Shown one piece after another: positions 1 through 64,000 of a stretch of DNA of 64,000 bases. Position numbers and translations under genes: made by a program. The notes under the pieces were generated by a model. That model searched no databases. It had not been told where the DNA came from and saw only the letters and a list, made by a program, of their open reading frames with translations. How positions within the stretch are numbered: the first letter of the stretch is position 1; the number at the start of each line of letters is the position of its first letter. The stretch comes from Stentor roeselii (taxonomy: Eukaryota; Ciliophora; Heterotrichea; Heterotrichida; Stentoridae): contig RSEH01000199.1 of assembly GCA_006503475.1 (NCBI GenBank), positions 25,946 through 89,945 of the forward strand, written 5' to 3'.

Positions 1-421
1 GTGGATGATCCAACAAGGCTTTTTAAAAGAAACTGAAACTGAAGTAGTCCAAGGAAAAACTGTTTCTTTATTAAACTTGAAACAGGCTCAGGTCTGTAAT
101 TTAAATTCTAGTGTCAGGGAAGTTCTGGCGATAATGAAAGAAAGTGGAACTGGAGAAGTCCCTGTTGTTATGAATCAAGAAGTCGTTGGAGCTGTTTCAG
201 TCTCAGTCATCAACAAGAAGATCGTCGCGGGTACTGCCTCACTTGACGATAAAGCTGAAAAAGTGATGACAAAAGGCCTGAAAATCATGAATTCTCAAAC
301 AACTCTTGCTTTTCTTTCAGTCTGGTTGGAAGACTGGAAATATGCTGTTTTTCAAGAAGCTGAAAAAATTTCTGTGATTTATCCTCTGGATTTAGCTGAA
401 GTCTTAGCAATAGTTAATTAA
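1..421 (+). CDS. Cystathionine beta-synthase, C-terminal part (partial)
   Basis: The 3' end of a gene that begins left of the window. The first readable residues, WMIQQGFLKE, match the linker that follows the catalytic domain of eukaryotic cystathionine beta-synthase. The rest is the regulatory CBS-domain pair (about 138 residues, ending in a DLAEVLAIVN-like helix). The enzyme makes cystathionine from serine and homocysteine in the cytosol; in animals the CBS pair binds S-adenosylmethionine. The PLP-binding catalytic part is outside the window, so function rests on the linker and CBS similarity. The TAA stop shares its last A with the ATG of the next gene. A generic CBS-domain protein is the alternative, but the linker argues against it. 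Confidence 0.8.
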   Translation, partial: WMIQQGFLKETETEVVQGKTVSLLNLKQAQVCNLNSSVREVLAIMKESGTGEVPVVMNQEVVGAVSVSVINKKIVAGTASLDDKAEKVMTKGLKIMNSQTTLAFLSVWLEDWKYAVFQEAEKISVIYPLDLAEVLAIVN

Positions 422-1725
422 TGTCGAAACAAAGACTCCTCAGGTTCAATACAACTAATTTTATGGTCGCTAGTCGGCCGAAGGACAGTCGGCTTTTTGA
501 TTCAGAGCAATTGTTTGAGAATTGGAGAAGCTGTGAGTTAGTCGCTGCTGGTTTCGCTAATTTGGCATTGGTCTTCGCGACTTTAGACTATGAGCTTTAC
601 TATTCGGATGATCGTGATCATAACAATTGCAAGACAAAGACAGAACTTGATACTTTTCGTTATTTGATTTTTGTTAGTAGTTTGGTTTCACTTTACTTTT
701 TGTTTCTTCGACACTTTCATAAGTCTGGATGGAAACAGTATTTGTTGAAAATTGAAGGAACTTCGATGGTTTCGAGAACTTTTGCTGATGATTTTGTGAA
801 AAAGTATAAAAAACAAGCGAGACTGTTTAAACCGATATTTTTTGTTGAGATGATTCTTTTGTTGATTCAGCCGTATCCTGGACTTTCTACTAAGGTTTAT
901 CTACCTTTTAAGTATGAGAATGATTACATGTCGACCTGTTATACGTTATCTGAGCTTTTCTATTGTGTGATGTTTTTGAGACTTGTGTTGCTTATGAGAG
1001 CGATAGCGAATTACACCCCATACGAGAACTACGTAGCCCGTCGTTACTGTCACCGTTTCAACGTGAAGCCAAACATGCGATTTTCCTTCAAATGCATGAT
1101 GAAGATGTACCCGATGCCAATAGTGATCTTCGTGATCGGTATTCCATCAATGATAATCCTTGGCTGTATGGTGCGTATCTTCGAAAGACCCTTGATAGAC
1201 CTAAGCCAAAAAGAATGGGACGACCCTTTAAACGGTATCTGGTTCATGTTCGCAACAATGTCGACAATCGGTTACGGTGACTTCATTCCAATCTCTTACT
1301 ATGGAAGAACCGTTGCAGTCTTCGGGTACATCGTTGGGGGCTTCATCTTCGCCTTGATAATGGTAAGCGTTCAGAAAGAAATCAGTCTTTCTGAAAATCA
1401 AACAAAAGCCTTTACAACTGTCTTGTTAACTGACAGAGCAGCACGGACTATTCAGTCCTTTATGAAGTACATCATAAAAAAAAAGCGACTTTCAGATCAT
1501 CATCCAGATACCAAAAAAAAATACGTGAAACTTAAACAAAAGATAAAACTTTTCAAACTAAAAAAGGAAGAATTAGAAGAACTTCACACTCAGAATGACT
1601 ATGAAATCATTCAATTGAAGAAAAGTGTGAAAGGTATTCGAGAGGAAATCTCTGAAGTTTATCGAAAGATTAATATTTTAGCAGGACTTGCTACTGGGAA
1701 GATGAAAGGTCCGATTAATAGTTAA
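421..1725 (+). CDS. Potassium channel, SK-like (six-TM, single pore)
   Basis: A 434-residue membrane protein with several hydrophobic segments. A pore loop carries the potassium selectivity filter, STIGYGD (about residue 282), followed by a last membrane helix (VFGYIVGGFIFALIMVSV). After it comes an amphipathic basic region (AARTIQSFMKYIIKKKR) placed like the calmodulin-binding region of small-conductance calcium-activated channels, then a coiled coil. No S4-type arginine ladder is obvious, which favours SK-like over voltage-gated. It probably conducts potassium at the plasma or ciliary membrane, gated by calcium-calmodulin (inference from family). Its ATG overlaps the stop of the upstream gene by one base, so its promoter must lie inside that gene. 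Stop TAA. Confidence 0.85.
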   Translation: MSKQRLLRFNTTNFMVASRPKDSRLFDSEQLFENWRSCELVAAGFANLALVFATLDYELYYSDDRDHNNCKTKTELDTFRYLIFVSSLVSLYFLFLRHFHKSGWKQYLLKIEGTSMVSRTFADDFVKKYKKQARLFKPIFFVEMILLLIQPYPGLSTKVYLPFKYENDYMSTCYTLSELFYCVMFLRLVLLMRAIANYTPYENYVARRYCHRFNVKPNMRFSFKCMMKMYPMPIVIFVIGIPSMIILGCMVRIFERPLIDLSQKEWDDPLNGIWFMFATMSTIGYGDFIPISYYGRTVAVFGYIVGGFIFALIMVSVQKEISLSENQTKAFTTVLLTDRAARTIQSFMKYIIKKKRLSDHHPDTKKKYVKLKQKIKLFKLKKEELEELHTQNDYEIIQLKKSVKGIREEISEVYRKINILAGLATGKMKGPINS

Positions 1726-1734
1726 TGTTGGGTG

Positions 1735-3060
1735 TTATACAGTGGGGTGCATGAAATCTGCAGTCATTCTCTTCTTGGACTTTCCGAGTCCATTTGATTG
1801 AATCAGCAGGTGGGAGACCATCGCTGTTTTTTCAGTGAAAAGCTTGAAAATACTGTTTTTTTCTCTGACGTGTTTCAAGAGAATCTCGCTTAGATAGTTG
1901 GAGAAAAGAGCTTTTTTCTGTCGGGCTGTTAAACCTCCTACATCTAAAAAGTTCTTCAGAGGGATTAATGAAACTCTTCTTTTTTCTCTTGAAGATGGAA
2001 TGAATTTGTTGTAAATTATTCCAATCGCTGTTAGTCTTGCTTCTTTCACTTTGCAGTACCTTCGATATTCTCTTTGTATCTTCACCACTGACCGCTTCCA
2101 AAAGGACATAAGCAGCATTAACTGATGAGAATTAACAAGTTTGTACATATATTTACTCACACTTCTCTCAAATACCTGGATTTCATGAAAAATCAAAGAA
2201 ATCGTCGGACTTGCTAAATTTCGAACGTTTTTATATTCCAAGTATTTACGCTTTTTTGATAAGGTAACCATGAAAATTCCTAAAAATTTACTGATATTTC
2301 GTAAAAACCTTAAAAATTTTTGAACCCTTTCACGATTTTTCTTCTTTTGGTGAATTTTTAAAACTATTCCAAAACTCACTGAAAAAATCACAAAAATCTG
2401 AGTAAAAATTTTTTGACTTTTTGAAATTTCATCTTTAAAACTTTCCTTCCACTTCAAATTTTCACTTTTTTCAAGAAATTCTTTTTTCCTGAAAAGACTT
2501 TCTTCATTTTTTTTTTCCTTGATTTCTTTAATTTTGACAGCAACTTTCAAATTATGATTTCTAATTTTTTCATGAAGAGTAATTCGAAAATTTTCAATTG
2601 TTTTGACTTTTCTTTTTTTTGTTTGCGATTTTTCGCCTTTATGGCTGACTAAGGCTTATTAAGAAGTACCTGAAATCTGATGAGTGATTGAGTCTTCAAG
2701 TCTTGGAACTTTACTGAATTCCCAGCCTCCTGTGCTATGACTGGGCTTGTGGTAAACTCCTGGAGACACCGAGTCCAAACGTTCAACCTTCAGCCGGGTG
2801 CAAGGCCGAGAGACGCTTTTTTGATGAGAGACTTGATTTAATCGACTTTTCAGTACTTCAACCGCGACTTTCAGTTCAGGAATCATGGAAAAGTTCTTTT
2901 TTTCTCTTTTAAGAACTGATTCGGTCTGAGGACGCTTTTTTGAATTACTTGGCTTTAGCCTGTTAATTCTTCTAGAAAGCTCTGAACTGTCAATTTGACT
3001 GCAAATGTTCTGAGGTTTGAAAAAAGAGGAAAGGTCTGAAAGGTCGAGATTTTTAGACAT
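1735..3060 (-). CDS. IQ-motif protein, unknown function
   Basis: Two open frames are joined by a 15-nt intron at 2655-2669 (GTACTTCTTAATAAG on the sense strand), giving about 436 residues. The N-terminal third is Ser/Lys-rich and probably disordered. The middle is basic and coiled with one hydrophobic stretch (IFVIFSVSFGIVLKI). A single IQ-like helix (VVKIQREYRRYCK) suggests calmodulin or centrin binding. No enzyme domain is recognised. It starts 11 nt after the stop of the upstream membrane-protein gene on the same strand and ends 9 nt from the converging potassium-channel gene. The start ATG is preceded by TTTAATAA. The exon join is well supported because the frame is open on both sides; the function is not known. 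Confidence 0.75.
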
Positions 3061-3071
3061 TTATTAAATAT

Positions 3072-5216
3072 TTAAGTATCTTCTTTGAATGGGTCTTCTG
3101 GGAACATTTCATTTAAATCTTTTATCGCTTCTGAAGAAGAATTCGCTTCTAAGTGCTGGGAAACTGTTTTTAAAACGAATTCTTCTGCAGGAGGTTCTGG
3201 AACTGAAAGGTCTATAAAAACTGGAGGCTGGGTACGGAATTTTAAATCTGGTCTTGATTTTTCTGTTGCGGGAGGATTTGAAGTAGTGAAGTGGCTTGAG
3301 TTTGAAGAAGATTCGCTTTTTGGAGATGGAGGAAGTTCGTCTTCTGGTTCGAAATTTCGAAGTTCGAATAATTTTGCTTGGGTTTTTATTTTGTGATGTT
3401 TTGATCGGGATTTTGATCGTTTTTCTTTGTGGGAAGGGTTTTTTGATTTCTTTTTTGTTGACTTTTGATGATTTTTTAATGGGTTTGGAAGTGATAAGCG
3501 GTTTGGCTCGGGATTTGATGAGGCTTTGGGATTGGGATTGGGAAGGTCTTTGGATTTTTCTTGGATTTTTTCGGAGGGGGAGGGTTTTGGAGGGTCTGGG
3601 GTTTTTGATCCTTGTGAAAATTTAGAGGTTTTCGAGGTTTTGGAGAATTTTGAGAGATCGTGTTTGTCTCCTGAGCTTTCTTCGTTTTTCTGCTCGAAAA
3701 TAGTTTCGCCGAAAGTGTTGCCCCTCTTAACTTGAACAGTCTGATTTCCCGACATCCTCCCCCTAATCTCCGAAATTTCTTTTTTCGAAGGAAAGCTAGG
3801 AAACTCATCATCAGAATACCCAGACTGTATACTAAAAAAGTTATACTCATAATTTTCATTCGAATCCTGCAATTTTTCTCGATTCGAAGAAAAAATTGAT
3901 TTTTTTTTTAAATTTTCATTCAAATCCTGAAGATTTTCACTATTTTCCGATTTTTCCAATTGATTTCTATGATCATCAATCTGTTGAGGTTCAGTTTCAA
4001 CAGCATTCACAGAAAGTAATGACTCTTTATTCATCCTATAAAAAACTGCTCCTAAAAGCCAAGAAATAATTCCAACAACGACACAAGTCGATGAAAAATT
4101 CAAAAAAAAGCTGAAAATCAAGCCAAAAACCGGTCCAACGATTCCAGCAACAGAAAAAAACAAAACAAAAGCAGCGGCGAGGCATTCACAGACCAAAGCT
4201 TCGAACCTAAATGAATAAATCGCAGTTCCGTAAAGTAAAATCTTGACCATCAAGTTGATGAAGAGAACAGCGAAGACCAGCCCGTTGAAAAAGAGTCCCA
4301 AGCCGCTTATCCATAATTTTGAAGGAAAAATCACTGACCAAGGCCCGACGATCCAAAAACTTCCGGAATAAATGAGGCCTAAGAATAGGATGAAAGAGTT
4401 TCGTTCTGATTTTAAGTTCATTGAGCAGGTTATTAAACAGCCTGAAATTCCTCCTATGATTTCTGTGAAGATCAGGAGTAGAGAAAGGGATTCTTCTGAG
4501 GAAATTTTTAGTAGTTGTGGATAGATACCGAAATATAAGAAGAGCTTTGAGAATAAGAGGTAGGTTAGGTATATTGAGTTGAAAACTTGTTTCTATTTTA
4601 AGATTACTCGCTTTTTTAGGTAGTCTAGTAGGGTGTATCGCTCTTGAGTCATGGAATATGATAAGTCTCCGAGTAAGACGTAGAGAAATGGGATTAGGCC
4701 TCCTGATACCACGGCGAAGGGTACAGTCAATCCCCTACTCGTCAAATCTAAATGAAACTGAATCAAATACCCAACAGAATAACTTAGCAAGGTGATTCCA
4801 AATAAAAAAGCTAACAAAATCTGAAAAATTTCAGTAAAAAGCCAAGAAATCAAAGTCAAAACAGTAAAATTCGAAGAAGCCCAAGCGAAACCCAGAAAAA
4901 TCCTGATTAAAACAGTAAGAACAGCTCCAGCGACCCCTTCACGATTCCCTTTAACAGTAGCTAAGACCATAGCAACAGTATTAGAAACAAGAGAGAAGCA
5001 CATAATATACTTTCTCGGCAGTCTGTACTTTCTTTTACTTATAAACAACGCGAAGAGAATACTAGTGACATGAACAATGATTAAAAAGAAGTAATCCTTG
5101 TCTTTCTTCAAAGGGTTAACCGGACAATAAACCGAATGAATCAAGTTCGACCAGAAGTTCAACACGAAAATCGTGAAAAGTCTTCTTTTGAATAAAAAAT
5201 ACTGAGGATCTTCCAT
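3072..5216 (-). CDS. MFS-like 12-TM transporter with long disordered tail
   Basis: A 15-nt intron at 4593-4607 (GTAATCTTAAAATAG) joins two frames into about 709 residues. The first ~430 residues hold about 12 hydrophobic helices in two sets of six, the layout of major facilitator carriers. Short basic loops (FISKRKYRLPRK) sit where MFS loop 2-3 lies, but the classic signature is weak. The last ~280 residues are Ser/Pro/Lys/Glu-rich, without hydrophobic segments, and probably cytosolic and disordered, with a short helical end. Substrate cannot be inferred. The G residues are strongly biased to one strand over the tail region. An unrelated 12-TM permease remains possible. Confidence 0.7.
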
Positions 5217-5278
5217 ATATTAACAACATTCAATAGGTCTTAAGGAAAATAACTAGTCTTAACAACACCCACTTTCAA

Positions 5279-6310
5279 TTAAATCAACAACGGCGAGTGT
5301 AATTCAGACTTGCTCTCGTTTCTCCAGTTTTTAAAAGCTGCGCAGGGCAAATCTCCTAAAACAACAATTAAACTTCCTAGAACCTCACCAGTCAAAACAG
5401 CGATTTTCAGCCAGAACTCGCCTTGATTACTGATAAAAACAGAGAATAACAGATAACAAAGCAAAAGACTCACCTCGTTACCTTCACATCTGCAGAAACA
5501 ATAAAAAAATACTCCAAGTGCCAAACTTTTCTCAAAAAATCTCAGGTTTAAGTCAAATTCAGAAAAGTTTTCATTGAAAAAAAGCACCAAAAAGCCTAAA
5601 AAAGCGAAAATTCCATAAAAAACTAAAGAAACAATCGCAATACTATGACCATCAAGTCTTTCCTGCGCCTTTAAAAAAGCAAGAAAAGTGAAAAAATTCA
5701 AAAAAATCACTAAAAAGCTGATTCCATGAACTTCTATTGAAAATTCCAAAAAACTACTGTCGAGGTAAAGCAAGTAACTTGAAAGGACCATTAAAGTGAT
5801 TCCAGAGATTTCTTGTATTTTTGAATCATTTTTTTTGGACCAGTTGTAAAGAAGGACCAAGATTGATGAGTGGCTTGAAACGTGAAGAAGAGAAAGTTGA
5901 GAAGTTTTGTAAAGGTTTAAAGTAAATGTTAGAATCGCTGATAGGATCATCAGAAGGATTGATGAACTGATGCAGAAGAAGAAACTTGGAGAGATTGAGA
6001 ATGAAAAATTGTCAGATTCGAACTTGGGAATACAGATTGTGCTGTGGTAGATTCCGGGAACTATTCCTAGACGGAAGTAGTACCTGATGATTGATGAGAG
6101 AAGAAGTAAGACTCCTAGGCAACCGATTAGAAGACCTTGGAATATTAGATCTTCTGTCATTTGGTGGAATGTGGGAGAGGTTGATTCGGATGGTGATGGG
6201 TTTGAAGTGAGAATTGACAGCCATATTCCAGCACAAATGATTCCCAAGCAACTCCAACCAAAGAACTTCCTTTTTTCTTTAGTCTGGATTTTCAACTCAA
6301 CTTTTTTCAT
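5279..6310 (-). CDS. Multi-pass membrane protein, unknown (about 10 TM)
   Basis: A single exon of 343 residues with about ten hydrophobic helices, a short basic N-terminus ([15 protein letters not shown]) and a short polar C-terminus. Size and helix number resemble drug/metabolite (EamA-like) or nucleotide-sugar transporters, but I see no decisive motif. The start codon lies only 6 nt (TATAAA) from the start of the diverging DHHC gene, so the two share whatever promoter exists. Stop TAA. Function unassigned. Confidence 0.65.
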
Positions 6311-6316
6311 TATAAA

Positions 6317-7099
6317 ATGACAAAGCCAACAGGTTTTTCTTTCCCTCTAAGCTGGCAGCAAGTATTGAGCTGGTTGTTGACATTATTCTGGCTATCACTA
6401 TTCGGTTTGACTCTTTCCTTATACAACGCGGTCTGGCAGATAATTCTTCTGATTTCATTATTTTTCTTAGTTTTTTTCCTAGTTTTTTACACAGTGAAAA
6501 TAATGAAATCAGACCCGACGGACCCTTACGTTTTTACCTTTCGTGATTCGATATTGAATAACAAGCCTTTTACTTTAGAATTTCATAACTTTTGTGCTTT
6601 ATGCGGCACTCCTGTACAAGATCAAAGTAAACATTGTATGGTTTGTTATCGATGTGTGAATGAATTTGATCATCATTGTACTTGGGTCAATAATTGTATT
6701 GGTGCTCAGAACTATTCAGATTTTTTTAAGATGATTGTTTTTTTTGAATTGTTTTTAGTTTTGGGGAGTTTTTTATCGGTTCATTGTTTGACAAGGTTTT
6801 GGGATCGGTCTGAAGATTTGATTTTGAGGTTTAGAAGGAACTTTAGTGAGAGGACTGAAGAGGTTTTTATTGGATTTTTGATTGTTTCTTGTGTTTCGTC
6901 GGGGATTTGTGCACTTTTTAATGGGTATTTGATTTTGTTTCATACTTGGCTTTATAGGAAAAGACTTACTACTTTTCAGTATTTGTCGCAGTTGAAAAGA
7001 TCACGGGTAACAGCAGAAAGACCAGACCAAGAAAACGACGCTGAAATGGTCGAGCTAAACAAGACTAACAAGTTAAACAACTCCTCTTTAGGTAGATAG
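6317..7099 (+). CDS. DHHC-type protein S-acyltransferase
   Basis: 260 residues with about four membrane helices: two near the N-terminus, two after the catalytic domain. The cysteine-rich DHHC domain (about residues 92-143) contains [15 protein letters not shown], the catalytic DHHC in [12 protein letters not shown], and the expected flanking Cys/His zinc ligands. A TTFQ segment after the last helix replaces the family's TTxE motif. The enzyme transfers palmitate from acyl-CoA to cysteines of membrane-associated proteins, typically at Golgi or plasma membrane. All key catalytic residues are present. The ATG is 6 nt from a diverging gene. The stop is TAG. Confidence 0.95.
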
Positions 7100-7123
7100 C
7101 GACAAATATTTCTATAATTGAAT

Positions 7124-8422
7124 ATGTACCATTTCGAGCAAAGAGAAAAATTCTGGGACGGTAAAAGTGAAGATCTCAGAAACAAGCTTTACTCAAGACC
7201 CTTCGGCCGTTCCCAGAACCCTCCAAAGCTGAAACCGAGTCCAAAAGAAGTGAATTACGAAGAAATGCGTTTAATGAACAGTTTAGCCAAAGAAGAAATA
7301 ACAGAACTAAAATCTCTTCTTTCAAGTGAAAAAGGTAGAAACCTTCACCTTCACCGTAACAATGAAGAACTACGAGGAAAACTCGAAGAACTTCAAGACT
7401 TGAATCAAAGTTTAACGAATTTATTGATCGACAAAGGAAAAAATTCAGCACCTTCAAAACGACCACTCGAAAAAGAACTGAGCGCTTTGCGCGAAGAACT
7501 TGAAAACTGTCAAAGTCGTCTGGCTTTCTTCGAAAGCCAGGAAAATTCAAGTAAAGAAATGATGGAGTCTCGACTTGCAGCTTTAAAAAATGAGGTTCAT
7601 GAGAAGAACTTGTTAATTGATGAGTTACATGGTCAGTTAAAAGCATTTTCACAGAATTCAAATCATGCACCTTGTGAAGCGAGACTTGCGGAGTACTTGA
7701 AAAAAATTCAAAGTCTTGAAAGTCAGGTTTTTTCAGTCTCGCCGAAAGAAAATAGTCAAAAGTTGCAGTTGTTGGAAGAGGAAAATCAAATGCTTAAAGA
7801 ACAAATTGAGATTTATCAAGAAGATAAGATAAAAGATTTAAGTGAAAAGGAAAAAATGCAAAAACTTAGTTATTTTATCTTGTCTAAAGAAAAAAATCAG
7901 GAAAATGAAGGAAGAAGAAAAAATCAGGAAATTTCTAATGAAAAAAATTTAGAAAATGAAAATAAAACACTTGTTTCTAGGTTAAATTTAGAAATGCAAG
8001 GAAAACTGGAAAATTTAGAGAAAATTAAAAATTTGCAAGAAATTTTAATGAAAATCGCACCTGACTGTGGATATGACCATGACTTAACAAGGGTAAAAGC
8101 TCAGATCATTGCAGTTAAAGGACAGATTAACGGGAATATCACTGAAAAAGTACCGAGTCAGGTTGAACTCTATGAAAAAACTGTGGAAATCGATATTTTA
8201 AAGAATGAAGTAAAAGCTGCTAAATCAGAAAATTCTAGAATTAAAGAAGAATTTGCTAGAAACTCTGAGAAAGTTAGAGAAATGGAAGTGAAAGTAAGGG
8301 TTTTGGAAGCTGGAGTTAATGATAAGGATTTGGTTTGTTTTGTTCAGTGTGAAGCTGCTGCTTTGGAAGATATGCTTGGAGGGAATTGCACTCAGGACTT
8401 GGACTCTGAGGAGATTTATTAG
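7124..8422 (+). CDS. Coiled-coil protein, unknown function
   Basis: 432 residues from ATG 7124; an in-frame TTG lies 6 nt upstream, but the ATG follows a CTATAATTGAAT context like other starts here. After a ~45-residue basic, proline-containing head (RPFGRSQNPPKLKPSPKE), nearly all of the protein is Lys/Glu/Leu-rich heptad coiled coil with short breaks. There are no enzymatic or membrane motifs. It could be a basal-body, cytoskeletal or tethering protein, but nothing in the sequence decides. The stop is TAG at 8420-8422; reading through would reach a TGA 51 nt later without added domain content. Confidence 0.75.
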   Translation: MYHFEQREKFWDGKSEDLRNKLYSRPFGRSQNPPKLKPSPKEVNYEEMRLMNSLAKEEITELKSLLSSEKGRNLHLHRNNEELRGKLEELQDLNQSLTNLLIDKGKNSAPSKRPLEKELSALREELENCQSRLAFFESQENSSKEMMESRLAALKNEVHEKNLLIDELHGQLKAFSQNSNHAPCEARLAEYLKKIQSLESQVFSVSPKENSQKLQLLEEENQMLKEQIEIYQEDKIKDLSEKEKMQKLSYFILSKEKNQENEGRRKNQEISNEKNLENENKTLVSRLNLEMQGKLENLEKIKNLQEILMKIAPDCGYDHDLTRVKAQIIAVKGQINGNITEKVPSQVELYEKTVEIDILKNEVKAAKSENSRIKEEFARNSEKVREMEVKVRVLEAGVNDKDLVCFVQCEAAALEDMLGGNCTQDLDSEEIY

Positions 8423-8483
8423 GTTTTTTTTGAGATTTTAATGATTAAGAATGGAATTGAGTTAAAGGAGTGAAGGATTAAAT

Positions 8484-9578
8484 TTAAAGGGCTCTAGAGC
8501 TCATTAATAGAAAATACTTTAGCAGAAGGATTATGATGAATAAGAGAAAGACTCCGATTATAAGGGTTTTTTTAGATTTTATGAAGGAACAACAACCTAT
8601 ATTAGTTATTGAACCTTCAACGTTGCTGATTTCAGATTGAATTTCTTGAGTAAATCGTTCAATTAATTCATTTTTCCCTTTGAAATTCCTGAAATCTACA
8701 CATCCAAAACGTTCATCATCAGATATACTTATTATTTTCAAAAAGGGTTCATCAATAGCAACACATCGAACCCAGTCACTATGTTCATATTCACCGAAAA
8801 CTTCCATATCTTCAATTTTTGAAAGCTTTACTTTCTGATCAAAGCTGCCTGAAACTAAATACTTTTCGTTTCTACTTAAAAATAAAGACTTGACTCGTGA
8901 TTCATGCATCTGAACATATTTAATTGCATTAAAATCATCCAAGTTTCTAAGAGTAATATTTCCGCAGTGGTCTCCAGTCACTAAACGGTTTGATTTACTT
9001 AAAATCCTTAGTGCCCAGACCTTTTCATCAACATTTTCTTCAAATTTCTCTTCTTTTTCGATTTTTACTAAAGCCAAAATATTGTCGGAGGTCGATGCAG
9101 CGATTCTTTTAGACTCAACACAAAGGTCAAAGGACAAGATGGGTGAATCTAATAAAATGATCTTTCTTGATTGATTAGTATTTAGGTTCCAAGTTAGAAT
9201 TTGTGCATCTTCAGAAGCTGAAACAAGTTCAGATCCAAAAAATTTTAAACTAATGACTGTGTCTTCGTGATTTTTCAGTCTTTTCGTTGGAGCCCAAATT
9301 GTTCCGGATTCCATCGCATCGACTACATAAAGATGAATTTCTTTATCACCTCCTGCCCAAATATTGAAAGACACATCATAGACCATGCAGTATATTGATG
9401 GCAGATTAGACGGTCTTATACATTTTATTTCATTTGAATCTGAATCAACTAAGATCAGATGCCCATCACTTGTGCCAATAATAAAGAATTTGCGAGGGTT
9501 GGATGGAAGAAGTGAGCATCCCTTGTAATTGAGCTTTGTAAAGACTGGAGCATGATTATTCGAATCTTTAAAAGCCAT
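8484..9578 (-). CDS. WD40-repeat protein with C-terminal membrane anchor
   Basis: 364 residues. About seven WD40-type blades are visible through repeats such as ISLKFFGSELVSASEDAQIL and LVSGSFDQKVKLSKI. The chain ends in a single hydrophobic helix (TLIIGVFLLFIIILLLKYFLL) followed by a few polar residues, so it is predicted to be tail-anchored with the propeller in the cytosol. It is a tandem paralogue of the next gene (9690-10673), sharing the fold and many blade sequences. The paralogue lacks the membrane helix and instead ends in a Cys/Lys-rich tail. Start ATG 9578 is preceded by CTATAATATTTAAA. The role is presumably scaffolding; no partner is evident. Confidence 0.8.
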   Translation of the reverse strand: MAFKDSNNHAPVFTKLNYKGCSLLPSNPRKFFIIGTSDGHLILVDSDSNEIKCIRPSNLPSIYCMVYDVSFNIWAGGDKEIHLYVVDAMESGTIWAPTKRLKNHEDTVISLKFFGSELVSASEDAQILTWNLNTNQSRKIILLDSPILSFDLCVESKRIAASTSDNILALVKIEKEEKFEENVDEKVWALRILSKSNRLVTGDHCGNITLRNLDDFNAIKYVQMHESRVKSLFLSRNEKYLVSGSFDQKVKLSKIEDMEVFGEYEHSDWVRCVAIDEPFLKIISISDDERFGCVDFRNFKGKNELIERFTQEIQSEISNVEGSITNIGCCSFIKSKKTLIIGVFLLFIIILLLKYFLLMSSRAL

Positions 9579-9689
9579 TTTAAATATTATAGGGGAATGT
9601 TTGGTTTATAAAGTACTGAAATGATTTGGTTCTACATTTTGATTTAACCATATGTCTCTAACTAATTAAATTATCTAAATAAGTCACTA

Positions 9690-10673
9690 TTAATCATTTT
9701 TACCAGATTTTTCGTTTCTTTTTTTGCAGCATAAGAAATTTTTAAATTTCTGCCAACAAGACAATGGCTCAAGAAAACCAGGATTTTCAATCTCAGTTTT
9801 AGTAACAACGCAATCGTCTCCAATACCATAAATAACTGCAAAACGTTTTTCTGGATCAGCACTAATATCAACACCTCGAACCCAATCATTGTGAACCTCA
9901 AATTTTCCTTTTTCATCAAGATTTTCTATATGAAATACTTTTATAGTTTGATCAAAGCTTCCCGTGGCGATCAATTTAGCCCCTGCATCAATACTAATAG
10001 ATTTTATTCTAGATTCATGTGCATTAACAGATTTTATTACTCCAAATGTTTCTAAATCCAATATTTTTAACATTCCATCATGATCTCCTATAACAAACCT
10101 CTTCGTATTAGGAATAATTTTCAAACTCCATATCTTTGTTTCAAAGTTTTTTTGCTTAATTATTTTGTTTTGGTTCAGATGAAATAGTTTCAATTCGCAA
10201 TCTGAACAAAATGTTAGGATATAACTAGATTCTTCATCCATATCAAAACTTATAATCGGAGAATTGTGACTGTATAATATTATATTTGGTTTTGAGTTAG
10301 AGTTATTAACATCAGTTTGCATCACATTACAATCTTCAGAAGCACTGATAATCGTGTTTTTCCAGAGTTTAAACCCAATAATTACATCTTGATGTGGGGT
10401 CATTCTATAATCTCCTTTCAAAGTATCTAAGTCAAATTTCTCAATAACAGACGTTGTAACCCAAATACTATTTCCTCTATCCGGGACAATGCATTCTATT
10501 TGATCATCAGAGATTTTCACCTGCTTAGATATTGTGAATGTCCTTGTATCTATTATCAAAAGATTTCCCTCACGCGTTCCGACTAGAAGGTAGTCTCCAC
10601 GTGGATCTGCAGTCATGCAACTAGGCTTCATGTCTTGCAAATTCAGTTTGGCGGAGATGGGTTTGTCTGACAT
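9690..10673 (-). CDS. WD40-repeat protein, paralogue of the neighbour
   Basis: About 327 residues if translation starts at ATG 10673 (MSDKPISAKLNLQ). That ATG follows CTATAATAGAAAA, the same context as other starts. An upstream ATG at 10706 would add 11 residues. Seven WD40-like blades are visible (KSISIDAGAKLIATGSFDQT, IISASEDCN). The C-terminus has a cluster, NFLCCKKRNEKS, that could be acylated and so replace the membrane helix of the paralogue at 8484-9578; this is inference. More AT-rich than genes to the left. Function unknown beyond a beta-propeller scaffold. Confidence 0.78.
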   Translation of the reverse strand: MSDKPISAKLNLQDMKPSCMTADPRGDYLLVGTREGNLLIIDTRTFTISKQVKISDDQIECIVPDRGNSIWVTTSVIEKFDLDTLKGDYRMTPHQDVIIGFKLWKNTIISASEDCNVMQTDVNNSNSKPNIILYSHNSPIISFDMDEESSYILTFCSDCELKLFHLNQNKIIKQKNFETKIWSLKIIPNTKRFVIGDHDGMLKILDLETFGVIKSVNAHESRIKSISIDAGAKLIATGSFDQTIKVFHIENLDEKGKFEVHNDWVRGVDISADPEKRFAVIYGIGDDCVVTKTEIENPGFLEPLSCWQKFKNFLCCKKRNEKSGKND

Positions 10674-11800
10674 TTTTCTATTATAGTCGTTTAAATGTTC
10701 ATTCATATCGTTAATTTATTAGTAGGCAAATACTACTTAATGATGAGTGAATATACTGAATCCCTACATCAAATAATTAAAGTTGGTATTTGAGAATACT
10801 TTATAATAACTTAATCTTAAGAGTTGAATAAATCGGCATCATTTCTAATTTTTATCATTTTAAGATACCTTTACTATAATAAAAGTTGAAAATTATCGTT
10901 TGCTTCAACTCTAATTCAGACTCTATATAATAAATGTCTATATTTTATTTATGTTGTAATAAATATTGTTTTCAAAGATTGCTTAATTATAGGATCCCAA
11001 TAATAACGATAGCTTAGTGTATTTCCTATTTTAAAATATACATTTTATCTTCGTTCACCCTTTAATTACTATCTGAAGGTAAGCGCTGTACATCAAAACT
11101 CAAATCAAACTGATTATTACTTTACTTATTTACAATATTACACAAATGATAAAAGATTTTTTGAAAGCCCATGAAAAATTAAGAAAGAATATTCAGTTAT
11201 TTCTGAATAGATGTTTGAATAAGAAGAAAATTTAAACATCAAAAATGAAAAAAACTTTGATAATCTTTAATGGTTTCTTTGATCATAATGCTGATATAAG
11301 ATTTTTCAATGAATCTATTATTAAGATTTTTAAAACTGCTCAAGGTAACGATTATGCTTTGATTTTCGTCATTCTTGTAAAATTGCGTTGATTAGTAGAA
11401 TCAAAATTTTAAAACAAGTGAGAATTAATATCAATGAGATTGATCCTTATTGTTTATGCTGGAAAATAAATTTCTATTATAGTTTATTTATGTATATAAA
11501 GGTTATGATCAAAAACTTTATAAATTCTTGTGAAAGTAGAACATAATACTATACTTTGGTAATCAATCCAGTTATTACCAGAGGTTAGCTAATGCACTAC
11601 TGTAAGCTCTATAGAATAAACTGAGGTTAAAGAATAATGAATTAGCTAGTTTAAACAAAATATGTTAATATTATATGATTTAGTGAAGATGCTATCATTT
11701 TACTTATTATATATGATGTATATATGTTTGAAAGTGTTCTTCACTAATCAAACTTAAGTCTTAAATTTTTCCTAAAAGTTATCTATTACTACTGATTGTT
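10674..11800. other. Gene-poor AT-rich interval
   Basis: I find no supported gene here. A short frame at 11146-11235 (+, about 29 codons) is followed in the same frame by an ATG at 11245 and about 48 more codons. A TAA interrupts, and no 15-nt intron removes it. It may be a decayed gene or chance. No tRNA-like or repeat structure was recognised. Confidence 0.5.
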
Positions 11801-12352
11801 TTAAAGCTTTCTAAGAGCCTCAGTTGATGCAATTTCAAAAAGCTGAGATATATTCTCTCCAGTGCATGCACTTACTTCAAGATATATCGTATTGAATCTT
11901 CTAGCAACTTCATGCCCGGCTTCAAGCGAAACCTCTGATTCAATATCAGACTTATTCCCAACAATAACAATGGCAGTCTGTTCAGAAGCATGTTCTTGTG
12001 CCTGAACTATAAAACTTTCTATAGATGAGAATGATTCAACTGAAGATTTATCAAAAATTATCAGAACTGCATTCGATCCTCGATAGTAAGCTGATGTAAT
12101 CGATCGAAACCTTTCTTGACCAGCAGTGTCCCACTATTTTTGTTTTACTATTTGAAGTTTGACTGGTTTTTCTTGAATTGAGATAGTTTTGCAAGAAAAC
12201 TCGACCCCTATTGTATGACGAGCTTCGGAGGTGAAGGTGTCATTACAATATCTTGCCAATATGCAGGATTTTCCTGCTTTTGAAGGACCGGTAAGGATAA
12301 GTTTAAGAAGCTGTGGCCTTTTTGAGGATTACTCTATTTCTTGATCTACCAT
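11801..12352 (-). CDS. Rab-like small GTPase, two 15-nt introns, no prenyl tail
   Basis: No long open frame exists here because two 15-nt introns interrupt it: 12318-12332 (GTAATCCTCAAAAAG) and 12134-12148 (GTAAAACAAAAATAG). Removing both gives 173 residues with every Ras-superfamily element. These are the P-loop GPSKAGKS, switch I with HTIGVEF, WDTAGQERF in switch II, GNKSD for guanine recognition, and EVSACTGEN as the SAK-like box. Rab proteins direct vesicle traffic between membranes. Unlike typical Rabs (~200 residues), it ends at ALRKL-stop right after the G domain, lacking the variable tail and C-terminal cysteines for geranylgeranylation. It may therefore be soluble or a truncated paralogue. 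ATG 12352 follows GATAATAAA. Confidence 0.85.
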
Positions 12353-14105
12353 TTTATTATCTTAACTATTTTCTTTGTTTAGGTTTCTTATAATAAATTT
12401 GGAATGATTAAATTGTTTGTACATCTGAAGATTTAATATTCTTTTTATTTATACTAGTCAATTAAAGAAGATCACTGTGCATGAATAATTGATCTTGGGC
12501 TTATATTTTATGTTTAGCCTTAAGAGTCAATATATTAGCCATCGACAAGACTCAGGTTTGAGTAACAATTAAAAAAGGGGATTAGAAAAAATGTTGATCA
12601 AACGGTTGAAAACTTCAGATTTTAACTAATTCAACTCAGTAGTCACTGGAAGAAATCCTTAAATAATACCTCAGGTATATAGATAGTTTTGATATAATTA
12701 AAGTTGTGTAGCAGCATGAATCACGTGTTAAGTCTTTAAATTTGAGTAGAAACGAGAGGCATTTAGTTCAACTAGCATTAATCAAAGCTAAACTTTCAAA
12801 TTGAATATATGGATTTGTGGTGAATATGAAATTGTGAATGTGTTAAGTTTAATCTTCTCGAGTTAGTTTTAATAATAAGTAGCTCTTGCTCTAGTAGAAC
12901 TATAATTATATAGTTACATTAAAATTCAAGTATTATCTATAAACACAGAATATGCAATAGTGAAGTTCGAATAACAGGTTCCAAGGTTATGTCTTCATTA
13001 TATCACAAATCCTTATAATTTGAGTCTATATCTACTCAACATACTCATTGACTTTAGTTTTACTAGTGAATATCATCATTAATAACTCTTCTATAATTAA
13101 ATAAATTCCAAAAATTAAATACTTTAAACAAAACCGATGATGAAAATCATTTAATCCATACTTAATCATGGAAAAAATTACTAGTACCTAATAAGTTTCT
13201 TAATTATTTAGATTTTAAATGCAGTTCACTCGAAGCATACTCCGGGGTCTCAACTACACAATGAATAAAGTAAATCATATTCTCTAATCATTAAAAATAA
13301 CATTAAAAGCATTAATTTCAGTTTCTCTAAAGTCCTCTGAGTTTAATCCTGGAGTTTTCCAAGTTTTATTAAAAGAGAATGGGCCCTTAGAGATCCGCGC
13401 AAAACTTTCTCTTTGTTCTTTAAATATCGATTTACATAGTTTTATAGATCTCATATTGACTGACTGCAGCATAGGAATATATCTTAGTACTCTGTAAGTG
13501 ACATATAGCTTCAAAGATCTGGTATATTGACAGTTTAATAACTTTAATCTTTTCAGATATATTTTGTACTTTTCCTAAGAGCAATTATGGGCCTAGTAAA
13601 TTCATGATCATTTCTCATTCATATGCGATATCATGAGAATTTATTGAAAAGTTCTGATTTTATAAGTTTTTAAGTATTCCCTTGCACTCTACTTTCAAGT
13701 TCAATAAGTATTTATTTTCTTTGATTCATATTGAATATCCCTTCATCATAAGCTCTCTTTAGAGTATATCAAAAAATTTAATTCTGGAATTTCGCTACTT
13801 TAAATGTTCTTAAGCTTATCTCTTTAATAGACTTGGATTTTTCTTGAGCATCTGATATTTCCTAAAAAATTGAAGTTTTGTGACATGTTCTTTAAGTAAG
13901 ACTCAAAAAACCTCGCTTTTCAAGTGCTGGATCTGTTTTATTTACTCCATCAGCAAAGTTCACACAAGATTTGACTCAAATTCTATTATCGAACATTTAA
14001 TCAAATTTCACAATTCTTTATCAAAAGTTCTTCTCAAATATCATTTCAGGTCTAGAGTACTAATTCTATCACTTATCTTCAACTTCTCATCCTTAAATAT
14101 TCCAG
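12353..14105. other. Gene-poor AT-rich interval with weak coding traces
   Basis: No confident gene. On the minus strand, 13284-13514 is an open frame whose C-terminal half (FARISKGPFSFNKTWKTPGL region) looks protein-like. I recognise no family and see no intron linking it upstream. On the minus strand around 13870-14100 a protein-like frame is interrupted by four TGA and one TAA, none inside a 15-nt intron. Both may be relics of genes. Confidence 0.4.
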
Positions 14106-14378
14106 TTTTCTATAATAACAAAACATCCACTAAAAAAATATTCCCTTAAATCTAAAAAATCCCTACAATCATTTAAAACATCACTAAAACCCCAAACCTC
14201 TAAAAAAACTTAAAATCCTAAAAATACTCCCAATCCAAAAACCCTTAAAAAATAAACCTCCCCAAAAAACCCACTTCCTAAACCTCCACCAAAATCTCAC
14301 CCGATAAACCCCAAATCCCTAAAAATCCCAAAAACCCTAAAAATCCCTCCAATTTCCAAAAAACTCCAAAATTCCCAA
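14106..14378 (+). promoter_or_regulatory. G-depleted, C-rich leader upstream of TPR-like gene
   Basis: This stretch has a single G on the + strand (about 14303) in over 270 nt, while C is frequent in CCC/CCT runs such as CCCTAA. It lies directly upstream of the start codon at 14386. A similar strand bias precedes other genes (52737-52905). It is probably a promoter or leader signature; the mechanism is unknown. Confidence 0.5.
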
Positions 14379-14385
14379 GTAAATA

Positions 14386-15693
14386 ATGGAAGAGTCTAAA
14401 AATAATAGCATCGGAAGCCTAACCGATTTAGTCAAAGTAATAAAAGACCACAGTTCAATAGCAGCCACACACATCGAGAGTCAAGATTTCGAAAATGCTT
14501 TAGAATCCTTGAGTCAAACTCGAGAACTACTGACTGTTCTTCAAGACCAAGGAGGAACAATTGAATCTTCTTACTGGGTTGAGACTTTCCACAACTCCGC
14601 TCTTTGTTTCCAGAAGTAATCATCATTTAGACTAGGAAGTTTAGAAGATTGTGTGACTTGCCTGGAGGAATGTCTTTACTTTTTAAAAGACAAGACACCC
14701 TGGGAAGTAAAGTACCACAAGCACTTCTTAAACACGAGTAAGAACTATCTGGAGAAGATAACGAAAAGCAAGTATAAATGCAAAGTTAATATTCAACTTT
14801 GCGCAATTCTGTCACAGTTGAATCGTCATGAAAGCGCCTTGATTCATGCGAAAAAAGCCTTTGAAAAGGCAAAACGAGCTGTTATGTATTGTGGGGAAAT
14901 TTGTAAAGATCATATGACACTTCATAAGAGATTGTTGGGATACTCGAAAGCGAAAGTGCAGAGCACACAGTATAAACTTCTTGAATCGCCTCATTATATT
15001 TATTTTACTAACCTGGTGCAGTTTGCTGTTCCTATCATTGGAGGACTTCAAAGGATATTTGAACTTAATGAGAGCCCCGAGAAGAAGTCGCCTTTGAGCA
15101 GCTATATCGCGGAATGGCTGATGGGATTTCAAATCGGCGACATGATGATAATCGACTACCTCGACTTCAACGAGTTGAAAACTCGAACAGGGATAGATGA
15201 CGAGATCTCAACCGACCTATTATTAGAAAAGATCTGTTTTCTAACAATTTCCAGCTACTGCATCGGTACTGAAATCCGGATGTTATCTCAGCAGAAGTTC
15301 TCAAGACATACAATTCAAGAAGCGAAAAATCATTACTTGACCAGTTCAAAATTTGCTGAATTTTTACCTCCTTCAAGTCTTCTTTTCACTCATATTCAAA
15401 TCACACTCACTAAGTACTTCGGAAGGGAATTCATTGAAAAAAAAAGAACTGATAAAGAAATCGTTTTGGAAAAAGTGAAAAGAAAAAGCAAGTCTCCGGA
15501 AATTGAAAAAATTTATAAGCCTAAGTCTTTGAAAATTATTAGAAAAGTTTCACCGGTTAAGAAAGGAAAAAATTCACAGAGTAAAGGAATTAACTTGCAA
15601 AGTCAGAGAAAGGAAGGTGAAGGACTTGGCAAGGCTTACTTTGAACAGTTTAATGTGAAGAGTGAACCTGACCCTGAAACTAGTTTTGAGTGA
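14386..15693 (+). CDS. Helical/TPR-like protein, unknown function
   Basis: A 15-nt intron at 14616-14630 (GTAATCATCATTTAG) removes an in-frame TAA and joins two frames into about 430 residues. The first ~130 residues have TPR-like helix pairs (ENALESLSQTRELLTVL; SALCFQKLGSLEDCVTCLEE across the junction). A central conserved-looking block contains WLMGFQIGDMMIIDYLDF, and the last ~70 residues are Lys/Ser-rich and basic. I know no named family with this layout; similar helical proteins occur in cilia, but that is a guess. The 3' flank (15694-15850) is almost free of C on the sense strand, the mirror of its G-free 5' flank. Stop TGA. Confidence 0.75.
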
Positions 15694-18600
15694 TTGTAGA
15701 GTTGTTATAAGTTAGAAGAATTAAATTTAGGATTTTTTATGGAGATATTGGGTTTTTGATAGTTTATGATTTTAGGGAAATTTTATGTTCGAGGTAAATT
15801 GATAAGTTGATTAGAATTAAGTTTTTTAAGTATTGGAAAATAATATTGATCTAATAGAAAATACTTATTTTATATTATATAATAATCTAAAAAGTTTAGA
15901 GTGAAGAGTAAAATTATTATTTTGAATATGATACAGATTTAAGGTTGTGACCTGAAGATTATAAAATTATAAATGATATGGAACTTTATGATTAGAAATC
16001 AAACTTTTAGAGATTAATTATGTGGAAAATACACATTTGGAATAAAATTAAGTTTAAGAGTGTAAATATATGAAGAATTGGTGAGGAAGATTAGGACATG
16101 TAGGTTTATTCGATTTCTTTACTCTAAGGTGATTGAAATCATAGTTTTTAAAAATATTTAATAAATCAAGGATAACAAGAACTATATGAGATTTCAAAGT
16201 TAGGATTTTTTAATCCAGATTAATTCATATAAAAAGTTGTTCATCAAGAGCATATTAAATTATTTAAGGAATGATATCAAATAAAATATGAAGCTGAAGA
16301 ATGAAAAAGTCTCATAATTTCAATTTTAGATGTTGCAAAGTCTAGCTAGTGATGAAAAGGTTCTGCTATACACATATTTCAATTTTAGAAGAAACCTAAT
16401 TAGTCCAGTTTGTGATACCAGACTGGAAATTGAATAGATAAGTTTAGATGATGTTAGAGAAATAATGTTCTATGTTAATGAGAACTAATGACACTGCTTA
16501 TGTAATCAGAGAAGTGTCCAGTTTTAGAATAAATGGCTACAACAACATCCGTTTTAATTCACTTGAGAAAATAATCATATTGTATAAGTCATTAATCTTA
16601 TTAAGAATGTATTGCTTAATTATTAGAAAGATATAAAAGATTGCTCTAATATTTCTTACACTAGGTCTAATGCTGCTATATTTGAAAAATTCTCATTTTT
16701 TCCATCAGAATCAATTTATGCCTGCATCGAAAACTTTCAATAAGTGACTCCAACGATCAGAGCCCTACTCATCAAGAAATATTTAATCAATTAATATAAT
16801 CTCATGATAAATTCTCAAACTAATAAGTTTTCATGCAATAAAATAACATATCACCAGCTAGATTCCTAAAATCTTAACTAAGTTCAAGACTTATTCACAA
16901 ATTTTCTGCAACGTTGATTATTTCACTAAACTTCCGATATTTTAACATAAATAAAGTGGAAGAGGAATATTCATCAAATCAATTCACTTTTTCGAATAGC
17001 CTTTGCAATATCTTATTAATTTAATCAATATATATTTAAATGAGTAGCTCATTCAAAGTCGCTCTGAAATTATTCTATTTTAAATAAGCGACGAAATATT
17101 CAATTTTTTTAGTTTCAGGATTTTTTAAACTTCATGAATTTCTTTTAAATTAATTGAATCAGGTAGAAATTGTCAGCAAGTCTATGAGGTAATTTTCTTT
17201 TCATAATGATTGAGTCTCTTGGTTTAATTAAATATATTGTTTAATGTTTTTTTTTAAATATTTGTTTCAGCCTCAAGCTAGATGCTCTTTAGATTTTTTC
17301 GCATTTTTTCTATAATAAAAATATTATTAGATGATTTATTATGTTTAATATTGAGGCTTATTAAGTACTGGAGGTTTAATGAAGGAAGTAGAATGAAGAG
17401 TTAAGATGATTAAAATATTAATAAAATTTATAAGCCATTCTTAATGATCTAAAAGTTTTAACTTTCGATTTTCAGAGGTTTCTGTACTTGAAAGAAGCAA
17501 CCTCATTAGAAAAGCTATCATAATGATTAATTTTGTACCCTTAAGTACTAACAAGATATTTAAAATAATTATAATCCGCCTTATTTCTCTATCGATTTTA
17601 TAACAATTCGATATTTAATGTAATTTCTGCATAGTTCCTATTTACAGTATAATCCTAACCCATTTAACATTAATATTCTAAGTATCGTTACAGAATCAAG
17701 AATAACACAAATGAAATCAGAGCTCTAAGCCAAAGTCAACCTAACTTTTCATCTTAAAATTATCAAGAATAATAGAGGCACAGTTTTTTCTTATATAAAA
17801 AGCAATCCTGCTACCAAACCGTCTTCCCAGTTGAAACACTTTGAAATAGCGAAGTTCGTAGATTTTCCTGAAGAATTAGTTCGATAAACTGATTTTCACG
17901 ATTTTTAAATAAAGCCAGCTTCAGCAGAAGACCTTGTATTATCTATCTATAGTCCTTATATATGATGAAAAGTATGAATCATAAAGAAATATTGTATTGA
18001 TTAGGATACTTTTTTTATTTTGAATATAGTTCAAACAGATGAGATAAAAATCAGAAAATAAAATAAGTAGAATTTGAGAGGCTCTATATGATAAGCTTCT
18101 CTTTTTCAGCATTAGGATTACTTTTATTGGATTTCTGAGAATTAGATTAGTGTAAGAGTATTAAAGAACTGATTGAATATTCATAAACAAAATTAATTGA
18201 AAGAAATGGTCAATCTTAATTTTGCATGTTCTGAAATATAATAAAGGCCTTATTTGGTAATTCATTTTTCTAGCTGAAAGGTAGAGTTGCTGAATTATTT
18301 TCTGAATGATCAGAAATTTATAGGATTTTGATGGGTTAGGTATAAATTCTGAATCAGGGAGAATATTAAATAGAGTTGTAGCGAGGAGTATTAGAGAAAA
18401 TTTATAAGAATTATTGTAAAGTTAATTTTTATTATAAAGTTGAAATAACTCAATATGATTATATGATATAATGAATGATTATTTATATTCATCTATCTGA
18501 TTTCTGTTTGAATCAATTATAATGATCTTCTGTATCTTTATAGAATCTCGAATAGATTTGTGAATTCTAAAAAAAATTTGTAACCTTAGTACAAGCTAAA

Positions 18601-19930
18601 TATCTGTATTGTGTTCTCATTCAATTACTAAAACTTCCAATAATATTTAACCACTTCAAAGCATTGAACATTAAACTTATTTAAACCATAAAAATTCTAA
18701 AGATTTGAAGTCACAAATCTAAAAATTCTTCTTTCCACATAAACAACAATCTTAAAAAAATTGATTAACTTGACTGAGCAAAATTTACTAACTCAAAAAG
18801 CTTTATTTTTTTTTTAGCTTCTAAGGATAGTATAAAACTTTTCAAACCAGATACTCAGATATTAAAACCATCCAAATAGTTAACTATAATATTTTAACCA
18901 TGTCTTTAATTTAAATATCAGAAAGTTTTATAAATGTTACCTCGAAAATAACCGAGTTCATTTTCGAAACTTTTTAAAACAGTTTTAGTGAATTTTGGAT
19001 GCTGAGATTATTCTTATGAATATCCTCAGAAAAGATTCTTGAGAATTATAACAATAAAGATTTCTTGAAATTTAGATATGTCTTATTAATCAACATTTAA
19101 ATTGTTGTTTGCTACTTGAGAGTCTTTAGAATCTATTAATTACTGAAAATTTTCAATATTCGCACTGGATTCTAATATCAAGATATGAAATTAATATTCA
19201 TATTTGCTGTTAAGAAATAGGTTCTACATGATATACATAAATAGTCAATCATTCAAGGACACTAATAATCTAGATAAAGATAAATATATTAAAATTGATA
19301 TATATACATAGATATAATAACTTGCTATAATACTTATCCGAATTGAATTACCTTGATTTTATAATAATGATATAAGTATTGTTATAATCTTAGAAAGTGA
19401 TAGTTTATAATCATGAATATTTGAAATCTCCCATATAAATTTTTAGTCGCGGCAACAAATTCAATATTTTTAATCATTTTTTGATAGTTTTTTAAATTTC
19501 ATCGAAACATATATGATTTATTTTATATGAAACTGATTTAAAATATGCTAAGAAGGTAATTTTTAGATTGCATATTGAAATAAAGTATATGCTTATTTTA
19601 TAAGCGATAAAATCATAAAACTTATGTTTATTTCCAAGAATAATTAATTTAATCAAAAGATTACTGATTTAAAGCACAATATTACGATGAATCATTTATA
19701 ATTCAACCTAAAAATAAACAAGAATATCTAAACTCCCAAATATAAGAAACTATTAACTTTTATAATGCTGGCCGAATGAATTAAGAAATTTCAATATTAT
19801 ATAAAGTGTGGAATTTTATTATATAATCAAAAGAAGTTCTCATCGATTTCCCTCTAAATTAAGCACTTTAGTATCTTTATATATTTAAAACATTGAAGAT
19901 TACTTAAAATTGTTCTATATAATTTAGAAT
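15694..19930. other. Long gene-poor AT-rich interval with interrupted coding traces
   Basis: No intact gene found in 4.2 kb. At 17711-17965 (+) an 84-codon protein-like frame starts with ATG, ends with TGA and contains three TAA codons (17726, 17885, 17906) not explained by introns. At about 16335-16790 (+) a second protein-like frame carries several TAG, TAA and TGA codons. Elsewhere it is simple AT-rich sequence. No rRNA, tRNA or tandem repeat was recognised. Confidence 0.4.
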
Positions 19931-22045
19931 ATGTCTGACAACTTTAGATCCTGTTTGTTTTGCAGTTCTCATAACTCAAAATTCTCATCATCAAGTATCA
20001 TGAAACACTTGAACACAGGACCGCATCACTCAATTTCCAAAATTTTCATGTTTAAAGACAAGATCGAATTAGCCTTTTTTCAAAAAAAGTCAAAATCAAC
20101 CAAATTCTATTTAATACAAACCAAAATATTAAACCATTCAACTTACATGAAAATGATTCAAGAACCCAACAATAACTCTGTTAAAATGAGAGAAATTTAC
20201 GAAAAAATAAATAATTTCATTGAGGAATGGTTGAATTTCATCAGTGATTTTGAAGGCAAAAAGCACTTCTATCAATCACAACTTGAAAGAATAGAAAGAA
20301 TAATGTCTCATAAATTAAAACTCGTGATTGACTACGAGTATTTTAAAGATTTTAATATTCAATCCCCAGAATTTTTAAATCAATTATACAAGAATTATTA
20401 TAGAAGCAGCTTTTGTAATAGAAAATTAATATCATCATTCATTGCTTACCCGTTGTGTGGGGTACTATTGGAGAACAATAAATATTTGATAGTTGGTTGT
20501 GGTGATTCAACAATAAAATGGATTAAATTAGAAAATAAGTCGATTTCGTTTACTCTTTGCCAGAATTCGCAAAGTAATACATTAACTCTTTATGATTTAG
20601 AAAGAAAGCTTATATCTTGCTGTGAAAATGGATCTATTTATGTTTGGAATATCCAAACAAAAAAGATAATTAAAACCATTAAAGATTATGAGTCTCCTCC
20701 AATTGAAGATTCTGATTTAAATTTAAACAAAACATTGTTTCTCACCTCCGATAAACTTCAAGTTATAAAAATTTGGATCCTAAACAGCTGGGAAAAAAAA
20801 TATATTTTTAGAGCTGAAGAATCTATTTACCCCATGTATGTCAGATTCTTACAATATGATACTTTTGCTAGTCTTTGTAACAACTATTTTGACCTTTACC
20901 TAGACGGAGAAGTAGTTCAAAGAGTTGCTTCTCTTGGAAAAGCGAGAAGAATCGATGTTTCCAAGAATAAATCATTTTTTATTTTACTGTTAATAGAAAA
21001 TTCGAGATTATGCAAAATTACGATGAACAATTTTGAGGTCGAAGAAATTACTAAGGATAATTGTAATGGATACCAAGAAATTAGACTAAGCAACTCAGAT
21101 AAATATTTGATAGCTTTACGAAAATTGAATGCATCAATTATAAACTTGGACACTAAAGCGATTGTTGAAGTAATAATAATTCCAAATATCATCATTCCTT
21201 TTGCTTTAGGATATTGTGAATTTTTATTAGTCAATCAATACTATAGCTTACAATACATAGAGAATGTGCCAAATATTGTAATTAGAACATTTAAAGCAAA
21301 TTTTAATATTTATGATGCTGAAAAATACGAAATTGATAAAAGAGCTGGAATCATCCATCTATTAAACTATGAAAGCTATATTACTTTCAATATAATTACA
21401 AAATCAATCACAAGATATAAATCAAACCATTTTTCATCTATATCTTTGGTTCCTTCAAGCGGTGCAGTAATATTAGGAAATGAATTAGGAGATGTTATAA
21501 TAAAAATTAGAAATCATGAAAAACAAATTTTTACATTCAATTGCATAATAAACATGATGAGAGAATCATATCTGAATAATAATCAGAAAATTCCTACTTT
21601 TTTCGAATTACAAGCTTCAGAGACTTCTAGTTCTAGAGTTTCTCATTCTGAAAAGTACCTCGCACTAGGGTTTAGATATGGGTTAGTAGTTATTCTTAAT
21701 CTAGAGACTGAATCAGTTCATGACTTTTATTTATATGATTTAGAATTTATTACCACGATTTACTTTTCTCAATCAGATAGATTCATAGTAAGTAATTGCA
21801 GATCGGGGTTGATGTGTATTTATAATATCGAATCAAAATCAAAATTATGTTTTAAAAAAGAAACGCAAAGATGGATGATCAGAGTGATATTAAGTTTGGA
21901 TGAAAGGTATTTATTATATCTTTTTAGGAGTCGTGTCATTAACATTTATGATACCTTAACACAAAATTATTCCAAGTATCTAGAAAGTCAGATTGATGAA
22001 AATCACTTACATATCGATGATATTAAAAGATTGATGAAGAAGTAG
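19931..22045 (+). CDS. Large WD40-like protein with N-terminal Cys/His head
   Basis: A single exon of 704 residues, AT-rich in codon use. The N-terminus has a possible zinc-binding cluster (CLFCSSHNSK followed by KHLNTGPHH), then a predicted helical region of about 100 residues. From about residue 165 to the end come degenerate WD40-like blades (LISCCENGSIYVWNIQ, YLALGFRYGLVVILNLET, FIVSNCRSGLMCIYNI), perhaps enough for two propellers. No signal peptide or membrane helix. Function unknown, presumably a scaffold. ATG 19931 follows TATATAATTTAGAAT. The stop is TAG. Confidence 0.75.
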   Translation: MSDNFRSCLFCSSHNSKFSSSSIMKHLNTGPHHSISKIFMFKDKIELAFFQKKSKSTKFYLIQTKILNHSTYMKMIQEPNNNSVKMREIYEKINNFIEEWLNFISDFEGKKHFYQSQLERIERIMSHKLKLVIDYEYFKDFNIQSPEFLNQLYKNYYRSSFCNRKLISSFIAYPLCGVLLENNKYLIVGCGDSTIKWIKLENKSISFTLCQNSQSNTLTLYDLERKLISCCENGSIYVWNIQTKKIIKTIKDYESPPIEDSDLNLNKTLFLTSDKLQVIKIWILNSWEKKYIFRAEESIYPMYVRFLQYDTFASLCNNYFDLYLDGEVVQRVASLGKARRIDVSKNKSFFILLLIENSRLCKITMNNFEVEEITKDNCNGYQEIRLSNSDKYLIALRKLNASIINLDTKAIVEVIIIPNIIIPFALGYCEFLLVNQYYSLQYIENVPNIVIRTFKANFNIYDAEKYEIDKRAGIIHLLNYESYITFNIITKSITRYKSNHFSSISLVPSSGAVILGNELGDVIIKIRNHEKQIFTFNCIINMMRESYLNNNQKIPTFFELQASETSSSRVSHSEKYLALGFRYGLVVILNLETESVHDFYLYDLEFITTIYFSQSDRFIVSNCRSGLMCIYNIESKSKLCFKKETQRWMIRVILSLDERYLLYLFRSRVINIYDTLTQNYSKYLESQIDENHLHIDDIKRLMKK

Positions 22046-22906
22046 ATAAAGAACTTAATAATTATAGAATTGATTAAAATTATATAATAGTTTATAGGAG
22101 CATCATAATAAATCAATTTGTTATTAGGTTGATAGGTAAATACTATAAAATCAGATTAATGTATTGCTTAAAATTCCGTATAAATGAGATGATAAATCTG
22201 TTAGATTCAGTTTTTATCAATTAAAAGCTTTTATAAATAAATTTATTATTTGTACTTCCCTATATTTTTAATTCCACATCCAATTTTTCATGTATTTGAA
22301 TAATGGAAGTTTAATTTTCGGTTTGTAGCTATAAGTGCATGAGCCTCTAATGAAAAATAATTCGAAATTTTGGATTTAGTTAAAATGTGAATTTATAACA
22401 ATAGTGATTAAAGCTCTCAAGATGCATTTTATTACTAATTTGTTTATTAAAATATCAATCAACTAAGGAATCTATTCTTTTAAAAAAATTTATGTGGGAT
22501 ATATTACATGTTGTAATAATCCTCTTTTATTTGGTTATAGAATTAAAATATTATGTGATTTAATGTTAAGATTTCCTAAATAGTAAAATAGATTTGATTG
22601 TAAATTAAGCAGTGATGTCTTAATGGTCATTAGTATTCTATTTCAACTATCTAAAACGGGTTATTCCAAAGTTTATATTAAAGATCTTATTACTAAATGG
22701 AAAAAATTCTTGAAATTGAAATCTTTATGATGAAAAGTATTCTAATGAGAACTGATGAAAATTAAACTTTTTGATACAATCAATTTATTCACCTCATCAA
22801 TTTTAATCAATTAGTGTTTGATGACAATAATTTAGATTAGCCGATTGAATCATTAGGTATTAATCCATCATTCATTCATCTCTTTCTGATTAAAGGTAGT
22901 GATTAT
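22046..22906. other. AT-rich interval, no gene seen
   Basis: Between the WD40 gene and the 3' end of the B-box gene remnant. Frames are closed by frequent stops and I recognise no motif on either strand. Confidence 0.5.
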
Positions 22907-24793
22907 TCAGATTATCTTATGTTCAAGAACTAAATAAAGAATGATTTGATTATAAAATATCAAAGTGAGAAAATGCCTTGATAATTCTATTTTGAATCTA
23001 GAATTTAAACCCATAGTAATTAAAAACAGGCGAATATAACTAATCTAAATTAACCAATAACCTGCTAATATCATATGAACGCATTCAGGGTATATTTTCT
23101 TCCATATTCTTGCCTCGATACAATCATGAAAATCACTTAATTCTTGTGTCCCAGAACTTCGGTTCCAGACTTCTACTAAATTTCTGATACAGACTAAATA
23201 TAAGATACTTAAGGTTTTTTTATCCCCTTTCTTGCAGCTTGCAGCTTCAATCATGTAATCTTGTTTAACCTTTACCATAACCTTCAATAACTGATACAAT
23301 CTAAATCAAATTTTACAAAAAAAAGCAAATTTTCCATCATCAGTAAACAACAACTCTTCATAAACTTCATCAACTTCTTGAGAGTTTCGATTGCAACCTT
23401 TGACAATAAAGTTCTTTTTTTCTTCAGTAGTCATCTTAAGATTTGCTAAATTTTTAAAACCTTTTTGAAATTCCATCTTGAAATCATTTGAGATTAAATT
23501 GATTTGCTCTATTTTTTCAAATTTTGACTGAAAAAGTTCAATTTCATTTGACTTATCTTTCTCTATCTCATTTGATTGAAAATCAATAATTTCAGTTTCT
23601 TTAATTTCATTTGTTTTAAGCTGATCTGACTTAACTTTAGTATCTTCTAATTTGATAGTCTCTGGTTCAATTGATTTCTCAGGTTTAACCTTTGAATAGT
23701 CATCTGAATATCTCTGACTTATTGATGGTGATTTTTGAAAGGTTGCTATTGTTGAAAAAAAATCCTTGGAGTTAAGAAATGATTTAGAAGATTTCCTTGA
23801 TTTTTTTTCATTTTCTTTATAGAATTTTATATTTTTTTTATTGATCAAAATTGAGCTTATATCCAAGGAACTTCTATCTTTCAAAGGAATTTTTTTATAT
23901 TTTGAATTTTTATTTTTTAATTCCTCAATATTAATCAAGTCGGATATTCTTTTTTCCTGCTCTTCTATCCAAGATTTAACGTTATTCACCTGCTCCTTGA
24001 TTTCCTTATTAGAGATTTTTCCATTTGATATACGCCACAATTTCTCAATACCTTTATAAATTTCTAACTTTTCTTTAACGAACTCAATCAAAATTTTATC
24101 TCTTTTCGTTCTTTTATCTGAAGGAATTGTTTCTAATTCAGTTAAGTCTTTCACAAGTTCTTCTATTTTTTTTAAGACTTTCACTATTTTTCGTTCAATT
24201 TTAAGTTGAGTTCGTTTTTTCTTGTCTCGCTCCTTAAGAAAAGAGATATCTGACTTATTAGTGAAATTTTTCATCATTATTTCATTTTGCCAACGAATGT
24301 GGAGCATTTTCTTTTCCCATTTTGATAATACTGATTCTGCATCTTCAGGTTCATTTTTGGAAGTTTCTTTATTTTCAGAGGGGTCTTTGGTCAAACATGA
24401 CGTGGAATGGTTCGAGTCTTCTGAAGAAGGGTCGTAGTTCTTGATAAGAAATAAAAAATTTTCACTGTTAAATACAAACATTTTGAAATCTGAGATATCT
24501 TCACAATTTTGATAAATATTTACAATTTTGATTACTGTTTCAGAGCAAACTTCCTTCATTTTTTCAAAGACTTCTCTGCCTTCTTCAGCTAACATTACAT
24601 TCGATCGTTGTATCTGTGAGTTAAAAGTATATTCAATAATGACTTGAGGCTTTTTATCCTTTAAATTTCTCAGATGATGATTGGTTTGGTTTCTGTGCTC
24701 ATATGAATGAAATGAACATAAAGATACTGGATCCTGATGAGATTCGCAGATGGTCTCGATTTTTTCACTGCAACCTTTAACATGGCAAGACAT
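22907..24793 (-). CDS. B-box/coiled-coil protein with interrupted 3' part
   Basis: The intact part runs from ATG 24793 (MSCHVKGCSEK, after TTATAAAA) to a TGA at 23306-23308, 495 residues. It has an N-terminal Cys/His B-box-like zinc motif (CHVKGC...CESHQDPVSLCSFHS), a long Lys/Glu coiled coil and an acidic disordered region. It ends at what looks like the first strand of a WD40 blade (FTDDGKFAFF). Beyond the TGA the same frame stays open to 23055 (with VEVWNRSSGTQELSDF). A probable 15-nt intron at 23040-23054 extends it to 22907. So the gene either ends at the TGA, or is a B-box/WD40 gene whose 3' half is decaying. The intact B-box/WD40 gene at 44981-46795 shows the complete layout. Confidence 0.6.
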
Positions 24794-25543
24794 TTTTATA
24801 ACCATAAAAATAGCCCCCTTGAATATGATAAAAATTAAGTAAACTTCAAGTCTGTTTGGAGGTGAATCAATTACAATGACTTGAAAAGATATCAAGACAC
24901 AGAGAGTGACATAAAGAATGATTTAAAGAAGGATTGACACTAAAATTACAGTATTTAATTTCTTTCCAGAAATGATGATTCACTGATTGATTAAGTTTGC
25001 CTCTGAAAAGTCTTAAGTATAATAAACGAAATCTATGAATTTTTGATGGATCAAGCATACTTTCATTTAAATATATCAGGTAAAGAGATATCTAATTCGT
25101 AAGATTGAATTTATCGATTCAGTTAAATATTATGAGAAAATAATTGAAGAAATTACTAAATAACCAAATAATGAGAGACAATGAACTTTGGAAAATAATT
25201 TGAGTTAGATCTCTTACTATAGCTAGTACCTTTAATGTCACTAAACAATATTCTCTTTATAAAATATTTTAATTATAACTATTATGAAGTAGTAATAATA
25301 TCGATGATAGTTTAACAGATGAGATTGGCATCATTTCATATTCAATTATATTTATCTTTGTGAAATATCCAATAAAGGTTTTATTAAATCACTTTCAATT
25401 AGATCTTTGAGAAAATTCAAGCTCAATTTAAATTTTTCACAGAATAAAGTATCAAGTTACTTATTAGAAATGATTCAATACATATATATTATGCTGTAAA
25501 GTGGATTATATTTTAAGTACCTAACTAATCATTCTTCTTTCAT
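24794..25543. other. AT-rich interval, one weak frame
   Basis: On the minus strand 24867-25058 is open from an ATG (MLDPSKIHRFRLLYLRL) for 63 codons and overlaps the 5' flank of the B-box gene. It has no recognised motif and may be chance. Nothing else seen. Confidence 0.4.
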
Positions 25544-27835
25544 TTAAACCACATGATCGATTCTTTCACCATCAAAATCATTTTTATTTGATTTTTTCTG
25601 CTTGCCAGTATCAACTTGTGAAAATGTTTTGAATTCTTCTTTGACATCTCTTTCAGAAAATTGCAAGTCAGTAAAATCCTCAGCATTCTCATGATAAACC
25701 AAAAATTTGCTCTCTTTCTTATGAATAATACTCAAAGCAATAAAACTATAAAAACTTTGCATTAAACTCACATCCAACACTGAAAAAATAACGAAATTCC
25801 AAGTCCAATACTCAGAAAACGTGATACAAAACTCAAAAAAAACTAAAAAAATCACTCCACCCGCAACAATGGCAATGAAAACATCAAAAGCCGCAGAAAA
25901 TACCCTCAAGCGACGATCTCCAAACGCATAAAACCTTAAAAAAAAAGCAGGAACAATAAAAACTTGAGCCAAAGTCCATCCAACAGCCCCTTTATTGATT
26001 TGAACCTGATAACAATCAATAAAGCTCTTTTCATGTCTTTCTAAAGAAGAATCAAAATAAGCACAAAAAGCGCCAATTAAAGCAAAAATTAAAATTTCAG
26101 ATGAAAAAAATTGTAAAGAAATCAAAATTCTTTGATTTTTTGGTTGTTTTATTAAAAGTCCTGTTAATGGATAGATTTTTATGAATTTTCTCCAAAATCC
26201 TGAATATTCGAATTCCTCATCTTTTAGGATTTTTCTGTCAGATAAACTGAAGAAAATTAATGAAAAAAACATGAAAAATGTTAGGATTGAAAGGCAGGAT
26301 AAAGGACCAGCTTTGATCATGCATGAAGCTGTTGTTATATTGAATGATTCACTTGTATAATTGATACATGTTGAGCAGTTTATTTGGAGTTGGAATGAAC
26401 CTGATTTTGGAATTATCAGGTCATTTATGGTAGCTTCTCCGTTTTTTAAGGTGAATTTTTTACTTTTTCCTTTTAGTTTGGTTGAAGGATCGACGGTTAT
26501 AAAAAAGTTTAGAGGTTTTTTTGGGATTAGGTTAGAATACAAGTTATCAGTGATGCGGATTTTGAATTTAAATGATTCTCTGGTATTGCTTGGGAAGGAA
26601 TCTTCATCTCTATCAATTTCTATGTAATTAGGGTAAACATGTATTCCTTGGTTAATATCAAGATGATTATAATCTTGGGTAACATTATGATATATTTTAT
26701 AATAAAAATATCCAACTTCTGTCAGGTAAACGGTCTTTTGAAACTGTCCTTTATTTGTGATAACTTGAAATCTTGATTTTTCATTTAAAAATGATCTGTA
26801 ATATGTTAAATTTATGTAATCCACATAAAGATTATCGTCCTCTCCATATATTTTAGTCGTGAGAATAGCATCAGTGAAGCAAGGCGCACTGTTAATATGA
26901 AACTTAGATTCGATTCTATGTACTTTATTCTTCACAGTAATTACTTGAGTTGAGTATGCAGAATCGTATCCGTAAGCATTAGCAACTACCCTAAAAGTTC
27001 CTGAAGATATTATTTTAAAAAAGTCTGAAATCACAGTTAAAGATCCAGTTTTCTTTAAATCAGGTGGGGATGTTCTAACTCCTGAACAGCCACTATAAGC
27101 ACATTCCAAACTGATACTTACTTCAACATTTTCCATAGAGCCAGTTGAAACTTTCAAGTTTACCATTTCATCACTCAAATAAATTCGAGATTCAAAAGAA
27201 GTGATAATTTTTAATTGTTTTTGTTTTACCTTAACATTGACAAAAGTATTTAATCCAGTTATTTTATCTCTTACTTGTAATTTATAATTCCCTGAGTAAA
27301 GAAAATTCCAGTTTCCTGTATATGTTCCACTTTCAGCGATAACAGAAGAACTTAATTCACTTGATGAAATCATGAGTTCAACTGAATCACTCCAATTGAT
27401 ATTGAATTGATCCATTATTTCCACTGATAATGGAATATTTGTTTGTGACATCACTGTATTTGGAAAGAATATCAAAATATTCTCGATTGCTTTAACTATT
27501 GGTATTGATTCTGAATATGAGGATGATATTAGTTCTGATGAATTTTGATGACTTGAAGTTGCGTTTATTTGGAATGATCCTTGCGATTTGAATCGCAGGT
27601 TATTGAAGGTTGCATGGTTGCTTATTAAGAGACTTTTTAGATCTCCTTCTAAACCTAAAGGGAGAGACGATAAGGTGATCTCGGCATCTTCATCTGAGCA
27701 ATATACTGATAATGAGAATTTATTTTGAGTGCTATTAGGCTAAGTGATTAGTACTGTTATTGGAATTAAGATTTTTAACTCAGATCTTACGATTTGAATC
27801 AGGAAGGAATATTCTAGCAGGTAGATCAATTTCAT
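25544..27835 (-). CDS. Large-ectodomain multi-pass membrane protein, family member 1
   Basis: About 758 residues after removing a 15-nt intron at 27740-27754 (GTACTAATCACTTAG). The start ATG 27835 encodes a signal-like peptide (MKLIYLLEYSFLIQIVRS). Then come about 430 residues of beta-rich, Ig/Big-like repeats with paired cysteines. A Cys-containing hinge (SCMIKAGPLSC) leads to the first of about five membrane helices. Hallmarks of the tail are HPLTG followed by PKNRR, a LIGA helix, YFDSS, and a GWTLAQVFIVPAFFLRFY helix. The C-terminus is short, charged and cytosolic. It is 146 nt from paralogue 2 on the same strand. I do not recognise a named family; a cell-surface receptor or adhesion role is inference from topology. 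Confidence 0.8.
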
Positions 27836-27857
27836 ATTGATTAATATTAGAGCTATT

Positions 27858-27872
27858 TTTATAGGAAAAATG
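27858..27872 (-). promoter_or_regulatory. Family promoter motif CATTTTTCCTATAAA
   Basis: This 15-nt motif lies 22 nt upstream of the start codon of family member 1. The same sequence occurs upstream of members 2, 3 and 5. It is conserved while surrounding non-coding sequence is not, so it is a candidate core promoter. Confidence 0.65.
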
Positions 27873-27981
27873 TATTTCAATGTTCCACTTTTATGAGATA
27901 AATCAACAGAAATATATAAAACATAGATTATTAATCAAATCTTATCTCTAATTATTTCTAATCAATAAACTACTAATTACC

Positions 27982-30260
27982 TTAGATATTATGATCAATT
28001 TTATCGCTTACATATAGTTGCTTTTCATCAGCTTTCTGAGGTGAATTTTTGTTCTCCGACTTACATTCTCTCTCAGAAACTTGCAACTCCTCAGTAGAAT
28101 CAGGAACTTTTTCAATATCCTTGAAAAAAAATGTCTCTTTATAATGAATTATCAAAACAGCGCCAACTGAATAAAAACTCTGAGAAAATAAGATATCAAC
28201 TAAAGCAAAAATTATAAAAACGATTGACCAATAAGTTGAAAATCTTACACAATTATTTATACAGATCCCTGAAATAATACTAATCGAAAGGAACACCGCA
28301 AAAATATTAACAAAAAATGAGTATTTTACGAATTTTTCATATCCAATCGAATAAAACCGTAAAATAAACGATGGAATAATAATCACTTGTGCAAGAAAGA
28401 ATCCTATTGCTCCTTTTCGTAGGTGATTATTATAGTCTTTATTGAAACTTTTAGAATATCTTTCTTTAGATGAATCAAAGTAAGTGAAAAACGCTCCAAT
28501 CAGTGAAAATATCAAAAAAGTAGAGGAAAATAAATGCAAAGATGATAAAATTCTTCTGTTTTTTGGCTGGCGGATAAAAATCCCTGTTAATGGATGAATG
28601 TGCAAAAATTTGTAGAATAATTCAGATATTTTTCTTTCTTTATATTTTTCGGTTTTTCTGTCTAAAAAGAAAAAGAGAGTAGATAAAGACACCATAAAAA
28701 ATAAAATAAATGAAATGCAGCAAATAGGCCCTGTTCTTATAGTGCAAGATGCTGAGCTTATTTTAACACTATATATGGTGTATATTTGGCAGGTAGGACA
28801 ATTTATTTTTATTCGATAATTGCCTGGCTTTGAAATAACAAGGTTGTTAACTTTTGCTTTACCATCTTTTGTTGTTATGAAACTATTACCTTCTCTAAAT
28901 TCTACTTCAGGATAAATACTAATTTTTAAAACGACTGGGTATTTTGAAAGATAGCCTCCATAATCTTTAACAGATATTTCAAAAATAAAAGATTCTCTAT
29001 CATTTTTCGGTAGCCAATCTTCGTCATAATCTAAAGTTATTAAATTTTCTGTTAAGTCAACTGTCTCTGAATAAAACCGATTATAATCAATATAAATCAT
29101 AAAATAATTGTAAAAAAATGTTGAATAATCGTAATTTAATCTTGTAAAATAAACATTTATCTTTGCAACCCCTGAATATGAAATCGCGTAAAAGTAATTT
29201 GAAGTATATATTTCTGTGATAATAATAGATTGGGTATATTTATCTAATTCGTTATCAGAATCATAAACTTTTATTTTCAAAGTAATTTCAGTAAAGCAAG
29301 AAGTTATATCTCTATCGAAATCAGTATCAATCCTTAAAATATAATTTGTCGCTCTACTTGAAGACTTTGATAAAACAACTGGGTATCCATCAGCACTAGC
29401 TTGAAACTGAAAAAAACCTGATGAGTTTAAAAAAAATCCTTAAATATCACAACTCCAGACCCCTTTTCAATTAATTTATCCAAATAAGGTCCCATTTCAT
29501 ATTTCCTCAATGCTACTCCAAAGCAGTTTTCAAGACACGAAAGCATTAATGTAACCTCAACAACATCTTCATTTCCAGTGTCCACTTTGACTGTAATCGG
29601 CAAAGAGCTATTAATTTTGATATGATTAAATTCAGAATAAATTTCTAATCTTTTTTCATTAACCCTAACAAATTTTTGACTCATCACACCACTATCCTTA
29701 TCTTTTACTTCAATTGTAACGAAGCCTATCTGATCAAAAATTAAATATTCTTGTAATAGGCCATTAACTATAATAATATCAAAATTAACTTGTTTATATG
29801 AGAGATTAATTGAAACATTATCAACCCAATTGTTTTTAAATTGATCTTTTATAGAAATTTTAAGAGAATGAGTCGTGTTCATCATCACTTCTTCAGGGAA
29901 GTCTATTAATATGTTTTTCTCTGCTTCTAATACTGTTATTATTTCAGATGAAAATGATGAAAAAGATGAATTTAATGGATTTGATTTTGCAGTGATTTTA
30001 TATGTTCCTTTGTACAAGAACCTTAAATCGGTTATCTCGAATTTAGCTTTTTTCACTTGGTTTACAAGAGTTCCTATCAGACCTAAAGGCTCTGATGAAA
30101 GAATTATCTCTGAATCTTCTAAAGAGCAGAAAATTGTAGCTGAGAAAATGTTTTGATTTGTTTTGGGCTAAGTGGCGAATACTGGATTTATTATGAGACT
30201 AACGGAAGAAAATATCATTTGGGTGAGAGAGGAAGCTAAAAGAAAGCGAATACATCCCAT
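27982..30260 (-). CDS. Large-ectodomain multi-pass membrane protein, family member 2 (frameshifted)
   Basis: A paralogue of its neighbour. ATG 30260 gives a signal-like peptide (MGCIRFLLASSLTQMIFSS). A 15-nt intron at 30168-30182 (GTATTCGCCACTTAG) is at the same site as in members 1 and 5. The ectodomain frame runs to 29427 and is lost at a run of eight T (sense strand, 29429-29436). One extra T would restore a continuous frame into the rest of the gene (27982-29280 and just upstream), matching the paralogues (VIFKDFF then LNSSG). The tail has the family marks HPLTG, PKNRR, LIGA, YFDSS and FLAQVIIIPSFILRFYS. Either a pseudogene, a sequencing error in the homopolymer, or a slippage site. Confidence 0.7.
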
Positions 30261-30284
30261 ACTGTTATAAATTTAGCATAAATT

Positions 30285-30299
30285 TTTATAGGAAAAATG
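30285..30299 (-). promoter_or_regulatory. Family promoter motif CATTTTTCCTATAAA
   Basis: Identical motif 24 nt upstream of the start codon of family member 2, as seen for members 1, 3 and 5. Confidence 0.65.
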
Positions 30300-30923
30300 A
30301 TATAAAGTTCCATATTTTAGATTATTTTTGAGCTAGATGATACATATTATGGCAAAAGTTTAAATTTTTTTGATATTTATCTACCCTTTAATTAATGTCT
30401 ATTAAATAATCCCTTAAATGATATAATTTTATTTTTGAGAACAATCTTTAAAGATTTAAGAAATAAATCTTTTATGCATTCAACTAACAATAATTTCACT
30501 TTAAGTAATCACTATTCAATGAATATAGTTATTTTTGGAATACCTGAATAGACTGGAACTTTTGATATATAATAACTACATCTATAATTATGAGTGACAA
30601 AGCTTAAAAATTGTAATTAACGAGTGTGATTAAACTATTTATTTTTCTAAAAAAGTTGAAAATATAATAGATAGCTGAAGGTGATTGATTTTTAAGTCTG
30701 ATTATATAGAATATTACAGAATAGAGCCTATTCTGATAATTTATTAATCTGAAATCTTATATTACAGATTTTGTTCAAATCTAATACTTGAAAAAATTAC
30801 CGATATAATTAAATCAGCTTAATAAACCAATTATCCAATTACACTTTTCATCAAATAATAAATCTGGGTTATTTTCATAATAACTTTTAAAATATAGATG
30901 AATATAAATAAATATTAGAAAAA
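30300..30923. other. AT-rich intergenic interval
   Basis: Between the diverging family member 2 and the E2 gene. No open frame, motif or repeat was recognised. Confidence 0.5.
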
Positions 30924-31268
30924 ATGAGTTCACGGGTACTGATTAAGTTGAAAGATCTTTGCGAATCAAAACCTCGAAATGGCACTTTTTTTATTTTCGG
31001 TGATAGTTTGACTGAATTTGAAGGATATTTTATTGGGCCTATAAATTCTCCCTATGAAGGAGGGTTCTTCAAAACATTATGGTCATTGCCGAAGGATTAT
31101 CCTTTCCAGCCACCTAAGATAACTTTTGAAACAAGAGTATTTCACCCGAATATCAGTGAAGATGGAAAAATAGCATGTAGTGTACTTGATTACGAATGGA
31201 GTCCAGCAATTGTAGCTTATGATCTTACCCTATTGCACATTTGTTCATTTCTGGATAATCCTGTATGA
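30924..31268 (+). pseudogene. Ubiquitin-conjugating enzyme E2, 5' segment of split gene
   Basis: Encodes the first ~110 residues of a UBC fold: N-terminal helix, EGYFIGPINSPYEGG, YPFQPPKITF, the HPN motif in VFHPNISEDGKIACS, and WSPA before the cross-over helix. E2s carry ubiquitin as a thioester for transfer to substrates. The frame stops at FLDNPV-TGA, just where the final two helices should begin. Those helices are found about 2 kb downstream at 33240-33368, so the gene is split by an insertion. The expected catalytic Cys position (ICLDxL in typical E2s) reads IACSVL, with Cys shifted by one residue, so activity is doubtful even if rejoined. ATG 30924 follows ATTAGAAAAA. Confidence 0.85.
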
Positions 31269-31288
31269 GGTTTAATATTGAGATACCC

Positions 31289-31308
31289 GAGATCATTAGG
31301 TTCAATAA
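31289..31308 (+). repeat. Left imperfect terminal inverted repeat
   Basis: GAGATCATTAGGTTCAATAA pairs with 33188-33209 on the other strand, with one substitution and a few inserted bases. The ten bases GGTTCAATAA are identical. Confidence 0.5.
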
Positions 31309-32199
31309 ATAATGTTTATATTAATTTTAAATAAGGAGTTTTTTTAGAATAGAGATTTCAGATAAAATTATTATCTAATACATTTATATTATTACTGGTT
31401 TTTGTTGTATTGGGATGCATTGTGCCCATGGATCTAATTCTTCAAGGTTTCTTCCATATTATTAGTTTTATATTATCATATTAAGTGATATAGGATTCTA
31501 TATTAAATTTAAAAAATAACATATTAAAATGAGTGGAATATATCTGAATATATGGAAGATATAGAAGAAAAAACCTTTAATATCAACTGGATAGCACGAG
31601 GAATGAAAATAAACTGTAAAGGATAAATGATTTACATTAGAAGGTATCAAAAGATGAAAAGATATCATATTCGAAAATTACTGAGCGATATTAAAAAGAC
31701 GAACTACACAGACTTTTACTAGAACATGAAATAGGAAATAATGGAGGTCATCATCTAAAAAGAATGTATTTATCAAAATAAGAGCAAAGGTTTTGAATGT
31801 GAGAAATAAATTAATATTAAAACTTAGATTTTCTACAATTCAAAATAAAATCAATTGATATCTAATTTCGGATCTGAGATACGGAATGAAATGTTTCATA
31901 AAGCAACATCAGTTTTATATTGTTTTAAAAAATGAAGAACAATAAGGATAACTTCACAAAGAATGAATTGATGAAATTTTAATCATTAATTAAAAATAAC
32001 ATATAAATTGGTTCGAAAAAAAATTTCAACATGATAATTTTATAATATACTAAAAAAATAAAAGAAACCAAAAAGATACCGGAAAAGAAAAGTAGATAGA
32101 GGATGAAGTAAAAAATAATTGCAAAAGTTGATACATTTAATTATATAAACAAATAAACTAAAAGAAGTATAAATTTTAAAATATTTAAAACATCTACAT

Positions 32200-32600
32200 C
32201 TAGTATCCAATTGATGATTATTTTATACAATATGAAATGGTTTATTCAAATGATAAGAGAGCATTAATGATTATAGGAAAATCTGATATTGGTAAAACTA
32301 AATTATGCAAGATTGGTGCAGGATTTGCTATGATAACAAATTAAGAATCATTTAAAAATTTTGATCATAAGAAATTCTTAATCTTTGATGATTACAAGTC
32401 GTATATAACCATGATAAGGGAAAAATGGATTGAATTAATACATTGTGATGATGAAAGAAGAATAAATGTAAGCACTTATCTGTCAAGATCAATAAAGTCT
32501 CTAGAAAAGTAATCACATCTAAACAAACAATGATGTAATTTACTATTCAAAGAAGTTGGGCAGTTGATTGGCAATAAAAAAGAAGAGTACTTGAAATAAT
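32200..32600 (+). pseudogene. Rep-like superfamily 3 helicase, decayed or recoded
   Basis: The frame shows, in order and at family spacing, a Walker A (GKSDIGKT, 32276-32299), a Walker B (FLIFDDY, 32375-32395), a motif C-like VITSK (32509-32523) and KRRV (32578-32589) at the arginine-finger position. This order is typical of the SF3 helicase domain of Rep proteins from small circular DNA replicons. TAG at 32201, TAA at 32342 and further TAA codons interrupt it, and a shift of frame near 32505 is needed to reach motif C. None of the stops is inside a 15-nt intron. Upstream (31550-32200) continues as A-rich coding-like sequence where I cannot place the endonuclease motifs securely. Probably a relic; a code with TAA/TAG as glutamine is the alternative. 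Confidence 0.5.
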
Positions 32601-33187
32601 TATACAATATGGATGCAGACTACTAAAACCAGAAATATTAAGTATAAATAAAGATTAAAACTAAAAATGAAAGTCAATCAATATCAAATTATCAGTAAAT
32701 ATCAAATAGTAATCAAACGAAATCACAAAGAAATAATTAAATAATATGTAGACAGATTCAGATGAATTTAATTTTACCTCAGAAGTTAAAATTAACAACA
32801 AGAATGAAATAACATTTAATAACGCTAGAAAAAAAACAATGATATTATATTTAAGACAGTAATATCATAGAAAAAATTTTCTAGAATAACAGAAGAAATC
32901 AATCATATACTAATGAAAATCTAATCTCATTCAAAAATTTACAGAAATGATGAACAAGTTACAAGAAAACAAATGAAAATTAAAAAAAAAGTAGAATTTG
33001 AAGAATACATCAAGACGAATACAATAATGTATTGGTTTACAGACTAAAATCAATATCACAATCAATAAGAAAGATATAGATTCTTATAGGAATAAAATAA
33101 TTAACTAATTCGATTTTCTCAACTTTCAGCTATTCTCATTTATTATCCCAACCTCTGCTTTTTTAGGTTAAATTTCCAGCTTTTAAA

Positions 33188-33209
33188 TTATTGAACCAGG
33201 TATTATCTC
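33188..33209 (-). repeat. Right imperfect terminal inverted repeat
   Basis: Reverse complement ends in GGTTCAATAA, identical to the left end, and begins GAGATAATACC, near-identical to the left repeat. Confidence 0.5.
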
Positions 33210-33239
33210 AATCTCTTTTATTACATCACTACTGATACT

Positions 33240-33368
33240 AGTTGTGCTTTAAACGAAACTGCGGCGAGACTATATGATTTCGATAGAGAAAGTTATTATA
33301 ACATCGCAAAAAACTGGACAGAAAACTATGCTTCAGAAAATCCAATAAACCTATCATGGTTTTATTAA
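33240..33368 (+). pseudogene. Ubiquitin-conjugating enzyme E2, 3' segment of split gene
   Basis: Encodes ALNETAARLYDFDRESY then NIAKNWTENYA, the characteristic last two helices of the UBC fold (typical E2s: an EIA-containing helix, a DR-Y segment and a WT-KYA helix), then a short tail to TAA at 33366. It begins exactly where the 5' segment at 30924-31268 stops. The frame is intact, so the split looks recent or is repaired by removing the insert. No start codon of its own is evident. Confidence 0.8.
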
Positions 33369-33522
33369 TCATCCTTTAATTAAAGATCTTGAAATTATCT
33401 ACAATAATAAAAAAATCCATTTTCTTATTACAATAAATAATTCTAATAGCAGCATTGATGAAACTTTGCATACATTAAAAAACTTCCCAAATCCATTGAA
33501 ATCAACTCAAAATTCATCCATT

Positions 33523-34071
33523 CTAATCCCAATTGAATTTATTATACCTAAAAGCTGCATAATCACTTGAAATCTCGTACTTCTTATCAAACAGATTATT
33601 ATATGGAATCTCTCCGAATTTCTTCTCAACCCTTTCTTTTGCCGACTCGCCTTTTTGAAGGAGATCCTCTACCCACTTCAAAAAATTTTGAATATCAGCA
33701 TAAGCGGTATATTCAACCCAAAACTCAGCTTTGTTCTGAAGTTTCCAGAATTCCTCAATGGTAGGCAAATCTAAACTTTTCCCTTTATGACTATAAGGCG
33801 GATACTTAAGCTTCAACTTCTTAGGATCCAAAAATTCCCTGCACTGATACCTATCAAAAATCTTAAATCCATCTAAATTCGAATCCTCAAAGTTGAAAAC
33901 AGCAGAAGTGCCTTTAATATCCTCATGATACGAAGGAGGTCCAAAAACATGCACAAGCATCGCAGGTGAAAACATGACCTTCGTCTTCCCAGGGATCATT
34001 TTATTTAAAATAATGATTCGAGTGTCAAAAGCCCTCCAAGCCTGATATCCCCGAGTAAGCAACCCAATCAT
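33523..34071 (-). CDS. Unknown 182-residue protein
   Basis: A single exon, ATG 34071 to TAG. Composition is ordinary globular with many aromatics (EFWVEYTAYADIQNFLKWVED) and no signal peptide or membrane helix. The N-terminus, MIGLLTRGYQAWRAFDTRII, could be a short mitochondrial presequence, but this is weak. I recognise no domain. Its start codon is 9 nt (TATAATTAA) from that of the diverging EF-hand/C2 gene, so regulation is probably shared. Confidence 0.7.
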   Translation of the reverse strand: MIGLLTRGYQAWRAFDTRIIILNKMIPGKTKVMFSPAMLVHVFGPPSYHEDIKGTSAVFNFEDSNLDGFKIFDRYQCREFLDPKKLKLKYPPYSHKGKSLDLPTIEEFWKLQNKAEFWVEYTAYADIQNFLKWVEDLLQKGESAKERVEKKFGEIPYNNLFDKKYEISSDYAAFRYNKFNWD

Positions 34072-34080
34072 TATAATTAA

Positions 34081-35394
34081 ATGGGTGGAGATGAACCAAG
34101 TACGACACGTCTCGAGTCGTTACGCAAGCTTTTCGCAGAAATGGACATAAACCATGATAACAACCTTTCATTCAACGAGTTCCATCAATACTTATCTACA
34201 AGGTCAGGAAAAGATTTCAACTCAGAACTTTTAGGAGAGATTTTTAGAACTATTGACCGTGACCAGAACTCAGTCGTTACCATCAATGAGTTCATTCAAG
34301 GCTTCTGCAAAGCTGAAAATATCATCTTGACTAGTATGAGGCAGGTGAAAGACCGAATCGCTGAAAATAGTGAAAATTTTACAAATGCTCAAAGAAATCT
34401 GGTTGAAGCCAAAGCGAAAAATATGAAAGGTACTCCTGAGAATAGCCTTTATGTTTGTATTAAAAAAGCGGAAAACCTTAAACCTGCTTCTGTGACTGGG
34501 AATAAAGCGCCTGTTGTTTTGATTAAAGTTGAGGAAAATGAAACTCAAACGACACCGATCCCTGACCCGGTTAACCCGGAATGGAATCAAAGCTTTACGA
34601 TTCCTGTTGTAAATGGAAAGGATGATATTGTTGTTGAGGTCTGGGATACTGAAAGGTCGAAAAAAGTGAATTTGATTGGAGAGGTCAGGATTCCCTTCTC
34701 AGCTTTAACCAGCATGGAACTAAGTGAAGACTTTTTAGACCTCAAGAATAAAGCAGGAAAGATACAAGGAAGACTTTTAATGAGTCTTCAATGGATCCAC
34801 GACTTACCAAGTTACTTAGAGCGACTTATCACAGACTACGAAGCTGCTTTGAATGAAGACAAGAACGAACTTGAGAATCTCGAGAAGTACATGAAAGAAT
34901 TACTTATACCTCTCAAAGAAAATGTCTTACCTTCTTGGATAACGAAGAATGATGGAGTGAAAATGGTAGAACAGGTAGTTTCAAGCACTGTGAATGATTT
35001 ATTTGTGAAAACAGTAGAACCTTATTTCAAATGGCCTTTTTTCACCAGGATTAGCATCTATTTTTATGTGCTTTTCTCAATTTTAGCGATGTTTGCCCGG
35101 CCTGGATATTTTGATGTACTTTTTATGTAGGTCACTGTCTCAGTTTCGGTTTTGCTTGTCTTTATTAAAAATCAGGATATCCCGGTTTACTTTAGAATTT
35201 TTTCTTTTGCTTTGATTTTGTCGCAGTTTGTTGATGTTGTTTGGATTTTGCTTTATTTCAAGGTAGGATGTAGCTAGGAATTCGCTTCTGGAGATGTTTT
35301 GAAGTTTGTTGTGCTTGTTTTTTCTGTTGCGAATTTCGCTGTTAAGTGTGTCTGCGCTGCTGTTTTGTGGAAGAATTCTATTGATTTGAGTTAG
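34081..35394 (+). CDS. EF-hand and C2-domain protein with C-terminal membrane helices
   Basis: Two 15-nt introns (35116-35130, GTACTTTTTATGTAG; 35263-35277, GTAGGATGTAGCTAG) give about 427 residues. Two EF-hands stand near the N-terminus (DINHDNNLSFNEF and DRDQNSVVTINEF, both with good calcium ligands). A C2 domain follows (about residues 125-240: SLYVCIKKAENL, DPVNPEWNQSFTIPV, VEVWDTE). A coiled region leads to about four hydrophobic helices (residues ~320-420). This suggests a calcium-responsive protein anchored in a membrane, perhaps the endoplasmic reticulum or cortical alveoli, with the sensor domains in the cytosol (inference). Without the introns, the last two exons would be missed. 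Stop TAG. Confidence 0.85.
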
Positions 35395-35611
35395 GATAGA
35401 TAAGGTTGTTTATGCTTTCTTTGATTGTATGGGAATGATGCAGGATATTTATGTTATGAATAAATATTACTTAGTAATTTTAAGTAAACTTCCCTAATAC
35501 AAGCTCCAAAAAAACAACAAAAATGACTAAAATCCACAACCCATTCAATAAACCAAATCTCAACAGTTTTTCATCTTAACCCAAAACCTAATAGAACTCT
35601 AATCGTTCATA

Positions 35612-36538
35612 ATGGGAAATTCTGAAATGAAAGTACCTGCCAATTAGGTATGCTGTCAAAAAGGTATCTGCACGCCTCAATACGAAATAACCTTCCAAGA
35701 GTTCGAGTACAAGTCCCGTTTATCTCCATGCCCGCCAGTTCACCAAGAAATATTCAAATCATTCGCAGCCGAAGGCGAGTCGCAACTATCAAGTCAAGAC
35801 ACATCACGTCAACTAAAGCTAGAACAAGCGCTAATATACGCCAAAAAGCTTCGTCTTCGAATAGTCTCCTCATCAACCTTAAAAAAAAACACAGAATACA
35901 CGATTTCAACTTTAGGTCTCGATCATTCAAAACGAGGTACAAAAGACGGTTTCACTTACTTTGGGTGTAAGCGAAATATTTCTTCATCAAACAAGAAACA
36001 AGTGATAAATGATGTGATTTTTCCAGTGGATGATAAAAGTCTTGCTGAAAAACATCGAGGACAACATTTCTGCATTTTTTATGATTTGAATAAAGACTCT
36101 TATGTTATTCGGGATTTTTCAGTTGGATTTGGGACTTTTGTAAAGGTGAGTGATATGGTTATTATCAAGGATAATTTCTTGTTGTTTATGGGTGAACATT
36201 ACTTGTTGTTTAATTTGTCACCGGATGAAGCGGTTTTGAGGGTTAAGCTGTTTGGGCCACCTTCAAGTGATAAGATTTATGAGTATAATTGTACTGAGTA
36301 TATGGAAAATTGTGTCAAGATTGGAAGAGGAGGGTTTTGTGATATTATTATTGAGGACTCTTTGGCTTCGAAAGTTCAGTGTTGTGTTAATTTTAACTCT
36401 AGGTGGGTACTTGTTGATGGTGATGGAGAACGATCTAGCACGAACGGTGTCTGGCTATACCTAAGTGAGCCTCTCGAGATCGTCCACGGTATGTTCTTCA
36501 AAGCAAACCACACAGTCTTCCAAGCCTCCTTGTTTTAA
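35612..36538 (+). CDS. FHA-domain protein with N-myristoylation signal
   Basis: The start is MGNSEMK from ATG 35612. A 15-nt intron at 35633-35647 (GTACCTGCCAATTAG) leads into VCCQKG and a continuous frame to 36538, about 303 residues. MGNS fits an N-myristoylation site and the nearby CC could be acylated, so membrane attachment is likely. Two FHA-like regions are visible. The first is around KHRGQHFCIFYDL to GFGTFVKVSD. The second, clearer one has VKIGRGGFCDIII, SLASKVQC and STNGVWLY. FHA domains bind phosphothreonine peptides, so it is probably a membrane-linked phospho-reader. Upstream DNA is G-poor on the sense strand. Confidence 0.85.
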
Positions 36539-36574
36539 GTGTATCCAAAATCTATTTAAACTAAAAATGCATGT

Positions 36575-37621
36575 CTATTCTCTCAGCAAGTCCTTCTGAC
36601 TCAACACCTTAAAATTCAAAGTTTTCCGTCCATCAATGACCTTCTCTAAAATACTCGGCTTGCTTCGGCTTTGCTTCAACATACAACTCAAAGGACTGAT
36701 TTTAGCTAAATGATCACCGACAGGTGTAAAAATATTCTGCCCACTGTAAAAAGTGCTAGTTTTCTTATCAAGCAACTTAGGCCGAGCAGTATTTTGAGTA
36801 GCACTTCTTGGATACTGTTTAAACTCTTTAACCAGCTGCATTTTCATCATTTGCTCTAATTTTTTCACGTTAAAATTTTCACGATCTACAGGTTTCGGTG
36901 TTTTTCTTCTTAAAAGTCTTTCAGAAACATGGACTTCTAAAGGAACTTTTATCAATGCAGGGACTTCTTCACGGTTAAAACGCTTTTCACTTGATTTTAA
37001 CACGGGAAGCATCCAGGGAGAGTAAAAAGGACGGGCTTCGATGGGAATGTGCAACTTGCTGTAGAGGTTTAGAGAACTTGACCATTTATGGTCTTGAAGA
37101 GAGGAAGTTATTGACTTTAAGAGGCAGATGTACTCGATGCCCACTGCACTCTTTGTGTATGTGTCGAGGAATTCGAACAGGGAGTCGTATAGATCTCCGA
37201 AGCTTAGCCAGGACTTGCCTTTCAAGTCTACTCGTTTGTCGTGGTGAAGGTTTCGTTCCAGGTTTTCGAAGTTTTCACGTTTTGTTTGGGAATAAGCTAC
37301 TGTAAATAACCCAATATAAACCTTTTCAGATATCCCAGCAATTTTCAAAGGATTGACAGTTTCCCACAAACTCTGAAAAACTTTAAGCAGCCCTCTACTC
37401 CTTCTTATTAAATTTCTCTTAAAAAGTGAAGAAGCCTTATAAGTATCTTGAAACTCTCCTCTTTGAACAGTGATAAAGCAAATAGGAGACTCTTTAGAAA
37501 CCCAAACATTTTCATCTGACTTGTTTTTTTCGCTTCTGCTCATCCATTTAAGACCTGGATGACGAAGAGAAGAGTACTCGCGTGTTAAATAAAAAGCTTC
37601 ATCGAATATGCAGGGGTCCAT
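36575..37621 (-). CDS. Unknown 348-residue protein
   Basis: Taken from ATG 37621 (MDPCIFDEAFYLTREYSSLR). A longer frame reaches 37867 but would overlap the diverging TBC gene and is low complexity. The first half is globular (IEYICLLKSITSSLQDHKW); the second half is basic and Ser/Pro-rich with a conserved-looking LLRRKTPKPVDRENFNVKKL. No recognised domain, signal or membrane helix. It converges on the FHA gene with 36 nt between stops. Confidence 0.7.
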   Translation of the reverse strand: MDPCIFDEAFYLTREYSSLRHPGLKWMSRSEKNKSDENVWVSKESPICFITVQRGEFQDTYKASSLFKRNLIRRSRGLLKVFQSLWETVNPLKIAGISEKVYIGLFTVAYSQTKRENFENLERNLHHDKRVDLKGKSWLSFGDLYDSLFEFLDTYTKSAVGIEYICLLKSITSSLQDHKWSSSLNLYSKLHIPIEARPFYSPWMLPVLKSSEKRFNREEVPALIKVPLEVHVSERLLRRKTPKPVDRENFNVKKLEQMMKMQLVKEFKQYPRSATQNTARPKLLDKKTSTFYSGQNIFTPVGDHLAKISPLSCMLKQSRSKPSILEKVIDGRKTLNFKVLSQKDLLRE

Positions 37622-37660
37622 GATGAGATTAATGAGGATAGGGAAAAGTGAGTCATTATT

Positions 37661-39373
37661 ATGGATATTTTTAAATGGAAAGAACTTCTGCAAGTTGAAG
37701 ATTGTGAACTTTTCGATATTGAAACTAAACTTGATCTTCATAATCAGAGAGTCATTGCTTCTGATGTCGATCGAACTAGATCTTCTTTGTTGACTCTTGA
37801 GGAAAAGAATGACTTGGAAAAATTGTTGACGTATTATTGCAAGGAATTTAATACTTCGTATAAACAAGGTATGAATGAAATTTTAGCTCCTTTTTTGTAC
37901 ATGGCTCGAGATGGCTTGGTATTATGCCAAGTATACCAATACTTCAAGTCTTTTCTCCACAAATATCTTCCAACCATGTACGCAGACCAGTCATTCAAAC
38001 CTCTCCAAGCAATGTTCATGCTCTTCAAGCTGCTTCTTCGTTACTTCGACCCTCGTTTAAGTACATTTTTCTTAGTGAACCATATCGAGCCTCAATCATT
38101 CATGACACCTTGGCTTCTGACTCTCTTCGCAGGAAAGATTTCAAACATTGAGTCGTTGTTTTACCTTTGGGAAGAGATAATTCATGAAAACGACGTCATT
38201 TTCTCAGTTTTTCTGTCAATCGCGATCATTTTAGACAACAAAGACTGCATCGCCCTTTGCACAGACAAGATCATTCCTCAGCTAATTTCACAGATTTCAC
38301 TTGAAAACATTGAAAAACTCAAATTTTTTATCAATAATGCAAAAGAACTGAAGAAAAGTCTTCCTTATTCTGTACTGCTTAGTTTATATGAATGTGATGT
38401 TTTTAATCTTGAAGCTATTGACTCACTTATTGAAAATCTTGAAAAAGAAGCTGTGTTGTCACTTGGACCGAAAGAAGTTCTTCATAGGGCTTATCCTGAA
38501 ATTGATATTTGTAATTGTGAGGATCTGTCTTGTGAATGGCGCACAGGACGTGGTCACAACATTCCCTTAGTTCTAATCGACTGCCGTCTAGATCGTTCTC
38601 GATGCTTTGGAATCCTTCCAAATTCAGTGCTACTCGACGCCCAGGCCTACTCAGACACTGAGTTCATGTTAAACTTTCCAGATAAGTTCATTCCAATGCG
38701 TTCTATTTTTCACTTCTGCTTGATGTCTTCATCATTCTACAAGGGACAATGTTTCGACCTGAGCCAAATGGCTGAGACTAGTAACGATATCGAGCAAAAC
38801 ATGATCGAAAACCTTTTGCAGGTCTTTTTAATGAAAGGTTTTCCCTTTATCAGTGTGCTTCAAGGCGGCTTTGATAAAGTCCACGATCTTGCCTTAGAAC
38901 TTTACATAAAACTTGAAAACCATGATAAGCAGACTTGCCCTCTCTGCATCCAAGACCGTAAAAAATCCGATTCAAAATCAAAATCCTTCCGAACCCACCG
39001 AAAACCTTCAGAGCCCCCATTAAAACCTAAAGAACAAAAAGAATCAAATTCAAGAAAATCTCAAAATGACAAATTTTTATTCATCTGCCAGAAACTCGAA
39101 GACAACGACCCAGAAGAATGCATGATAAACGTTTCCGATCAATGGTTCGGCATAAGTTTAGTTTCCAATGAACTGGTTCAAGAAATCATCCGGGTGAAAA
39201 TTTCAGGTCTTCAAAAACTGACGATTTTAAAAAAAGACCCAAAAATGATTGAAATAAAATTCGCCGAACATGGAAAAACTCTTTGTTTTCTAATGAAATC
39301 TGTTGATGAAGCGAAAGTTTGTGTTAATCAAATCGCGAAATATTTCCAAATGGCTTTAAATTTCCCAGTTTAA
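37661..39373 (+). CDS. TBC1D23-like protein (TBC plus rhodanese domains)
   Basis: 570 residues. The TBC domain occupies about residues 30-230 (YKQGMNEILAPFLYMARDG; MTPWLLTLFAG), and a rhodanese-like domain about 290-410 (LVLIDCRLDRSRCFGILPNS; VLQGGFDKVHDLALELY). A Lys/Ser-rich linker and a PH-like C-terminal domain end in NQIAKYFQMALNFPV. This domain order is that of TBC1D23. In animals that protein links golgin-captured endosomal vesicles to the WASH complex at the trans-Golgi and is considered catalytically inactive as a Rab GAP. The IxxDxxR arginine finger of active TBC domains is not evident. It starts 39 nt from a diverging gene, with the next gene only 11 nt downstream. Confidence 0.85.
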   Translation: MDIFKWKELLQVEDCELFDIETKLDLHNQRVIASDVDRTRSSLLTLEEKNDLEKLLTYYCKEFNTSYKQGMNEILAPFLYMARDGLVLCQVYQYFKSFLHKYLPTMYADQSFKPLQAMFMLFKLLLRYFDPRLSTFFLVNHIEPQSFMTPWLLTLFAGKISNIESLFYLWEEIIHENDVIFSVFLSIAIILDNKDCIALCTDKIIPQLISQISLENIEKLKFFINNAKELKKSLPYSVLLSLYECDVFNLEAIDSLIENLEKEAVLSLGPKEVLHRAYPEIDICNCEDLSCEWRTGRGHNIPLVLIDCRLDRSRCFGILPNSVLLDAQAYSDTEFMLNFPDKFIPMRSIFHFCLMSSSFYKGQCFDLSQMAETSNDIEQNMIENLLQVFLMKGFPFISVLQGGFDKVHDLALELYIKLENHDKQTCPLCIQDRKKSDSKSKSFRTHRKPSEPPLKPKEQKESNSRKSQNDKFLFICQKLEDNDPEECMINVSDQWFGISLVSNELVQEIIRVKISGLQKLTILKKDPKMIEIKFAEHGKTLCFLMKSVDEAKVCVNQIAKYFQMALNFPV

Positions 39374-39384
39374 TTAATAAAAGG

Positions 39385-39840
39385 ATGTGCGAATCCCCTT
39401 TAGCCAGTTTTAAATGCTCTTCACGGCAGATGTCTGCAAATCGCATTAAACCTGTGAATGACTTTCAAAATAGAGACCCTTTTGCTAGTTTGATGAAAAA
39501 TGTCTCTGCGAAACTTTTACCTCTTTCGCCTAAAGTCAAGTTACCTAAACTTTCAGTCGCTTTACCGCCTCGGCCGTCTTTTCAGGGGAGAAAGACTGAA
39601 AATTTGATGAAAGTTGTAAGTAATGAAGAACAGAAAAGTATTTTGAATAGTCCTTCGGAGTTTCCTTTTCAAAGGAAGGTCAAGGGAAAGAGGATTAAGT
39701 TAAAAGGAAGCTTTTCTAATTGTGAGTCTGGGGAAAGGAAAATTAAGAAGAAGAGAAATAGTGTTGTTGTACTGGAAACTGAAAATGATGTCACTTTTGG
39801 ACTGGTAGGTAAAATAATAACTAAAGATAGATTTGATTAA
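39385..39840 (+). CDS. Small basic protein, unknown
   Basis: 151 residues, Lys/Ser/Pro-rich and probably disordered (KLLPLSPKVKLPKLSVALPP; ERKIKKKRNSVVVLE). It starts 11 nt after the stop of the TBC1D23-like gene, so it has almost no promoter of its own and could be co-transcribed. No domain recognised. A candidate nuclear-localisation cluster (KIKKKR) is present. Confidence 0.6.
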   Translation: MCESPLASFKCSSRQMSANRIKPVNDFQNRDPFASLMKNVSAKLLPLSPKVKLPKLSVALPPRPSFQGRKTENLMKVVSNEEQKSILNSPSEFPFQRKVKGKRIKLKGSFSNCESGERKIKKKRNSVVVLETENDVTFGLVGKIITKDRFD

Positions 39841-39958
39841 AGTTGAACCATGAGTAAAAGGCGGGAAAGTTTTTATTAGATATTTTGAGGATTTTTATAA
39901 CAGATTAAGATTATGATATAAAGGAGTTTAAAGCCTCGGCCATTAATAAACTGAACTC

Positions 39959-41575
39959 ATGGCCAGCCCCTGCCTGCCCCATGTTCGTCAACAAGTAAAA
40001 GTCTCAGTCCAAATCGGTTCATCTCTCTTGCCATTCCCGTTATTCACCTGGACGCTAGTAAAAGACCTGAAAGATCAAATCTCAAAAAAAACCGGAATTG
40101 CCTCAAGTGACCAACGTTTATTTATAAACCACATCGAGCTTTCCAACAGCCATACACTAGGAGACTACGACTTATTCAACCACAAAAAAACCCGTTTTTT
40201 AGTCTTGGAATGCCAGAAAATGTTAGACTCGTTCATTCGAGTCGTTCCAGGCGCAGAGTGTCCGAGTCTTTTGTTTGATTTAATACAAAAAGCTGATCAA
40301 GGGCTTAAGTCAAATTTAGCTCCACAATTGACTTGGGATGGGACTTCAGGAGTTTATCTTTTACGAGATGTTTTTAGAAATGTTGTCGCAGTTTTTAAAC
40401 CTCTTGATGAAGAGGCGTTTGCACCTCAGAACCCTCGTGGGTATGTTAACTCCTTGTATAGTCCTGGCTTTCGGCCTGGTATCAAGTCAGGTGAGTCAGG
40501 ATATCGAGAAGTAGCAACATTTTTACTAGATCACGGCGGGTTTTCAGCTGTTCCAGCGACAGCTCTTGCTGAGTCGCAACACCCGACATACAAGTACGGA
40601 CAAAATGACTCACCTTCAGTAAAAAAAGGGTCTTTTCAGCAGTTTGTTAACAACAAAGGGTCAATAGAAGACTTTTCGATTAGTTTATTCACGAGGTTTG
40701 AAGTGCAGAAAATCGCGATTTTAGATCTTAGAATCTTGAACATGGATCGAAATGAGGCTAATATTTTAGTAACTGATGGGCCTGCGGGGCTTGTTCTGGT
40801 TCCAATCGATCACAGTCTTTCAATGCCAGAAACTCTAGAAATAAGCGAAATCGACCTATGCTGGATGAATTTTCCCCAATGCAAAGAAAAAACCGATGCC
40901 CACTGCGAAGAGTTCATATCATCTCTAGACCCTTTAAAAGACATAATCTTATTAAAAGACTCAATGCCAATCAGCGATAAATCCTTGACCCTTCTCAGGA
41001 CTTCCACACTTTTACTTAAAAAAGGGACAAAAGCCGGTTTAACCTTACAACAAATCGGTTCTTTACTCTTTCGCAAGGAAGACGACGATTCCCCTTCCGT
41101 GATAGAAAAAATTCTAACAAAATCAAAAGAACTACAAAAATCAATCCAAAAGTCACTAAACAAAAAGCTCCATTTAAAAAAGCATAACAAATCAACTCTT
41201 CCTTTCCAGGTCCTTACAAGAGCCCGGGCATATTCAAACGACTCACAAGAAGAAATGCTTAAACCTTCAGAAGAGAAATTTCAAGTCTTCGTGATAATCA
41301 ACGAAGTTGAAAACGAAGAAGAAGAAGACCTTCCTATAATCGAAGTTCCCTTTAGAAGTTTAAGTCTTCCATCTTTAGACTTCCAAGACTCTCGTAGTTC
41401 AAAAGAAAGTTTCAAAGCTTTTGACTCGAAATTGTTTAATTACATTGAAAGTTTCATAGACCTTGCCATTCAAAGCAAGTTAAAAGAAGTTCACAGTACT
41501 TGACATTTAGAAAACACGAACCCTAATGGAAGACCAAGAAGTGTAAGCGACGCTTTTGAAAGACTTTCAAATTAA
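39959..41575 (+). CDS. Type II PI 4-kinase gamma-like kinase with ubiquitin-like domain
   Basis: About 533 residues once a 15-nt intron at 41496-41510 (GTACTTGACATTTAG) is removed. The intron contains an in-frame TGA and adds a 22-residue tail to TAA 41573. An N-terminal ubiquitin-like domain (residues ~10-85: DLKDQISKKTGIASSDQRLF) precedes a PI3/4-kinase type II catalytic domain. That domain has GTSGVYLLRD and VAVFKPLDEEAFAPQNPRGY (ATP-binding Lys), then EVATFLLDHGGFSAVP, a KGSFQQFV motif, and the catalytic LRILNMDRNEANIL. This is the plant-type PI4K gamma (ubiquitin-like domain kinase) layout. Plant members mostly act as protein kinases, so the substrate is uncertain. It ends 11 nt from a converging gene. 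Confidence 0.9.
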
Positions 41576-41586
41576 CTTATTAAAAT

Positions 41587-43326
41587 TCACTTAAAAGGCA
41601 ACCCGGCAGCCCCTGTGAGCGTTTTTGGGTCAAAAGGAATCATTGAAAGGACCTCAGCGAACTTCGGCCTTTGTGACGGGTCCTGTTCAAGCATTTTTTT
41701 TAGGAAAGTCTTGGAATAGCTTGAAATAAAATCAAGTTTTTCGACCATTTTTCTCAGTTTATTACTTGACAAGCCCTGTACTTTTTCATAAGTCAACATC
41801 TGAAATAACACCAGGCCTAAAGAGTAAACATCTGACTTCTCAGGGTTGAACTTCTGATGTCCTCTTCTTTCTTCTATCATCTGTTGAAGTTCAGGGCTCA
41901 GGTACCCTAAAGTCCCTTGAATCGGGTAAGTCCCTGTTCCGAAAATAGTGAAGTCTTGAGGCTTTATCAATGAAACGTTAAAGTCAATTATCTTCAGGTT
42001 CCAATGAGAGTCAACAAGAAGGTTGTGAGGTTTTATGTCTTGATGGAAAATACCTAAATCTGCCATTATTCGGAAAGAATTCACTAGTTTGTAGGATATC
42101 ATCGTGAATTGAGTCTCTTGGAAACGAAAACCGATTTCTTTTAAGTGGTCGATGTAGTCCATTAAGTTGTTTTCGCAGAAGTCCATTACCATCTTTATTG
42201 TGTTGTCTTCGAATATTGAACCGAAGTATTTTAAAAAACTGTTGGTTTCGTCGCGGTTTTTTGAAAGGATTTGATAGACTTTTATCTCGTTTTCGATTTG
42301 GCTTCGAACGGATTCCATGTTGTTTGTGATTTGGTAGGATTTTATTACGATTTTGTGGGTTTTGTTTTGGGAATTGTATTGACCCAAATGTATTCCTACT
42401 TTGAAATCTTTTTTTGATATCGCGAATATTGGAGCATCTTGATAAGATAAAAGCTTTTTATCAATAAGCTTGATATTACTATAGTGATAGTCTTGATTTT
42501 CTTCATCTTCAATCAAAATTTCAGGGTCACGATGCTTGACAGTTGAGTAACCAATTTGAAGCTCATTAAAAATCGGCTTCAACTTTTGCTTCAAATTGAA
42601 AATTCGTGTTTTCTGGTCCATGTTTTTATTCTGAACAGCGAACATCAAAGCGACCCACACAGAAATTTTTTCGAATTTTTCTTGACTTTCTTCATTTTCC
42701 AGTTTTTTCAACTCGAAGTCTTTCAAAATATCTTCAACCAGGTCCAAAACAACACTAAAAAATAAAAAAATTATATGAAAAACGTCCTGATTTGCAATAT
42801 AAGCCTTTTCAAGTATTTCCAAACCTTTTGAAATAAGTTCAAAGTCTTGAATTTTGATGATTTTCATTAAAAAATTATTCAAATCATTAGAAATTCTCAA
42901 AGAAACAATTGATTTGTATAAAAAATTGTATTCAAATGAGAAAGATTTGCACTTCGATTCAACTTTTTTACCGATTTCGCAGAAAAGGAGAAGAGTTTCA
43001 AGATCTTTGCAGGAATTTGTTTTAGAAATCAAGATGTTATCGAAAGACTCGCAGTAAATGTTTAGATATTCAGAATTTTTGTTTATTAGTTCGGTGCTTT
43101 CGTCTAATAAGGTTAGACAGTCTTCGGTTGAGTCTGAATCTTCTAGCTTTAGAAGGACTAAAGAGCAGAAGTAATGATCTGCTCTTGAGTTATGGTTTCT
43201 GTCCAGGTCTTCGAAGTCTTTTAATGTATTCATGGTTGTTAAGGTCAGTACTGAGTTGTTTGAGTCTTCGTCGAGAACTTTAGGTTTAAGGATATAGTTT
43301 ACTAGTTCGAATAGACTTAAGGACAT
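41587..43326 (-). CDS. Divergent protein kinase with helical N-terminus
   Basis: 579 residues. The first ~280 are helical (ARM-like or coiled) without a named motif. The C-terminal ~290 form a protein kinase. A lysine strand KIVIKSYQI is followed by the catalytic loop FHQDIKPHNLL and the metal motif IIDFNVSL. Then come SPELQ in place of APE, and SDVYSLGLVLFQML. HRD is HQD and DFG is DFN. The essential Asp residues are kept, so it may be active, but the glycine-rich loop is not recognisable. Stop is TGA, 11 nt from the converging PI4-kinase gene. Confidence 0.8.
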   Translation of the reverse strand: MSLSLFELVNYILKPKVLDEDSNNSVLTLTTMNTLKDFEDLDRNHNSRADHYFCSLVLLKLEDSDSTEDCLTLLDESTELINKNSEYLNIYCESFDNILISKTNSCKDLETLLLFCEIGKKVESKCKSFSFEYNFLYKSIVSLRISNDLNNFLMKIIKIQDFELISKGLEILEKAYIANQDVFHIIFLFFSVVLDLVEDILKDFELKKLENEESQEKFEKISVWVALMFAVQNKNMDQKTRIFNLKQKLKPIFNELQIGYSTVKHRDPEILIEDEENQDYHYSNIKLIDKKLLSYQDAPIFAISKKDFKVGIHLGQYNSQNKTHKIVIKSYQITNNMESVRSQIENEIKVYQILSKNRDETNSFLKYFGSIFEDNTIKMVMDFCENNLMDYIDHLKEIGFRFQETQFTMISYKLVNSFRIMADLGIFHQDIKPHNLLVDSHWNLKIIDFNVSLIKPQDFTIFGTGTYPIQGTLGYLSPELQQMIEERRGHQKFNPEKSDVYSLGLVLFQMLTYEKVQGLSSNKLRKMVEKLDFISSYSKTFLKKMLEQDPSQRPKFAEVLSMIPFDPKTLTGAAGLPFK

Positions 43327-43482
43327 GGAGTGTGATTTTTGTAGGAAAATGGTGGTTTAGAGTATTAATTGTGAGGAAGATCATGATAGTGATTAAATAT
43401 AGATTTAATAAGTTATCTTTTGGTTAAATAATCATCATTAAATGTATTGATTTCGTTAACATTCAAAATTCAAATTTCATAA

Positions 43483-43830
43483 ATGTCTTACAGCAAGAGG
43501 AAAAACTTTCAAAGAATCGAGATGGAAAGTGATGTTTTATTCGAAAACTATAGAAAAAGCCTCGAAGGTCTAAAAAATACCAGCTCATGTTCTCAGTACC
43601 CTTTGAACTATTATGATCTTCTTGAAATCACTCCCAGTGCTAATCAAACAACGATTAAAAAAGCATTTCAAAAGAAAGTTATGAAAGTTCATCCAGATAA
43701 AGGAGGGAATCAAGAAATGTTCTTGAAAGTGATGAAGGCTTATAAGGTATTATCTGACTTAACTACCAAGGAGGTTTATGATAATTATGGAGAGCGGGGG
43801 TTAAATGAATATTTTGGGTTTATTTATTAA
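43483..43830 (+). CDS. J-domain (DnaJ-like) co-chaperone
   Basis: 115 residues. A J domain occupies residues ~43-105: NYYDLLEI, helix with KKAFQKKVMKVHPDKGG containing the HPD motif that stimulates Hsp70 ATPase, then AYKVLSD and VYDNYGERGL. No G/F-rich or zinc region follows, so it is a short type III J protein. The N-terminal 40 residues have no signal. Upstream DNA between this gene and the diverging kinase gene is G-rich on the left and C-rich on the right. Stop TAA. Confidence 0.9.
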   Translation: MSYSKRKNFQRIEMESDVLFENYRKSLEGLKNTSSCSQYPLNYYDLLEITPSANQTTIKKAFQKKVMKVHPDKGGNQEMFLKVMKAYKVLSDLTTKEVYDNYGERGLNEYFGFIY

Positions 43831-44223
43831 TTAATTTGAATGAATGATTCAGGAGGATCATAATATTTCTCTTTAAAGAAGAGTGGATATTAAATAATTG
43901 ATTGTAGAATAGAAATGATTCTTACTAAAACCTGAAATAAAATTGAAGTATTTTAACCTAAAAACTATTATCACACAGTTCTATTAAAAAACTGAAAACT
44001 AATCTAAGAAATCATCCTCCCATTAACCATAGATTTTCTCATACAAACTTTATAAATAATAATTCGAATCCTGATTGAAACCTCCTACTCTTTCATAAAA
44101 ATTTATAAACAAGAAAATCATTCAATCTAACAAAACCATCCAATAATAATTCACTTCTCATCTAAATAAACCCGTACTAATAAATTATTTTCCCCAACCA
44201 TAATTCAAGTAAAATACTGAAAA
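43831..44223. other. Intergenic interval
   Basis: No gene. The right-hand part, upstream of the next + strand gene, is poor in G on the sense strand, like other 5' flanks here. Confidence 0.5.
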
Positions 44224-44970
44224 ATGCCTAAAACAAAGCCTTTGAATCCTCTCAGAAAACGATTATCATCTGAATTCGATTACATTTTTTCAGAACTTCA
44301 AAAACTAGAAGACGAGCGATCAACGGTACTTATGAAGTCAATAAACTCTGAAATCTCGACATTGCCTTCAATTTCCAAGTCACTTGACCTAAGTGAAGAA
44401 ACTCAATCAAAAACAACACGAAAGCGAATAAACGACTACATCAGCTACAAAACTTCTCAAGAAGCTTCAATGACTAAAGAAAAACTTGAAACTTTAATGA
44501 AAACTGAAACTTTTTATTCAGATACCTCGAAATTTTCTTTCAGATGTTTGGAAACAGGAAGCTTTTCAAAGGAAATGAATGGAAGTAAAAGAAAATTTGG
44601 AGAAGCTTATTATTCGGCTAATGTTTGTCCTAATAATTCAAGATTTCCTTCTATTTTACCTTCACCTAGACTGCCCAGTGGTAAGGTTAAAAAAGATATG
44701 GTTGTTAAAAGTATGATCAGGAAAATGATTGAAAATCAATTGGGAATTATTGAAAAAAATCAATCTATTAGCAGACAACAGCGTTTCCGCAAGAAAAAAA
44801 TCCAAAAAAACATCCTAAAACCATCTGAAGAAATAAACTTCTGGGACGAGCCCTCATTTAGAATCGACGAACTCTTCATAGAAAAAATAGTCTTCCGAAA
44901 GCACGAAAAAGACTGGAAACAAAAAGCATCAGAAAGTCACAAACGTAATAAAAAACGTGTAATCATCTAA
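44224..44970 (+). CDS. Unknown 248-residue basic protein
   Basis: A single exon, ATG 44224 to TAA. Predicted mostly disordered with short helices, rich in Lys/Ser/Glu, ending in a basic SHKRNKKRVII tail. No domain, membrane helix or signal. It converges on the B-box/WD40 gene with 10 nt between stops. Confidence 0.65.
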   Translation: MPKTKPLNPLRKRLSSEFDYIFSELQKLEDERSTVLMKSINSEISTLPSISKSLDLSEETQSKTTRKRINDYISYKTSQEASMTKEKLETLMKTETFYSDTSKFSFRCLETGSFSKEMNGSKRKFGEAYYSANVCPNNSRFPSILPSPRLPSGKVKKDMVVKSMIRKMIENQLGIIEKNQSISRQQRFRKKKIQKNILKPSEEINFWDEPSFRIDELFIEKIVFRKHEKDWKQKASESHKRNKKRVII

Positions 44971-44980
44971 ATCTAACTAA

Positions 44981-46795
44981 TTAGTCCATAGAAAACTTCA
45001 AAATCCTACAAACTTCAAAAATCCTAACATTTTTCCCTTTCACAAAAGCCAAATGACTCAAATTTTGAGTACTCGTAAAACATTCAGTCTTAAACCCGAC
45101 TCGATGACTACCAACGACCTTTGCACTTCTTCCATTCCAAACCAAAACATTAAGATCTTTATCAAAACCAACACAAAATTTAGCCCCTATAACACCCTGA
45201 GCAGCGAAAAAGCCATTTTGACCCAAAGAGGCTTCAATATTGACAGATGCAGACCTGGGATTGAAAAACCTTGAAATTTTTTTCCCTTTAAAAGAGATCC
45301 AGATCTTGACAATCCCATCAAATCCAACAGTGATTATTTTCCCAGCAGTTTTATTCAAAATCACAGAAACCACTCCTCCAGGGTGGATTTTTTCAGCAGT
45401 CCAAAAAGGTCTTTTATCTCCGAACTTCCAGAAAATAACATCACCGCCAGTGTTTCCATATAAAAGACTTTCAGAGTCCTTATCATGCATGATTGGAAGT
45501 GATAAACAAGTGACTTTAGAAGAAGATTTGTATTCTGAATAAGGTTCTCCATGTTTTGTTGAGATTTTTATCTTGTTGTCACTTCCAGCAGAGATGATAA
45601 ATTCATTGTCAGGGGAAATCTTGACTGACGTGACAGGCATTAGATGGCTGTTTAACGTTAAAATACATTTTTTTTGATGAAGGTCGAAAAGTTTCACTGA
45701 AAAATCTGAAGACCCTGAGACTAAATCGACGGAATCTGAAGAAACGTCAAGGCAAGTCACTTTCTGTGAATGAAGTAAATCGCTGTAGAGTAGAAGACCT
45801 GATGACAACTCCCAGATGTTTATTGACCCTGACTCGGTCCCTGCTATTATTTTTGACTGGTCAGGTGAAATGACTAAACTCGTCACTTCAGAGTCACCTT
45901 TAAAGCTTTTGTAAATTTTTGATTTTTCAGATAATCGATCTTGAGATAGTTGAGGAATTTCTAATGATTTGGAAAATGATGAAGATTTTAAAATACTCTT
46001 GCTTAGAAGAGTATTTTTGAAAATTCCACCGTTTATTTTTGCTTCTGAGACTTGTACACTGGATAAGTCTTGGTCTGTGAAGTCGAAATTTAATTCGGAT
46101 AAGATTGTTAAAGCTTTTCCTGCAGTTTTTGGACTTGTTTTGCCGTTATTAGAGTTTTTTAGGATTTCTAGCAAGACCTGATGATTTGACTTGAGATTAT
46201 CTTGAAGTGAGTAATTTTTTAAGTCGTTTAAGGTTTTCAGTGAGTCTAGGTCTTGAATGGTTTGGTCATAAAACATTCCAATTCGAGTAAAATCGTTTAG
46301 ATCTCTTTTGTCAAAAGAGAACATTTTTACCTTGTCACAAAAACTATGAATGGAAGGAGGCTGCCAATAAGAAGTGATTTTTTTTACTTCTTCTAAACTT
46401 TTTTTTAAGATTTCTTCTGTTTGTTCATCTAGAATTGAACAGGATTCAGGAACTTTCAACCTTTGAATGATTTTTAAGGCTTGAATGCGCAAGAAATTTA
46501 GATGGGCTTTAACTGATGATAGTTCTTTATTGATTGATTCGATTATTGAGAGGGCTTGAGAGTTCACCCAGTTTTCTTTTTCATTTAGGGTTTGGAGATA
46601 GTCTACTAGGAACTCGGTTAAATAGTTCTTTACAGGTTCTTCAGGTTGATCTAAAAGAATTTCTATGTTATGTTTTCTACTTTGGTCAGTAAGATGTTTA
46701 CTAATATGTGTCAAACACATAACTTTCCCACAATTCCTACACCCAAACTCAGTTTTCTGATCACAATTTTCACTAAAGCACTTTACACTTTCCAT
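44981..46795 (-). CDS. B-box zinc finger and WD40 protein
   Basis: 604 residues. The N-terminal zinc motif is B-box-like: CFSENCDQKTEFGCRNCGK then CLTHISKHL. A coiled region follows to about residue 250, then WD40 blades: VTSLVISPDQSKIIAGTESG, LDVSSDSVDLVSGSSDFSVK, VKISPDNEFIISAGSDNKI, and others to the C-terminus, ending in SMD. No RING finger precedes the B-box. Probably a cytosolic scaffold or adaptor. It is the intact form of the layout that seems broken in the 22907-24793 gene. Confidence 0.85.
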   Translation of the reverse strand: MESVKCFSENCDQKTEFGCRNCGKVMCLTHISKHLTDQSRKHNIEILLDQPEEPVKNYLTEFLVDYLQTLNEKENWVNSQALSIIESINKELSSVKAHLNFLRIQALKIIQRLKVPESCSILDEQTEEILKKSLEEVKKITSYWQPPSIHSFCDKVKMFSFDKRDLNDFTRIGMFYDQTIQDLDSLKTLNDLKNYSLQDNLKSNHQVLLEILKNSNNGKTSPKTAGKALTILSELNFDFTDQDLSSVQVSEAKINGGIFKNTLLSKSILKSSSFSKSLEIPQLSQDRLSEKSKIYKSFKGDSEVTSLVISPDQSKIIAGTESGSINIWELSSGLLLYSDLLHSQKVTCLDVSSDSVDLVSGSSDFSVKLFDLHQKKCILTLNSHLMPVTSVKISPDNEFIISAGSDNKIKISTKHGEPYSEYKSSSKVTCLSLPIMHDKDSESLLYGNTGGDVIFWKFGDKRPFWTAEKIHPGGVVSVILNKTAGKIITVGFDGIVKIWISFKGKKISRFFNPRSASVNIEASLGQNGFFAAQGVIGAKFCVGFDKDLNVLVWNGRSAKVVGSHRVGFKTECFTSTQNLSHLAFVKGKNVRIFEVCRILKFSMD

Positions 46796-46820
46796 ATTCC
46801 AACCAAAATATCCAATAATC

Positions 46821-47614
46821 CTAAACTAAAAACACAACATAAAACACGAAGAAAATCACAAAAATCATAAAAACCTTGATTCCCAAATTTCGATTACTCG
46901 TGACACTATCATAGTACTTATCAATCTCCTTCTTCGCATTCTGAAGGTTATCTAAACTTGCTTCAGTATTCAAATCAATTCTTTCAACAGTCGCTTGCTG
47001 TTCATGTACAAGAACTGCGATTTTCTGCATTAAACTAGCGACTTCTGCCATTTGTCTTTCAACCTGCTCTACACTTTGAGCCCTGTTTTGGAATTCACTG
47101 AGATCTTCAACATTCTGAAGGAGTCTCTACATGCGACTTACTCATCATTCTCTAAAAATGTCGGCTGGTCCTTACTCACTACTTCAAATTTATTCTTTTT
47201 CTCTGAAGTCTTCCTGAGTTGCTTAGTCCTCGCGTTCAAAGTAACCTGAAAGTCCTTCGTGACAAGAAAAAGTCTTTTTTGCAGAACTTCTTGAATGGCT
47301 GAAGAACAACAAGTCCTAATCTCTACATTTTTTATCTCTTCTAATTTAATCTGAGCAACTTTCACACAATTTTCCAGTTTATCACTAAGTCTTTGTGCTC
47401 TGTCACTTTGATGTTCAAACTGCACACGTCCAGAAGTTTCTGTTTTGATTTCCTTTAAGATTTTAGAGCAGTCATTTAAAACAAAGAGAAGATTTGAGGT
47501 CTCTGAGATGAAGGCAGTTTCACTGGAAGGGACCTCTGAAGGCACAAGTCGATTTCGGTAGTCTAGAGTCTTGGCTTTAGGAGCCAGGAGTAAGACGCTC
47601 TCAGTTATATCCAT
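46821..47614 (-). CDS. Syntaxin-5/Sed5-like Qa-SNARE
   Basis: About 258 residues, joined by a 17-nt intron at 47125-47141 (GTAAGTCGCATGTAGAG). The N-terminal half is helical (three-helix regulatory region). The SNARE motif spans RAQSVEQVERQMAEVASLMQ to EIDKYYDSVTSNRNLGIK, with the central glutamine in VLVHEQQATVERID. A single C-terminal membrane anchor follows (VFMIFVIFFVFYVVFLV). The SVTSNR segment next to the anchor is characteristic of syntaxin-5, which drives fusion between endoplasmic reticulum and Golgi. Its start codon is 9 nt from that of GSK-3, which diverges. Stop TAG. Confidence 0.9.
47125..47141 (-). other. 17-nt intron containing a skipped 15-nt form
   Basis: GTAAGTCGCATGTAGAG has an AG at position 15, giving a standard 15-nt intron, and another at 17. 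Only removal of 17 nt keeps the SNARE frame; using the first AG leads to an early stop. A is at position 10 as in the 15-nt introns. Confidence 0.75.
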
Positions 47615-47623
47615 TTATTAGAA

Positions 47624-48679
47624 ATGGAGTCTAACAAAGGTCAGAACAAAAGACCTGAGAAGCAATTGATGAACCTTTCGAGTAGTAATGGTTCGATGAC
47701 TGCTGATAACTCAGCGATGTCTGATTATACACAGGAAAAAGTTGCGGGAAATGGAACTTTTGGAGTTGTTTATGCTGCCACTCGCAAGTCTACTCGTGAA
47801 AAAGTTGCGATTAAGAAGGTTTTTCAGGACCCTAGATATAAAAATAGAGAACTTGAACTGATGTTGATGCTTAGTCATGGGAATGTGGTGAGACTTGTTC
47901 ATCATTTCTATACTGAAGGGTCTAAGCCTAATGAAATCTTTTTGAATCTTATTATGGAGTATGTTCCTGAAACATTGCATCGATTTACACGTAACATGCA
48001 TAAATCCTCCTCAGGTTTATCCCCATTTCTAGCGAAGCTTTACGCCTACCAAATCCTGCGAGGTATCGGTTACTGTCACTTACACGGTATCTGCCATCGA
48101 GACATAAAGCCTCAGAACCTTTTAATAGACCCTGAGACCCATCGTGTAGTGCTATGCGATTTCGGCAGTGCAAAGCGATTAGTTCAAGGAGAGCCAAACA
48201 TCGCTTACATATGTTCTCGTTACTACAGAGCGCCAGAGCTAGTCCTCGGCGCAACAGCTTACAATACAAGCATCGACATTTGGAGTGCCGGTTGCGTCAT
48301 CGCCGAGGTCTACCTCGGCCGACCATTGTTCCCAGGCGACACCGCAGCCGACCAAATCATTCAAATCATGAGAGTCCTCGGCTCGCCCAGTCGAGAACAG
48401 ATAATCGACATGAACCATCGCTACAACGGCGCAAAACTCCCTGACATCAAAGGCAATTCCTTGGCAAGGACCATGAAGGGCAAGGCGCCTCCTGAAGCGA
48501 TTGGCTTTCTTGAATGTTTACTTTGTTATTCACCTGGCAGAAGACCGAATGCTTATCAAGCTTTGAGACATCCTTTCTTTGATGAACTGAGAAGTGCCAC
48601 TAGACTTCCAAGTGGCTTGCCTTTGCCGAATTTAGAGAACTGGAATGATGAAGAGGCAAAGTTCTTGGGAAGGGTTTAA
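47624..48679 (+). CDS. Glycogen synthase kinase 3 homologue
   Basis: 351 residues, essentially just the kinase domain. ATP-binding loop GNGTFGVVYAA, catalytic lysine VAIKKV, CHRDIKPQNLL, CDFGSAKRL, and the activation loop ICSRYYRAPELVLGA, whose tyrosine is autophosphorylated in GSK-3. The RPLFPGD and RRPNAYQALRHPFFDELR segments are typical. All catalytic residues are present. GSK-3 phosphorylates primed Ser/Thr substrates in many pathways. The start is 9 nt from the diverging syntaxin gene. Codon use is more GC-rich in the middle exon segment than in neighbours. Stop TAA. Confidence 0.95.
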   Translation: MESNKGQNKRPEKQLMNLSSSNGSMTADNSAMSDYTQEKVAGNGTFGVVYAATRKSTREKVAIKKVFQDPRYKNRELELMLMLSHGNVVRLVHHFYTEGSKPNEIFLNLIMEYVPETLHRFTRNMHKSSSGLSPFLAKLYAYQILRGIGYCHLHGICHRDIKPQNLLIDPETHRVVLCDFGSAKRLVQGEPNIAYICSRYYRAPELVLGATAYNTSIDIWSAGCVIAEVYLGRPLFPGDTAADQIIQIMRVLGSPSREQIIDMNHRYNGAKLPDIKGNSLARTMKGKAPPEAIGFLECLLCYSPGRRPNAYQALRHPFFDELRSATRLPSGLPLPNLENWNDEEAKFLGRV

Positions 48680-48701
48680 TACTGGTAATTTTAGAGAGGG
48701 G

Positions 48702-49085
48702 TTAGTTATTGAAGACTTGCTGGTTTTTCATGCTGAATAAGAGACTTATTAGACTTCGGAATCCGGTCTGCGGGAGACCGAAACGAAATCGGCAGAATTT
48801 TTCGTTGTTTTCGGCGAAGACTAGACCTTCGAATGAACGGAAATCGCCGAGTTTTAGGTAAGTTAGGTCTTTTATGTCTTTTATTTGGCATTCGAAGCAG
48901 ATCATGTCGTTTGGCTCGTTTGTCAGGAAGACCAGACGTTTTGTGGTTAAAAACAAGACCCCTTTTTCTAAATAGTTCTTTGACGAGCTCCAAACCTCAG
49001 CTCTAACATCTTTCCTTTCCAGTATCCTTTCTTCCCCAACCAGAACATCAGGAAGTCCATTGACAATATTAGTTGAGTTAATCAT
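48702..49085 (-). CDS. GRAM-like domain protein (WBP2-like)
   Basis: 127 residues covering one GRAM/PH-like fold: KNYLEKGVLFLTTKRLVFLT, then FECQIKDIKDLTYLKLG, FEGLVFAENNEKFCRFRFG and a final helix. GRAM domains bind lipids or proteins at membranes; WBP2-type proteins are similar in the first two strands. No PY motif is seen. It starts only 9 nt after the stop of the upstream glycosidase gene on the same strand. A related fold may be present in the 55373-55840 gene. Confidence 0.65.
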   Translation of the reverse strand: MINSTNIVNGLPDVLVGEERILERKDVRAEVWSSSKNYLEKGVLFLTTKRLVFLTNEPNDMICFECQIKDIKDLTYLKLGDFRSFEGLVFAENNEKFCRFRFGLPQTGFRSLISLLFSMKNQQVFNN

Positions 49086-49094
49086 CTTATCTAA

Positions 49095-50684
49095 TTATTT
49101 AGCAGTCACAATGATCGAAGTCAATGAAACCACAGGGTCATTAAAAGTGATGATATAATAATTTTCATTGATGTTGTTGATAGTCGGAGTTAAAAACGCT
49201 GAATTGTACACGACAATATTAACTCCATTCTGGTAATAAAACTCACTAGAAGCAAAAAGCACTGAAGGCTGAGTGACCGTCGGTAACAACGTGAAGTTCG
49301 CCATGAAATCTCCAGTTTTTGCATTAAAATTGATATACTCTGGAACACCCTGATAAAAAGGAAGATAAGTCCTAGCCAAAGCCTTTACTTTCCCAGTCTG
49401 CAGGGTGTTATTAACATAAAACCCTTCCCCTCCAGTCAAGTCACTCTGTCCAGAAGTAGTAAAATCTCCAAATTGTTTAAACATCCAATACGCCCACCCT
49501 GCCAAGTTACTATCACAGGCATTTGTAACACCCTGGATTTCAGCGACGCAATTTTCAGTATTGAAACAGGCCCCGAACTCTGATATTATCAGGCCGACGC
49601 CAAGAGCGTCGGCGTCTAACTTTCGAGAAGTGACTCTTGCATTGTTGAAATCACTGCATTCTGATGCTATTGATAATGGAGGCTCACCTATGCTGCAGGC
49701 ATTCACGTCCATTTGGCAACAATAAGAATGATCGTTTAGAACCACCCTGTCTAAGTAGTCGGAACCTCCGGGTGTTGATGAAAAACCTGTCGGGAATACC
49801 ATTCCTCCGAGGATTGGAAGAAGGTCACCTTGGATTGGCTCGAAGAAGATTATTGATTCGTCGTCGTTTTCACGAAGGACTGTCTGGGTGTCTTGGTAGA
49901 GACGTTCTAAGTTTATGTGATCGTTTACTCCTGGAATCGCTGTCCAGGGTTGAGTGTACATATTGGCAGCCAAAGGTTCATTAAGCAAATCATACCCAAC
50001 AACATTTTCATTTCCCGCAAAATGCAAAGAAGTAACATTCCAAAACTTAATAAACCTCTGTTTATACTCATAAACATCCTGATAAATCCTAGCAAACCCA
50101 TCCGCAGCTTCAGGTGTAGAATAATAAGTAGCAAACATTTTACTCGTACAATTAGAAATCAAGGGATTTCCATTCTGATCATTCGTATAATGAAAACTGC
50201 TAAAAGGAGTACAAAGATGCAATAACTGTAAAATCTCTCCAACAAGTCCTTCACAAGTATCAGACAAGTTCTGCGCATAAAAATTAGGAACACCTTCTCC
50301 ACAGATCTTCCTCGCATAGACATCTTGATGATTATCAATCAAAGTCCAGATTCCAGCAGCTCCAAGTTGATTGACAAGAGTTGTCACTTGTTGAAGATAA
50401 GTCAAATTATAAACGTCAAAAGAAGTCTCAACAGCTTCCCACATTACTCCTAGTCTGACAAAGTTAAAACCCCAACGCTTTAGATTTGCTATGTCTTCGG
50501 AATTTAATGAAAATTGAGCGTCGAAGTTCCCATTGCTTGGAAGGTATGGAGGAATTTTAACCACTACGTTCACACCGTGGAAGATCACTGAACGGCCTGA
50601 TGCGTCTTGGAACATTTTTGTTGTTGGGTTCATTTTGATACGGTTGCCTAGTGAACAGACGGCTAGGGTTAATAAAATCAACAT
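49095..50684 (-). CDS. Secreted GH5 glycoside hydrolase (endoglycoceramidase-like)
   Basis: 529 residues with a signal peptide (MLILLTLAVCSLGNR). A GH5 TIM barrel: VIFHGVNVV, RWGFNFVRLGVMWEA, TLIDNHQD, YDLLNEP with the acid/base Glu, LNDHSYCC, and LIISEFGACF with the nucleophile Glu. A C-terminal beta domain follows (from about residue 440). The long barrel insertions and the Cys-rich loops match GH5 enzymes acting on glycolipids more than cellulases. Probably lysosomal or secreted, digesting bacterial or algal food. The upstream flank is G-rich on the + strand (C-rich in sense). Stop TAA. Confidence 0.85.
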   Translation of the reverse strand: MLILLTLAVCSLGNRIKMNPTTKMFQDASGRSVIFHGVNVVVKIPPYLPSNGNFDAQFSLNSEDIANLKRWGFNFVRLGVMWEAVETSFDVYNLTYLQQVTTLVNQLGAAGIWTLIDNHQDVYARKICGEGVPNFYAQNLSDTCEGLVGEILQLLHLCTPFSSFHYTNDQNGNPLISNCTSKMFATYYSTPEAADGFARIYQDVYEYKQRFIKFWNVTSLHFAGNENVVGYDLLNEPLAANMYTQPWTAIPGVNDHINLERLYQDTQTVLRENDDESIIFFEPIQGDLLPILGGMVFPTGFSSTPGGSDYLDRVVLNDHSYCCQMDVNACSIGEPPLSIASECSDFNNARVTSRKLDADALGVGLIISEFGACFNTENCVAEIQGVTNACDSNLAGWAYWMFKQFGDFTTSGQSDLTGGEGFYVNNTLQTGKVKALARTYLPFYQGVPEYINFNAKTGDFMANFTLLPTVTQPSVLFASSEFYYQNGVNIVVYNSAFLTPTINNINENYYIITFNDPVVSLTSIIVTAK

Positions 50685-51131
50685 TTATTATTATCCATGG
50701 AGGGAAAGTCACTGGGTTTTTTTAGGAATTTAGGGGATTTAGGAGTTGGGAGAGAAGGAAGCTTTTGATGGGGTTATGGGAAGGCTTAGAAGTGAAGGAT
50801 TTTTGGAAGTTATGTGAGGGTCATGGAATTATGTTTTAGTAAATAGGATGAAACTTCAGGAAGGATTTTGGGATGAAAGTTTTAGGATGGCAGAAATGAA
50901 TTTAAATGAAAGTAAAAAAGATGAGCCTTGATTTAGAGAGTCTTTAGGCGTGAAATTGTATCAGTGAAGGTTTCACTTAGATTTGCGATATAAGAATAAT
51001 TATTTAGAATAAGACAATCAAAACCTTAAACCCGGTAAATCACTAAAGAAAACTCATTCTAAAAATCACGAAAATTTGATAGAATCCAGAAGCTATCACC
51101 TCAGAAACCAAAATTAATTCATTATTTAACC
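50685..51131. promoter_or_regulatory. Upstream flank of GH5 gene, strand-biased
   Basis: No gene. From about 50700 to 50830 the + strand is rich in G and has few C (sense strand of the GH5 gene: C-rich, G-poor), the same signature seen before other genes. The rest is ordinary AT-rich sequence. Confidence 0.45.
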
Positions 51132-51710
51132 CTAATTACCCATATGTGACACAACAACAACTTCTCGAATATCAAGACAATTTTTCATCGCTTCTCTAAT
51201 CGCTAGATTTTTCGCCGAGTTTTTCACATTATTCCCATCAAACCTTGTCCAAATCTCGAATCTGACATTTTTTCCCTTATCTAAAACTCGACAACCAACA
51301 ATATCAAGACTTGAATTAAAAGTTTCTCCAATCAAGCCAAAAACTATTTTGTCCCAACAAGTCTTCACCTGGCTTGGGTCAAAAGAATCAAGTTCAAAGA
51401 AAAATAATGAACCTGACTTGTTTGAAGCGTCTTCGGCAGAAGGCTCTGAAGTTGACTCGAAGACGCAAATGGCTTCAACTGAAGAGTTTAAAGGCTCGAC
51501 TATTACTTTCACTCGGGTTTCAGGGTTTTCGAATAAAGATGATGGACTTGCGTGAGGAATGTAGTTCCAAAACTGCCAGAATTCGTGGATGTTCTCGAAT
51601 TCTCCTACTTTTTGCATTGAACTGAAGGATCGGCCGTGGTCTGACTTGCTTAGGTTCCACATTTCCCAGATTGACCACTTGCGGTGCAGGGGATAACTTT
51701 GTGAATCCAT
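51132..51710 (-). CDS. eIF4E-family cap-binding protein
   Basis: About 192 residues from ATG 51710 (MDSQSYPLHRKWSIWEMW). eIF4E hallmarks: YPLHRKWSIWEMWN with the cap-pocket type tryptophan, IHEFWQFWNYIPHAS, DKIVFGLIGETF, DIVGCRVL, VRFEIWTRFDG, and a final helix with VVVSH. The loop normally carrying the second cap-stacking Trp (MWED) reads PSAEDASNKSG, so Trp102 of the classic protein is replaced and cap affinity may differ, as in class II/III or 4EHP-like proteins. It initiates or represses cap-dependent translation. Stop TAG. Confidence 0.85.
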   Translation of the reverse strand: MDSQSYPLHRKWSIWEMWNLSKSDHGRSFSSMQKVGEFENIHEFWQFWNYIPHASPSSLFENPETRVKVIVEPLNSSVEAICVFESTSEPSAEDASNKSGSLFFFELDSFDPSQVKTCWDKIVFGLIGETFNSSLDIVGCRVLDKGKNVRFEIWTRFDGNNVKNSAKNLAIREAMKNCLDIREVVVVSHMGN

Positions 51711-51750
51711 TAAAATACAACAAATTACTAAAAGTTTCAACACTTTGAAC

Positions 51751-52374
51751 TTAATTCTCCTTATGAGGTAAAGGAATCGTAAAAAATTTTCCTAAATTTA
51801 TCCCAGAAAGATGTTCATAAGTTTGACTCAAGTTATTATGAGTAGCAAAAGACATCATCACATCAATAACCAAAGTAGTCCCAGCAATAAACAAAGCCCT
51901 AAACCTTATCGGCACCAAGTAATAATTAACAAAACTCATCGGTCCCCAATAAAGCCAATTTGACCAAAGCGTTAAAAGATAATCTCTAGACATCTTATCT
52001 TCATAGCTCTCAGGCTGATGTTCCAAGTAATTCGTCCACTTAATAAAACAAGCAGTTTCACTAGGTGTATAAATCATCTGTTCACAAAAGACTTTCTTGA
52101 AAGCTGCAGATCTTGTCATTGATTTTCCAAAAGCCATATCAAGTATTGGCAGGAATAAATAAGCCTCAAAAAGAATTTCTAGTCCACCGTAACTCGCGAC
52201 AACCCCTCCACGAAAAGAGTCGTATTTTCGGTTCTCAAGCTGCTCTTGAGTGAAGTAATCACCGAGCCAAGCGATCCAGAACCCACTTAACATCCTGTTT
52301 TAGAATTACTGAGTGCGGATTGGGTATTTTTCTAGAATGTGCTTGAATATTCCCCAGAAGTGGCTTGTTACCAT
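51751..52374 (-). CDS. Mpv17/PMP22-family membrane protein
   Basis: About 202 residues after joining a first exon (ATG 52374, MVTSHFWGIFKHILEKYPIR) through a 15-nt intron at 52295-52309 (GTAATTCTAAAACAG). The family's N-terminal YPIRTQMLSG and GDYFTQ motifs fall across the junction, confirming it. Four hydrophobic helices, WGPMSFVNYYLVPIRFR in the conserved C-terminal part. Mpv17/PMP22 proteins sit in inner mitochondrial or peroxisomal membranes and are linked to small-molecule permeation and mtDNA maintenance. Without the intron the conserved N-terminus would be lost. 40 nt upstream of eIF4E on the same strand. Confidence 0.9.
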
Positions 52375-52903
52375 GATTTGTTTTTATTTGGAGTTTAGAT
52401 GAAAATTAAGGCTTTTCAATGATAGGGTGTTAGGGTGTTAGAGATTTCTGGAATGAGAATGGTTTTTTTTATTGGTTAGAGGATTTTTAGTGATTTGATT
52501 ATTACTCTAGATATAATGGGCTGATATTAATAGAGTTTTTTGATAACTATTATGAATTCAGATTTTATTGAAATAAAAATCTCTTATAGTAAAATTTGAA
52601 AACCTATTCTATATTAACTGATTAATAGTTAGTAATACCATTGTTTAATTGATTAATTCATAACTTTGAAACCACAAAGCTAATACTACTAAAATTCTTG
52701 AATTTTCAACAAATCAATTCTTGACTTCTCCACCAGCATCCTCCTCATCCTAACTCAATCCCTTAAAAATTCCTAATCCCTAAACCCTAAACTCCCAAAA
52801 CCATTCTAAAACCCTCCTATCATTAAAAATCTCTAATCTCCAAAACCAATCCTCTCCAAATCCCTTCCATAATTCCACCACTTCATCCATAAATCTCATT
52901 AAA
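52375..52903. promoter_or_regulatory. Divergent intergenic region with G-free right half
   Basis: No gene. From 52737 to 52905 there is no G at all on the + strand, just before the start codon of the next + strand gene; the left part, upstream of the diverging Mpv17 gene, has GGGTGTTAGGG-type runs instead. Confidence 0.55.
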
Positions 52904-54160
52904 ATGCTTTCAATCACTCTAATCGACGAACTCGACAACAAGTCTCCAGACTTAGACCATCTCTTGAAGCTAAGCGAAACCCTTTCAATCCAGGCATCAT
53001 CAGAAAGCACAGACCCAGAGTTGTTAAAAAGTTTGGGTCACTTGTACCTAGCTCAGAACAACGACCAGAAGTCTCACGAGTTCTACCAAAAAGCCCTTTT
53101 ATCAGCAGGTCTTGACGACGCAGAGCTATGGTACGGTATCGGTACAATGTACTATAAAAACTGCAACTACACCTACGCCGAGCCGTCATTTTTACGAGTT
53201 CTTTCATTGGACCCTTGCTTTCCGAAGCATTCACTGGTAAACTTGAAGCTTGGTTTGATTTACAAGCGTTTTTCACTGTATTCAGAAGCGATTAAGTACT
53301 TTGATAACTGTGAAGGGGTAGAAAAAGCACAAAGTTCAATTCAATCCGCTTTCTGTTTAAGTAAAATGGGAAGTAAGACTGAAGCACTGGCGTTGTTTAA
53401 GTCCTCTCATGAATCCAGTAGAAGTCCTTTCACAGCCCTTTGTCTTGGATGGTTCCTCAGCTCGATAGACCTGAACCAAGCTTTAGGAGTCTTGCATGAA
53501 GGAATGTCCCTTTGTCAGAAAGACACTGTGGAAGAACTTGACTTGTTATACGCTATTGCCCAAGTTTTGTATAAGAAAAAAGACTGTGGAGAGGCTTCTA
53601 ACTGTTATTATAAGTTACTGAATAAGAACTCAGGGGATTACCAGATTTGGAATAGCTTTGGAATCATGTTGGCTGAAACTGGACAAAGCACTCAAGCTTT
53701 CAGATGCTTTATCAAAGCCTCTGAACTTTCTTGTAATAGTGCTGAGGTCTGGAATAATATTGGAAGTCTTTATTGGAGATCTGGACAACTCGCTGAATCT
53801 AAGCAAGCTTATGAAAAGGCACTTAAGATGAATTTGAGTAGTGAACTTGTCAAGGAAAATACGAAGGAATATGTTTATACTGAGTGGAATGTCTCTGAAT
53901 TGCCTTTTGTGAAAAGAAATATTTCGAAGTTTAAACCGGAGTTTAAGGAAAGTGACTCGAAAAGCACGGGATTTGTTTCGGCTAGTCCTGTTCAGCAGAA
54001 TTATCAGAATAATTTTGCGACTATGATGGGGTATTTCAACTTTTTTAGACAAATTGCTAATGGAAGAGTTGCTCAGCAGAGGAATGAAGATGATAAAGCT
54101 GCTGAAATTTTAACGGATTTGTCGACTGACCTTCCTAATAAAAGAGGAAGGGATAGCTAA
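52904..54160 (+). CDS. TPR protein, Cyc8/Ssn6 (UTX)-like
   Basis: 418 residues with about eight tetratricopeptide repeats: ELLKSLGHLYLAQNNDQKS, DAELWYGIGTMYYKNCNYTY, AEPSFLRVLSLDPCFPKHSL, LGLIYKRFSLYSEAIKYF, and AEVWNNIGSLYWRSGQLAES. The LWYGIG and LDPCFPK features resemble the yeast Cyc8/Ssn6 co-repressor and the TPR part of UTX demethylases. The C-terminus is short, polar and Ser/Asn-rich, with KRGRDS at the end. No histone demethylase domain. Probably a nuclear co-repressor scaffold; a generic TPR adaptor is possible. Directly preceded by a 169-nt G-free tract. Confidence 0.75.
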   Translation: MLSITLIDELDNKSPDLDHLLKLSETLSIQASSESTDPELLKSLGHLYLAQNNDQKSHEFYQKALLSAGLDDAELWYGIGTMYYKNCNYTYAEPSFLRVLSLDPCFPKHSLVNLKLGLIYKRFSLYSEAIKYFDNCEGVEKAQSSIQSAFCLSKMGSKTEALALFKSSHESSRSPFTALCLGWFLSSIDLNQALGVLHEGMSLCQKDTVEELDLLYAIAQVLYKKKDCGEASNCYYKLLNKNSGDYQIWNSFGIMLAETGQSTQAFRCFIKASELSCNSAEVWNNIGSLYWRSGQLAESKQAYEKALKMNLSSELVKENTKEYVYTEWNVSELPFVKRNISKFKPEFKESDSKSTGFVSASPVQQNYQNNFATMMGYFNFFRQIANGRVAQQRNEDDKAAEILTDLSTDLPNKRGRDS

Positions 54161-54286
54161 TAAGTTGAATTCATGGATTATGATATGAGATTGGAATGGC
54201 TTGTGAATGGATGGGTTTTCTTTTGGATAGAAAGAATGATTTCCATCCTACGCAGTATAGCTGATCATAAAAACCTATCTACTTAT

Positions 54287-55345
54287 CTAAGGAATCGTAT
54301 TTTTTCCTCCATATCCCCAATTATGATGTCGATGAACAGGTACCATTTTCGGAATATTAGGGTCTCCAATTTCATCAATCAAATGCTGATGTTCATTAGG
54401 AACATCACTTCTATGTCTAATCGGAACACTAACCCTTCCAATTTCATCACGATGATTAAGCAACAAATGAACTCCATCAAACCATCTATAAAAGTTGAAA
54501 ATTCTTTTCGCAATAGAACTAACATGTTCAGTTTCATGTAAATTATGATTATCAGTATCATAATGATCTAGAAACTGTCCATATTCCCCATACAAGACAG
54601 GAAAAATCTTATACATTGGAATCGTATTACTCGACATATGCACCCAAGGCGACCTTTCCGCATACAAACTCAAATTTCTTCCAGGGAACAGCCCAACAGT
54701 AGCAAAAGCTCCAAAGTTCAACCTTTCATCCTTATTATTCAAAGAGCCTGCCAGTTCTTCAAATCCACTTCTCCAATAAAGCTTCTTTTTTTCATCTTCC
54801 GCCAAGTTTTTCAATACAAGTCTTTGAAGTTTCACATCAGGGCTAACTTTTCTAATAAGTCCTTCAACTTCAGCCCTATTCGTAAGAGGAATTTTTGCAG
54901 TGGCTTCAATTGCAGACTTGAGTTGTTTAAAAGCCTCGTGATTCCTTAGGTCCATTGGGGAGTAGTCCAAGTTAACTACTGAAGTGATTCGATGATACTT
55001 CAAGATTCCAGTTATTGTCGCGATTTTTCCCCCTAGGCCTGCTCCTAACAAAGAAGCGGTCGTGATACGGTTCTTGTCCATGAAACGAATGACGTCAGAG
55101 GCCAGGTCTTCCGCGTCCATTGACTGACTATGGTCGCTGTTGAAGGAGTTTCGGTAACTCAAAAGCCAGACATTTCGATATTCAAGAAGATGCTTGTTGA
55201 ATAATGGACGCAAGGTCAAAGGGTCTTCCAGAAGGTCTGGAAAAGCGAGAATCGTCGGCATGTCAGGAGATGTGCACTTCAAGAAGGTACCTCGAAGGTG
55301 CACCTTTTCGCTTGGTTGCCAAAGTTTACTAAAGTACCTCAACAT
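54287..55345 (-). CDS. ABHD11-like alpha/beta hydrolase lacking nucleophile serine
   Basis: 352 residues. The first strands and helix (PTILAFPDLLED; DLASDVIRFMDKNRI) and the sequence around the nucleophile elbow match ABHD11-type mitochondrial hydrolases. However, the elbow reads LLGAGLGGKIA where family members have GHSMGG, so the catalytic serine is glycine. Candidate His/Asp positions further on cannot be relied on. Likely a pseudo-enzyme with a binding role. The C-terminal ~90 residues (His-rich: HQHLIDEIGDP; HRHHNWGYGG) look like an added extension. ATG 55345, 27 nt from the diverging small gene. Stop TAG. Confidence 0.75.
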   Translation of the reverse strand: MLRYFSKLWQPSEKVHLRGTFLKCTSPDMPTILAFPDLLEDPLTLRPLFNKHLLEYRNVWLLSYRNSFNSDHSQSMDAEDLASDVIRFMDKNRITTASLLGAGLGGKIATITGILKYHRITSVVNLDYSPMDLRNHEAFKQLKSAIEATAKIPLTNRAEVEGLIRKVSPDVKLQRLVLKNLAEDEKKKLYWRSGFEELAGSLNNKDERLNFGAFATVGLFPGRNLSLYAERSPWVHMSSNTIPMYKIFPVLYGEYGQFLDHYDTDNHNLHETEHVSSIAKRIFNFYRWFDGVHLLLNHRDEIGRVSVPIRHRSDVPNEHQHLIDEIGDPNIPKMVPVHRHHNWGYGGKNTIP

Positions 55346-55372
55346 TTATTTGATGATTTTTTTCTTGAAATA

Positions 55373-55840
55373 ATGGCTTTTTACCCTTTTTGTGATTCTG
55401 AAGGACTACCTTTTTTGTTTAATGGGGAAAAAATCGTAGTTCGGAAGGAAAAGGTTCTTGGAAAACTCAATTTTTTGAATGGGTTGAAAATCGCGTTTTT
55501 GGGGACTTTTTATCTGACGAACTGTCGAGTTATCTTGATTAATGAAGAGACTGGCTTTGAAAAATATAATTTTGCTCTTCATTTGAACCTGATTTATCAT
55601 CTGGATTTCACTAAACGGTCACAACATCAGAACCCGATGATTCAAGGAAAATTTGATAAATTTGCAGAGTTGATGCCTTCTGGAGGAAGTTTTTTCTTTG
55701 AAATGTTGAAAATCGAAGATGGAATTGAAGATTATTTCAGAGAATTGATGAATAAAATCAAAAAATCACCTCCTAGGATTATTCAGGCTTTTGTTAATCC
55801 TAAAAATCCTGATCTTTTGATTGTGCAAGATAACTCTTAG
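55373..55840 (+). CDS. Small PH/GRAM-like protein, unknown
   Basis: 155 residues from ATG 55373 (MAFYPFCDSEGLPFLFNG). An upstream ATG at 55298 would overlap the diverging hydrolase gene and is less likely. Beta-strand pattern FLGTFYLTNCRVILINEE, then YNFALHLNLIYHLDF, FAELMPSGGSFFFEML and a C-terminal helix resemble the PH/GLUE/GRAM fold (as in VPS36 N-termini). It is 13 nt from a converging gene. Function uncertain. Stop TAG. Confidence 0.6.
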   Translation: MAFYPFCDSEGLPFLFNGEKIVVRKEKVLGKLNFLNGLKIAFLGTFYLTNCRVILINEETGFEKYNFALHLNLIYHLDFTKRSQHQNPMIQGKFDKFAELMPSGGSFFFEMLKIEDGIEDYFRELMNKIKKSPPRIIQAFVNPKNPDLLIVQDNS

Positions 55841-55853
55841 GTTATTTTAATGA

Positions 55854-56096
55854 TTAAAAGGCTTCGCAGCGCTTTTTTGGGGGTTTTTGGGGTTTTAAGG
55901 GTTTTGGCTTTTTTTTAGGGATTAATGGGTCTTGAGGGGTTTTTAAGAGGGTTTCTTCGATTATTTTTTTTATTAGATCGTCTGGAAGGATGAGCTTATC
56001 GGCTATTGAGATGAAGTTCTGGTAGTTGTCGAGTTCTTTTAGCTTTTTTTCGTATTCTTCTTCATTGCAACTTAATTTGTTTCTACGAGGAATCAT
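55854..56096 (-). CDS. Small basic protein, unknown (80 aa)
   Basis: ATG 56096, preceded by CCTTATAA, to TAA; 80 residues. A helical N-terminal two thirds (EEEYEKKLKELDNYQNFIS) and a Pro/Lys-rich tail (KKKPKPLKPQKPPKKR). The good start context, tight spacing to the converging gene and complete frame support it as real. No family recognised. Confidence 0.5.
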   Translation of the reverse strand: MIPRRNKLSCNEEEYEKKLKELDNYQNFISIADKLILPDDLIKKIIEETLLKTPQDPLIPKKKPKPLKPQKPPKKRCEAF

Positions 56097-56496
56097 TTAT
56101 AAGGAAGGTTGAAATTTTAAGGATTTTTTTTTAGATTTTTTGGATTTTTATTTAGATGATGGGAAGTTTTTGTTTCTCCGATAGTTAGATGATTTATTAG
56201 GAGATAATGGAATATTTAGCATAATTAGAGCATGAAATCTGTTGATTGTAATCATTTTTTAGGTTGGAATATTTATAAAATTTGAGTAGATCAAATTTTA
56301 TTGATCTGAAGAGTAATGAGAAATTTGGAGCATTAAGCTATGGTTTTTTAAATTACGTTAAACTTTGTCTTGTCAAGAAAAAAATAGTTTAGTTAATACA
56401 AGATTACATACAAGTAGATAAACCATTAGACATTTTTCCTATAAATATTCCTAATTTATATTGAAATGGAATATTTTTTCATTACTATAAATATAG
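56097..56496. other. Intergenic interval with family promoter motif
   Basis: No gene. Contains CATTTTTCCTATAAA at 56431-56445, the motif of the membrane-protein family, upstream of member 3. The left part, next to the diverging small gene, is G-rich on the + strand. Confidence 0.5.
56431..56445 (+). promoter_or_regulatory. Family promoter motif CATTTTTCCTATAAA
   Basis: Same 15-nt motif as upstream of members 1, 2 and 5, here 51 nt before the start codon of member 3. Confidence 0.65.
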
Positions 56497-58446
56497 ATGT
56501 TTCAAGGCATTTTATTGTTGATGCTAAGTATGCTTGCTGAATCGGTATATATTAAGATTGATCCAAATCCAACGAAAGTATATATAACTAGCAACACTAC
56601 ATTGGCCATCTTGGTTCATAATGATGATGAATCATTATACAACTCAATAATAGCAGGAACACTATCAAGTTCAAATGGATGTGCAGATCTAAGCATTAGC
56701 AAATTCGACAAAAATTCTGTATTAGCAACTGCAAATTTCACAAAGATTGGAGAATGTCAAATAATCGCCTCCATAGATGATCTAAACATCCAAAAAACCT
56801 TAAAATTAAATGTGGATCGAATAAAATTCAACTTTACAAGAAATCCATCAATCTCAAACACAACTTAAAACGATTCTTTATCATATGAAATATCAGCCAT
56901 AGGTCAAGACAATAAAATATTGACTTACTTTTACGGGTCCGCCTTTCTAAATTTGAAATGTTTAACAAGTGAATGCTCAGGTGATATCTTCAAAATAATC
57001 GAAGATGATGGCATTCATGAAGTTAAAAAATTTCAAGTCGATTTCACAGATGGATATTTTTCAACTGATAACTTATTTATTCTTTCCTCAGGAAAATTCA
57101 AACTTCAGGCAAGTTCAGATATTTCAGAGACTGGAGAGTCAAAAGAAATCCAAGTCCAAAACTACCTTAAAGAAATAAAAATCACTGTTGATGAAAACCC
57201 TCAAAGTGCCTTAAAAGACTTAAATATTAATGTGAGATTACTGGGTGATGACGGAGAAGAATATATCCAACCTACAATCGCTTCTCTAGAAACTAACTTT
57301 TCTTCTTATAACGGTGACACCAACTACACGACATCAACAGGAACTTGGAATATTACTTGTTACTTTAATTTATCAGGTAATTTCAGTTTGAAAGTAACAA
57401 CAAATGAATCAGATTCAGTAGAAGGAAAATTAGAAAAACTTAAAATTTACCCAAATTTGTTGAAATTTTCTGAATTTTCAGAAGATCTTCCGACGAATGA
57501 TAGACATACTTTCGGGTATACTGTTAGGGTTTATGATTCGTCTGGTGATTCTGTTATTAAGAAGCCTCAGGTTGAAGTTAGGTCGTTTGTGGATAAGGAC
57601 CATAGTCTGGGAGGGAAAAGTAAAGTTTTAACGGTGGATGGAGTTGCTAAGTTTAAGGATATTAATTTTGAAGACTCTGGAAAACAAAAGTTGAGAGTTA
57701 CTATTGGTGATCAGGTTTTTGTTTATGAGAAGAGTTTTGATATTGAATCAACTGATTGCTCAGTTGGAAGCGGTCCAATATCCTGCACTTCAGTATTAAT
57801 TTTCTTAGGTCTATTCCTTCCATTCGTATTCTACAACAGTGACAAATCAATAACATCCTTCCCGAAAAAGCCTCTTTTCCTATTAATCCATCCTCTGACA
57901 GGATTATTCTTCGAGTCTCCTCGGAACAGACGACTTTCACTATCAATCCTGTTAGTCACATGCGAGTTGATAACAATAACTCTAATCGGGGCAGTTTACG
58001 CTTATTTCGACGACCCTACCGAGCATTACGACAAAGACTTCACCGACTACTACGGCAGAATTCTTTACAAAGGCGGCATGGGTTGGGCAATCGGTCAATT
58101 CGCGATAATTCCTTTATTTTTCTTAAATTTCTTCTCAGTCGGTAACCGAAAACTCGCGATTTACTTTTACGTGATTTGCGGAATTTTTATTATTTTGTGC
58201 TTTGGAGCTATGATTGGAATGACTGCAAAGTATTGCATCGGGTATTCTCAGTATTGGACTGTAAATTTCTTGATTTTCTTACTTTTTGACTTGGTTTTGA
58301 TGGAAGTTATTTATGTGATTATCGCGATTTTAATCATGTCGGAGAAACATAAACGAAATTTCGTCCCTTTTATGAAAAGTCCAGAAAAGATAGAAGAAGA
58401 AAGCCAGTTCAGCATAAATTCAGACAATAACCGAGTAAATAATTAA
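56497..58446 (+). CDS. Large-ectodomain multi-pass membrane protein, family member 3 (in-frame TAA)
   Basis: 649 codons from MFQGILLLMLSMLAESVY (signal peptide). The ectodomain has repeats like its paralogues. Then come a CSVGSGPISC hinge and about five membrane helices with the family marks HPLTG, PRNRR, LIGAVYAYFD, DYYGRILYKGGMGWAIGQ and FLLFDLVLMEVIY. A TAA at 56866-56868 (after ISNTT) interrupts the otherwise continuous frame; no GT...AG 15-nt intron covers it. So it is a recent pseudogene, a readthrough gene or an assembly error. It lacks the 15-nt intron found near the start of members 1, 2, 4 and 5. Its end is 24 nt from converging member 4. Confidence 0.7.
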
Positions 58447-58470
58447 AATTTCTCATAAATCTTCATTATT

Positions 58471-60774
58471 CTAATTAAAGTTATTTGAGTTCTCTTCTGA
58501 CTCCTCAGCAAGATGCATCTTTTGAGATTTTTTCGGCTTGGCTTCCATTTCACCTCGAATCATTCTACTCATAAAACAAAGACAAAGGAAAGAATAAACA
58601 ATTTGCACAAAGAAAAAATCAAAAAGTAAAAAAACCATGAAATTTATAATCCAGAATACAAAGTACCCAAGACAATATTTAATTGTCATGCCGATGATAG
58701 CGCCAGTAGAAAGTCCCATCAAGAGCAGCATGACCCCAGCAGTGATTTTCCCAGTTCTAACACTTTCCGCAGCTTTAAAATTGAAGTAAAATAAAGGAAT
58801 CGCCACAATCTGACTCAAGGCCCATCCAGTGGCTCCTTTATAGACTTCTGAATTTTTATAATCATCAAAGTTTCGGTTATAGTGAGTTGTAGGAGTGTCA
58901 TAATAGCCGTATATCGCACCGATCAGTGTCAACATCAGAAGTTCACAAGTCGCCATTTGCATCATCAAAAGACTTCGACGGTAGTTCGGCTGTTTGTAGC
59001 AAAGTCCTGAAAGAGGGTGAATTGCGAGTACTTTTATTGGAATGTAATTAAAGCTTTTTTGCTTTGAATCAACTGTCATTATGAAACAAGGGAAAATTAC
59101 TCCCAGGACTAACAAAAGAATCATTGCGATTAAAGGACCGTACCCGATATCGCAGTCGATACCTTCGATATCGTATTTTGAACTACTTTTCTGAGAATTT
59201 CCTCCAGCTGTTACTTTTATTCTATAACTTCCACCTGATTTCACGTAAAATTCACTTATATGGGCGTGACCGTTTTTTACTTTGTATTCTGTTACGCCTT
59301 CGTATGTTGAGGAGGGAGAAGTAGAGATTTCTATAGGAATGTCGATTTCTGTTATTGGGTCACCGTTGGCGTAACTTAAATAAACGTCGAATTCGAAAGG
59401 GTCTCTTACTGTCTCTGGTAAAGGGTCTGAAAAGTTAGTGATTTTTATTTTTATGCCTTCAACGCTTATCGTTTTAGAGTATCCTATCACTGAACCTGAT
59501 TGAGCTCTCACTTGACGTTTGCCGTAGCCTTCAAAGTAAACCTCTGCTTCTGTGAAATTTGTGACTTTGTTGCTAACATCACCACCTAGTAAATATCTTC
59601 TATTACTGATAACTTCATTAAATTTTACTGCTGCGGTATTTTTGTAGGGTCTTCCATCTTCTCCTTTTATTTCTACAGTTACGTTAAACTTCTGATAGGC
59701 TGAGATTTTTGTTTCATTTACATTTACTTTCAATGAGCCTACTTTGTTTGTGGTATGAATCAATGTTCCATAGCATCCATAGTTTGGATCATCGAGACTC
59801 TCATCAGCATCGAAAGCACAAATGTAAAATTCGCCTTGAGATAAAATTTTTACTTGGGTAAAATTATATTTTCCTCCTGAAGTAGATACTGGTTTAACTC
59901 TAGTACCTCCTCCATTAATTTTCGTTCCTTTGCAGTCATCCTCATTGTCTAAACAGTATAAATCCAGATAAACTCTAAGGTTTGCATCAGTAACATCTTG
60001 GTTTATACCATTCTGAGAAATTTGAAGTTGAACTGCAACCCAAAAAGTTTGATCACTTGTAACTTTTTGACTTGTTTCTAAAAATTCACTGATACTTGGT
60101 ATACTAATCAATGTTGACTCTACATCTACTTCGAGCGATGCCTTTACTGTCGGTTCTCCAACTACCTGAGCGATAATTTTATTGTTCTTTTTTGATTGAG
60201 GATAACAATTGAATGTCTCAACATTTCCAGCTTTAATAATAAAATTTTTAGATCTTTCACATCTAAAGCTGTCATCTTCCTTCTCTGAATATAAAGTCAT
60301 GTTTAGATCTTGTGGCCATGGCGAATCATCGAGTGTGCCGAGGACTGAAACTGAAATTGCGATGTTTCTTCCAACGCTTACAGATTCTGAACCTGAAATA
60401 ATTATAACTTTTTTGTAATTTTGCTTCACGGGTACTTCTTTTGATACGCCTTCAGAAAAATTTCCTCCATTGGCTTTAAATGTGAAATTTCCTGTGCAGG
60501 ATATGGTTAAATCTTTGAAATTAATAATTTTTGATAAGGAATTTGACCTTTTAACCTTTTGGCCATATAAGCAGCTGTCATCTTCAATAAGAGAAATAGT
60601 AATATCTTCTTGTCCTGTGAATTCAGTATTATTGGTAAGTCCAATATCTACATTAAAACTAATATCTTTTTCCAAATAGCCTTTCTAAGTGAAAATTACA
60701 ATAAAGTTCGAATCCATGATAACCAAAGAAGCATCTGAGTAAGCCCCAACAACAAGAAAAGCCAATAAGATCAT
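58471..60774 (-). CDS. Large-ectodomain multi-pass membrane protein, family member 4
   Basis: About 762 residues. ATG 60774 gives a signal peptide (MILLAFLVVGAYSDA), and a 15-nt intron at 60685-60699 (GTAATTTTCACTTAG) joins it to the main frame. The ectodomain is ~500 residues of beta-rich repeats with several Cys pairs and N-glycosylation sites. The hinge CDIGYGPLI precedes about five membrane helices with HPLSG, PNYRR, LIGAIYGYYD, GATGWALSQIVAIPLFYFNF and a final FFVQIVYSFLCLCFMS. The cytosolic tail is Lys/Glu-rich. The most divergent member, with a degraded form of the promoter motif upstream. Stop TAA. Confidence 0.8.
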
Positions 60775-60884
60775 ATAAAATATAGGATAAATTATTCGAA
60801 TATGTTCAAAATGGAAACAAAATCTCAACACTTAAACATAAATCATAAAATTTTTGAAATTTTTAAAATCTATCTTTATCTACC

Positions 60885-63152
60885 CTAATTCTCCGAATCT
60901 TCATTTTGATCATCATCAGATTCAAGTTGTTTCTTTCTCTTAGTTCCACTTTGTTCATCTTTAAGTTCTCCAGTCAACTCAGAATGTCGATGCTCATGAT
61001 TCAAGGCATCTCTAACCTTTAAAGGTATCACACAAATAGCGACCAAAGTATAAATGACCTGCATAAGCACAATATCAAAAAGAACAAAAATCAAGAAATT
61101 CGCAGTCCAATAATTCGAGTACCCGATGCAGTACTTGACAGTCATTCCGATGATCGCTCCAAAGCTCAAAGCAACTAAAATAATGCAAATAGTCGCTGTG
61201 TACTTCCTCAACTCCTCAAACCCAATCGAGTAAAAATTCAAAAAAAAGATAGGAATAATCCCTGCCTGAGCAAGCGCCCAACCAGTCCCTCCCTTATAAA
61301 GTTGTCTTGCATAGTAATCTGTGAATTTTCTCTCATACCTCTCAATAGGTGTGTCATAATAAGCGTATATCGCGCCTATCAATGTAAGTGTCAATAGCTC
61401 TGAAGTGAATAATTCTAAAGCAACAAGAATTCGACGATTTTTAGGCTGTCGGATGAAAATCGCGATAAATGGATGAGTGTGAATGAAACGATAACCAAAT
61501 TCTGAAATTTTGAAGTTTTGGTAAGTTTCTGTGTTGCGGTCTGCGAAGAAGAAGATGACGGTTGTTATTATTATGAAGAAGATCAGAACTCCCATGCAGC
61601 CTAAAGGACCTCCGCCGAGACGACAGTTGGTGGAATCGATTTCGAATTCTTCGGATGTGTAAGTTTCACATGAACTGCAGGTTATTTGAAGGTTGTAGGT
61701 TCCTGACTCGGATACTATCAGGTCGTCGATTGTTACTTTGCCGTTTGAGGTTTCAACCTCATCTTGTTTTCCGTCGAAGTCTGCTGAGGGCTTTAGTTCA
61801 AAGATGATTTTAACATCGTGGTTTTTTATTGTTTTGGAGTTTTTGTTGTCTTTTACGTAGAGGTCGAAGGAAAATGACTGCTCGGTGTTGCTTGGAAGCC
61901 AATCATCTTCTATGTAGTCTAACTCGAATTTATTTGGCTTTATATTTATTGGGTCGGATTTGAAGGTTTTATCGCTTAGATTTGTGGATATTTGATAAAC
62001 GGCTTCAGAATCAATTTCTGTAAAGTAAATGTTTCTTTTATCTATTCCTCTATTGGTTTCGAATGTGAATACTGGGTCGCTTGATGTTCTATCTTCGTAT
62101 GTCATGTTAACCTCAGCTGGATACAAGTACGGCTCATCGTCCTCACCAAGAACTGTGGTAGTTAATTCAACATCAGTATACCCAGATGTACTTGACTCAC
62201 TAAAACTAGCATTGACTTGTTTGAACTCGTTATTAATAGTTATCAGTTCTTTCGATATAGTCGATGGATACCCTTTTGCTGTTGCTATGAAATTAAAAGG
62301 ACCAGATGATACGATGCGGAAATTTTGGAAAACATAGACTCCATTTATTTGCTTTGTAATTTGAGTAACAAGTTTATCTTGTTGAAATTCTTTCATCTTT
62401 GTTCCTGAGCAAGCGTCTGTTTTATTACAGGAAATTGTTAATGTGACGTCGATATTTTCTGTTGAGCCGGTTTCAATCATTACATTGAAAAGATACGAAC
62501 TAGGGTATGTTCCAGTATAACCATATGCAGTAAGTTTAAATGATTTTTGAGTTACCTTTACATTCATGGTTTTAGTTTTGCCACTGTTTTTGTCTCTTAC
62601 AACTAGTGTGGTTTCTCCTATTTCGTTAAATGAAGCAGTACCCTTATATGATCCACCTGTAACAGTAGCATCAGAACTTGTTTTATCTGCGGTAATTGTG
62701 ATACTAACATCATCTATCCAATTAGCATTGTTTTGGTCAAGTATTTCTATGGTAAGATCATAGCTCAAGCCAACCATAACAGTTTCGGGAAAAATGATCG
62801 AAATTACCTCATCTGCCTCTTCTAGTTCCACTGTCGCTGAATCATCAGCTGGATCATCTTCATTTGAGTTTTTTGCTATAATTTCATATGTTCCTGCAGA
62901 TTTAAATCTTAAATTTTTAAATTCAATGGTTCCATCCTTTTTCACCTCTTGTGATAAGTTTCCTTCCAAAACAGCATCACTAGATGATGATAAGGTTATA
63001 GTCTTATCAGTTGTTGAGCATGCTACTGTTGCAGAAAAGTAATTTTGAGTGGTTTTAGGCTAAGTAATTGTTACTGATTTAACTTCTAGCGTTATATCAG
63101 ACTTAACAAAAATAATGATGAATGAACAGACTAAAAATTGCGGGAATCCCAT
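60885..63152 (-). CDS. Large-ectodomain multi-pass membrane protein, family member 5
   Basis: About 750 residues. ATG 63152 gives a signal peptide (MGFPQFLVCSFIIIFVKS). A 15-nt intron at 63060-63074 (GTAACAATTACTTAG) joins CCTAAAACC, the same junction as in members 1 and 2. The ectodomain has Ig/Big-like repeats with Cys pairs (SCNKTDACSGTKM). The hinge CRLGGGPLGC is followed by membrane helices with HPFIAIFIRQPKNRR, LIGAIYAYYD, GGTGWALAQAGIIPIFFLNF and VLFDIVLMQVIYTLVA. The tail is acidic and charged. The full architecture is intact, so this is the best reference for the family. Confidence 0.85.
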
Positions 63153-63832
63153 AATTATATAGATTATTATTGTAACATTTTATAGGAAAAATGATGGAAG
63201 ATTGTTGGAAACACTAAGAAATTTTCTAAAATTATCGATAAATAGTCTAAATCAACCACAGTACAACTTGAAATTACTATCATCACATAAGTAAACAAAA
63301 GATTAGAATTTTATATAAAAACTAATTTTAGTCTTACAATTTCCTAGTATAATGTATATCTTTACTAAACTTATTTTATTTACCACTTCGCAATTTTCTA
63401 TGAGAAGAACTCTGATGATTTGATTGTCAAAAATAATATGAAAATAAAGTTACAAAGGATAAGCAACTATCAACTTATTTTCATGTTAATTCTCTAGCCT
63501 TTTTGCCTATTTTTTAAGCCATAAGTAAAAAAGTCATTTCAATAATAACTCCTTCGTATTTGAAAACATAAAAATTTGCGTATCTAAAGAAACATAAATT
63601 TCTTAAAGTACAAACCTTTATTTTCCATAGTCACACAAATTTTCTAAATATTTCTCAAACACACTTATAAAATATATAAGTTTTCATCCTAATATCTCTT
63701 ATATTTTTAAAACTTCTTTATCATTGTTATTGTCTATAACTGGAAAATGTTTATTATGTCGATAATTAGTTACGGTTAATATAAGAGATGGGTGTAAAAT
63801 GAATTTCCCAATCACAACATAAAGCGAAATAT
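63153..63832. other. AT-rich intergenic interval
   Basis: Holds the family promoter motif at 63179-63193 near member 5. Otherwise no frame, motif or repeat was recognised. Confidence 0.5.
63179..63193 (-). promoter_or_regulatory. Family promoter motif CATTTTTCCTATAAA
   Basis: Same 15-nt motif as upstream of members 1, 2 and 3, 26 nt before the start codon of member 5. Confidence 0.65.
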
Positions 63833-64000
63833 TTAAGGAAATGCATCACTAAAGTTAAAAACTAAATCCTTGTATGTACTATATTCATTTTTAATCCATT
63901 TCACAGCTTTCTTTTCAACAAGTCTCCATTCATCCCTATGGGCTAAACAAAACCTATTCAAAAAGGCAAGCGCCAAAGAAGTTGCAACAACCATCAGGTT
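63833..64000 (-). CDS. 3' end of an unidentified gene (partial)
   Basis: An open minus-strand frame from the right edge to TAA at 63833, 55 residues: hydrophobic then charged (VVATSLALAFLNRFCLAHRD; VKWIKNEYSTYKDLVF). It lacks a start in the window, so it is the C-terminus of a gene to the right. The composition is clearly protein-like and a Trp/Lys-rich ending is seen. No family is recognised. Confidence 0.6.
   Translation of the reverse strand, partial: NLMVVATSLALAFLNRFCLAHRDEWRLVEKKAVKWIKNEYSTYKDLVFNFSDAFP

Follow-up and report, generated by a model that had tools for sequence, protein, structure and literature searches.

In Blepharisma and Paramecium, the majority class of eliminated sequences carries a TA-containing boundary repeat. 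The Blepharisma germline is described as holding about forty thousand eliminated sequences, of which about three quarters are bounded by TA and 6,566 have direct repeats other than TA, and inverted repeats are common and heterogeneous among them (PMC9942856). The locus reported here, an E2-like gene split by an insertion, resembles sequences of the Blepharisma type in that the interruption is intragenic and precise, has a direct repeat at its boundary and inverted repeats near its ends, and would restore the gene frame if excised. It differs from them in three ways: the assembly that contains it is apparently somatic and shows no excised copy, its boundary repeat is CTG and not TA, and it greatly exceeds in length the short size classes to which most eliminated sequences of Blepharisma belong (PMC9942856).

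Replicons that encode a Rep protein offer a second comparison. Whole CRESS genomes are integrated in the genomes of Entamoeba and Giardia (PMC7493932), p4M-like Reps have been connected with CRESS viruses (PMC6668415), and the genes of at least five cruciviruses can be read only with a relaxed, ciliate-like code, a ciliate host range having been argued for cruciviruses from such genetic-code hints in one study (PMC7468197). Like the endogenous CRESS/Rep elements of Entamoeba and Giardia, the present locus has a single small AT-rich insert with a P-loop remnant that would be Rep-helicase-like; unlike them, it showed neither an HUH domain nor a database match, inverted motifs lie close to its ends, and a 3-bp direct repeat flanks it. 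The size of the insert is near that of a small CRESS genome. Cut-and-paste DNA transposons with 3-bp target duplications also exist as a class, and the insert shares with them a short direct repeat and inverted repeats near the ends; unlike such transposons it has no transposase recognised in five + strand frames and no other copies, and its repeats are subterminal.

In this paper, we have analysed the insertion within a 64-kb window, by which we mean the whole stretch of DNA studied (C115:25946-89945), and in the genome assembly that contains it (44,391,514 bases in 522 contigs, about 44.4 Mb). The reading that we prefer, with a probability of roughly one half, is that of a fixed, decayed and precisely inserted foreign DNA element in the E2-like gene.

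Results

Genetic code and nature of the contig

Read with the standard code, the window contains 27 stop-to-stop frames that reach 250 codons or more. Each of 14 inspected long frames has 0 to 7 TAA or TAG codons, mostly near one of its ends or closing a 15-base GTA..TAG stretch, and when GTA..TAG stretches of 9 to 30 bases were counted, 15 was the commonest length (27 cases; other lengths 10 to 23). An early in-frame TAG closes such a 15-base stretch in three paralogous genes; these stretches, of the form GTA..ACTTAG, lie near the gene starts on the - strand, at 63060-63074, 60685-60699 and 27740-27754, and they look as a conserved 15-nt intron would be expected to look. The telomere-type unit CCCTAACA, taken three times over, had 547 matches in the assembly (220 forward and 327 reverse), and its reversed control had none. 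Among the matches listed, the forward repeats lie within the first 80 bases of contigs, and the reverse repeats on contig C31, the only reverse case checked for position, lie at the contig end.

Because of the long standard-code frames, the 15-base introns and the telomere repeats, the host appears to be a heterotrich-type ciliate with standard stop codons, which we take to be Stentor-like, and the ciliate origin that the sequence-only reading had assumed is borne out. Blepharisma has the telomere unit and 15-16 base introns as here, but reads TGA as tryptophan (PMC9942806). The contig itself looks somatic, judging by the 27 long uninterrupted frames and by the telomere repeats in the assembly.

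The interrupted E2-like gene

The features of the locus are collected in Table 1. Translation of the 5' segment gives a UBC fold through FLDNP that is recognised by Pfam as UQ_con, and translation of the 3' segment gives SCALNETAARLYDFDRESYYNIAKNWTENYASENPINLSWFY, followed by TAA. These 42 residues matched no Pfam family when searched alone, and they pair in the alignment with the C-terminal part of the paralogs, which upholds the earlier description of an E2 gene split in two.

Table 1. Features of the interrupted E2-like gene and of its insert, in window coordinates
Feature	Position	Strand	Evidence
E2-like gene, 5' part, UBC fold	30924..31263	+	UQ_con E 4.2e-26; paralog alignment
CTG direct repeat, left copy (target duplication or microhomology)	31261..31263	.	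Four equivalent best joins
Insertion, 1971 bp including one CTG, 23.4% GC	31264..33234	.	Empty site against three paralogs; single copy
Left subterminal inverted repeat: ATTGAGATA (31277-31285), GGTTCAATAA (31299-31308)	31277..31308	+	Pattern search, shuffles
Remnant frame, Walker A GKSDIGKT (32276-32299), Walker B FLIFDD (32375-32392); SF3/Rep-like ATPase proposed	32132..32533	+	Motif shuffles
Possible remnant of motif C, RKVITSKQT, out of frame with the Walker motifs	32503..32529	+	By eye
Right subterminal inverted repeat: GGTTCAATAA (33188-33197), ATTGAGATA (33204-33212)	33188..33212	-	Pattern search, shuffles
CTG direct repeat, right copy	33232..33234	.	Paralog joins
E2-like gene, 3' part, intact frame, TAA stop	33235..33368	+	Paralog alignment; frame

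A genome search with the 5' part returned 40 matches at E <= 0.001, self included; since the nearest other match is only 54% identical, no near-identical intact copy of the gene was found by this search. Four of the 40 matches (L006, L007, L008 and L009) were compared with the window gene. In the column of the canonical active-site cysteine, as defined by L009 (GSICLD), the window gene has alanine (codon 31173-31175, in GKIACS), and L006, L007 and L008 are also without cysteine there, so that these three and the window copy make up a small E2-like group lacking the canonical-column cysteine. The window gene has a cysteine one residue downstream of this column, within the stretch 31164-31181. 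It is best named E2-like, and may be a non-catalytic variant. In a comparison of codon positions with the three paralogs, the 3' part differed slightly more than the 5' part, and neither relaxed nor kept constraint was clearly indicated.

The empty site

To place the insertion, 64 x 67 = 4288 joins were tried, and the 832 that yielded a protein of at least 130 residues were scored against the three nearest paralogs, L006, L007 and L008. The best score was common to four equivalent joins, from 31260|33232 to 31263|33235. This tie is the ambiguity created by the CTG direct repeat, and the insert therefore measures 1971 bp with one CTG included, as against the ~1.95 kb first claimed. The empty site is placed at CCTG|ATAC of the E2-like gene with a three-base ambiguity; at the best join the paralogs are matched without a gap, and removal of the insert restores the gene frame, just as the sequence-only reading had argued from the intact E2 frame on both sides. 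The site is supported at the DNA level by L007, which has CCTGATAC at the same codons: L007 reads GATGATCCTGATACAAGTTGT, and the window empty site reads GATAATCCTGATACTAGTTGT.

The insert is A-rich (A 891, T 618, G 260, C 202), and in a DNA search it was a single copy in the 44.4 Mb. A 30-base query spanning the empty site found no insertion-free form in the assembly with up to 3 mismatches.

The ends of the insert

Near its left end the insert carries the motifs ATTGAGATA and GGTTCAATAA on one strand, and near its right end it carries both again, in unchanged order, on the other. These repeats start 13 bases inside the left junction and 19 bases plus the CTG inside the right one; they are thus subterminal and not at the very ends. 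Searched genome-wide as a pair with a gap of 0-16 bases, they were found once forward and once reverse, only at this insert, and the reversed control gave 0. A collinear exact-match pair as good as this one turned up in 1 of 20000 dinucleotide shuffles, in 4 of 18729 internal pairs and in 4 of 19890 pairs drawn from the AT-rich part of the window at 10-34 kb, by a statistic that was picked after the motifs had been seen. The gapped local alignment of the 70-base ends, which was run first, is only mildly unusual, since shuffles did as well in 89 of 3000 cases and internal pairs in 107 of 4652. The imperfect inverted repeats that had been noted by inspection are confirmed as a two-motif pattern, and the paired motifs were found nowhere else in the genome.

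On the right side of the insert, TTTTATTAC (33216-33224) lies beyond the inverted repeat, towards the insert end, and is reminiscent of replication-origin nonanucleotides ending in TATTAC. Because TATTAC (33219-33224) occurs also at 31390, we place no weight on it as an origin motif. A CACTA-like reading of the right end was rejected by eye for its wrong orientation.

The coding remnant

The + strand of the insert carries a frame with Walker A and Walker B motifs (Table 1). The frame is broken under the standard code and open only if TAA and TAG are read through as glutamine, codons that the host appears to use as stops; one in-frame TAA (32342-32344) lies between the two Walker motifs. Only 25 residues separate GKT from FLIFDD, a close spacing as in SF3/Rep helicases. 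Walker A and Walker B at such close spacing were found in 0 of 10000 shuffled inserts, and Walker A alone in 100. The spacing limit of this count is post hoc, having been relaxed from 28-45 to 20-45 because the narrower one missed the insert itself. A ciliate code inside the insert is not supported by frame length, as 651 of 1000 shuffles reached the 148 codons of the longest TGA-free run.

As a reference Rep we used that of plasmid p4M. The P-loop frame aligned with its helicase part at a score of 48, reached by 4 of 400 shuffles, and two-sequence BLAST of the frame against p4M Rep gave E 1.9. With p4M Rep as the query, the whole genome, insert included, yielded nothing at E <= 1, and the best match of the p4M HUH part to the insert was out of register, with a score reached by 17 of 400 shuffles. 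Neither Pfam, on five + strand frames, nor NCBIfam, on two frames, matched an HUH endonuclease domain in the insert, and a genome search with PF02407 found no match anywhere, the controls being equally silent. On the P-loop stretch PF00910 was not listed at E <= 10, a miss that carries little weight for a decayed frame because p4M Rep, our yardstick, matches PF00910 itself only at 0.013 (and PF02407 at 3.1e-7). The genome search with PF00910 is uninformative: its 37 matches at E <= 1 do not include the insert, and 14 of 14 control genomes also matched. No p4M relative was confirmed among the genome contigs or the viral contigs, and the plasmid collection returned only p4M itself.

None of the wider database searches put a name to the content of the insert. 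Pfam gave nothing above its cut-off for five + strand frames of the insert, and no transposase family among them; the best match was Ependymin_amoebozoa at E 0.003 (frame 32534-32842), which we took as compositional, and the P-loop stretch alone matched AAA_24 at E 0.0068, under the cut-off of that family. NCBIfam gave 0 matches for two insert frames. PHROGs gave 0 for the P-loop frame and, for the frame at 31489-31935, three unknown families with a best E of 0.0034. With the P-loop frame as query, PDB sequences gave no relevant hit, plasmids gave only ABC-type ATPases, at E 7, and no relative turned up among viral contigs, a collection that may be without Rep viruses because two generic Rep motif patterns found nothing there. 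AlphaFold models had mean pLDDT values of 41.0 and 39.2 and were unusable. Within the genome, three insert frames had no convincing relatives. For the P-loop frame, L003 (E 0.0125) was set aside as chance, with no Walker motif seen by eye in the L003 frame, and so was L004 (E 0.104), where the match lies opposite a long frame that we recognised, as we take it, as RFC1-like; the non-self matches of the two other insert frames were all at E >= 0.114.

Discussion

A proposed decayed element

The insert has the look of an inactive mobile or virus-like element. We infer that a foreign element of about 1.97 kb moved into the gene, inserted precisely between CCTG and ATAC with CTG left as a 3-bp direct repeat, and later decayed in place. 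The subterminal inverted repeats would be the marks of the element's ends, and the P-loop ATPase remnant on the + strand would be most like the SF3 helicase part of a Rep protein. In the apparently somatic chromosome, as assembled, the insertion cuts the E2-like gene short after FLDNPV-stop, and the gene would be disrupted in the working nucleus. An origin from a Rep-encoding plasmid or virus is weakly supported, no matching family, PDB entry or structure having been found. That the E2 flanks are intact while the insert is decayed is awkward for an old, never-removed insertion. The sequence-only reading had offered an eliminated sequence or a recent mobile insertion; both alternatives still stand, and it is the word recent that fits poorly, because the content of the insert is broken. 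Neither the P-loop remnant nor the missing canonical cysteine figured in that reading.

A possible eliminated sequence

The insert might instead be a germline eliminated sequence, perhaps derived from an element, that was retained here or assembled from germline reads. This we consider less likely than the decayed element, though it accounts for a good deal: a site that is precise and restores the frame, a direct repeat at its boundary, inverted motifs close to both ends, and E2 flanks that are both in frame while the frames of the insert are broken. It is opposed by the lack of an empty form in the assembly at up to 3 mismatches, by the 27 long uninterrupted frames, which make the contig unlike a germline of the Blepharisma type, and by the single occurrence of the insert and of the paired end motifs. 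The boundary repeat, CTG and not TA, also speaks against it, but does not by itself exclude elimination because Blepharisma has 6,566 cases with non-TA direct repeats. A PiggyBac excisase was looked for in the genome with PF13843, which gave no match at E <= 0.001, a weak negative because the controls gave no match either. If this were germline DNA that escaped removal, precise DNA elimination in a heterotrich could be tested at this one locus.

Possible capture of foreign DNA

It is unlikely that end joining at a double-strand break took up foreign DNA, linear or circular, CTG then being a microhomology and not the footprint of a transposition. A direct repeat of only 3 bp, a single-copy insert and the absence of a recognised transposase from the five + strand frames would all suit such a capture, for which the integrated CRESS genomes of Entamoeba and Giardia (PMC7493932) are a precedent; inverted motifs near both ends would be unexpected, unless a circle had been opened within an origin stem-loop. 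A more specific proposal, and one that we consider quite unlikely, is a CRESS-type Rep element from the replicon of another ciliate, whose circle was opened inside the origin stem-loop, hence the inverted ends, and which may now be an eliminated sequence; another ciliate is invoked because the element would be read with TAA and TAG as glutamine, codons that the host appears to use as stops. If the ATPase were truly Rep-like, the locus would put a CRESS-type replicon on record for a ciliate. Among the titles listed from the open-licence literature, none reports a Rep element integrated in a ciliate.

Improbable alternatives: misassembly and splicing

An assembly misjoin of unrelated DNA is very improbable, as neither E2 continuity nor a 3-bp repeat on both sides would be expected from one. 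A long spliceosomal intron, which the 5' junction GTATGA and an ACTAG near the 3' end might suggest, is scarcely conceivable, because 0 of 135 GT-AG pairs restored the E2 (the best pair scored 819, the empty site 1048 and the gene left unspliced 812) and the introns recognised in the window are of 15 nt. Compared with these readings, a decayed foreign element remains our preferred one, and as things stand the locus is one decayed insertion.

Surroundings of the insertion

The region from 10001 to 34000 is AT-richer (23-34% GC per 2 kb) than that from 34 to 64 kb (31-44%), and has fewer long open frames. Adjoining the E2-like gene, a membrane-protein paralog on the - strand (27877-30479) shows by eye an apparent frame change near 29.3-29.47 kb, which is absent from its relatives at 25529-27880, 58453-60846 and 60843-63152, and which may reflect a pseudogene, a missed intron or a sequencing error.
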